Source of the DNA: Halomicronema sp. CCY15110
GTDB lineage: Bacteria; Cyanobacteriota; Cyanobacteriia; Phormidesmidales; Phormidesmidaceae
DNA length: 35,505 nucleotides
NCBI RefSeq assembly: GCF_016888165.1
Contig: NZ_JACSWC010000206.1
Location: 1 to 35,505 of the forward strand
Direction: 5' to 3'
How positions within the stretch are numbered: position 1 is the first letter of the stretch; the number at the start of each line of letters is the position of its first letter. The notes beneath the pieces were generated by a model. The model saw only the letters and a program-made list of their open reading frames with translations. It ran no database searches and was not told the origin of the DNA. Positions 1-35,505 of the stretch are shown here, one piece after another. The translations under genes were made by a program, and so were the position numbers.

Positions 1-75
1 TAACTGACCCAGGCACCCAGCTACCCAGCCACCCAAGCACTGCCATTACCGGGATGTTATTTTCCCGCCGATCCC

Positions 76-276
76 TTAGCTCAGAGCTGAGCCGCTGCGA
101 TCATAATCACGTCGAGCACCAGCAGTGGGCTTTCCCTGAATTGTGCTCCAGTAGGCCGCCGTTTCAGCCGGCATGCCAACTTCCGAATTTACCCGGCCAA
201 GCAGGGACTGCTGACGCCGCTTGATGTTGTGATGATGACGATGCATGAGGGCGCGGGCTTGTTCAGATGCAGACAT
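76..276 (-). CDS. Small conserved-type cyanobacterial protein, unknown function
   Basis: This encodes a 66-residue basic, soluble protein with no signal peptide or membrane segment. The start is the ATG at 276, because a strong GGAGGT lies 6 bases upstream of it; an in-frame start 7 codons earlier lacks this support. Near the N-terminus there is a His-rich and Arg/Lys-rich stretch (HRHHHNIKRRQQS), then a small-residue region ending in SGSALS. It resembles short uncharacterised proteins I associate with cyanobacteria, but I cannot name a family. It stands alone on the minus strand, about 275 bases beyond the stop of the upstream sulfurtransferase-like gene. The function is unknown and the gene call rests mainly on the ribosome-binding site. 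Confidence 0.6.
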   Translation of the reverse strand: MSASEQARALMHRHHHNIKRRQQSLLGRVNSEVGMPAETAAYWSTIQGKPTAGARRDYDRSGSALS

Positions 277-550
277 GACGATACCTCCGGTGTGCAAGTG
301 GTGTGTCGAACCAATTTGTTATCTGTTTCAAGGTTAACAGCCGATTCTGTAACAAGCACTACAAAAACGGGCGCTCGCAATACGTCTTAACCAACCGTTG
401 CGTATCGCAATTAAGGCTAGAGTCTCTAGCTGTAGACCTTCATGCGGCCCGGCGCAAGGTGATCCCAGCTTTAGTCCAGCTTTAGTTAAGAGTACTGATG
501 ATAGGGGGTGTGACTGTTGGTTTTGTCACAAGCTCCATGGTTGAAACCCC

Positions 551-988
551 TTATTCGGCGTTCACATATTGCTCAATTAAAGGCCGCATTCGCGTGAGGT
601 CATAGCCGCCTTGGGCCGTACACTGCATGAGCTCTTCCAGAGGCATGATATTTTGCTTGGCCGTCGCCATGATCCACAACACACAGCTGCGGGTGCCTGA
701 TTTGCAGTGCGCCAAAATGGGGCCAGGATTATCCGTCAGAGCGGCGCTGAATTGATCGACGATGGTAGTCGTCAGTTCAGGGATTTTGACTGGAATATGA
801 ACGTAGTTGAGCCCATGCTCTTGGGCCAGCTGTTGAGCTTCTGAGGCCGCCAGTTGGCCGGGCTCTTCACCGTCAGGGCGATTGTTGATGACGGTTTTGT
901 AGCCTGCGGCAGCTAACTCGGCAAAGTCAGTTGCCACGAGCTGAGGAGAGACCGAAAAATCGTTGGCTAAGGTTCTCGGTTGCACCAT
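551..988 (-). CDS. TIGR01244-family sulfurtransferase/phosphatase-like protein (DUF442)
   Basis: The 145-residue product has the fold of the beta-lactamase-hydrolase-like / TIGR01244 family, related to dual-specificity phosphatases. The N-terminal part carries the family pattern (sensing 'F.VSPQL' then 'GYKTVINNRPDGEEPGQ'). The catalytic loop HCKSGTRS (a Cx5R P-loop) supplies the nucleophilic Cys and the Arg. Family members are linked to persulfide and sulfide handling, or act as phosphatases; which applies here cannot be told from sequence. The ATG at 988 (MVQPRTLAND) is chosen because the family begins here and GAGGAGG lies upstream; an in-frame start at 1060 would add 24 low-complexity residues. 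It follows a rhodanese gene on the same strand, consistent with a sulfur-transfer role. Confidence 0.8.
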   Translation of the reverse strand: MVQPRTLANDFSVSPQLVATDFAELAAAGYKTVINNRPDGEEPGQLAASEAQQLAQEHGLNYVHIPVKIPELTTTIVDQFSAALTDNPGPILAHCKSGTRSCVLWIMATAKQNIMPLEELMQCTAQGGYDLTRMRPLIEQYVNAE

Positions 989-1347
989 GTAACTTAGTTC
1001 CTCCTCTGAATCAAAGTGACGAGTTGCGGATGCCGCTGTCCCTGACCCGGTTCCTGGCAACTAAACTGATCATACCGTCACCAAGGCGTGCGGAATGGGG
1101 GCGGCATGACAGCGCGATCGCGGCAAGCTCCCAACCACTCTACCTGTTTTTTGGATCCATGAAGGAAAAGTCGCCAGGAGCCTTGGGGGCAGCACTCTGG
1201 ACGATCTCCCGACGCCGTATCAAGCCCCGACAACAGTGACCAGGAGTGCCGTTGCCGAGAGCAGTCGACAACGATTGATTGCCTGGGCTCCCACATTGCT
1301 GCCGCCTGGATGGAGCGATTCAACCTTAGGAATGAGAATTGAATAAG

Positions 1348-1394
1348 TTGGGATCGTCGTCTCGGCGATCCCAAGGCGGGCAAGATGCTTGCCC
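1348..1394 (-). terminator. Twin hairpins downstream of the rhodanese gene
   Basis: Two adjacent inverted repeats follow the rhodanese stop on the minus strand. The first reached (1378-1394) is a perfect 7-bp stem, GGGCAAG/CTTGCCC, with a 3-base loop. The second (1348-1374) is TTGGGATCG/CGATCCCAA, extending to about 12 bp with one wobble and a 3-base loop. It is followed on the minus strand by a weakly T-rich stretch. They probably end the pnt/rhodanese transcript. The surrounding 989-1434 shows no other convincing gene. Confidence 0.5.
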
Positions 1395-1434
1395 TAAACA
1401 ATTTGAAGGTTATTTGATCTTCATTCCATAGCGG

Positions 1435-1800
1435 TTAATAACGGGGGATCGACGCATCGACTTGGATGGCGTAAGCATCAATGCCCCCGACAAGATTTTT
1501 GACGTGGGTGAACCCTTGTTGGCTCAGCCATTGACACATCTGCGCCGATCGCATGCCGTGATGACACATCACGATGGTTTCCTGCTCAACGTCAAAGTGC
1601 TGATGAATTTGCGTTTCCCACTCGGCAAAGGCGCTCAGGGGAAGGTTGATGAAATTAGCGATCGCGGCTCGTTCCACTTCCCACGGCTCGCGTACATCAA
1701 TGAGTTGGACATTCTCCAGCCCAGTTTGCAAGCGTTGGGCTAAGGTTTGCACATCAATCTCGCCGGGGGCAGACTCCGGGGCAAACGGCACAGTTGGCAT
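1435..1800 (-). CDS. Rhodanese-like single-domain sulfurtransferase
   Basis: The 121-residue product is a single rhodanese homology domain. Visible signatures are the CH2A-like 'LIDVREPWEVERAAI' near residues 33-48 and the active-site loop MCHHGMRSAQM around residues 78-88, in which the Cys would carry the persulfide and the CxxGxR pattern is typical of GlpE/PspE-type enzymes. The C-terminal 'VKNLVGGIDAYA' is also typical. It would move sulfane sulfur in the cytosol; acceptor unknown. The ATG at 1800 has GAGGA 7-11 bases upstream, but that site lies inside an 11-bp hairpin (see 1807-1850). It lies 88 bases after pntB on the same strand and may be co-transcribed with it. Confidence 0.9.
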   Translation of the reverse strand: MPTVPFAPESAPGEIDVQTLAQRLQTGLENVQLIDVREPWEVERAAIANFINLPLSAFAEWETQIHQHFDVEQETIVMCHHGMRSAQMCQWLSQQGFTHVKNLVGGIDAYAIQVDASIPRY

Positions 1801-1806
1801 GAAAAA

Positions 1807-1850
1807 TCCTCAATTCCCCCGCCATCCTAACGTTACGTAGGAATTGAGGA
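1807..1850 (-). promoter_or_regulatory. Hairpin over the rhodanese ribosome-binding site
   Basis: A perfect 11-bp inverted repeat, TCCTCAATTCC / GGAATTGAGGA, is separated by 22 bases and sits between pntB and the rhodanese gene. On the minus-strand transcript the 3' arm contains the GAGGA Shine-Dalgarno of the rhodanese gene. It is followed by TTTTTC and then the ATG. The shape fits either a terminator/attenuator after pntB or a structure that hides the ribosome-binding site. The pairing is seen directly; the regulatory role is inferred. Confidence 0.5.
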
Positions 1851-1888
1851 ACAGCGCCACTAAACGCGATTTCAAGAATGTGTTGGCG

Positions 1889-3319
1889 TTACTTGGCGGC
1901 GACGGCGACGGCGGGTTGCGATGTCCCGGCTTCTCGCTGCGACAACTGCGCCAAAATCGCCGTCACGTTGGAGCGTGCATCGCCAAATAGCATGGACGTA
2001 TTTTGCTTATAAAACAGTGGGTTGGCGACCCCGGCGTAGCCCGCCGAGAGACTGCGCTTGAGCACAATCGTGTCCTGCGCTTTCCACACTTCGAGCACGG
2101 GCATCCCCGCCATCGGACTGTTGGGATCTTCGAGGGCACTGGGATTGACGGTGTCGTTGGCTCCAATCACCAACACCACGTCGGTCTCAGGGAAATCATC
2201 GTTGATTTCTTCCATTGCCAGCACGATGTCGTAGGGCACATTGGCCTCGGCCAATAAGACATTCATATGACCCGGCAAGCGACCAGCGACGGGGTGAATG
2301 CCAAAGCGAACCTGTTTGCCGCGATCGCGCAATAGTTGCGTAATCTGCGCCACGGCGTGTTGGGCCTGAGCCACCGCCATGCCATAGCCCGGCACGATGA
2401 TGACGCTATTGGCGTCATTCAGCAGTTCTACGGTCTCATCCACTGAGACCGGCGTGGCCTCACCTTCTACCGTCGCCCCTTGGTAATTAGTATTGCCAAA
2501 GCCGCCCAGCAGCACGTTGGCAAAAGAGCGATTCATCGCCTGGCACATGATGTAGCTGAGAATCAGACCGCTGCTGCCGACCAGCGCTCCGGTGATGATC
2601 AGCAAGTCGTTATTCAACATGAAGCCCGCCGCCGCCGCGCCCCAGCCGGAGTAGCTATTCAAAATCGAAATCACGACGGGCATGTCCGCGCCGCCAATGG
2701 CAACGATCAGCGTGATCCCCAGCAGGGAAGCGATCGCCGTCATTCCCCCCAAGGGCAACAATGCCGCAGTTTCCCCCACGCTCATGTAGTAGTAGCCCAA
2801 ACCGAGCACTGCCGCCAACAGGCCAATATTGAGCACATGTCGCGCAGGCAACAAGATCGCCTTGCTAGAGACCACACCCTGCAACTTGCCACAGGCAATC
2901 AAAGAGCCAATAAAGGTAATCGCGCCGATGAAGACCCCCGCAAACACCTCCACCTTATGAATGGTGAAATCAACGCCTTGCAAAGCGGGATCAGGGTGCA
3001 AGAAGCTGGCATACCCCACCAGCACCGCCGCCAAACCGCCAAATCCATTCAGCAGCCCGACGAGTTGAGGCATGGAAGTCATGGCCGCCCGTGTGGCGAT
3101 TAACCCGCCAATCCAGATGGCTGGGGCCATCGCCGCAATCAGCACCCCGTACCCCTGCACTTGATCGCTCAGAGCTGTAGCGCCGAGGGCGACTACCATG
3201 CCCGCAATACCGTACAAATTGCCCCGGCGGGCCGTTTCGGGATTGGAAAGCCCCCCCAAGCTGAGAATGAAGAGAATGCTGGCTGCAATGTAGGCAACCG
3301 TCAATAAATTATTAGACAT
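1889..3319 (-). CDS. pntB: NAD(P) transhydrogenase subunit beta
   Basis: The 476-residue protein is the beta subunit of the proton-translocating nicotinamide nucleotide transhydrogenase, which uses the proton gradient to move hydride from NADH to NADP+. Roughly residues 1-275 form the multi-helix membrane domain II. Residues from about 300 form the NADP(H)-binding domain III, with [37 protein letters not shown] and [10 protein letters not shown] clearly visible. The length matches the family (about 460-480). The start ATG at 3319 has AGGA upstream. It lies 48 bases after pntA and is surely in the same operon. In cyanobacteria the enzyme adjusts the NADPH supply, especially in mixotrophic or low-light conditions (known for the family, not shown here). 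Confidence 0.97.
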
Positions 3320-3367
3320 GGGAAATCCTGTGAGCAGTCTGATGCGTTGAGTTCTGATGCGGCTGAA

Positions 3368-4981
3368 TTACTTACGGAACATATTCAGCATGCGCTGGGT
3401 GACAAAAAAGCCGCCCGAAATATTGAGGGTGCTAACGAAAATGGCGATCGCCCCCAAAATGGTCACCGTCGACGTCAACGGCCCAGAAATTTGCAACATG
3501 CCGCCGATAATGATGATGCCGCTGATGGCGTTGGTCACACTCATGAGCGGTGTATGCAACGCTGGCGTCACATCCCAAATCACCTTCCAGCCGAGAAAGA
3601 TCGCCAGCACAAACACCGTGAAGTGCGAGATAAAGGATTCCGGCGCAAAGGCCCCAATCCCGAATAGCGCCGCCCCAATCAGCACTGGCCACACCAAAGC
3701 CATCAGCGGATTCGCCGGCTGCTCAGCTTGTGCCGTGGGCAAAGCCCCCGTCGCTGGCGCAGTGGCAAGCTGGGGGGAAGCCGGTTTTTCTAATGGCGGG
3801 GCCGGCCAGATCACTTCACCATCAAGCACCACCGTCGCCTGACGCACCACATCATCCTCTAGGTCGAGGTGATGATGTTCGGCTCCACCCAATTCATGCA
3901 GCAAGTGATAAAGATTCGTGCCATACAGCTGACTGGCTTGATTGGCCATCCGACTAACCAGATCGGTTAGGCCCACAATTTTGACGCCGTTGTGGTCATA
4001 GATTTCATGGGGGCGGGTCAGTTCGCAGTTGCCGCCCTGCTCCGCCGCCATGTCGACAATGACCGAGCCTGGCCTCATGGCTTCCACCATTTCTTGGGTC
4101 ACCAGACGCGGGGCCGTCTTACCGGGGATCAGCGCGGTCGTGATGATGACATCTACCTCTTGCGCTTGCTGGGCAAACAGTGCCATTTCCGCCGCAATAA
4201 AGGCCGGACTCATTACCTTGGCATAGCCCCCAGTCCCTGCTTCGCCGTCTTCCTCAAAGTGCAGTTCCAGAAACTCGGCCCCCATGCTCTGCACCTGTTC
4301 TTTAACGACGGGACGGGTGTCAAAGGCCCGGACGACCGCCCCTAAACCTCGGGCGGTGCCAATGGCAGCCAGACCGGCCACCCCCGCCCCAATGACCAGC
4401 ACCTTACAGGGTGGAATCTTGCCAGCGGCAGTAATTTGGCCGGTAAAGCCGCGACCAAATTGATTGGCCGCTTCAATCACGGCGCGGTAGCCCGCAAGGT
4501 TGGCCATGGAACTCAGGGCGTCCAACTTTTGGGCGCGGGTGATGCGCGGCACGGCGTCCATCGCGATCGCCGTAGCCCCTTTTTGCGATAGTTTTTCCAG
4601 CAAATCAGGATTCTGGGCGGGCCAGATGAAACTCACCAACTTGCCACCAGGTCGTAACAAATCAGTCTCGTCTTGGTTGATCCCCGGATGCCAGAGGGGA
4701 GCCTGCACTTTGAGCACGATATCTGACTGGTTCCATAACTCGACGACATCATGAGTGACCTGACAGCCCACGGCTTGGTAGGCCGCATCTGGAAAACTAG
4801 AGGCCGCCCCAGCGTCGGTTTCAACCCACACCTCAAAACCCAGCTTTTGTAACTTTTGGGCAGTATCAGGCGTTGCCGCCACCCGGCGCTCTCCTTGCGC
4901 AATCTCTTTAGGAATGCCGATCCGCATCGGGGGGCGTGTCTCTGGTGAGGACGTGCTATCGGGGGCGATCGCAACTGTCAT
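3368..4981 (-). CDS. pntA: NAD(P) transhydrogenase subunit alpha (fused alpha1-alpha2)
   Basis: The 537-residue alpha subunit joins the NAD(H)-binding domain I to the membrane alpha2 part in one chain. Domain I begins at MRIGIPKE (about residue 19) and carries the NAD-binding Rossmann motif GAGVAGLAA near residue 198, then RAFDTRP. A Pro/Ala-rich linker (about 400-427) leads to the membrane segment from about residue 428, with hydrophobic helices including GWKVIWDVTPALHTPLMSVTNA. Some bacteria split these into PntAA and PntAB; here they are fused, as in E. coli. The ATG at 4981 has GAGGAG about 10 bases upstream. It is the first gene of a pntA-pntB operon, preceded by a long non-coding region that should hold its promoter. 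Confidence 0.96.
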   Translation of the reverse strand: MTVAIAPDSTSSPETRPPMRIGIPKEIAQGERRVAATPDTAQKLQKLGFEVWVETDAGAASSFPDAAYQAVGCQVTHDVVELWNQSDIVLKVQAPLWHPGINQDETDLLRPGGKLVSFIWPAQNPDLLEKLSQKGATAIAMDAVPRITRAQKLDALSSMANLAGYRAVIEAANQFGRGFTGQITAAGKIPPCKVLVIGAGVAGLAAIGTARGLGAVVRAFDTRPVVKEQVQSMGAEFLELHFEEDGEAGTGGYAKVMSPAFIAAEMALFAQQAQEVDVIITTALIPGKTAPRLVTQEMVEAMRPGSVIVDMAAEQGGNCELTRPHEIYDHNGVKIVGLTDLVSRMANQASQLYGTNLYHLLHELGGAEHHHLDLEDDVVRQATVVLDGEVIWPAPPLEKPASPQLATAPATGALPTAQAEQPANPLMALVWPVLIGAALFGIGAFAPESFISHFTVFVLAIFLGWKVIWDVTPALHTPLMSVTNAISGIIIIGGMLQISGPLTSTVTILGAIAIFVSTLNISGGFFVTQRMLNMFRK

Positions 4982-6479
4982 AAATTCAATCTCCTCGTTG
5001 TTCTGAATACTTTTGCTTAAGTTGACTGGTTCGGGTGCCCTTAATTCCGGTACTAAACGCTTAGCAGTGAGTGATAAATCCCTCTCACCGATGTTCTGGG
5101 CATCATCAAGTCGTTTAGAGATCGTTCAATTGCACACACTCAAGGTTGCGTCACGAACCTAGACACCTGAATACATTCACCAAATATCGATCTGATAGTC
5201 CGCACCGCTACAGTGAATTTCCTCGAACCGATATGAACGCAACCTCAAGCGCATCGACGAGTCACAAGTTGACGCTAAACCAAATTCAGCAGCATCACAA
5301 CTGCTCTCTGCCAGCTTGCAGCCATTATTAAAAACTCAACCCATCAACTCGTACACACGCAGCGTTATGAAATTGCATTTCTTCATGTTCAGATACAGAA
5401 ACTGGCTAACGCGATCATGTAGCTCACTTGTTTCTAACCCGATAGAGCTTAAATCGAAAAGTTGATCAGCCTTTTTTTACATTGTTGGCTGATTTAACGA
5501 CATCCCTAAGACTTTAGGTACATGGAACTTAACCTTGCATCGGCTTAATGCGACGAGGGGAAATACCATTCCTCGCGCGCGTATCGGTTGACTTATGACC
5601 TAGATGATCCCTACCATACTCTCCCTGGCTGCTAGCGATATTTGCCAAGCGCCTTCAAGATTTTGCCAGTCAACAGCCCCAGAACCAAGCCATCAGTGCC
5701 CATAGGTGTCTAAACCCCTGCGTTCTCCCACCGACCAGGAATCACATTCCAAGGTGATCCTAGTGAACTTAATTCACCTAATCTAAACTCAGATTAGTGC
5801 AACAGCCTAATGGAGCAGTAAACCAACTTCATTCACCCATACTATCACTCGAATTTCTATCTATTAAAATATAGAGAGCAAAACTTTTTTGCCAGATTTA
5901 GAGCTACCTAAGAGGGCATATACTTTGACTTTAAGAAAGCTATTTTTACGTTAAAATCCCCCATTTACATGACAGGGGCAGAGGAGTATAAAAGAGCCGT
6001 ATCCTTGCCTTTTATGAGTTTTTTGACTCAATTTGCTTCTCCTTGGGGACGTTTCGACAAGTATAATCCCCCACCCTGGGCTGACTGGCCATGAAGTTCT
6101 GGGATGGCGGGCTTACGCTGAATGACTGCAGTACTCTGAGGGGCATGGCGTCAGTCAGGAGTTGGGCACAAGATCACGATATTCCGAGGGCGGCGATCGC
6201 AATAATCTCTCCATACGAAAAACTTTCCTGTCCGCTCTTACCAACAGGCCATCCATCAATAGGGAGTCCCTAATGCTAAAATCACAATCTGTGAAATCAA
6301 ATGCAAGCTATTAGCGATCGCCAACCTTTGGGATCAGACAAAGTACAGGCTGTGTCGAAGCGAAGTCACCCTAGTCACGTATCCGCACGAGTGGACACTT
6401 TTTAGAGAGGCTAGTCGTCCTAAGCATCAAGTTGTGATTGAGCACACAATAATCAAAGCAAAAGATTTGGGAAGGTTTT
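4982..6479. other. 1.5-kb region without a convincing gene
   Basis: No reading frame here has a good start, ribosome-binding site and protein-like composition. Several structures are visible: a hairpin at about 5461-5498 (ATCAGCC/GGCTGAT with a T7 run in the loop), CGAGG/CCTCG at about 5553-5575, nested repeats at about 5751-5799 including the 7-bp stem CTAATCT/AGATTAG, and ATAAAAG/CTTTTAT at about 5988-6015. A TATAAT hexamer lies at 6062-6067. The stretch contains the promoters of the divergent pntA and DUF2808 genes and could hold a non-coding RNA or decayed gene; I cannot show either. Confidence 0.5.
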
Positions 6480-7031
6480 ATGTCAACTAAGCGCTGGTTA
6501 CGTCGAAGTTTATTGGGGCTGTTGGCCGCTGCTGGCTTAGCGATCACCGGCGGTAGCGCGATCGCCCAGACCACCGAAGGTTTCACGATCTTTGGCGGTG
6601 TCGACGCCCAGTATCGGCTCGGCTACTTCATCGACAACAATGAGCGGCGTAGCGACGATGCCCGCTACTATCTGCGGGTTTCTGGGCGCAAAGTTTCCAA
6701 CGAAATACTCGAGCTCTTCATTAGCTACCCCCAAGAGTTTGAGGACGAAGGCGGTCACTTCGACTCAGCTCGCATTGAACTTCGTGAGGGGACTGGTCGT
6801 GGCGGAGCAACCATTGAGGTCGATGAAATCATCATTGACAAAGAAAACAATGTGTTTGAAATCTATCCGTCTGAACCGATTCAGCCCAACAGTAGTTTCG
6901 TAGTTGTGCTGCACGATGTTCGTAATCCAAATCGCTACGGCAACCGCTTCTTTTTCTTGGACGCGCTTTATCAGGGGGCTCCACTCCAAGAGTTCATCGG
7001 TGTCTGGCCCATGGAAGTCGCCGCCGAATAA
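6480..7031 (+). CDS. DUF2808 family secreted protein
   Basis: The 183-residue protein starts with a clear signal peptide: basic MSTKRWLRRS, a hydrophobic core, and an AIA|Q cleavage site after about residue 29. It is therefore exported to the periplasm, lumen or surface. The mature part begins FTIFGGV and contains a beta-rich domain with 'YYLRVSGRKVS.EILELFISYP' and 'IYPSEPIQPNSSFVVVLHDVRNP', the pattern of the DUF2808 family found in cyanobacteria. Its function is unknown; no catalytic motif is seen. The start ATG has a GGGAAGG 4 bases upstream. It has its own leader and a downstream hairpin terminator, so it is probably transcribed separately from the rpmH cluster. Confidence 0.85.
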   Translation: MSTKRWLRRSLLGLLAAAGLAITGGSAIAQTTEGFTIFGGVDAQYRLGYFIDNNERRSDDARYYLRVSGRKVSNEILELFISYPQEFEDEGGHFDSARIELREGTGRGGATIEVDEIIIDKENNVFEIYPSEPIQPNSSFVVVLHDVRNPNRYGNRFFFLDALYQGAPLQEFIGVWPMEVAAE

Positions 7032-7143
7032 CTCCGATTTATTCCCTCTGTCCCCATTGTCACGGCGGACATACAATTCACAGCGATGCCCTGGATAGGG
7101 CACATTGACTATGGTGAAAACCACTGTCGGCGGGGGCATGGCT

Positions 7144-7190
7144 AACAGGGGGTGACGGTAGCCTCTTCCATCGTCCCCTGTTTTGGTGTT
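7144..7190 (+). terminator. Hairpin terminator after the DUF2808 gene
   Basis: A 15-bp stem (AACAGGGG pairing with CCCCTGTT, extended by G·T wobbles with one mismatch) encloses a 9-base loop at 7159-7167 and is followed by the T-rich TTTTGGTGTT. It separates the DUF2808 gene from the rpmH cluster. The rest of 7032-7405 shows no gene and should contain the rpmH promoter; TTGACG occurs at 7336 and 7365 but no well-spaced -10 box was found. Confidence 0.6.
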
Positions 7191-7405
7191 ATTATCTAAA
7201 ACTGCGTCTTAAAAAGGCTGACAGTGCCCCCTAGCCATTAGCTAGTTGTCTGTTGGCTTTCAAACTATTGATTGGCGTCGATTAGGTGAAGCGCAGCTGA
7301 ACCTGGCAAATATTAGGGTTTCGCTGAATGAAGTCTTGACGCAATCCAGTCGCAAGAATCAAGGTTGACGCTGCACTAGATGACTGAAAGGGAAGAGTAT
7401 CAGGA

Positions 7406-7543
7406 ATGACTAAGAGAACCTTAGGCGGGACTAATCGTAAGCAGAAAAGAACTTCGGGCTTTCGGGCTCGCATGCGGACGGCTACTGGTCGTCGCGTAAT
7501 TCGGTCGCGGCGGCGACGCGGTCGTGCGCGTTTGGCGGTATAA
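7406..7543 (+). CDS. rpmH: 50S ribosomal protein L34
   Basis: This short gene encodes the 45-residue, strongly basic ribosomal protein L34. The start [20 protein letters not shown] and the tail [11 protein letters not shown] match the family signature, and the length is normal for cyanobacteria. It opens the classical rpmH-rnpA-yidC-jag arrangement, 96 bases before rnpA. In many bacteria dnaA lies next to rpmH; here a DUF2808 gene does, as expected where the cluster is not tied to the replication origin. Confidence 0.97.
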
Positions 7544-7639
7544 CTCAGCGTCAGAAAAATGTCGTGGCTGAGCAAACAGCCAACTCACGGATGCCGCACA
7601 CAGCATTAATAAGCCCTAAAGTCATAGGCTGAGGCGAAA

Positions 7640-8005
7640 ATGGCTTTACCTAAACGGTATCGATTGACTAGCCCCAAAGAGTTTTCGCGAGTCTATAAGG
7701 CGGGGCGACAAGCGTCAACCAATCATCTTGTGGTCAAGTGTATTGAGCCCCCTCGGGAGCAGCCGAATTTAGGATGCTCCCGTTTTGGTATCACCATCAG
7801 CCAAAAGGTGAGTAAGCATGCCGTCGTGCGCAATCGTCTGAAGCGACAAGTGAGAGCGGCTCTACAGTCTCTCATGCCCCGACTGCGGCAAAATTTCTGG
7901 GTCGTTATTGTTCTGCGCAGTGGTGCCATCGAGTGCGACTATTGGCAGTTTCTGCAAGAATTAGAAAAGTTATTTACAAAACTAGAGGTCTGCGATGGGT
8001 ATTAA
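7640..8005 (+). CDS. rnpA: Ribonuclease P protein component
   Basis: The 121-residue basic protein is the protein subunit of RNase P, which helps the catalytic RNA remove 5' leaders from pre-tRNAs. The start MALPKRYRLTSPKEFSRVYKAG is typical, and the conserved RNR motif appears as VVRNRLKRQVRAAL around residues 60-73. It is a normal family length. The gene follows rpmH, and its last 11 bases overlap the next gene, which suggests translational coupling. Confidence 0.95.
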   Translation: MALPKRYRLTSPKEFSRVYKAGRQASTNHLVVKCIEPPREQPNLGCSRFGITISQKVSKHAVVRNRLKRQVRAALQSLMPRLRQNFWVVIVLRSGAIECDYWQFLQELEKLFTKLEVCDGY

Positions 8006-8387
8006 AGAGGAGGTTTATTACGAAGGTGGTCCGCACGTCGGTGACTTGATTATTAATGTTTTGCTGGCCTTCACGTTAGTGTGTATTCCCTTGACGGTTG
8101 GGGCGGTCGTGCGAGCGCTCTGGCTACGCTACCGAATCACCAATCGCCGCATCTCAATTACCAGTGGCTGGATGGGGCGAACTCGTTCCGATATCGTTTA
8201 TTCGGAAATCAAGAAAGTCGTCACGGTGCCACGCGGTTTAGGCTTGTGGGGCGATATGGTCGTAACGCTGAAAGATGGCAGCAAGTTGGAAATGCGGGCA
8301 GTTCCTAACTTCCGTGAGACTTACGACTACATTTCTGCCAAGCTCTCGACTAAGGCTCAGGCAGTTAGTGGTGCTATTGGCAGCTAA
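7995..8387 (+). CDS. Membrane-anchored bacterial PH-domain protein
   Basis: The 130-residue protein has a hydrophobic segment at about residues 18-45 (LIINVLLAFTLVCIPLTVGAV) followed by a bacterial pleckstrin-homology-like domain: 'YRITNRRISITSGWMGRTRSDIVYSEI..VVTVPRGLGLWGDMVVTLKDG', the YdbS/bPH2 pattern. Its role is unknown; the position between rnpA and yidC, where other bacteria carry yidD, suggests a link to membrane-protein insertion. The ATG at 7995 lies inside the end of rnpA and has GAGGT 5 bases upstream, so the 11-base overlap is well supported. Confidence 0.85.
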   Translation: MGIKEEVYYEGGPHVGDLIINVLLAFTLVCIPLTVGAVVRALWLRYRITNRRISITSGWMGRTRSDIVYSEIKKVVTVPRGLGLWGDMVVTLKDGSKLEMRAVPNFRETYDYISAKLSTKAQAVSGAIGS

Positions 8388-8572
8388 GTCATCAGTTATC
8401 TTGTCTTTGATGACTGGGGGATGACCGTAACTTGACGATGGGGGCAATTGGAGAAAGTTGTTCGTCATCTTGGTAATTGGGTTTCAGATAGGCTGTTAGA
8501 GCGCTACGCTAGTAACGGCTCATGAAACTTGGAAATTGAGTCACTGAGCAGGCCGATAGAGGTAGAGCACGA

Positions 8573-9730
8573 ATGGATTTTGGAATTGGTTTTCTGTCCA
8601 ACAACATCATGTTGCCAATCCTGGACTTTTTTTACGGGGTTGTGCCGAGCTATGGACTCGCGATCGTAGCTCTGACGTTGGTCATTCGATTTGCACTCTA
8701 CCCGTTGAATGCCGGGTCAATCCGCAATATGCGGCGCATGAAAGTGGCTCAGCCAGCGATGCAGAAGCGGGTCAAAGAAATCCAAGAGCGTTACAAAGAT
8801 GATCCGCCTAAGCTTCAAGAAGAGATGAGCGGGGTCTACAAAGAGTTTGGTAATCCATTAGCAGGCTGCTTTCCGGTTCTGTTACAGATGCCGATTCTGT
8901 TTGCGTTGTTTGCAACGCTTCGAGGATCGCCGTTTGCTGATGTCGCCTATCCGGTCAACTTGCAGGTGTTGCCTACAGATAAAGTCGAGCAGATTCAACC
9001 CCAAGCGTTTTCAACCTCTCCAAAGAGTATTTACATCACTGATGGGGTTCACTTTCCGATGTCGGTGGTCATTCCCGGTGGTGATCGTCTAGTTGTGGGC
9101 GAAAAAACTGACTTGCGGATTCAGGATGATCAGGGCGAGACCCTAGAGCAACTGGTGAGTGAGTATGATAGGGCTGATGCTCTACAGACTTACCTTGAAG
9201 TTACCAAGGGCCAAGAGTTAGTCAATATTGATGAGTCTGGCAACATTGAGGCGATCGCTCCTGGTGACGTCACGATTCAAGTGAAAGTGCCTGGTTTAGC
9301 CGCTAATAAAGGCTTCTTGTTTATCGAAGCTTTAGGGCGTGTTGGTGTACGGGGCGACGATGGAGCAATTCACTGGGATATTTTGCTGATGGTGCTAACT
9401 TTTGGCGTCAGCTTATATGTCAACCAGTTGTTGTCTGGCCAAGGGGGGGGTAGCAGCGATAACCCCCAGCAAGCGGCCATTAATAAGTTCACGCCGATCA
9501 TCTTTTCAGGCATGTTCTTATTCTTTCCATTGCCAGCCGGGGTGCTGATGTACATGGTGATTGCCAACATTTTCCAGACTCTGCAAAGCTTTATTCTGTC
9601 TCGGGAGCCGCTACCAGAAAATCTACAGAAGATTGTGGATGCTCAAGCCGCTAGTGAGTCTGGTGATGACGGGCGTCAGACCTTGCCATTTGAGCCTAGT
9701 CGCTCCAAAAAGAAGAAAAAGGCATCGTAG
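8573..9730 (+). CDS. yidC: Membrane protein insertase YidC/Oxa1/Alb3
   Basis: The 385-residue protein is the YidC/Alb3 insertase that places membrane proteins, including thylakoid proteins, into the bilayer alone or with Sec. The N-terminal hydrophobic helix contains '[19 protein letters not shown]', whose Arg is the conserved hydrophilic-groove residue. A basic cytoplasmic hairpin ([19 protein letters not shown]) follows, then '[21 protein letters not shown]'. A polar lumenal or periplasmic loop of about 130 residues separates this from the C-terminal helices ([38 protein letters not shown]). The tail ends in a Lys-rich [10 protein letters not shown], as in ribosome-contacting homologues. 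It is followed after 6 bases by jag. Confidence 0.96.
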
Positions 9731-9736
9731 GCAGTT

Positions 9737-10237
9737 ATGGAAAGTGCAGAGAAGCTAGGGATTGAGTGGTTGGAATCTTTGCTCCGCCATCAAGGTTTAG
9801 ACGTGAAAGTCGAAACGAGTTTGGCCGAGGATGAGTTTGGGGCGAGTTGTTGGCTGACGATTCAAGCGAATGGTCTGTCTGATGAGCAAATTGCCACTTT
9901 GATTGGTGACCAGGGTCAGACGTTAGACGCCATGCAATATCTGGCGAATACGACTCTGAATTTGGGGCGATCGCCCGAAGAGCAGCAGCCCTACACCATT
10001 GAACTAGCAGGGCACCGTGCTAAGCGCAAAGCTGAGCTGATTACGTTGGCGACTGAAGCGGCTGAAACGGCTCAATCAACGGGCGAAGAATTTGAAATCA
10101 AAGCTTTGTCCTCCGCTGAGCGACGTCAGCTACATCACTTTTTAGGGACTTATGAAGGGCTAGAAACGTTTAGTCGGGGGCGAGAGCCTGACCGCAGGCT
10201 AGTGGTTCGCCCAGCGACCGCTGCCGAGTCTACCTAA
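9737..10237 (+). CDS. jag: Jag/KhpB-type KH-R3H RNA-binding protein
   Basis: The 166-residue protein starts 6 bases after the yidC stop. It has a KH-like domain with 'LIGDQGQTLDAMQYLANTTLN' around residues 54-74 and a C-terminal R3H domain, 'LSSAERRQLHHFLGTYEGLETFSRGREPDRRLVVRP', with the R-x3-H spacing visible. Such proteins bind RNA; in Firmicutes KhpB/EloR influences cell elongation. The N-terminal Jag_N domain of Firmicute members is missing, as is usual for short cyanobacterial forms. Close coupling to yidC suggests joint expression. Confidence 0.9.
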   Translation: MESAEKLGIEWLESLLRHQGLDVKVETSLAEDEFGASCWLTIQANGLSDEQIATLIGDQGQTLDAMQYLANTTLNLGRSPEEQQPYTIELAGHRAKRKAELITLATEAAETAQSTGEEFEIKALSSAERRQLHHFLGTYEGLETFSRGREPDRRLVVRPATAAEST

Positions 10238-10281
10238 GTGAGTCCGCGATCGCGTTCTTAGTTGAGTTCGGGAGTTAAGCC

Positions 10282-10806
10282 ATGCAGGCCATCTATATTC
10301 CGCATCTCCTTAATGCCACTGACCGCACCCGTTCTCTCCAATTTGAAACGACGTTTGACAATCTGGCAACGCTCACTCCAGTGCGGGCTGAGGTTTCGGT
10401 GCGTCACGGCACGACGTTCATTGAGGTGCGGGGGATGGCCTCAACCATTGTGACGCTGACCTGCGATCGTTGTTTGCAGCAGTACAACCATCGAGTGTCG
10501 CTCAACGCCGAGGAAATTATCTGGTTGGATGAGGCCGTTGGAGCAGCCCAAAACTTACCGCTAGAACAAGAAGTAAGTTCGGAAGATCTGGTGGAAAGTC
10601 TTTCCCCTTACGGGCACTTTGATCCAGAAACCTGGATATACGAACAGGTTTGCCTACAGTTACCCCAGCGCCAAATTTGCGATCGAAGCTGCCAAGGGCT
10701 TCAGGTAGAAGCCGTTGAATCCAATCCCCAGGTAACTGATGGGCGTTGGTCAGCGCTAGAGGCACTAAAGCAACAGTTGGCTGGCGATGAGTATCAGGCC
10801 AATTAA
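10282..10806 (+). CDS. YceD/DUF177 family protein
   Basis: The 174-residue protein belongs to the YceD/DUF177 family, whose members are linked to ribosomal RNA (23S) accumulation. Visible signatures are 'VTLTCDRCLQQY' near residue 55 with its Cys pair, the acidic middle 'LPLEQEVSSEDLVESLSPYGHFDPETWIYEQVCLQLP', and the later Cys-containing ICDRSCQGLQ. It is usually next to rpmF in other bacteria; here it sits downstream of jag in the rnpA-yidC cluster, fitting a ribosome-related role. A GGGAG lies 9 bases before the ATG. Confidence 0.8.
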   Translation: MQAIYIPHLLNATDRTRSLQFETTFDNLATLTPVRAEVSVRHGTTFIEVRGMASTIVTLTCDRCLQQYNHRVSLNAEEIIWLDEAVGAAQNLPLEQEVSSEDLVESLSPYGHFDPETWIYEQVCLQLPQRQICDRSCQGLQVEAVESNPQVTDGRWSALEALKQQLAGDEYQAN

Positions 10807-10863
10807 CATGGCAAGCAAGACACGGCTAAGCCGTCGGCTGCGAGGGGAGGCTACTGATTCGCG

Positions 10864-12381
10864 ATGAGTTTCCAAGATGAGCTCCTGTTGTTATTGCGGG
10901 CGCGATATCCCGTTATTTACATCGCCACTCTAGAGGAAGAGCGCGTGGAGCAGGCGATCGCCGCCAGCACACAGCAACTCAACCATCGCAGCGTCTATAT
11001 CTGGGACTTTGTCGATGGCTATCAGGGCAATCCAAACGACGCTGGGGTGGCCCGTCGTAATCCTTTACAGGCGCTAGAACACATTGAAAAGTTGCCGGAA
11101 TCAGCGGCAGCGCTTTTTGTGTTGCGAGACTACCATCGCTTCCTCGAAGATGTCGCCATTTCTCGCAAGTTGCGCAACCTGGCTCGACGGTTAAAGTCGC
11201 AAGCGAAAAATATCTTGCTGCTAGCACCACAAGTCCAGATTCCTGATGATCTGGCCGAAATAGTGACCGTTTTAGAGTTTGCCCTGCCCAGTGTGGAAGA
11301 CATTCATGCCGAAGTGACCCGGTTGCTGGGCAGTCTCAATGTGCAGCTTTCTCTGGCTGATTTAGACGCCCTGGTGCAGTCTTGTCAGGGGCTTTCGATC
11401 GAGCGCATTCGGCGGGTGCTGGCTCGTGGCATTGCCGCCCACGGCACCTTTCGCCCTGACGACATTGAGCTGGTGTTGGAGGAAAAGCGTCAGACCATTC
11501 GCCAAACCCAAATTCTGGATTTTTACCCTGCCAAGGAACAAATTTCTGAAATTGGCGGTTTGGATAATCTTAAGGATTGGCTACTGCGACGCGGCAACTC
11601 GTTTTCCGAAAAAGCGCGGCAGTATGGGTTGCCCTATCCTCGGGGACTGCTGCTAGTGGGCATTCAAGGGACGGGCAAATCGTTGACCGCTAAGGCGATC
11701 GCCCATCACTGGCATTTGCCCCTATTGCGGCTCGATGTGGGTCGCTTATTCGCTGGCCTCATCGGGGAATCTGAGTCGCGCACTCGCCAGATGATTCAAC
11801 TCTCCGAAGCACTGGCCCCTTGCATTTTATGGATTGATGAAATCGACAAAGCGTTTGCTGGAGTGGATGGTCGGGGCGATTCGGGGACGAGCAGCCGCGT
11901 TTTTGGCACTTTCATCACTTGGATGGCGGAGAAAACGTCGCCAGTTTTTGTGGTCGCAACGGCCAATAATATTCAATCGCTGCCGCCAGAACTCTTGCGC
12001 CGGGGTCGCTTTGACGAGATTTTCTTTGTCGGTTTGCCCACCCAAGAAGAACGCAAAGCAATTTACGAAGTTCACCTGAGTCGTCTCCGGGCTCATAATC
12101 TCCAGAGTTATGACCTGGAACGGTTGGCCTACGAAACTCCCAATTTCTCCGGTGCGGAGATTGAGCAGGCGCTCGTGGAGGCGATGCACATCGGCTTTAG
12201 TCAGGATCGGGACTTCACCACGGAAGACATTTTGGAGGCGGCGAGTCAAATTGTTCCCTTAGCCCGCACGGCTCAGGAACAGGTAGATGCCCTGCAAGCC
12301 TGGGCGGCATCGGGAAAAGCTAGACTGGCGTCGCGGAGTTCTTTGAGCGATCGCCTCAAACAGCGGCTGGGGCCAGATTAA
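10864..12381 (+). CDS. ycf46: Ycf46-type AAA+ ATPase
   Basis: The 505-residue protein matches the Ycf46 family of cyanobacteria and algal plastids. The N-terminal half (about 1-220, starting MSFQDELLLLLRARYPVIYI) is the family-specific region. The C-terminal half is an AAA+ module with Walker A GIQGTGKS (about residues 267-274), Walker B CILWIDEID (about 320-328) and the arginine-finger segment ELLRRGRFDEIF. Ycf46 has been associated with the regulation of photosynthesis and CO2 use in cyanobacteria; its exact biochemistry is not visible here. It is the last gene of the plus-strand cluster and converges with the Uma2 gene. Confidence 0.92.
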   Translation: MSFQDELLLLLRARYPVIYIATLEEERVEQAIAASTQQLNHRSVYIWDFVDGYQGNPNDAGVARRNPLQALEHIEKLPESAAALFVLRDYHRFLEDVAISRKLRNLARRLKSQAKNILLLAPQVQIPDDLAEIVTVLEFALPSVEDIHAEVTRLLGSLNVQLSLADLDALVQSCQGLSIERIRRVLARGIAAHGTFRPDDIELVLEEKRQTIRQTQILDFYPAKEQISEIGGLDNLKDWLLRRGNSFSEKARQYGLPYPRGLLLVGIQGTGKSLTAKAIAHHWHLPLLRLDVGRLFAGLIGESESRTRQMIQLSEALAPCILWIDEIDKAFAGVDGRGDSGTSSRVFGTFITWMAEKTSPVFVVATANNIQSLPPELLRRGRFDEIFFVGLPTQEERKAIYEVHLSRLRAHNLQSYDLERLAYETPNFSGAEIEQALVEAMHIGFSQDRDFTTEDILEAASQIVPLARTAQEQVDALQAWAASGKARLASRSSLSDRLKQRLGPD

Positions 12382-12433
12382 GTCACCGGATAGTTGCCGG
12401 AAGCCTGGCTAAACTAGCAAGCCGCTACTGGCA

Positions 12434-12991
12434 TTAATTCAGCAATTGACTGACCGCAATGGTGAGGTCGGGAAAGGCGAGGGGTGCGATCGTGCCAGCC
12501 GTCAGCTTAGTCTCTGACGAGTACTGATCTTGCTGGGGGTGGCGCATCACAATCAGTTCCAGGGTTTTCAGATTCACCACCCAATATTCAGGAATGCCCG
12601 CAGCGGCGTAGACTTTGGCCTTGGGATCGGTATCTTTTTTGAAGCTGGTATTGGCGTACTCAATCAGCCAAAAGATATTTTCTGGATAGGGATGACGGGT
12701 GCGATAAATGTCCCGCCAAGGTTCAGCGATCGCGATATCCGGTTCCGGTTCCGAGTTGATGTTAGATAACGTGATGGGCTTCGCTTCTCGCACCAGTGCG
12801 CGAGTCCCTAAAACGGCCCGCAAGTAATCGGCGGCATCAGTGCTAATTTGGGCATGTTCTGGCCCTTCGGGTGCCATTTCGATGATTTCTCCACGCAACA
12901 ATTCGACCTGCTGGTCGTCGAGAATGCCCGCCGCGATCATCTGGTGATACTGCTGTAGGGTCCATTTGGCGAGGGTGACTGAGGAGGTCAT
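12434..12991 (-). CDS. Uma2 family endonuclease (DUF820)
   Basis: The 185-residue protein is a member of the Uma2/DUF820 family, very abundant in cyanobacteria, with a PD-(D/E)XK nuclease fold. Visible elements are the N-terminal 'WTLQQYHQMIAAGIL..QVELLRGEIIEMAP', the metal-binding EPDIAIAEP near residue 87, 'IFWLIEYANTSFKKD' with the catalytic Glu, and 'KAKVYAAAGIPEYWVVNL'. These residues appear intact, so activity is likely; no biological target is known. It is a single gene between convergent ycf46 and the next minus-strand gene. No clear ribosome-binding site is seen before the ATG. Confidence 0.9.
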   Translation of the reverse strand: MTSSVTLAKWTLQQYHQMIAAGILDDQQVELLRGEIIEMAPEGPEHAQISTDAADYLRAVLGTRALVREAKPITLSNINSEPEPDIAIAEPWRDIYRTRHPYPENIFWLIEYANTSFKKDTDPKAKVYAAAGIPEYWVVNLKTLELIVMRHPQQDQYSSETKLTAGTIAPLAFPDLTIAVSQLLN

Positions 12992-13031
12992 GCTGGAGTC
13001 TCTGACTAGCCAAAACTTGTTGAATTTTAGT

Positions 13032-14144
13032 TTAGCGTTTCGCTACGAGCGGTGGCGTTTGCAGTGACAACTGGCGGCGGGCCAAGGCTTGGCGAAACTG
13101 AGCGGTGGTGACGGCCTGTTCGACCGGATAGACACCGGGTTGGTTAATCTGTCCCGACAGCAGTAGTTCAGCGATATAGCCGGCCCCGATGCCCGCCGCG
13201 ATCGCCGCACTGGGATGGGCAAACCAACTGCAATAGTGCGCTGTTTCTCCGGCTTTATGCCCTTGCACATCGCAATGGATAGCGACGCCAGTGCCAGTAA
13301 AGCGATCGCTGATCCCCGTCATCCAGTAACTCACCTGGGCCAAAAACTCGATGGTATTGGGATGTTGCAACACCGGGTCAGGTAAACCGTGGGCAGTGAG
13401 CCAGGTGGCATGGTTATAGAAATCTGGCACCACGCCAAACTTGGTTTTAACCGTTTGCAACGGGAAGGAATCAGGCAGGGTGATGGCTTCGGGCATGTCG
13501 TACCAATACACGTGGGCATCATTGTACGGAGCGGGAAAGGCTAGCTTTTCCCGAGCGGTGTAGGGCTTGACTGCCTGCCACTGACCATCTAGCCAAGTAT
13601 CAAAGGGATGTTGTAGTCCCAAAAACGTGGTGCGCATGACGGTGACACCCGCGCCCCCAGAGCCCGCCACGACGTAACTCAATTGCACAGCGTCAGCCTG
13701 ATCAAGCGCTTCTATGCCCTGCCGCGCCATACTATTCGAGATGCCGGGAAAGACTCCTGTGCTGACGATCGCCGTCACCCCAGCCGTCTGCGCCGCTTTG
13801 TTGACCTCCAACACTTGACGGGTAAAGCCCCGATAATCACTGACATCGAGATAGTTCACCCCTTGCTCCAGGCAGAGTTGCAAGACTTGCGCGTCGCGCT
13901 GGTGAAACGGCCCCGCCGCGTGGATGGTGAGGTCGGCAGCCGCGATCGCCGCCCTCAACCTGTCTGGTTCTGACAAATCCAATGGCAAAAACTGAGTTCG
14001 CGACCCCAGCTTTTGGGTGGCCCTTTGCCCCCGCTGACGATGGCGACCCGTGAGCACCACCGCCACATCCGTATGGGCCAGCAGATCTTGAGCGATGCTA
14101 CTGCCAATGCGCCCCGTACCGCCCAAAATTAACACTCGTCCCAT
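13032..14144 (-). CDS. Saccharopine dehydrogenase-like NAD(P)-binding oxidoreductase
   Basis: The 370-residue protein begins with a Rossmann fold, MGRVLILGGTGRIGSSIA, with the GGTGRIG dinucleotide loop at about residues 8-14. It then shows 'AAADLTIHAAGPFH' and 'YLDVSDYRGFTRQVLEVNKAAQTAGVTAIVSTGVFPG', the pattern of the saccharopine-dehydrogenase NADP-binding family. The substrate-binding half contains GSGGAGVT. Members act on diverse substrates, and true lysine metabolism is not implied. The start ATG at 14144 has no good ribosome-binding site, and an in-frame TAG lies just upstream, so a longer start is excluded. The upstream region carries a 20-base element shared with 27365-27384. Confidence 0.8.
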   Translation of the reverse strand: MGRVLILGGTGRIGSSIAQDLLAHTDVAVVLTGRHRQRGQRATQKLGSRTQFLPLDLSEPDRLRAAIAAADLTIHAAGPFHQRDAQVLQLCLEQGVNYLDVSDYRGFTRQVLEVNKAAQTAGVTAIVSTGVFPGISNSMARQGIEALDQADAVQLSYVVAGSGGAGVTVMRTTFLGLQHPFDTWLDGQWQAVKPYTAREKLAFPAPYNDAHVYWYDMPEAITLPDSFPLQTVKTKFGVVPDFYNHATWLTAHGLPDPVLQHPNTIEFLAQVSYWMTGISDRFTGTGVAIHCDVQGHKAGETAHYCSWFAHPSAAIAAGIGAGYIAELLLSGQINQPGVYPVEQAVTTAQFRQALARRQLSLQTPPLVAKR

Positions 14145-14169
14145 CGCTGTCGATGCTGTTCTCTAACTG

Positions 14170-14189
14170 ACTGCCTCCGCATCCTATCA
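14170..14189 (-). repeat. 20-base upstream element, copy 1
   Basis: This sequence, read on the minus strand as TGATAGGATGCGGAGGCAGT, lies 26-45 bases upstream of the oxidoreductase start. It differs by one base from 27365-27384, which has the same position relative to another minus-strand gene. TGATAGGAT fits an extended -10 promoter (TGn plus TAxxAT) and GGAGG resembles a ribosome-binding site, but in this copy an in-frame stop rules out a start there. Confidence 0.45.
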
Positions 14190-14205
14190 GGCCATTCCCT
14201 CGGAT

Positions 14206-15339
14206 TCAGCGGGGGAATGGGGGCGAGGCTGCCGACTGAAACGCCGTCCATTGAGCGGTCACAAATTCGCGAAACTGCTGGCGAAACTGCTGTGCTGAGA
14301 ACTGCTCAGCGTGCTGGCGGATCACCGTTGCCGGGGTGCTGATGGGCGCTTGCTCGAACTTGCGGACGGCTTCCACCAGCGACTCGACTGTCTGGGCTGA
14401 AAACAGCAGGCCCGTTTTGCCGGGAATGACGGTTTCGGTAGCGCCGCCCCGGCCATAGGCGATCGCCGGGGCTCCGGCGGCCTGTGCTTCCACGAGGGTA
14501 ATGCCAAAGTCTTCTTCAGCCGGAAAGATGAAGGCTTTGCAGCGTTCCATGTAGTCCACCACCACCGCATCAGATTGATAGCCGAGAAACTGAATATTGG
14601 GCCGGGCCGTTTTTGCTAACTGCGATCGCTGGTCACCATCACCAATCACCACGAGGGGCAATCCCAGCTCGTTAAAGGCCGCGATGGTGAGATCCACTCG
14701 CTTGTAGGGGACAAAGCGCGACACTGTGAGGTAAAAGTCGGCCCGGGGGCGATCGCACCGAAACCGCTCCACCGCAACCGGGGGATAAATCACCTCGGCG
14801 GGCCGCCGATAGGTTTTATGGATGCGGCGAGCGATGAATTGCGAATTGGCCACAAAAGTATCGACTCGATTCGCCGTGACCACATCCCAAAGCCGCAGGT
14901 AGTGAAAGATTAGGCGCGTCAATAAGCCCTTCAAACCGCGCTTGAGTCCCGCCTGTTCCAAATATTGCCATTGCAAATCCCAGGCGTAGCGAATGGGGGT
15001 ATGGACATAGCTGATGTGGAGCTGGTCGGCGCGGGTAATCACCCCTTTGGTCATCGCATGATGGCTGGAAATGATCAGGTCGTAGTCCGTCAGGTCGAAC
15101 TGCTCGATCGCGATCGGCATCAGCGGCAAGTATTGACGAAAGTGCTTGCGGGCTCCGGGCAACTTTTGAATAAACGAGGTGGTAACCGGCAGGTGCTGTA
15201 TAAATGCCCGTTCGTCTGGTTCCAGAAAATCCACCAGGCTATACAAATCCGCTTCGGGATAGAGCTGTAAAACCTGCTCGACCACCCGTTCCGACCCGGC
15301 ATAGGTTGCTAGCCATTCGTGAACGATCGCGATTTTCAT
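14206..15339 (-). CDS. GT4-family glycosyltransferase
   Basis: The 377-residue protein is a GT-B glycosyltransferase of family 4. The N-terminal domain starts MKIAIVHEWLATYAGSERVVEQ, typical for mannosyl/glucosyl-transferases of this type, and has the hinge 'ISYVHTPIRYAWD'. The C-terminal nucleotide-sugar domain has 'YLTVSRFVPYKRVDLTIAAFNEL' and the EX7E region 'PAEEDFGITLVEAQAAGAPAIAYGRGGATETV'. It probably adds a sugar to a lipid-linked or surface polysaccharide at the cytoplasmic face; donor and acceptor are unknown. It is divergent from the sugar aminotransferase gene across a 250-base intergenic region, which supports a shared pathway. Confidence 0.92.
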   Translation of the reverse strand: MKIAIVHEWLATYAGSERVVEQVLQLYPEADLYSLVDFLEPDERAFIQHLPVTTSFIQKLPGARKHFRQYLPLMPIAIEQFDLTDYDLIISSHHAMTKGVITRADQLHISYVHTPIRYAWDLQWQYLEQAGLKRGLKGLLTRLIFHYLRLWDVVTANRVDTFVANSQFIARRIHKTYRRPAEVIYPPVAVERFRCDRPRADFYLTVSRFVPYKRVDLTIAAFNELGLPLVVIGDGDQRSQLAKTARPNIQFLGYQSDAVVVDYMERCKAFIFPAEEDFGITLVEAQAAGAPAIAYGRGGATETVIPGKTGLLFSAQTVESLVEAVRKFEQAPISTPATVIRQHAEQFSAQQFRQQFREFVTAQWTAFQSAASPPFPR

Positions 15340-15590
15340 AGACTGCTATTTCCCGCAACTCAGCGAGTCATCACATGGGGCCGTCTCAGGGTAGCATTCT
15401 GCCCAGGCGCTCCAGCCTTTCCCACTTTGCGCATCCCCTACCGAGCCCGTGTCAGGCTGGCTTAAATTTGTCCCATTCCTAGACCTCACAAGGATTCCAG
15501 CAACGTGATAGAGTTTGTTGCAAAAGGCAATTCGTCCTCTGTTTCGGTCAATCACACCGCAACAAAATTTGGCACAGTGAGGCAGTCAGC

Positions 15591-16757
15591 GTGACGCAAA
15601 CGAAGGTTCCCATTCTCGACCTAAAGCCGCAGTATCAAGCCATTCAGGCAGAAATCAAGGCGGCAGTTGATCGCGTCTTGACCTCGGGACAATTCATTTT
15701 GGGGCCAGAGGTGCAGCAGTTTGAAACCGATGCGGCCCGCCATTTGGGCGTGCAGCACGCGATCGGGGTGAACTCGGGGACCGATGCGCTGGTGATTGGC
15801 CTGCGGGCAGCGGGCATCGAGTCGGGGGACGAGGTGATCACCACCCCGTTCAGCTTTTTTGCCACGGCGGAATCCATCAGCATGATTGGGGCCAAGCCCG
15901 TCTTCGTGGATATTGATGCCGCTTCATTCAACTTAAATCCGGCCCAAGTGCAGGCAGCCATCACGGAGAAAACGAAGGCGATTTTGCCCGTGCATCTGTT
16001 TGGCAATCCCGCGCCGATGGCGCAGATTTTAGCCATCGCTGCCGCCCATGGTCTCAAGGTGATCGAAGATTGCGCTCAGTCCTTCGGCGCAGTGTATAAA
16101 GGCGACTGTATCGGCTGCGAGCAAAGCTGTCAGGATGCGATGCGCGATCGCCTGACGGGCCAGTTCACCGGGGCAATGGGCGATGTGGGGGCGTTCTCGT
16201 TTTTCCCCACCAAGAATTTGGGGGCCTACGGCGACGGGGGACTGATTACCACAAACGATGACGCGATCGCCGACATGGCTCGCAAGTTGCGTGTCCACGG
16301 CGCGCTGAAGCGGTATCACAACGAACTTTTGGGCTACAACTCGCGGCTCGACGCCATGCAGGCGGCGATTTTGGGGGTCAAGCTTGCCTACGTGAGCCAG
16401 TGGAACCAGCAGCGTCGACAGGTCGCGGCGACTTACAACCGCCTGCTGGCAACAGTGCCGGGGGTGGTGACGCCAGCGGTAACCGCCGGGCATGTGTTTC
16501 ACCAATACACCGTGCGTGTTTTAGAGGGCAAGCGGGATGCCGTGAAGCAATATTTGGCCGAGCAGGGCATTGGGGCCATGGTGTATTACCCCATTCCCCA
16601 AGATCGGCTGCCCGTTTATGCAGGCCAGTTTCCCACTTATACCGTGAGTGAACAGGTGGCTTCAGAAGTGCTGAGTTTGCCCATTTGGCCGGAGATTGAA
16701 GCGCCCGTGCAAGAGCGGGTGGTGGCCACGTTGCAGGCCGCGATCGCGGCCGCGTGA
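15591..16757 (+). CDS. DegT/DnrJ/EryC1/StrS family sugar aminotransferase
   Basis: The 388-residue PLP enzyme would transaminate a nucleotide-linked keto-sugar for surface polysaccharide. Signatures are VPILDLKPQY at the start, GVNSGTDAL (PLP phosphate binding, about 59-67), VIEDCAQSFGA (157-167) and FFPTKNLGAYGDGG with the Schiff-base Lys at about 208. The start codon is GTG at 15591, with GTGAGG upstream. Between YKG (171) and GDVGAFSFFP (197) there is an extra stretch of about 20 residues including CIGCEQSC, where homologues I recall have about 7 residues (see findings). The gene ends only 10 bases from the convergent MATE gene. Confidence 0.93.
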   Translation: MTQTKVPILDLKPQYQAIQAEIKAAVDRVLTSGQFILGPEVQQFETDAARHLGVQHAIGVNSGTDALVIGLRAAGIESGDEVITTPFSFFATAESISMIGAKPVFVDIDAASFNLNPAQVQAAITEKTKAILPVHLFGNPAPMAQILAIAAAHGLKVIEDCAQSFGAVYKGDCIGCEQSCQDAMRDRLTGQFTGAMGDVGAFSFFPTKNLGAYGDGGLITTNDDAIADMARKLRVHGALKRYHNELLGYNSRLDAMQAAILGVKLAYVSQWNQQRRQVAATYNRLLATVPGVVTPAVTAGHVFHQYTVRVLEGKRDAVKQYLAEQGIGAMVYYPIPQDRLPVYAGQFPTYTVSEQVASEVLSLPIWPEIEAPVQERVVATLQAAIAAA

Positions 16758-16767
16758 GTCGCATCTG

Positions 16768-18141
16768 TTAACGAGCTTTGAGCAATTGCCGGAAGCGACA
16801 GATGTACGCGATCGCCGCCACCGCTAATCCCAGGTAAGCACCGATCCAAATACCGACTCCCCCGAGTGGCGTCTGAAAGCCCAACCAGTAGCCCGCCGCC
16901 ATGCCCACCCCCCAGTAAGCGATAAAGCTAAGCAACATCGGCACGCGGGTATCTTGCAAGCCTTGCAAGACGCCATTGGCCGTGCGCTGCACCCCATCCA
17001 CCACCTGCCCAAACCCCGCCACCGTCAACATGGCGATGCCCGCCTGCAACACCGGCTGATTCGCCGGATCATTCACATCCAGGTAAACGCTGATGAGCGG
17101 GGTGGGAAACAAGACAAACACGACCCCAGAGACAAACATCACCGCGACGGTCAAGCTGACACTCACCATGGCCGCCCGCTGCACCCCCAGCCAGTCGCCG
17201 CGACCATACCACTGCCCCACCCGCGCCGTCGCGGCATATGACATCCCTAACGGCAACATAAAAACCACCACGACCGTTTGCAGGGCCAGCTGTTGCGCGG
17301 CCAATACGTGGGTGCCGATCGCCCCGATCATCAGGGTCATCACGGTGAAGAGGCCATTTTCTAAAATCGTGACCACACCGATCGGCAAGCCTAGCACCAT
17401 CAACTGTTTCAAGATGGCGGGACGCAGCCGGAAGAGGCGCTCAAACAACCGATAGGGCTGCAAGTAACCGTGACGGTGATACGCCACATAGCCCAGCAAC
17501 CCCAAACACATCAGCCCGTGGGCGAGCACACTCGACAGCGCCAACCCGGATAGCCCCATCGCCGGAAATCCCAGTTTGCCAAAGGCGAGCACATAGTTAC
17601 CCAGCACATTCAATAAATTGGCGCTCACCATCATGACAAAAATGGGGCGCGTGCGACCGATCGCCGTTACCGTGCAGCGCAGCACCGCAAACCAGAGGGC
17701 GGGTAACAATCCCCAACGCATGATATTGAGGTAATCGTTCGTGAGGGCAATGACTTCGGGCGCTTGCCCCAGAGATCGCATCAACTCACCCAGGTTGCCC
17801 AGCAGCAGCGTGATGGGCAGCGCAATCAAGAGAGCCAGCCAAAGCCCCTGCCGCGTAACTTGGCCCACTTGTCGAGGCTCCTGTGCCCCAAAGGCTTGGG
17901 CCGCCAGCGGACTCACACTCGACACGATGCCAATGCCCGTCATCAGGGTCGCCATAAACACCATGACGGCCAACCCACCGCCAGCCAACGAGGCTTGCCC
18001 TAGTCGCCCCATCATGAGCGTATCGACAAAGCCTGTGAGCGCCTGCGCCACCTGCGCACTGGCTAGCGGCACCGCTAAACTCAAAAATTCGCGAATTTCT
18101 ATGCGGGTGGCAGGGGAGAGGGCAAATACTTTCATATCCAC
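16768..18141 (-). CDS. MATE family multidrug/toxin efflux transporter
   Basis: The 457-residue membrane protein has the 12-helix pattern and two-fold repeat of MATE exporters, which expel organic cations or other compounds using Na+ or H+ gradients. Family features are 'EIREFLSLAVPLASAQVAQALTGFVDTLMMGRLG' in helices 1-2, 'GIVSSVSPLAAQAFGAQEPRQVG' and, in the second half, 'PLGMSYAATARVGQWYGRGD'. The substrate cannot be told. Two starts are possible: GTG at 18141 (GGAAAG about 8 bases upstream, chosen) and ATG at 18135, which would remove two residues. No partner gene for a tripartite pump is nearby. Confidence 0.93.
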   Translation of the reverse strand: MDMKVFALSPATRIEIREFLSLAVPLASAQVAQALTGFVDTLMMGRLGQASLAGGGLAVMVFMATLMTGIGIVSSVSPLAAQAFGAQEPRQVGQVTRQGLWLALLIALPITLLLGNLGELMRSLGQAPEVIALTNDYLNIMRWGLLPALWFAVLRCTVTAIGRTRPIFVMMVSANLLNVLGNYVLAFGKLGFPAMGLSGLALSSVLAHGLMCLGLLGYVAYHRHGYLQPYRLFERLFRLRPAILKQLMVLGLPIGVVTILENGLFTVMTLMIGAIGTHVLAAQQLALQTVVVVFMLPLGMSYAATARVGQWYGRGDWLGVQRAAMVSVSLTVAVMFVSGVVFVLFPTPLISVYLDVNDPANQPVLQAGIAMLTVAGFGQVVDGVQRTANGVLQGLQDTRVPMLLSFIAYWGVGMAAGYWLGFQTPLGGVGIWIGAYLGLAVAAIAYICRFRQLLKAR

Positions 18142-18429
18142 AACTTACACTTTCCACCGACGGCTTGTCTGAGGGGCAATGTAGGAGAATTGCGATCGCT
18201 GCGAACCGTATGCTGGTGGCGCTCATGGTGACAATTTCGCAAGAAACCCTTAATGGATGTGCCCCCACCGACATTTTTGGGATTTATATGGATAAAGCAT
18301 CCGCTAGCATTTTTATCGGCAACTGCCATCAGTTGATCTAAGGGACTGGACGCTGAATGCGCGATCGCTATGGTCGCTCCGCCCAGCGGTCGGTTCTATC
18401 AGGGAACGTTTCGGAAACTCATCTGCCAT

Positions 18430-20406
18430 ATGTCTTCACCTCAAAATCTGCTTGGGGGGCGTTATCAATTCATCCAAGCGTTAAACACCCATCCGTCGGG
18501 CCGGACCTTCCTCGCGGCAGATGTGCATTATCCGGGCCATCCCAAATGCGTGGTGCGAGAACTCCGCCTGCCGACCCGTAACCCAATGACGCGGCAGTTC
18601 ATTTTGCGGCTGCTCAAGCAGAAGGTCGCCATGTTGGAAGAAATCGGCCAGCATCCCCAAGTGCCCGATACCTCTGCCGCGTTTGACGTTGATCAGAGCT
18701 TTTTTATCGTTCAGGAATTCATCCCTGGGCAGTCGCTATTAGATTTACTGGCGGCGGCTGAGCCCTGGACGGTGCCTGAGGCGATCGCCTTTCTCCAAGA
18801 GGTGCTGCCAGTACTGCACTTTGCCCAAGACCACGGAGTCATCCATGGCAACCTCAAGCCCTCTAAATTGATTCGCCATCATTCCGAAAACAAGTGGATC
18901 ATCCTAGATTTTGGCTCGATTAAAAATATTAGTCAGCATATTGCGGGCAAACAAAAAGGCCAAAACGGCAACGACGACAATGGCTGGCAGCGGAGTTCGT
19001 CAGTGTATGTCGCCCCGGAGCAGTATCAACAACAAACATTATTTTGCAGTGACCACTATGCTCTCGGCATGATCGTGATTCAGGCAATGACGGGGCGCGA
19101 CCCGAGGGAGTTGCCCCAAGTGCAGGCCCCTAACCGGCATGAACAATTGACGGCGGTGTTGCGCGGTGTGCCCAAAATGCCCCCAGTGTTTGCCAACTTG
19201 CTGATGCGCATGGTGCATGCGCACCCCCAGCGACGCTATCAAAAAGCGGCCGACATCTTGAACGATTTAGAAGACCTGCTAGACGCATCGGATACCTTAG
19301 CCATGCCCACCGAGGATGCCGCAGCTACCCCCTCAACACCGCGCTCGGTGGCCACCGAGGTCACTGAGCCGCCGCCAGTGCGATCGCGACGGGCTTGGCG
19401 GAACCCCGTGCTAGGGACGTTGGGCGTGGTCACGCTAGTCGGTCTGGCGGTGGTATTCGGACTCAAGCTGCCCCAACGCTTGGCGGCCCAAAGGCACATT
19501 ACCCAAGCAGAAGCGATCGCCGCCGCAGAGCCAGAAGCGGCGATCGCCGCCTACTCCCAAGCCTTAGAACAGGTACCCCAGCAGCCCGAGGCCCTGGCGG
19601 CCCGAAGTCAGCTCTATTTTGAACTGGGAGAGGCCCAAGCGGCCCTGGCAGATATTTCAGAGGCCATTGACCAGGCTCCTGACAATCCTGATTACAACTA
19701 CAGTCGCGGCAACTTTCGGTTTACTTTGGGCGACATTCAAGGCGCGATTAACGACTATACCCAGGCCATTGAGCTTGATCCAACGTTCACCAAAGCGTAT
19801 GTCAATCGAGGCAGCGCTCGGGCTGATTGGGGCGATGATCGGGGGGCGATCGATGATTACACCCAAGCGATTGAGCTCGCGACTGATACCGATACGGAGG
19901 CCGCCGCCTATCTCAATCGGTGTCTGTCCTATTCCAACTTAGACGAGCAAGAGTTAGCACTGAATGACTGTTCCACCGCCATTAACCAGCGTCCCAGCCA
20001 TGCGCTGGCGTATCAAAATCGCGGGCTGGTGCGGCGGCGCTTGGGCGATTTGCAAGGCTCCTTGCAGGATTACAACATCGCCATCCAAATCGACCCCAAT
20101 AGCCCTGACCCGTTTTATAACCGGGCGCTGACTCGGCAGGCTTTGAATGATCGCCCCGGCGCGATGGACGATTTAAGCCAGGCGATCGCGATCGATCCCA
20201 CCTACGTCTTTGCCCGCTACGATCGCGCCTTGCTGCATATTGCAATGAACAACACGCCAGCCGCTTTACAAGACCTGCGAGCCGCCTCGCAGTTGTGCCT
20301 CGACTTGGGCCGCACCGGCTGTTACGAAGATGCCCAATTCCAAATTACCCAACTGCAAAACACGACGGACACCGAGCCAGCACCCGGCCTGGGACCAGAG
20401 GAATAG
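18430..20406 (+). CDS. Predicted kinase-fold (likely pseudokinase) membrane protein with TPR repeats
   Basis: The 658-residue protein has an N-terminal protein-kinase fold (about 10-280), a single membrane helix (about 326-346) and about eight tetratricopeptide repeats to the C-terminus. The kinase fold is recognisable from GGRYQFIQAL, 'VYVAPEQYQ', 'YALGMIVIQAMTGRDP' and DFG at about 160-162. Key residues differ from active enzymes: the ATP-binding VxK Lys is Arg (CVVREL), the HRD motif is HGN (139-141), so the catalytic Asp is Asn, and the KPxN Asn is Lys. The Gly-rich loop is also poor. Annotation as an active Ser/Thr kinase would be doubtful. The ATG at 18430 (MSSPQNLLGG) is preferred over one 60 bases upstream because the fold starts here; neither has a strong ribosome-binding site. 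Confidence 0.85.
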   Translation: MSSPQNLLGGRYQFIQALNTHPSGRTFLAADVHYPGHPKCVVRELRLPTRNPMTRQFILRLLKQKVAMLEEIGQHPQVPDTSAAFDVDQSFFIVQEFIPGQSLLDLLAAAEPWTVPEAIAFLQEVLPVLHFAQDHGVIHGNLKPSKLIRHHSENKWIILDFGSIKNISQHIAGKQKGQNGNDDNGWQRSSSVYVAPEQYQQQTLFCSDHYALGMIVIQAMTGRDPRELPQVQAPNRHEQLTAVLRGVPKMPPVFANLLMRMVHAHPQRRYQKAADILNDLEDLLDASDTLAMPTEDAAATPSTPRSVATEVTEPPPVRSRRAWRNPVLGTLGVVTLVGLAVVFGLKLPQRLAAQRHITQAEAIAAAEPEAAIAAYSQALEQVPQQPEALAARSQLYFELGEAQAALADISEAIDQAPDNPDYNYSRGNFRFTLGDIQGAINDYTQAIELDPTFTKAYVNRGSARADWGDDRGAIDDYTQAIELATDTDTEAAAYLNRCLSYSNLDEQELALNDCSTAINQRPSHALAYQNRGLVRRRLGDLQGSLQDYNIAIQIDPNSPDPFYNRALTRQALNDRPGAMDDLSQAIAIDPTYVFARYDRALLHIAMNNTPAALQDLRAASQLCLDLGRTGCYEDAQFQITQLQNTTDTEPAPGLGPEE

Positions 20407-20465
20407 CCCTTAAGCGGCGGCGCAATCGATAAGATAGTGAAACTGTTACTCTGTGCTTGCCTGTT

Positions 20466-21071
20466 ATGGTTGCCGTCTCTGCTGCCCAGCCCCGCATCCA
20501 GTTGTTGCAAACGCCCACCGCGCCAGCTTGGGTCGAGCAGGCGATCGCCCACCTCGATACCGTGTTGCTCGATCATTCCCACTGCGAACGCAAAGCCGCT
20601 GGGGTCGCGTTGAACTTGATGTGTCGGTATCCCTCCAGCGAAAAGCTCGTGCGGGCATTGACCGCGATCGCCCAGGAAGAACTCAGCCATTTTGAACTGG
20701 TGAACCAATGGCTGGAACGGCGTCAGGTGTCCCTGCGACCCCTGCCCGCGCCGCCCTACGGCACTGGTCTCAGTAAACAGATCCGCCGCGAAGAGCCGGG
20801 ACGCATGTTGGACTCGCTGCTCGTGGCGGCGCTGATCGAAGCCCGCAGCCACGAGCGGTTGGGGCTGCTGGCGGCCCACTGCCCCGAGCCAGAATTGGCC
20901 CAATTTTATCGCAATCTGATGGCCTCAGAAGCCCGCCACTACGGGGCCTACTGGGTGCTCGCCACCACCTACTTTGATCGCGAAACGGTCAATGCGCGAT
21001 TAGCTGAACTGTCAGCCGTGGAAAGTACATTACTCTTGACCCTGCACCCAGAGCCGCGCGTACATAGTTGA
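20466..21071 (+). CDS. miaE: tRNA-(ms[2]io[6]A)-hydroxylase
   Basis: The 201-residue protein is MiaE, a diiron, ferritin-like monooxygenase that hydroxylates the isopentenyl side chain of the modified adenosine at tRNA position 37. The four-helix ligand set is visible: DHSHCERKAA, AQEELSHFELV, LIEARSHERLG and ASEARHYGAYW. The domain starts at 'QLLQTPTAPAWVEQAI', and the length fits the family. ATG at 20466 is preferred; a TTG 9 bases earlier is also in frame, and neither has a clear ribosome-binding site. The gene begins 59 bases after the TPR kinase-like gene and converges with the DUF2062 gene. Confidence 0.93.
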   Translation: MVAVSAAQPRIQLLQTPTAPAWVEQAIAHLDTVLLDHSHCERKAAGVALNLMCRYPSSEKLVRALTAIAQEELSHFELVNQWLERRQVSLRPLPAPPYGTGLSKQIRREEPGRMLDSLLVAALIEARSHERLGLLAAHCPEPELAQFYRNLMASEARHYGAYWVLATTYFDRETVNARLAELSAVESTLLLTLHPEPRVHS

Positions 21072-21096
21072 GCCCCCGCAGCCGAACCAACTTGGT

Positions 21097-21126
21097 TACC
21101 CAGCATGGAGCTACCCAGCATGGAGC
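21097..21126. repeat. 15-bp tandem duplication
   Basis: The unit TACCCAGCATGGAGC occurs twice in direct succession in the intergenic space between the convergent miaE and DUF2062 genes. It is probably a slippage duplication with no assigned role. Confidence 0.8.
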
Positions 21127-21224
21127 TAAAAATGAGGTTCATCCAAGACTGACGAACAACTTGTTAGGACTCAAACGGTTTTTACAGTATCAGCAGTTTG
21201 TCGGCCCTCTCCAGGCAGCGAGAA

Positions 21225-21791
21225 TCAAGATTCTGAATGTTTGAATTGGCGATAGCGGCGACGGGCGCGCTGGATCAGGGGTAATCCCACAAAGTAGGTA
21301 GCTGTGCCAAAAATCGCCCCCATGACAAGGCTGCCCAACATCAAGGCGACACCCACGTCAGCCCCAGTTTCGAGCCAAGCTTTCATTGACTCGACATCAG
21401 TAAATAAATTGACTACGGGCCGCCCCAAAATCCAACTGCCGAGGCGATAGTTAAAAGCGTAGATGGGCAAATACGTGAGCGGATTGCTGATCCAGGTGCC
21501 CGCTGCCGCCATGAGCGGATTGCCTTTGATGCGGATCGCGATCGCGATCCCCATAATGGTTTGCAGTCCAAACAGCGGAAACATCCCCGAAAACACGCCA
21601 GCCGCCAAGCCCCGGGCCAATTCTTTAGGGTGCCCGCGCAGGCGAATAAATTTCAGGTAAATGTAGCGGCTGCGGCGTTTGAGCTGAACCCACCAAGAGC
21701 GAGATGAGCTTAACGACTGGGGCCGACGGCCGGGGGAAGGCACAGCAGATTCATGGGGTAGAGGAGTGGTGGGCACTGTGGGTTTTGGCAA
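21225..21791 (-). CDS. DUF2062 domain membrane protein
   Basis: The 188-residue protein has a Pro/Ser-rich N-terminal tail of about 35 residues and then the DUF2062 domain: 'GHPKELARGLAAGVFSGMFPLFGLQTIMGIAIAIRIKGNPLMAAAGTWISNPLT', with two to three membrane helices and the conserved 'ISNPLT'. The function of the family is unknown; some members are fused to glycosyltransferases. The start is uncertain: the frame opens with TTG at 21791 without a good ribosome-binding site, and GTG codons further in (for example codon 6) could be used instead. A perfect palindrome sits about 40 bases upstream of the TTG, next to a TAAAAT box. Confidence 0.8.
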   Translation of the reverse strand: MPKPTVPTTPLPHESAVPSPGRRPQSLSSSRSWWVQLKRRSRYIYLKFIRLRGHPKELARGLAAGVFSGMFPLFGLQTIMGIAIAIRIKGNPLMAAAGTWISNPLTYLPIYAFNYRLGSWILGRPVVNLFTDVESMKAWLETGADVGVALMLGSLVMGAIFGTATYFVGLPLIQRARRRYRQFKHSES

Positions 21792-21830
21792 ATCTGAAGA
21801 AAACGCTAACTTTTCACTATTTTAGAAGTT

Positions 21831-21848
21831 CCCTCAACAGGTTGAGGG
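21831..21848. promoter_or_regulatory. 18-bp palindrome upstream of the DUF2062 gene
   Basis: CCCTCAAC-AG-GTTGAGGG is an 8-bp perfect inverted repeat with a 2-base centre. On the minus strand a possible -10 box (TAAAAT, 21824-21819) begins 6 bases downstream of it, so the palindrome would cover the spacer and -35 region. That is a position expected for an operator. This is a prediction. Confidence 0.4.
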
Positions 21849-21992
21849 CAAGCAACGAAGTTTCATTTTGCCTTCACAGTTTTCGTAGCGGATGAAGCAG
21901 TTTCTCTGCTAGCCGTCAGTAACATCTGGAATGACATCGGCATTGAAGTCAACATCCTGACAACAAACCTAGCGTGAAGAAAGACTGGCAAG

Positions 21993-22021
21993 TTGTCAAT
22001 TCTGAGACAGATCGATAGCAT
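21993..22021 (+). promoter_or_regulatory. Candidate sigma-70-type promoter of the bilin lyase gene
   Basis: TTGTCA (21993-21998) and TAGCAT (22016-22021) are separated by 17 bases, about 75 bases before the start of the phycobiliprotein lyase gene. The match is 5/6 and 4/6 to the consensus. Confidence 0.35.
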
Positions 22022-22097
22022 TGATGTAGGTTACAAAATTTAACAATCTTAAGGCGATGCGTCCTTGAGTTCATTCCCTGCAAATGGATAGCTGTTT

Positions 22098-22634
22098 ATG
22101 CCTTACTCCTTAGATACTGCTCGTATTCTGGCGGAGCCTTTGGTCGCTTCGTTTTTTCAAACTTGTGAGGGCGACTGGCGCTCCAAGCGTCGTTATTACA
22201 CGCTCAAGAGTGGCGATGTCCAAGAGGTGGTGAGCTACATCAACATTCGTTTTTTGGCAGCGGACACAGCCGAGCTGAAAACATTGCATGAGCTGCATGA
22301 GTTGCCGGAGCGCACACCGCTCATTTGTGGCGCGCAAGTCACTTGGGAGAGTAACTACATCCATACTGAGCGTAAGCCCGTGAATGGCTCAACCTTGTTT
22401 GGCGTCAGAGGTACAACGCTGTATCGCGATCGCGGCTTTGCCACGGCCAAGCCTGTAACCGCTGACTTTACCTTCCGTGAGCCGCGCACCATGGTGCTCA
22501 AGACCGCTTACGATGGCTCTAGCTTTGAAGAAGAAATTAAATTAATCGGTGAGTCTACCCGCACTCGTCAGACCATCATCTCCCGCGCCGGAGAGGAAAT
22601 CATGATTGGACAATATCTAGAACAGCGCTGCTAA
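22098..22634 (+). CDS. CpcS/CpeS-family phycobiliprotein lyase
   Basis: The 178-residue lipocalin-like protein belongs to the CpcS/CpeS family of chromophore lyases, which attach phycocyanobilin or related bilins to cysteines of phycobiliproteins. Typical are the start of the barrel 'VASFFQTCEGDWRSKRRYYTLKSGDVQEVVSYINIRFL', the middle 'TWESNY' and the end 'TRQTIISRAGEEIMIGQYLEQR', where 'RTRQTI' and 'GQYLE' are family landmarks. Which subtype (CpcS, CpcU, CpcV or CpeS) cannot be decided by eye, so no symbol is given. No phycobiliprotein structural gene is nearby; stand-alone lyase genes are normal. A hairpin terminator follows 36 bases after the stop. Confidence 0.9.
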   Translation: MPYSLDTARILAEPLVASFFQTCEGDWRSKRRYYTLKSGDVQEVVSYINIRFLAADTAELKTLHELHELPERTPLICGAQVTWESNYIHTERKPVNGSTLFGVRGTTLYRDRGFATAKPVTADFTFREPRTMVLKTAYDGSSFEEEIKLIGESTRTRQTIISRAGEEIMIGQYLEQRC

Positions 22635-22669
22635 GTTCTCCTGTGCTCTCAAAGCAATTTCTAGGACTG

Positions 22670-22706
22670 AATGCCTAGCATTTTTCAATGCTGGGCATTT
22701 ATTTTG
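22670..22706 (+). terminator. Intrinsic terminator after the bilin lyase gene
   Basis: AATGCCTAGCATT and AATGCTGGGCATT form a 13-bp stem (one G·T pair) with a TTTC loop, followed by TTATTTTG. This is a typical rho-independent terminator. Confidence 0.8.
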
Positions 22707-23302
22707 CGTATGCAACCACCGTTGTCGGCATCCTCCGTGCAACAACATCCGACTGACGGGAGTGATGACGGTATCCCTCATATTCTCAAGTTCGAAATCG
22801 TCAGTGAAAATCGTCAGTGAAAGGTCACATTTCTACTGGAATTTATCCGGAACTGCGCGATGCTAGGAGATCACTTTATGAAGATGAGGTGAAGTAGAGA
22901 GATGTCATCAGCGATTGCACGGATTGTTTCACAGAAACTTTACTGAGTACATGGGGCAGGATCACACATATCCCCGACGAAGTCTTTCATAATATTCAAA
23001 TGTTTGTCTGTCACGGTACTCATTGAGACGCTTTCCTGAAGAGCTATGTAACAGATGGCTGTAGGTGAGTGCTGGGGCATTCAGTGCGGGTGGGGCGGCT
23101 CGGGCCTGTGTCCGGATTGCGCCGACGGGGTGATGAGACTTGCCAGTTTCTGACCCTATTTTTAGTTCCATTGAACTGTTTGTTGGTGCTCATCAAGTCT
23201 GAGCGATCGCGAGTTTGGGATCGGGAGCCGTCAGGCATAGCGGACGCCGGTTCGCTTTTTTGACCTACCCCAGTCCTTACAAGTCATTTTCAATAAGCAA
23301 CT
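22707..23302. other. Intergenic region, no convincing gene
   Basis: About 600 bases lie between the lyase terminator and the amidohydrolase gene. Short frames on the minus strand here (for example 22962-23171) lack ribosome-binding sites and protein-like composition. A 12-13 base direct repeat, built on AAATCGTCAGTGA, lies at 22794-22818. The amidohydrolase promoter must be within or near this stretch, but I could not place it. Confidence 0.5.
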
Positions 23303-24517
23303 ATGATTTCAACGGTTTTTCCCACATCCACACCCACCCTGTCAGGGGTGCGTTTAGCCATTCGCCAATTGCAGCCCCAGATTGTGCTCTGGCGGCGACA
23401 AATTCACCAGCAGCCAGAGTTAGCTTTTCGAGAAGCCAAGACAGCGACATTTATTAGCCAAAAATTGACCGAATGGGGGATTGAACACGAAACAGGGGTC
23501 GCCAAAACGGGCATCGTCGCCGTCGTGCGAGGCCAAAAGCCAGGGCCGGTGCTGGCGATTCGGGCCGATATGGATGCCCTCCCGATTCAAGAAATGAATG
23601 ACGTGGAGTATCGCTCGCAGCAGGACGGAGTGATGCACGCCTGTGGCCATGATGGCCACGTCGCGATCGCCTTGGGCACGGCCTGCTATTTGGCGCAGCA
23701 TCGCGACAGCTTTTGCGGCACGGTGAAATTTATCTTTCAGCCAGCGGAAGAGGGGCCAGGGGGCGCGAAGCCGATGATCGAAGCCGGCGCTCTGGAGCAG
23801 CCCAATGTGGACGCCATCATTGGTTTGCACCTGTGGAACAACCTGCCCGTCGGCACGGCTGGGGTCCGTACGGGGCCGATGATGGCCGCCACCGAATTTT
23901 TTCACTGCACGATTCGGGGGCGGGGGGGACACGGCGCAATTCCCCACCAGACGGTCGATTCCATTGTGGTGGCGGCCCAGGTGGTCAACGCCATTCAAAC
24001 GATCGTGGCCCGCAATATCGATCCGCTGCAGTCCGCCGTGGTCACCCTGGGCGAACTGCACGCTGGTTCGGCGGTGAATGTGATTGCTGATCAGGCGCGG
24101 TTGAGCGGCACAGTGCGCTACTTCGACAATATGTATGAAGGGTATTTCGCCCAACGATTAGATCAGATTATTAGCGGCGTGTGCCAATGCCACGGGGCTA
24201 GCTACGAGTTGGACTACAACCCGCTGTATCCGCCCGTGGTGAACGACGCGGGCATCACTGAGCTGGTGCGATCGGCGGCGCTCGCGGTGGTGGAAACCCC
24301 GGCAGGTTTGGTGCCTGAATGCCAAACCATGGGTGGCGAAGATATGTCCTTTTTTCTACAGGCAGTGCCAGGCTGTTACTTCTTTTTGGGCGCGGCCAAC
24401 CAAGCCAAAGATCTCGCCTATCCGCACCATCATCCCCGGTTTGACTTTGATGAAGCGGCGCTGTCTACGGGCGTTGAGATTTTTGTCCGCTGTGTCGAAT
24501 CGTTCTGCCAGGGTTAA
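23303..24517 (+). CDS. M20-family amidohydrolase (N-acyl amino acid/hippurate hydrolase type)
   Basis: The 404-residue enzyme belongs to metallopeptidase family M20D, which removes acyl groups from N-acyl amino acids or IAA-conjugates using a metal centre. Metal-site segments are visible: IRADMDALPIQE, HACGHDGHVA (about 113-122), FQPAEEGPGGAKPMIEAG (about 147-164), IGLHLWN and the C-terminal AYPHHHPRFDFDE. A dimerisation domain is present in the middle (FFHCTIRGRGGHGAIPHQTVD). The substrate is unknown. The ATG at 23303 lacks a clear ribosome-binding site, but the N-terminus 'VRLAIRQLQPQIVLWRRQIHQQPEL' is typical for the family. Confidence 0.93.
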   Translation: MISTVFPTSTPTLSGVRLAIRQLQPQIVLWRRQIHQQPELAFREAKTATFISQKLTEWGIEHETGVAKTGIVAVVRGQKPGPVLAIRADMDALPIQEMNDVEYRSQQDGVMHACGHDGHVAIALGTACYLAQHRDSFCGTVKFIFQPAEEGPGGAKPMIEAGALEQPNVDAIIGLHLWNNLPVGTAGVRTGPMMAATEFFHCTIRGRGGHGAIPHQTVDSIVVAAQVVNAIQTIVARNIDPLQSAVVTLGELHAGSAVNVIADQARLSGTVRYFDNMYEGYFAQRLDQIISGVCQCHGASYELDYNPLYPPVVNDAGITELVRSAALAVVETPAGLVPECQTMGGEDMSFFLQAVPGCYFFLGAANQAKDLAYPHHHPRFDFDEAALSTGVEIFVRCVESFCQG

Positions 24518-24594
24518 TTTCTGACAAAAGTGACATCACCGCCCAAATTTCTCGGTAAGCTAAGGGCGGACTTTATCGCTAGGGGGCTGAGGCC

Positions 24595-25197
24595 ATGAAC
24601 CGACGGTCACTGGGATGGATTGGCGTGGCGGTAGTTGCATTGATCGCCGCCGTCATGTTTGGCACTGGGCATGTTTGGCTCACCCCGGCCCTGTCGATAG
24701 AGGCTCCCCTCCTGGCTCAGGCCACGACTGAGGCGACGGTTAGTGCTGATGGGGCGGTCCCCACCCTTAGCGGCATCTACGAAGATCCGCAAGGCAACTT
24801 TCAGGTTGGCCTTTTAGAAGGAGCCGCTGTTACTATCGCTGGCAGTTCACCGCTATTTACTCTGCCTGATGGCAGTCTGTCTTACAGTGTGGTGCCAGTG
24901 CCCTTAGATAGCGAAACCCCGTTACCAGAGGTGACCCTGGTGGCCCTGGCCAATCAGGCTTTGAATAACGGCGAGGGCTTTCAAACACAAACTTTTACAG
25001 CAGTGCCGCAGGGGCTGCAAATTGACTGGACGGGACGCTTGAGTCAGCGAGGAGCCCCGCAACCTGTGTCGGGCAGCATTTTGGCGAGCCAGCAAGGGGC
25101 GACCGTATATTTGTTAGTGGTGGCCGCTTTAGAAGACGCGACGGCACAAGTTCCTCAGACATTGGTAGCGCTAGCCGACAGCTTGGAATTTCTGTAA
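24595..25197 (+). CDS. Secreted or membrane-anchored protein, unknown function
   Basis: The 200-residue protein has an N-terminal basic and hydrophobic segment (MNRRSLGWIGVAVVALIAAVMFG) with a possible cleavage site after ALSIEAPLLAQA (about residue 42). The rest is soluble and mostly beta-like, with a repeated theme of short hydrophobic strands (VGLLEGAAVTIAGSSPLF, LSYSVVPVPL, GATVYLLVVAALEDA). No catalytic motif or family is recognised with certainty; similar proteins of unknown role occur in cyanobacteria. It is probably periplasmic or lumenal. The ATG follows a GAGG at unusually short spacing. It lies between the M20 and DUF3318 genes in a same-strand run. Confidence 0.75.
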   Translation: MNRRSLGWIGVAVVALIAAVMFGTGHVWLTPALSIEAPLLAQATTEATVSADGAVPTLSGIYEDPQGNFQVGLLEGAAVTIAGSSPLFTLPDGSLSYSVVPVPLDSETPLPEVTLVALANQALNNGEGFQTQTFTAVPQGLQIDWTGRLSQRGAPQPVSGSILASQQGATVYLLVVAALEDATAQVPQTLVALADSLEFL

Positions 25198-25272
25198 CCC
25201 AGTTTGCGCTAAGATCCTCTCCTACGGGCTTTGCTAGTAATTGACGAATGACCATGGTTTGAGGGCTTATCG

Positions 25273-25884
25273 GTGGTCAACACTAACGCTGAAGTGACTC
25301 GGCTCAAAGATTTGATGCCCGCTTCTGGGCGCATGAAAACGCGCATCATCATTGACGATCGCCAATCCACTGTGGTGGAAACCCCGTTTCCTCGCCCCTG
25401 GCACAAAAGTCATCCCATCACGATTAATTGGCAGCTGTGGCAGGAACTGTCGGCCTCTCAACGGGATTTACTCTTTCTGCATAATGTGTGTTGGCTGACC
25501 TCAGTCCGGCTGATTAAACCTGAGCTGTACCAAGGGATTGCGGCGGTGGGACTGCTGGGCACTGTGTTTGAAGCGTTCCAGACGGATGCGGTTGGCATTT
25601 TAGCGGCGGGTGGGCTAACGGCGATCGCTGCGAGTCAAGTCTGGCGGGCAAACACAGGCAATCAAGCCAAATTAGATGCTGACGATACTGCCATTCGGGT
25701 GGCCCAACGGCGGGGCTACTCTGAGCGGGACGCGGTGCGCCACTTACTCGAAGCCATTGAGACCGTACCGTTAATTGAAGGCCGTGGCGGCCTGAACTAT
25801 ACCGAGCTACTCCGCGCCCAACAACTCAAGTCCCGCTTGGGCACGGTCAACGCCCCCCCGCCCGAACGGATTCGGACTCAATAA
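25273..25884 (+). CDS. DUF3318 domain protein
   Basis: The 203-residue protein belongs to the cyanobacterial DUF3318 family, recognised from 'EVTRLKDLMPASGRMKTRI', 'PFPRPWHKSHPITINWQLWQELSASQRDLLFLHNVCWL' and a central hydrophobic pair of helices (GIAAVGLLGTVFEAFQTDAVGILAAGGLTAIAASQVW). The function is unknown. The C-terminal third is charged and helical (RGYSERDAVRHLLEAIE). The start is GTG at 25273. It lies 48 bases before the S41 peptidase gene and is probably transcribed with it. Confidence 0.88.
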   Translation: MVNTNAEVTRLKDLMPASGRMKTRIIIDDRQSTVVETPFPRPWHKSHPITINWQLWQELSASQRDLLFLHNVCWLTSVRLIKPELYQGIAAVGLLGTVFEAFQTDAVGILAAGGLTAIAASQVWRANTGNQAKLDADDTAIRVAQRRGYSERDAVRHLLEAIETVPLIEGRGGLNYTELLRAQQLKSRLGTVNAPPPERIRTQ

Positions 25885-25932
25885 AGTCAAGCAAGACTTT
25901 AGTCGGGCGTGGCGTAATGGACGAGATAACTG

Positions 25933-27006
25933 ATGACTGCTGATTTTTCTGATGGGGCTGAGTTTGAGTTTGACGACGGGCAGCGCGAAGCCGTGTTAGA
26001 TGCGGTTGTGGATACGTTAAATAACTACGTTTTTCCAGACATCGCCCACAAGCTCCAGACTGACATTCAGCAGCGCCGCCAGGGTGGGGGTTACGCCGAG
26101 GTCAATGGCGGCGAGCAATGTGCCGAAATTCTCACGCTACAACTGCAAGAGCTATCCGGCGATCGCCAACTGAAAGTCCATTTCAGTCCCGAACCGCTGC
26201 CCCACATCGACCCAGAGGCCAAGCCGTCCGCCGCCGAGCTAGCCGTTGAGCAGCACCAGAGCAGTTTGCGCAACTTTGACCTGAACCGGGTCGAGCGACT
26301 CCGGGGCAATATCGGTTATTTGGAACTGTACGGCTTTGAACCGCCGGAATTTGCGGGGGATGCGATCGCGGCAGCGATGACCTTCATCACCCACACTCGA
26401 GCCCTCATTATCGACATCCGGCATAATCGTGGCGGTTCTCCCGCGATGGTGGCCCTGCTGTGCAGTTATCTCTTACCGGCCTATCCGGCCATTCACCTCA
26501 ACGATTTGTATTGGCGACCCGACGACTCGACGCGCCAGTGGTGGACACTACCGCACCTCAACGCGCCGCGTTATCTGGATAAGCCTGTGTATCTCTTGAC
26601 GAGTCAAGAAACCTTCTCCGCTGCTGAAGAGTTTGCTTACAACTTACAGGCCCTCAAGCGCGTGACGGTGGTTGGTGAACACACCGTGGGCGGCGCGCAT
26701 CCGGGCCGGGGCTATCGCCTCAATAATCACTTTTGGATGTTTGTCCCCGTGGGGCGATCGCTCAATCCCACCACGGGCGATAACTGGAGCCAGACCGGCA
26801 TTGTGCCCGATGTAAAGGTGCCTTCAGAGTTGACCTGGCCCACCGCGCACCTGATAGCTCTGAATAAGTTAATGGAAACGGCCCCCGCTGGCGCAGGCTT
26901 TCGAGAGCTACAGCGCACGATGTTGATGGTCGAACGAGAACTCAACACGCGTCGAGCCGACCTCATCAGTCAGCTCAAGCAGCCCCGTGCCGAGAGTGCG
27001 CCCTAA
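25933..27006 (+). CDS. S41-family peptidase (IRBP-like, no PDZ domain)
   Basis: The 357-residue protein resembles the IRBP/tricorn-core branch of peptidase family S41. An N-terminal helical domain (about 1-80) matches the 'Peptidase_S41_N' type ('AVLDAVVDTLNNYVFPDIAHKLQ'). The protease core includes 'IGYLELYGFEPPE', IIDIRHNRGGSPAMVALL and the nucleophile region TSQETFSAAEEFAY, then 'VGEHTVGGAHPGRGYRLN'. No PDZ domain and no signal peptide are seen, so it is likely cytoplasmic and unlike the D1-processing CtpA. The substrate is unknown. An unusual short hairpin between this gene and its convergent neighbour may end both transcripts. Confidence 0.87.
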   Translation: MTADFSDGAEFEFDDGQREAVLDAVVDTLNNYVFPDIAHKLQTDIQQRRQGGGYAEVNGGEQCAEILTLQLQELSGDRQLKVHFSPEPLPHIDPEAKPSAAELAVEQHQSSLRNFDLNRVERLRGNIGYLELYGFEPPEFAGDAIAAAMTFITHTRALIIDIRHNRGGSPAMVALLCSYLLPAYPAIHLNDLYWRPDDSTRQWWTLPHLNAPRYLDKPVYLLTSQETFSAAEEFAYNLQALKRVTVVGEHTVGGAHPGRGYRLNNHFWMFVPVGRSLNPTTGDNWSQTGIVPDVKVPSELTWPTAHLIALNKLMETAPAGAGFRELQRTMLMVERELNTRRADLISQLKQPRAESAP

Positions 27007-27040
27007 AGTGGGGCAGGCTTGGCTGACTGGTGGTAGAGCT

Positions 27041-27063
27041 TACGGCGATTACTTATCGCCGTA
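27041..27063. terminator. Hairpin between convergent genes
   Basis: TACGGCGAT/ATCGCCGTA is a perfect 9-bp stem with a 5-base loop. It overlaps the last five codons and the stop of the minus-strand small gene and lies 34 bases after the S41 stop. It lacks a T-run on either strand, so it is a weak bidirectional terminator candidate. Confidence 0.4.
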
Positions 27064-27342
27064 GTAAAAAGCGATTTCCTTGTCCTTTAAGGGCTTAAAC
27101 TCGGCGTCAAGCAGCATTTGGTTCAAATCGGCTTGGGAAAAGTGCTTAGCCCCGATGCGCACGATGCGCGATCGCATGGAATTTTGCACCCCACTCCGCT
27201 GACGGTTAGCCTCCTTGGCCATCACGGTTTGATACAGCGACAACTTATTTTCTGGAATGGGGCTGCCGTCGAGGTCAACGCCTTGGGAGATCGCGGCATC
27301 CACGGCTTCGGCTCCGGTCATGGCTTGAGTAGATTCGGACAT
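27049..27342 (-). CDS. Small conserved-type cyanobacterial protein, unknown function
   Basis: The 97-residue soluble protein contains 'AVDAAISQGVDLDGSPIPENKLSLYQTVMAKEANRQRSGVQNSMRSRIVRIGAKHFSQADLNQ..LLDAEFKPLKDKEIAFYYG'. I recognise this as the pattern of short proteins in many cyanobacteria, but no function can be named. No signal peptide or membrane segment is present. Two starts compete: ATG at 27342 (MSESTQ, chosen) and a TTG at 27363, which has GGAGG 5 bases upstream. That GGAGG is part of a 20-base element also found upstream of an unrelated gene, so it may not serve as a ribosome-binding site. Confidence 0.75.
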   Translation of the reverse strand: MSESTQAMTGAEAVDAAISQGVDLDGSPIPENKLSLYQTVMAKEANRQRSGVQNSMRSRIVRIGAKHFSQADLNQMLLDAEFKPLKDKEIAFYYGDK

Positions 27343-27364
27343 AGCTAAAGGGGGTTCCCTCAAA

Positions 27365-27384
27365 ACTGCCTCCGTATCCTATCA
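27365..27384 (-). repeat. 20-base upstream element, copy 2
   Basis: Read on the minus strand this is TGATAGGATACGGAGGCAGT, 19 of 20 bases identical to 14170-14189. It lies 23-42 bases before the ATG of the small protein. A second, shorter match further upstream (CTGA-TCCG-type sequence at about 27399-27408, compared with 14199-14208) extends the similarity. The TGATAGGAT part could be an extended -10 promoter. Confidence 0.45.
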
Positions 27385-27640
27385 AGGGGCGATCACCCCC
27401 GGATCAGTCAGCTAGCTTGCGATGTTTGCTTCAGGGCGAACAACAGCGATAATAGCCGGCCTCTCACCCTCAACTCTCAGTACATTCAACCAACGATTTC
27501 CCGTTATTAACCAGAGGCGTAACCGACCTGTTGAAATTGCTGATTCTATCGACATCTTCAAGGGCTATAACAGACGTAAAAGTACTGGCAATGCTACCTT
27601 TGCTCGACAAAATTGCCATCACATCTACCGGGAGGTCGCG

Positions 27641-27898
27641 ATGTACGCTACCGACTCGACGATTCAAGCCCTGCATCAGGACTTAGCTGAAATTCAAGCG
27701 GCCGATTTGACGATGAACGATCGCTTCTTGGCAGAAGCGGCACTGCTCTCGCGCGAGCTCCTGCTCACCTTAATGCAAAAGCATGAGTGCTCTTTGGCAG
27801 ACATTACGCCCGCTCACATTGCCGCTGAGCTCAGGCAGCGTGCCCCGATGACTTACCACGTGCCAGCCATTCCTAGTACCACCAGCCAAAGCCAGTAA
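27641..27898 (+). CDS. Small helical protein, unknown function
   Basis: The 85-residue protein is mostly helical: 'TIQALHQDLAEIQAADLTMNDRFLAEAALLSRELLLTLMQKHECSLADITPAHIAAELRQR', followed by a Ser/Thr/Gln tail. The ATG at 27641 is chosen because GGAGGT lies 5 bases upstream; an upstream extension in the same frame to 27422 lacks a ribosome-binding site and looks random. I do not recognise a family. There is no membrane segment or signal. It is a single gene with long non-coding sequence on both sides. Confidence 0.65.
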   Translation: MYATDSTIQALHQDLAEIQAADLTMNDRFLAEAALLSRELLLTLMQKHECSLADITPAHIAAELRQRAPMTYHVPAIPSTTSQSQ

Positions 27899-28450
27899 GG
27901 TCAGTAAATAAGATTGGCATCAGGATGCGGCGAGCCAGAGCCGCCACTAGATACCTTCATCGATCACTCCACAGCAGCCGACGCAGGATAGGAAGAGGGC
28001 GGTTGGCATCAGCGATCGCAGCTCGACTGCTTGCCCAGGCAAGCACCTGTCAGCATTATCACGGAGCCGTGACATTGTCTGATGCCCGTCACAAAGCGCC
28101 TGCATCAAACCTGCATCAAATATGACTGCGCCATCCAACAATCCCCCTTAGGTATTAGCTTCATGGTCATCAATGGGCTACCATTAAAGCGCTAGAATTC
28201 TTGCCAGTATGGCATTTGACCAGTTAGTTAGCTGTCGTGCTTGATGGCTTTAAGATGGCTGACATATTCAGAAAACGTCGCGTTAGTCACACGAGTCACT
28301 ACTCGGATTCCGTAAATCAAGAAGGCATCTTCATCGGAGTCTGGTGAAGCTTAAAGTTTTGATGAACCTTGTCATCAGGGCATATACGTAGATGGAAGTT
28401 GAGAATATTCTGTAATGGCTTGAGGAGCAATCAAAGGAGTCGATTTCCCG
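27899..28450. other. Intergenic region with palindrome and short tandem repeat
   Basis: No convincing gene is seen in these 550 bases. TGCTTGCC-CA-GGCAAGCA (28028-28045) is an 8-bp inverted repeat with a 2-base centre. CCTGCATCAAA occurs twice in tandem at 28099-28120. The 3' end contains the AAGGAG of the sugar transferase gene at about 28434. Confidence 0.5.
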
Positions 28451-29167
28451 GTGGTTAATTTACAAAATGGTGCTGCCCACTTCAATATTGCAGTTCCCGA
28501 AGCAGCCTTTAATAATGCTGATAATTTAAGTTTCTACATCCCTACAGGAGTCAAGCTAGAGCATCCTTCGGTCACAAGTCTCTTGAAACGAGGACTGGAC
28601 ATCTTAGGGGGTCTAGTGGGGTTGATAATTACTGCGATCATTTCTATCCCGCTTGCGATCGCGATTCAAATCGATAACCCCGGCCCGGTTTTTTACAGTC
28701 AGGTACGGTGCGGTCACCGAGGCAAGACCTTCCGCATGTGGAAGTTTCGCTCAATGGTGGCGGATGCCGATAAATTAAAGCACCTGGTGCAGAATGAAGC
28801 CCAAGGCTTAGTGTTTAAGAACAAAAACGACCCCCGCATTACTCGGGTCGGCAGATTGCTTCGTAAGACGAGCTTGGACGAATTTCCTCAGTTCCTTAAC
28901 GTATTGATGGGGGACATGAGTCTGGTTGGCACCCGGCCTCCTACCGTTGACGAAGTGATGCAGTATGAGAAGCATCACTGGCAGCGACTAAATGTAAAGC
29001 CAGGGATTACCGGTGAGTGGCAAGTACGCGGGCGTTCCTCTGTTAACGACTTTGAAGACATCGTCAACATGGATCTGAGTTATCAAGAGCAGTGGTCTTT
29101 CTTTTACGATCTCAAGCTACTGCTGGAAACGGTACTAGTTGTGCTGTATCGCAAGGGTGCTTATTGA
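28451..29167 (+). CDS. Polyprenyl-phosphate sugar-1-phosphate transferase (initiating glycosyltransferase)
   Basis: The 238-residue protein is a bacterial sugar transferase of the WcaJ/WbaP/PglC superfamily, which places the first sugar phosphate on undecaprenyl phosphate to start exopolysaccharide or O-chain synthesis. It has a membrane helix (LDILGGLVGLIITAIISIPLAIAI, about 50-73) and the catalytic core: 'GPVFYSQVRCG..G..FRMWKFRSM', RKTSLDEFPQFLNVL, GDMSLVGTRPP and KPGITGEWQVRGRSSV. The usual 'VGPRP' reads VGTRP here. It is the short form, lacking the N-terminal multi-helix domain of WbaP. The start is GTG at 28451 with AAGGAG about 11 bases upstream. It is followed by a strong hairpin. Confidence 0.92.
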   Translation: MVNLQNGAAHFNIAVPEAAFNNADNLSFYIPTGVKLEHPSVTSLLKRGLDILGGLVGLIITAIISIPLAIAIQIDNPGPVFYSQVRCGHRGKTFRMWKFRSMVADADKLKHLVQNEAQGLVFKNKNDPRITRVGRLLRKTSLDEFPQFLNVLMGDMSLVGTRPPTVDEVMQYEKHHWQRLNVKPGITGEWQVRGRSSVNDFEDIVNMDLSYQEQWSFFYDLKLLLETVLVVLYRKGAY

Positions 29168-29223
29168 GGTCGCTGGCCCATATCGTTGCGAATCCCCTGC
29201 TTTACAGCAGATAAACGGGCTTA

Positions 29224-29257
29224 CCTAGGGCGGCGATCGCGCGATCGTCGCCCTAGG
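29224..29257 (+). terminator. Strong hairpin after the sugar transferase gene
   Basis: CCTAGGGCGGCGATCG and CGATCGTCGCCCTAGG form a 16-bp stem (one G·T pair) around a 2-base centre. The HIP1-type octamer GCGATCGC lies across the left arm and loop. There is no T-run, so it may act as a transcript end-stabiliser or factor-assisted terminator. Confidence 0.55.
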
Positions 29258-29381
29258 AGTCTAAAGGGACAGCGATTGATCGTCAGGCTTCTGCTAGATT
29301 AACGTTGCGCTAGCAACTGGGCATCGCATCATCGCAACTGGAAATCGCTTCAGTGCCTATCATCAGGGGTCTTTGTAGCTG

Positions 29382-29711
29382 CTATGACCCACTCAAGAGA
29401 CACGTGACAAACTGGCGCAGATGTTGGTTCGCGCTGGGATAATCGCAGTTAGCCTTGGCGATGGAAAGCGTAGCCAGTACCATCAGCCAGTCAGTATCTA
29501 ACACGGGTTGAATCACATGGTCTGCACAAATAATATCTGGGCCACTGGAAACGTTTAAAAACTCAAAGGTTTCGTCGGTAGGCAATGTTTGCCGCAACGA
29601 GATAGGTCTCAACCAGCAGGTCTGCCGTTCTACCATATGCTGCACCAGTTCGCCATAGAGTCGAGACTGCCCACAGTCCACATAGACAATTTGATAGGCC
29701 GCGATGCTCAT
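29382..29711 (-). CDS. Conserved-type cyanobacterial protein, unknown function
   Basis: The 109-residue protein starts MSIAAYQIVYVDCGQSRLYGELVQHMVERQTCWLRPISLR, which I associate with a short cyanobacterial family of unknown role. A beta-rich first half with Cys and Trp (QTCWLRP) is followed by an acidic middle ('LNVSSGPDIICADHVIQPVLDTDW') and a helical C-terminus with 'KANCDYPSANQHLRQFV'. An in-frame GTG at 29795 would add 28 residues; the ATG at 29711 is preferred because the family pattern starts there, though it lacks a strong ribosome-binding site. It has no membrane segment. Confidence 0.7.
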   Translation of the reverse strand: MSIAAYQIVYVDCGQSRLYGELVQHMVERQTCWLRPISLRQTLPTDETFEFLNVSSGPDIICADHVIQPVLDTDWLMVLATLSIAKANCDYPSANQHLRQFVTCLLSGS

Positions 29712-30072
29712 GCCTGTGGTTACCCAGAAAAAGAGATTATTCAACCAGTTTACATAGAGCGCAGTGTCGCAACTGGTTTCTGCAGCATTTGCCACTAAAT
29801 GGCGTCAGTGCCTTTTAGAGATCACAGTTTTTCTTTGTCAGAGCCGAAAATCTCAATTAAAATTTAATCGTTAAGGGTTTTGCTCTCATCATTTAGGGGT
29901 GGGCACGGATGTTGCCGTGATGGAGGTCTTGGTTTTGATGTCTGAGAGCTGATCGGTGACACCGTTTGCCAGTGATGGAGTCCCTGGATTTGAGGCAAAT
30001 TCAACACAATTTGCCAGTGTGATAAGCACTAAACTGATTTATTCACTCGTAACTAGCTTGATTGAGGCGCTT
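29712..30072. other. Intergenic region, no gene seen
   Basis: This region lies between the divergent unknown gene and clpS and should hold promoters for both. I see no RNA gene, strong promoter pair or repeat. Confidence 0.4.
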
Positions 30073-30363
30073 ATGGTGGCTGTCGATACGATCAAAAGTC
30101 GCTCTACATCCACAGTTCGGAAACCACCTCCCCGGTATCGGGTGCTCCTGCACAATGATGACTTCAACTCCATGGAGTATGTGGTGGAGTCGCTGATGAA
30201 GGTGGTACCTAGTTTGTCGATGCCGCAAGCGGTCAATGTGATGATGCAGGCCCATGTGTCTGAAGTGGGGGTCGTCATTATCTGCGCCCAAGAGCATGCG
30301 GAGTTCTACTGCGAAGGGTTGAAAGGCAAGGGGCTCACCAGTTCCATTGAACCGGAAGAGTAA
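30073..30363 (+). CDS. clpS: ATP-dependent Clp protease adaptor ClpS
   Basis: The 96-residue protein is ClpS, which binds N-degron substrates and hands them to the ClpC/ClpP protease. The core is typical: PRYRVLLHNDDFNSMEYVVE (about 22-41), with the Asp/Asn pocket residues, 'MPQAVNVMMQAH', then 'SEVGVVIICAQEHAEFYCEGLKGKGL'. The ATG at 30073 is chosen because GAGG lies 6 bases upstream and the family length fits; an upstream in-frame ATG at 29956 is not supported. Cyanobacteria often have two ClpS paralogues; I cannot decide which this is. It ends 11 bases before the CPBP gene, suggesting coupling. Confidence 0.95.
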   Translation: MVAVDTIKSRSTSTVRKPPPRYRVLLHNDDFNSMEYVVESLMKVVPSLSMPQAVNVMMQAHVSEVGVVIICAQEHAEFYCEGLKGKGLTSSIEPEE

Positions 30364-30374
30364 TCCGAATCCTG

Positions 30375-31241
30375 TTGAAGCGCTATTGGCTATTGGTTCG
30401 ACGGTGCCCAGCTCTAATGAGAGTGGTCATTTGTCTTGCTGGGGCAGTTTTACTGGCAGTGCCGATCGCGCTTCCCCTGTACTACTGGGAGTATGCCAAC
30501 ACCCAAGGTCAGTCGGTGATTTTGGCCCCTGTCAGTCTATTCGTCGTGTTTGTGTTGGGGCTGCCATCGTGGATGCGGGGGGTTCATCATTGTCGCCATC
30601 CATGGCGGCAACTGGGATTTAGCCAGGGCGATCGCTGGTGGCGAGGCTGGGGCGTCGCGTTTATCGCGGGCATTGTCGGCATTGCATTGCTGTATGGTCT
30701 GCAACTGCTGATAGGTTGGAGCACCTGGCAAGGGCTGGGGCCAGCCGCACCCCGCTTTTTGCTGGAAGGGTTATTGGTGGGTATTGGGGTCGGCCTTGCC
30801 GAGGAACTCCTCTTTCGCGGCTGGTTACTCTACGAACTGGAACAGGATTTCACCCCGGCTGCGGCTCTATGGCTGAATGCGTCGATTTTTGCGATCGCCC
30901 ACTTTTTGCGCCCCCTCTCGGCAATTTTGGCCACCTGGCCGCAGTTTGTGGGGCTAGTACTGCTGGGGGCAGCCTTAGTTTGGGCCCGACGCATCCCCGT
31001 GGCGAGACGGTGGCAACAGCGTGACACCACAGTATTGGGGCCAGCCGCGGGACTGCATGGTGGGCTCGTCTTTGCGTATTATCAAGTTGACGTGAATGAC
31101 CTTGTGGTGGCGACGGGACAAGTGCCGGAATGGGTCACTGGCATCGGTGGCAATCCCCTCGCGGGACTGCTGGGGTTAGGCTTTTTGAGCGTGATTGGCG
31201 GCATCACCTACGGTGCCAGCCATGATCGCCATCGCCATTAA
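30375..31241 (+). CDS. CPBP-family intramembrane glutamic endopeptidase
   Basis: The 288-residue membrane protein is of the CPBP (Abi/Rce1-like) family. The signature motifs are AEELLFRGWLLYEL (Glu-Glu at about 143-144, Arg at 148), IFAIAHFL (His at about 176) and AAGLHGGLVFAYY (His at about 228). About eight hydrophobic segments are visible. Such proteins cleave within membranes or process peptides; a natural substrate is unknown. The start is given as TTG at 30375, 11 bases after the clpS stop. ATG at 30417 is an alternative that would drop 14 basic residues; the call is uncertain. Confidence 0.87.
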   Translation: MKRYWLLVRRCPALMRVVICLAGAVLLAVPIALPLYYWEYANTQGQSVILAPVSLFVVFVLGLPSWMRGVHHCRHPWRQLGFSQGDRWWRGWGVAFIAGIVGIALLYGLQLLIGWSTWQGLGPAAPRFLLEGLLVGIGVGLAEELLFRGWLLYELEQDFTPAAALWLNASIFAIAHFLRPLSAILATWPQFVGLVLLGAALVWARRIPVARRWQQRDTTVLGPAAGLHGGLVFAYYQVDVNDLVVATGQVPEWVTGIGGNPLAGLLGLGFLSVIGGITYGASHDRHRH

Positions 31242-31299
31242 AAAATCACCTGGTTCGGCCCATCCCAATCATGTACTGAGTGGGTGGCAGGCGAGCCAT

Positions 31300-31788
31300 C
31301 TACTCGGCTTCTAGCGGTGATTCCAGTTCTCCAACATCATCTGCCAGAGTGCCGAGTTCACGATGCAAGACTTCGAGGTTATTCAGCAACTGCTCGGTGT
31401 CGATTTGCTGCTGCGGGTCAATGATCTGGACAATCGCATCCAGACAGGCTTCTAGGGCAACGGCAAATTCGTACCGTGTGACGAATTCGTCGCCGCGAAA
31501 GGTGCCATCGGGATATCCCGACAAGCAGCCGTAGTCTTCGGCGAGGGTACTGACGGCAGTGTAGGCCCAGTGATTAGGAGAGACATCTGGAAAATCACCG
31601 GGGGGAAATATCTGCCCTAAGCGCTGACCGCTGGGCTCGGAATGTGGTGACAACGGAGCCGATAATGCCGGCAAGGGCAACTCGGCCATGCGGCGGGTAG
31701 TGGGAACCCCGTCTTCGGCGATCGCGCGACTGGCGATCGCGGTGAGTCCCCCAACCGATAATCCAACGGCAACAAGAAGTTTGAACAT
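31300..31788 (-). CDS. Short SLH-domain secreted protein, no porin barrel
   Basis: The 162-residue protein has a signal peptide (cleavage probably after AIA, about residue 24), a Pro-rich spacer, one SLH domain (about 66-118: FPDVSPNHWAYTAVSTLAEDYG, SGYPDGTFRGDEFVTRYEFAVAL) and a predicted coiled coil (about 125-158). This is the N-terminal layout of cyanobacterial iron-uptake/OprB-type porins, which continue with a beta-barrel of several hundred residues. Here the chain stops after the coil. It would bind the cell wall through its SLH domain. It is either a true small protein or a shortened porin; no barrel remnant is seen downstream before the convergent CPBP gene. Confidence 0.87.
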   Translation of the reverse strand: MFKLLVAVGLSVGGLTAIASRAIAEDGVPTTRRMAELPLPALSAPLSPHSEPSGQRLGQIFPPGDFPDVSPNHWAYTAVSTLAEDYGCLSGYPDGTFRGDEFVTRYEFAVALEACLDAIVQIIDPQQQIDTEQLLNNLEVLHRELGTLADDVGELESPLEAE

Positions 31789-31933
31789 GGTCGCTTTCCC
31801 TTAGCTCAGACCGCGTCTAGTCTAGCGAAATCGATGCATGAATATTCACGAACCCGACAGGAAGCCCAAGATGAATGGTAATATGCGGGGCGCGAGTGCG
31901 GGCAATGGCAACGGCACCGCAGGAGGAGGGGAC

Positions 31934-32860
31934 ATGAGCGGGGCATTTCGAGTATCAGTACCGGCAACAACCGCCAACATTGGGCCGGGGTTTGACTGCT
32001 TGGGGGCAGCGCTGACCCGCTACAACCACTTCACCTTTGCGTCGCCGTCGACTGCCGAGACGTTACAGATTGGTGTCCAAGGGCTAGATAGCGATCGCGT
32101 CACCACGGATGCCTCCAATTTGGCCTATGTGGCGTTTCAGAAATTCTTTCAAAAAATTGGGCAGCCCGTCCCGGCGTTGAGCCTGAAGATCGAGCTCGAT
32201 GTGCCATTGGCGCGGGGCATGGGCAGCTCCTCGACCGCAATCGTGGGGGGTATTTTGGGCGCTAACGCGATGGCCGGACACCCCTTAGATGCCCCAGCCC
32301 TTGCCGACCTCGCCACTGAAATCGAAGGACACCCAGACAATGTGGTGCCCGCCTTGTTAGGGGGCTGTCGCCTTGCCACCGCAAACGATGCAGGAGTCGC
32401 CACCGTATGTGAGGTGGCCTGGCATCGAGGCATTGTGCCAATTTTGGTTGTGCCCGCATTTGAAGTGTCGACAGCGCAGGCACGAGCCGTATTGCCGACG
32501 GAATATTCGCGAGCAGACGCCGTCTACACCATGGGTCACCTCGCCTTACTCATCCAAGCACTGGCAACGGGAAATGGCGATTGGTTGCAGACGGCGATGG
32601 GCGATCGCCTCCACGAGCCCTATCGAAAATCCTTGATCCCCGGCTACGCCGCCGTCACCCAAGCCGCTCGCGATGCCGGCGCTTATGGGGTCACAATCAG
32701 CGGGGCGGGGCCAACCCTTCTGGCATTGGGCAGTGTAGAGAAAGCCACCGCGATCGCTTGGGCCATGGCCCAAGCGTGGCAACAAGTCGATATTGAAATC
32801 GTGGATGCCAAACCGCTCGCGATCGACAACATCGGAGCGACGGTAACCGCCATCAACTAA
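31934..32860 (+). CDS. thrB: Homoserine kinase
   Basis: The 308-residue enzyme is a GHMP kinase that phosphorylates L-homoserine in threonine synthesis. Signatures are 'VSVPATTANIGPGFDCLGAAL' at the N-terminus, the ATP loop LARGMGSSSTAIVGG, 'EGHPDNVVPALLGGC' and the C-terminal GVTISGAGPTLLALG. The ATG at 31934 is chosen: GGAGGAGGGG precedes it by a few bases and the length matches ThrB. In-frame ATGs at 31838 and 31871 would add a low-complexity Gly/Asn-rich extension with no family counterpart. No thrC or hom gene is nearby. Confidence 0.96.
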   Translation: MSGAFRVSVPATTANIGPGFDCLGAALTRYNHFTFASPSTAETLQIGVQGLDSDRVTTDASNLAYVAFQKFFQKIGQPVPALSLKIELDVPLARGMGSSSTAIVGGILGANAMAGHPLDAPALADLATEIEGHPDNVVPALLGGCRLATANDAGVATVCEVAWHRGIVPILVVPAFEVSTAQARAVLPTEYSRADAVYTMGHLALLIQALATGNGDWLQTAMGDRLHEPYRKSLIPGYAAVTQAARDAGAYGVTISGAGPTLLALGSVEKATAIAWAMAQAWQQVDIEIVDAKPLAIDNIGATVTAIN

Positions 32861-32930
32861 ATTTACGGAATCGCAGGTGCCGCGACAAAACATGAGAATC
32901 TGAATTTCAGAAACTGGTGGAGCAGGCACA

Positions 32931-33755
32931 ATGGCATCCCAATGGGAACGACTCCTCAAAAATGCAGGGCGCTGGGTTGGCTCGTTCACGCAGATGTCGC
33001 CGACTGGCGAGGTGTTAGCCGACACGCCTACCGTAGTCGAGCTCACACCGCTGGATCATGACAATCTGATGCGGCAAACTATTACCAAGCAGCCGCCGGG
33101 AGAACCGCCCCAGGAAACTGTGCTGCAATATCGCACCCTGGCCAAAAGTGTGCTGTTCTTAGACAACGGTGCGTTTTCCCAGGGCTCCATGCAGTGGGGA
33201 CCGTTTTCGGAATTTGGTGCGGAGTTGGGCTTAATTGCCGACAACCATCGCCTCCGCCTGGTGCAACTCTTTGACCAAAACCGCGATCTTCATCAGCTCA
33301 CCCTGATTCGCGAACATCTGGACGGCACGACTCCCTCGACCCGCCCGCCCCTCCAGGTAGATGATCTGGTCGGCACCTGGACGGGGAAAGCGACCATGGT
33401 GTATCCCGATTTACGCCCCGACGATAGCTATGCCACACGCTTATCAATCACCCATCACAACCACACCGTGACGCAAACCCTAGAGTTTGGGGACGAGGGA
33501 CCGTCGATTCAGTCTCAGGGGGTGGTGAGTGGCGATCGCATCCTGTTCACCTCCGGTAGCCAGCCGGTGCAGGTGTTGCTGTTGCCCGATGGCGTATCCT
33601 CGACCTGTCCGATGGCGATCACACCACGCCAACCACTATTCCTGGAAGTGGGCTGGCTAGTGACTCCGACCCATCGTCAACGACTCATTCGCCAATATTC
33701 CGCTCAAGGCACTTGGCTCAGTCTGACCCTGGTCGTTGAAACTAAAGTGGAGTGA
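32931..33755 (+). CDS. DUF3598 family protein (lipocalin-like)
   Basis: The 274-residue protein belongs to the DUF3598 family. It has two similar halves with beta-barrel (calycin-like) patterns: 'GRWVGSFTQMSPTGEVL..TPTVVEL' at the start and 'DDLVGTWTGKATMVYPDLRPDDSYATRLSI' near residues 142-170. Between them is 'GAFSQGSMQWGPFSEFGAELGLI'. Family function is unclear; the fold suggests small-molecule binding. No signal peptide. GGAG lies 8 bases before the ATG. It follows thrB at 70 bases on the same strand. Confidence 0.87.
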   Translation: MASQWERLLKNAGRWVGSFTQMSPTGEVLADTPTVVELTPLDHDNLMRQTITKQPPGEPPQETVLQYRTLAKSVLFLDNGAFSQGSMQWGPFSEFGAELGLIADNHRLRLVQLFDQNRDLHQLTLIREHLDGTTPSTRPPLQVDDLVGTWTGKATMVYPDLRPDDSYATRLSITHHNHTVTQTLEFGDEGPSIQSQGVVSGDRILFTSGSQPVQVLLLPDGVSSTCPMAITPRQPLFLEVGWLVTPTHRQRLIRQYSAQGTWLSLTLVVETKVE

Positions 33756-33943
33756 TCATTAGGATTATGACAACCAACATACGGGGTTGAGTATGCGATC
33801 GCGCAACGCGATTTAACAGTAAAGCGCGACATTCAGTTGCTTCTATTAGGCGTCCGTCTCTTCGTTGATTAGAGACAGCACTGCGTTAATTAGTAGGCGT
33901 TACATCTGGTGTTGCTGCACTGTAGCGTCCATGAAATCAGCGA

Positions 33944-34216
33944 TTATTCGTCCGCTGCCTCAGCTTCGGCCCGCTCGGCGGCAGCTCGCTCATCTTGAAT
34001 CGATTGAATGCGCAGGAGCAGTTCTTCCTCCTGCTCTTCAAATTCCTCTTCAGGAATGTCTCCCATGTCGAACGCAAGTTGCAGGGTCAACAGTTGCTTT
34101 TGTAGCGTTTCCAGTTCATCGGTTTGGTCTTCTACCTGGTCCAGAATTTTTTCGGCGATCCAGGTGACACCAGTAAATGGCCCCGTGACTGGGGCTAAGA
34201 GTAAACGCAAAATCAT
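33944..34216 (-). CDS. gvpG: Gas vesicle protein GvpG
   Basis: The 90-residue acidic protein matches GvpG. The N-terminus MILRLLLAPVTGPFTGVTWIAEKI is the family signature, followed by a long charged coiled coil (about 25-85: 'QVEDQTDELETLQKQLLTLQLAFDMGDIPEEEFEEQEEELLLRIQSIQ') with the 'G.I.EEEFE..E' pattern. GvpG is a minor protein needed for gas vesicle assembly. AGGAG lies 8 bases before the ATG. Unusually, no other gvp gene (A, C, N, F, J, K) lies within this window on either side. Confidence 0.9.
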   Translation of the reverse strand: MILRLLLAPVTGPFTGVTWIAEKILDQVEDQTDELETLQKQLLTLQLAFDMGDIPEEEFEEQEEELLLRIQSIQDERAAAERAEAEAADE

Positions 34217-34425
34217 GACTATCGGCTCCTGGTGCTGATCGCGTGCTGGCTGCTCACTCTACTGTGACGAACCCCAACATCAATAAGCAATTCGCTTCAA
34301 AAAGCTTAGTACAAAGTGTCCAGGCTGAAGCCAAGAACAAGACCAGACGTCAAGAGAGAGAGTAACCGCCTAGCCGCATTTAGAGGGCGCACCGATCGCT
34401 TCCAGCTGCCCAGGTTGCGATCGCG

Positions 34426-34746
34426 TTAAGCAGCCTTGACTGAAAAGTCATCAGCAAATTCAAAGACCTGATCCAACTGTGTCAACTCAAACACAATTTG
34501 AATTGAGGGCGGAACTGAACAAAGACAAAAGCGCTTGCTCAAACCACGCGCTATTCGGAGAGCTGAGATCAAAGACACTAAGCCAGCACTATCGAGGGAC
34601 TCGACACCGCTCATATCGACCATCAGACCAGCCGAGTGGTCGGCAGTAATGTGTTCGACCAATTGAGCCTGCAGAGTGCGTGCGTTAGCGGCATTGAGGG
34701 CACCACTCGGCTGAATAATCGTTAAAGCGGATTGAAAACTTTGCAT
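34426..34746 (-). CDS. STAS-domain protein (anti-sigma factor antagonist type)
   Basis: The 105-residue protein is a single STAS domain like SpoIIAA/RsbV-type antagonists. 'LTIIQPSGALNAANARTLQAQLVEHI' is followed by 'AGLMVDMSGVESLDSAGLVSLISALRIAR', where Ser at about residue 53 is at the usual phosphorylation position, and 'VFELTQLDQVFEFAD' closes the domain. It would relay partner-switching signals, but no kinase or sigma factor is adjacent. The ATG at 34746 is chosen because GGAG lies 9 bases upstream; the in-frame start at 34836 is not supported. Upstream lie Pho-box-like direct repeats. Confidence 0.88.
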   Translation of the reverse strand: MQSFQSALTIIQPSGALNAANARTLQAQLVEHITADHSAGLMVDMSGVESLDSAGLVSLISALRIARGLSKRFCLCSVPPSIQIVFELTQLDQVFEFADDFSVKAA

Positions 34747-35057
34747 CGCTAAGGACTCCAGGTCATATGCGTGTGCTGACGAAGAAGCATTGAAACTAAT
34801 GCTCTGAAAGTAGGTCAGACAGTCAAGTCTGCACACTGCATTAGTCCCGATTTCTCACAATCTTGATGACGGCTTACCCTTATGTAAAGTTTCGGTTAAG
34901 TATTTTCACGTAAAGTATCTTGGAGCACCAAATCAGCTAGTGATTGAAATCACTTAACTGCGACCATCACAATCACGTTTGAAGAAAGTAGCTGATCACA
35001 GAAAATCACCCTCGCGTAGTCGAAAATTGAACTTATAAAAATGAAGGGCTAGTAGAT
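34747..35057. promoter_or_regulatory. Divergent promoter region with repeats
   Basis: The region separates the STAS gene from the divergent small gene. Read on the minus strand, CTTTACGT, CTTAACCG and CTTTACAT (34915-34908, 34900-34893, 34889-34882) are direct repeats; the latter two are 11 bases apart, as in cyanobacterial Pho boxes, while the first is offset by 15. A separate 7-bp palindrome AGTGATT-GA-AATCACT is at 34939-34954. Roles are inferred. Confidence 0.35.
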
Positions 35058-35264
35058 ATGAAGCCTCATAGCAGCATTCGTACACTCGTCAGCAAAGTCC
35101 TATCGCTCCATCAACTAACCCCAGATTTAGAACAAGCTATCAATAACGAGCTGACACGGCTAGGGTATCTTCCAGAAGGCGACGCAGAAGTTTTGGAACT
35201 TTTGATGGAAGCACTCGATTCTGGCCTAGTGCGATTGGTACCGAGTAACTGTATCGGCAGCTAA
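35058..35264 (+). CDS. Small conserved-type cyanobacterial protein, unknown function
   Basis: The 68-residue acidic helical protein has 'IRTLVSKVLSLHQLTPDLEQAINNELTRLGYLPEGDAEVLELLMEALDSGLVRLVPS'. I associate this pattern (helix, 'LTP.LE..IN', then an acidic 'LLMEALDSG') with a family of short uncharacterised cyanobacterial proteins, sometimes found in several copies. No function is known. AAGGG lies about 10 bases before the ATG. It is divergent from the STAS gene across a repeat-containing promoter region. Confidence 0.75.
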   Translation: MKPHSSIRTLVSKVLSLHQLTPDLEQAINNELTRLGYLPEGDAEVLELLMEALDSGLVRLVPSNCIGS

Positions 35265-35363
35265 ATTCTCGGCAACTCGAGGAATCACTTTAAACGTCAC
35301 CGATGGCATTCATAGACTTCGCACACCAAGCCCCCACCCTGCGGGAAGCTGCTCTGCGTCTAC

Positions 35364-35410
35364 ATCCCCTAGCCCCTTCTTCCAGTTTTGGGCAGAAGGG
35401 AGGGGCCGGA
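35364..35410. repeat. Dispersed inverted-repeat element, partial copy
   Basis: ATCCCCTAGCCCCTTCTTCC and the GC-rich complement AGAAGGGAGGGGC form an imperfect palindrome. It resembles the 'CCCCTAGCCCCTTCTCCC' family of short dispersed repeats common between cyanobacterial genes. The remaining sequence to 35505 shows no gene. Confidence 0.5.
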
Positions 35411-35505
35411 CAAGTTCCTCTCCCAGCCTCGGGCTACTAAGTACACACAAGTCATGTTGTAGTAGGATGCTGCCAGAAAACATGGGGTCATCGAGATGGA
35501 GAATC

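Follow-up and report, generated by a model that had tools for sequence, protein, structure and literature searches.

A conserved membrane pseudokinase with tetratricopeptide repeats in Halomicronema, probably the solo representative of a cyanobacterial kinase–pseudokinase family

Introduction

The stretch of DNA under investigation (35,505 nucleotides of Halomicronema sp. CCY15110, hereafter the window) harbors a gene, located at 18430..20406 on the forward strand, whose product joins a kinase-like domain, a membrane helix and a series of tetratricopeptide repeats (TPRs). It had been proposed, from the sequence, that this kinase fold has lost its catalytic residues. The question is whether the protein is indeed a conserved pseudokinase and, if so, which role it might play. 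The case of SpkE, which was reported to lack the HRD Asp and was first described as inactive and later as active (PMC2176072, PMC11863333), is a caution against inferring inactivity from sequence.

Kinase-like sequences without the catalytic Asp have been counted before, in a work that also points to TPR-containing kinases of Nostoc and Gloeobacter and, in the portions of its text considered here, does not name the genes described below (PMC1262709). A review of 2025 lists the bacterial pseudokinase families ActPs1-3, GLW, CP1, DYD and DLHK, which share with the window protein a Hanks-fold domain, degraded motifs and, in some cases, a link to the membrane, CP1 being present in cyanobacteria; the words TPR, tetratricopeptide and tandem are absent from its main text (PMC12599244).

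Structure of the Gene and of the Encoded Protein

The longest open reading frame spans 18370-20406 (+) and encodes a product of 678 aa, in which the codon at 18430, an ATG, specifies residue 21. Translation from the in-frame ATG at 18370 would lengthen the protein by 20 residues of poor conservation, and since clear similarity to the homologues begins only near 18430, the upstream part being hardly conserved, 18430 is considered the likelier start. The resulting protein is 658 aa long, and residues are numbered from this codon.

The kinase-like domain (residues 8-285; 18451..19284, +) lies N-terminal to the membrane helix. It matches the Pfam family PF00069 (Pkinase) with 61.7 bits, the cut-off being 31.7, as well as the solved bacterial Ser/Thr kinase 4eqm (phmmer, E 1.5e-13 across residues 8-284), and a profile of the clade described below matches StkP with an E value of 1.5e-32; thus, the sequence profiles (Pfam, 4eqm and StkP) recognize a Hanks-type kinase fold over the full length of the domain. 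The AlphaFold model, obtained from a two-sequence alignment, has a mean pLDDT of 60, with good TPRs and a kinase half of low pLDDT, and given that the latter is poorly folded in the model, the assignment of the kinase fold rests on the profiles. A fast-evolving, proline-rich linker (19285..19407, +) leads to a single transmembrane helix (about residues 327-345; 19408..19464, +), which is the one region exceeding 1.6 on the Kyte-Doolittle scale (2.41) and corresponds to the one membrane helix originally proposed. The C-terminal half, probably extracytoplasmic (residues 346-647; 19465..20370, +), gives strong matches to Pfam TPR families and is modeled, with high pLDDT over most of its length, as eight helix pairs plus a capping helix, so that the earlier estimate of about eight TPRs holds. 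Apart from kinase and TPR, Pfam finds in the protein only weak repeat families. The protein thus differs from CP1, which carries COG3899 and has no membrane segments (PMC12599244), in having one transmembrane helix and no COG3899.

Catalytic Residues of the Window Protein and of Its Relatives

The β3, αC, HRD and KPxN positions were assigned by alignment to solved bacterial kinases (StkP and 4eqm/9ymt). On this basis, and in agreement with the original prediction, the β3 Lys is replaced by Arg43 (CVVREL; 18556..18558, +), the HRD Asp by Asn141 (the HGN of HGNLKPSK; 18850..18852, +) and the KPxN Asn by Lys146 (same motif; 18865..18867, +), and the landmarks DFG (residues 160-162; 18907..18915, +) and APE (APEQ, residues 195-197; 19012..19020, +) are kept. 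Two losses had been overlooked, i.e., that of the αC Glu, replaced by Lys65 (LLKQKV; 18622..18624, +), and the degradation of the glycine loop (LNTHPSGRT, residues 18-26; 18481..18507, +). The window protein, with N141, R43, K65 and K146, does not have the residues expected of an active Hanks-type Ser/Thr kinase; it retains the Lys of HxxLKP alongside the DFG Asp. A sequencing error is ruled out by genome G001, in whose homologue these four positions likewise read Arg, Lys, Asn and Lys, and the occurrence of close homologues in 14 further genomes excludes chance or error.

The losses were then counted in the 27 pseudokinases of the clade (15 solo and 12 lying in tandem with an intact kinase) and in 40 comparison kinases. 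The HRD Asp and the αC Glu are both missing in all 27 members and in none of the comparison kinases, which consist of 15 sister kinases and 25 near hits and hence are not a random sample, and which all keep the HRD Asp, αC Glu, β3 Lys, KPxN Asn and DFG Asp. The αC Glu is replaced by Lys in 21 members and by Asn in six, the change to Lys being present in all five families concerned; the HRD Asp position is occupied, in different members, by N, H, E, R, T, S or K, with no conserved substitute. Since these two losses are common to all 27 proteins, they are probably the oldest ones. If a pseudokinase is defined by the loss, conserved in orthologues, of the VAIK Lys, the HRD Asp or the DFG Asp, the Asp of HRD is missing in 27/27 members, the Lys in 18/27 and the Asp of DFG in 6/27.

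The expectation that orthologues would share the three losses first noticed stands in full for the Asp and in part for the others, the clade alignment showing the Lys missing in only 18/27 members and the KPxN Asn in only 15/27. The β3 Lys and the KPxN Asn are missing together in the genus of the window and in G012 (7/15 solo members), and are missing in 11/12 and 8/12 tandem pseudokinases, respectively; both are retained by the other eight solo members, and the DFG Asp by 14/15. In the solo members that keep these residues, nucleotide binding or a weak activity may be possible. Orthologues with an intact HRD, which would have spoken against the reading as a pseudokinase, were sought, and none was found among the 27 members; together with the αC Glu loss and the contrast with the comparison kinases, this strengthens that reading.

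Distribution and Organization of Pseudokinase and Sister Kinase Genes

A search of 95 genomes disclosed a close homologue in 13 further genomes, all belonging to the family of the window, in which the gene is carried by 14 of 57 genomes (including the window's own) and six of 14 genera. Another 386 genomes were drawn from the phylum, at least 15 of which have a pseudokinase of the clade, and they added a close homologue in G291, a member of another family; among viral contigs, no relative was confirmed.

Among the loci of less similar hits, those of G074 and G211 were the first to show a pseudokinase of this kind placed directly upstream of an intact kinase that shares its architecture. Further searches brought such tandem pairs to 12 genomes of three families (G074, G090 and G217; G306; G211, G183, G427, G127, G409, G281, G273 and G394). 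In all 12, the two genes lie on the same strand, with the pseudokinase upstream and the intact sister second; according to which start codon is chosen, the gap between them measures 19 to 607 bases. The sisters show the same kinase–membrane helix–TPR plan, the helix being weak in those of G074 and G090. The G+C content of the G394 locus is 33%; that of Trichodesmium is similarly low. As a separate observation, in 11 of the 15 intact sisters (L082, L122-L127, L131, L132, L084 and L067) the Lys of the catalytic loop is replaced by Asn (HRDVNPSN), which is unusual.

The two genes are not strictly tied to each other, since each of them occurs without the other next door. A sister kinase without an adjoining pseudokinase is found in G239 and G331 (in G338, the contig of the sister stops about 1.1 kb upstream, so that adjacency cannot be read), and 12 of the 27 pseudokinases lack an adjoining sister, three more ending at a contig edge. 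In the window, the neighbors are MATE and MiaE. Profile searches of 14 loci disclosed no sister around the solo genes, the window itself having MiaE downstream; this excludes adjacency in 12 of the 15 solo loci, those of G002, G008 and G031 reaching a contig edge within the gene or shortly downstream of it. In the trees, the hit most like a sister in every one of the 15 solo genomes is placed among other kinases. A lower-scoring sister may be located elsewhere in the draft genomes of the solo members; the G306 sister, for example, is absent among the matches at E 1e-92. In G291, a giant kinase-like open reading frame adjoins the gene on the opposite strand and gives a weak match (57 bits). No adjoining member of the pseudokinase clade was found in 20 loci around the next-best sister-like kinases (f22, f30 and others), although two of these kinases, from G239 and G183, score marginally higher with the sister profile than with that of other kinases. 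Also in G239, the open reading frame L186:1-1509, a weak kinase match with the loop HGNLQPRNIL, is possibly an unrelated pseudokinase.

The short gene for MiaE, a tRNA hydroxylase (20457-21071), starts about 50 bases downstream on the same strand and follows the pseudokinase gene in five of the six genomes of the genus (G000, G001, G003, G004 and G005), the contig of G002 ending first. A conserved neighborhood outside the genus was rejected: 14 other genes of the window were tested, and not one was found there beside the solo gene (tblastn, E 1e-15). Two further features of these loci are a second, partial MiaE-like match in G001 (L070:16803-17078, 70% identity over 92 aa), about 4 kb past the intact one, and, in G005 (L071:2241-3756), a counterpart of the window gene 10864-12381 in two pieces and different frames, possibly as a result of a frameshift. 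A match to the PD-T4-6 phage-defence kinase (PADLOC) was discarded as a generic kinase match, scoring 177 bits versus 304 for an intact kinase of the same genome and 310 for a sister kinase.

Phylogenetic Analysis

The sequences under study formed a set of 67 rows, in which L053, being the same contig as L036 of G008, was counted once, and the contig-cut L030 was excluded from the TPR counts; L039, L042, L044, L046-L049, L110 and L112-L121, all with an intact HRD, and 16 further kinase hits from the window's own genome were kept outside. The kinase-domain tree separates the pseudokinases (support 100/96), the intact sisters (99/90) and both together from other kinases (100/99). The same splits were recovered after the removal of 26 catalytic columns (92/92, 91/89 and 100/98) and after the addition of eight more rows (100/95, 99/88 and 100/99), which are kinases with an intact HRD that entered only the enlarged tree. 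When the kinase hits of the window's own genome were scored against profiles, 20 of the 22 gave a score: the window gene scored best with the pseudokinase profile, as did, weakly, L002 and L004, and 17 scored best with the "other" profile, whose scores, here as in the profile searches around the solo genes and the next-best sister-like kinases, lean toward "other" as the 25 "other" rows also trained it; L021 and L022 gave no score.

The TPR half tells a different story. The TPR tree groups each pseudokinase with its sister by lineage (98/89 for f31 and 91/89 for f19) and a single pseudokinase clade is rejected there (p 0.0007), which is what would be expected if separate tandem duplications had made the pseudokinases several times, convergence joining them in the kinase-domain tree. 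The kinase domain itself is compatible with f19 pseudokinases and sisters as one clade (p 0.31), but rejects the corresponding clade for f31 (p 0.0023), and the αC Glu to Lys change recurs in all five families. The conflict could also be accounted for by exchange between the TPR parts of neighboring genes or by misaligned repeats, each of the three being a possible cause by itself, and repeated origins are considered rather unlikely. A homogenization of the TPR halves, hinted at by the TPR tree and by the cysteine states described below, is not claimed, as comparisons anchored at the C-terminus, with identities of 38-53% inside one genome and a mean of 42.9% between pseudokinases of different lineages, neither set it apart nor favor one of the three causes.

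Selective Constraints

In the kinase domain, dN/dS is 0.072 between G000 and G001 (dS 0.69) and 0.055 between G002 and G003 (dS 0.16), the value of an intact kinase of G000/G001 being 0.038 for comparison. The TPR part also has a low dN/dS, and the linker, over the 70 codons measured, reaches 0.28 and 0.14 in the same two pairs. Among the tandem copies, three comparisons within f31 gave 0.24-0.29 for the pseudokinase domain and 0.12-0.14 for the sister; in G074/G090, the two are alike (0.02-0.03). Hence, the gene is constrained, and the kinase half of the f31 tandem copies is looser than that of the sister. The low ratios rule out a pseudogene, and no homologue match has an internal stop. Elsewhere, three kinase matches with internal stops (G042:C533:2301-3104, G185:C2:29200-30033 and G425:C1:4348112-4348930) are apparent pseudogenes.

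Cysteines and Membrane Topology

Two putative disulfides can be proposed from the cysteine states and the modeled helices, where each pair of cysteines sits in adjacent helices: Cys498/Cys514 (19921..19971, +) would link both helices of TPR 5, and Cys623/Cys631 (20296..20322, +) would link TPR 8 to the cap helix. Among 41 aligned proteins, which are related and thus not independent cases (a 42nd is cut by a contig end), the former pair is complete in 35 and absent in six, and the latter complete in 22 and absent in 19, with no half state for either. Pseudokinase and sister of one genome agree in the state of the pairs in 12/12 genomes, and the number of cysteines is even in 41/41 TPR halves and in 19/41 kinase halves. 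All-or-none pairs and even numbers point to disulfides, and so to an oxidizing compartment. The net charges flanking the membrane helix are similar (+4/+3), so that the topology rests mainly on the cysteines, which make an extracytoplasmic, disulfide-bonded TPR half probable. In G306 (L128), the TPR half of both proteins has six cysteines versus four in the window protein, perhaps forming a third disulfide.

Discussion

The window gene encodes a conserved, real pseudokinase, which is best regarded as one of the solo members of a cyanobacterial kinase–pseudokinase family. The presence of its counterpart beside an intact sister in related lineages suggests that it regulates signaling rather than phosphorylating substrates, and a role as a membrane sensor or scaffold is plausible from its domain layout. 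The favored interpretation, to which we assign a probability of roughly 0.55, is that of a non-catalytic co-receptor modulating an active kinase. The residue losses, the clade, the tandem arrangement in other lineages, the selection and the paired cysteines are observed, and from them we infer the lack of activity, the topology, the disulfide bonds, the partner and the sense in which it is regulated. The protein would be a single-pass membrane pseudokinase whose cytoplasmic Hanks fold would be incapable of canonical phosphotransfer and whose TPR half, placed in the periplasm or thylakoid lumen and held by two disulfides, would sense or dock a partner. The family might have originated as one half of a kinase–pseudokinase pair, in which the dead copy would pair with an active Hanks kinase, or compete for its site, and the binding of a ligand by the TPR halves would let the dead copy alter the activity of the live one. 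Since the sister was not found in the family of the window, the partner there would have to be a different kinase or some protein that is not a kinase: most likely, the pseudokinase would regulate one of the other kinase-like proteins of the cell, of which there are roughly 20, or serve as a membrane scaffold. It is tempting to go further and to propose, with a confidence falling somewhat short of even, a cyanobacterial transmembrane co-receptor pair, encoded by adjoining live and dead genes that share an origin, with disulfide-bonded TPR ectodomains that match and kinase halves that have diverged, of which the window's family lost the live partner and kept the dead one, which shed more active-site residues and became independent.

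Other explanations start from the same observations. The kinase fold might be a pure protein-binding platform of a membrane scaffold with no tie to an active kinase, as suggested by the missing sister in the window's family, by neighbors that are not found beside the gene outside the genus, and by EssB/YukC, a pseudokinase of the membrane that acts as a scaffold (PMC12599244); we regard this as unlikely, given that purifying selection holds the kinase fold and that, with the exception of G291, the nearest homologues in other families adjoin an intact sister in 12 genomes. A cryptic enzyme, with a rearranged active site or another ATP-dependent transfer like those of SelO/SidJ, would find a precedent in SpkE (PMC2176072, PMC11863333) and in bacterial pseudokinases with alternative chemistries (PMC12599244), and it would make use of the retained DFG Asp and HxxLKP Lys. 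However, the window protein has lost the catalytic Asp, the β3 Lys, the αC Glu and the KPxN Asn and has a degraded glycine loop, and no substitute at the catalytic Asp position is conserved across members, which makes such an enzyme quite improbable. Finally, the additional residues missing in the genus and in G012, the presence of the gene in just 14/57 genomes of the family and the fast-evolving linker could be read as signs of a non-functional relic heading for loss, a reading that is largely refuted by the low dN/dS of the kinase and TPR parts, and that the lack of internal stops, the conserved cysteine pairs and the occurrence in six genera make highly improbable.

It is useful to compare the co-receptor interpretation with known systems. 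In the eukaryotic pair ROP5/ROP18, a dead paralogue controls an active kinase, which is also the working model here, and STRAD/LKB1 is a further eukaryotic pair in which a dead partner controls an active kinase. These are not systems homologous to the present one, for which we infer a partnership only from gene order and phylogeny. Among bacteria, MviN is a membrane protein. Both MviN and the transmembrane EssB/YukC resemble the window protein in being pseudokinases with non-catalytic roles, and differ from it in that the review, as far as it treats them, describes no TPR ectodomain or adjoining sister kinase gene (PMC12599244).

As for the pair itself, a survey of cyanobacterial kinases lists Tery_4781 and Tery_4782 of Trichodesmium erythraeum, with 11 and 10 TPRs, respectively (Zhang et al. 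2007, PMC2176072). The consecutive locus tags, the combination of kinase and TPRs in both, and the non-canonical motifs of Tery_4781 make them very probably a tandem pair of the present family, matched by description and not by sequence. The survey differs in treating Tery_4781 as a kinase, one of nine proteins whose deviating motifs were deemed tolerable and which were still counted as putative Ser/Thr kinases, and the portions of its text considered here do not discuss the two as a pair (PMC2176072). A literature search covering few subscription papers found no description of the pair as a kinase with a pseudokinase.

A probable member of the family has thus already been counted as a kinase (PMC2176072), and since the window protein itself passes the Pfam kinase cut-off, databases would probably label all members as Ser/Thr kinases. 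With the live copy adjoining the dead one in 12 genomes, the dead one seen alone in 12 and the live one alone in two, the family offers natural comparisons for the effect of a dead kinase on its live twin, and for whether the dead copy outlives that twin.
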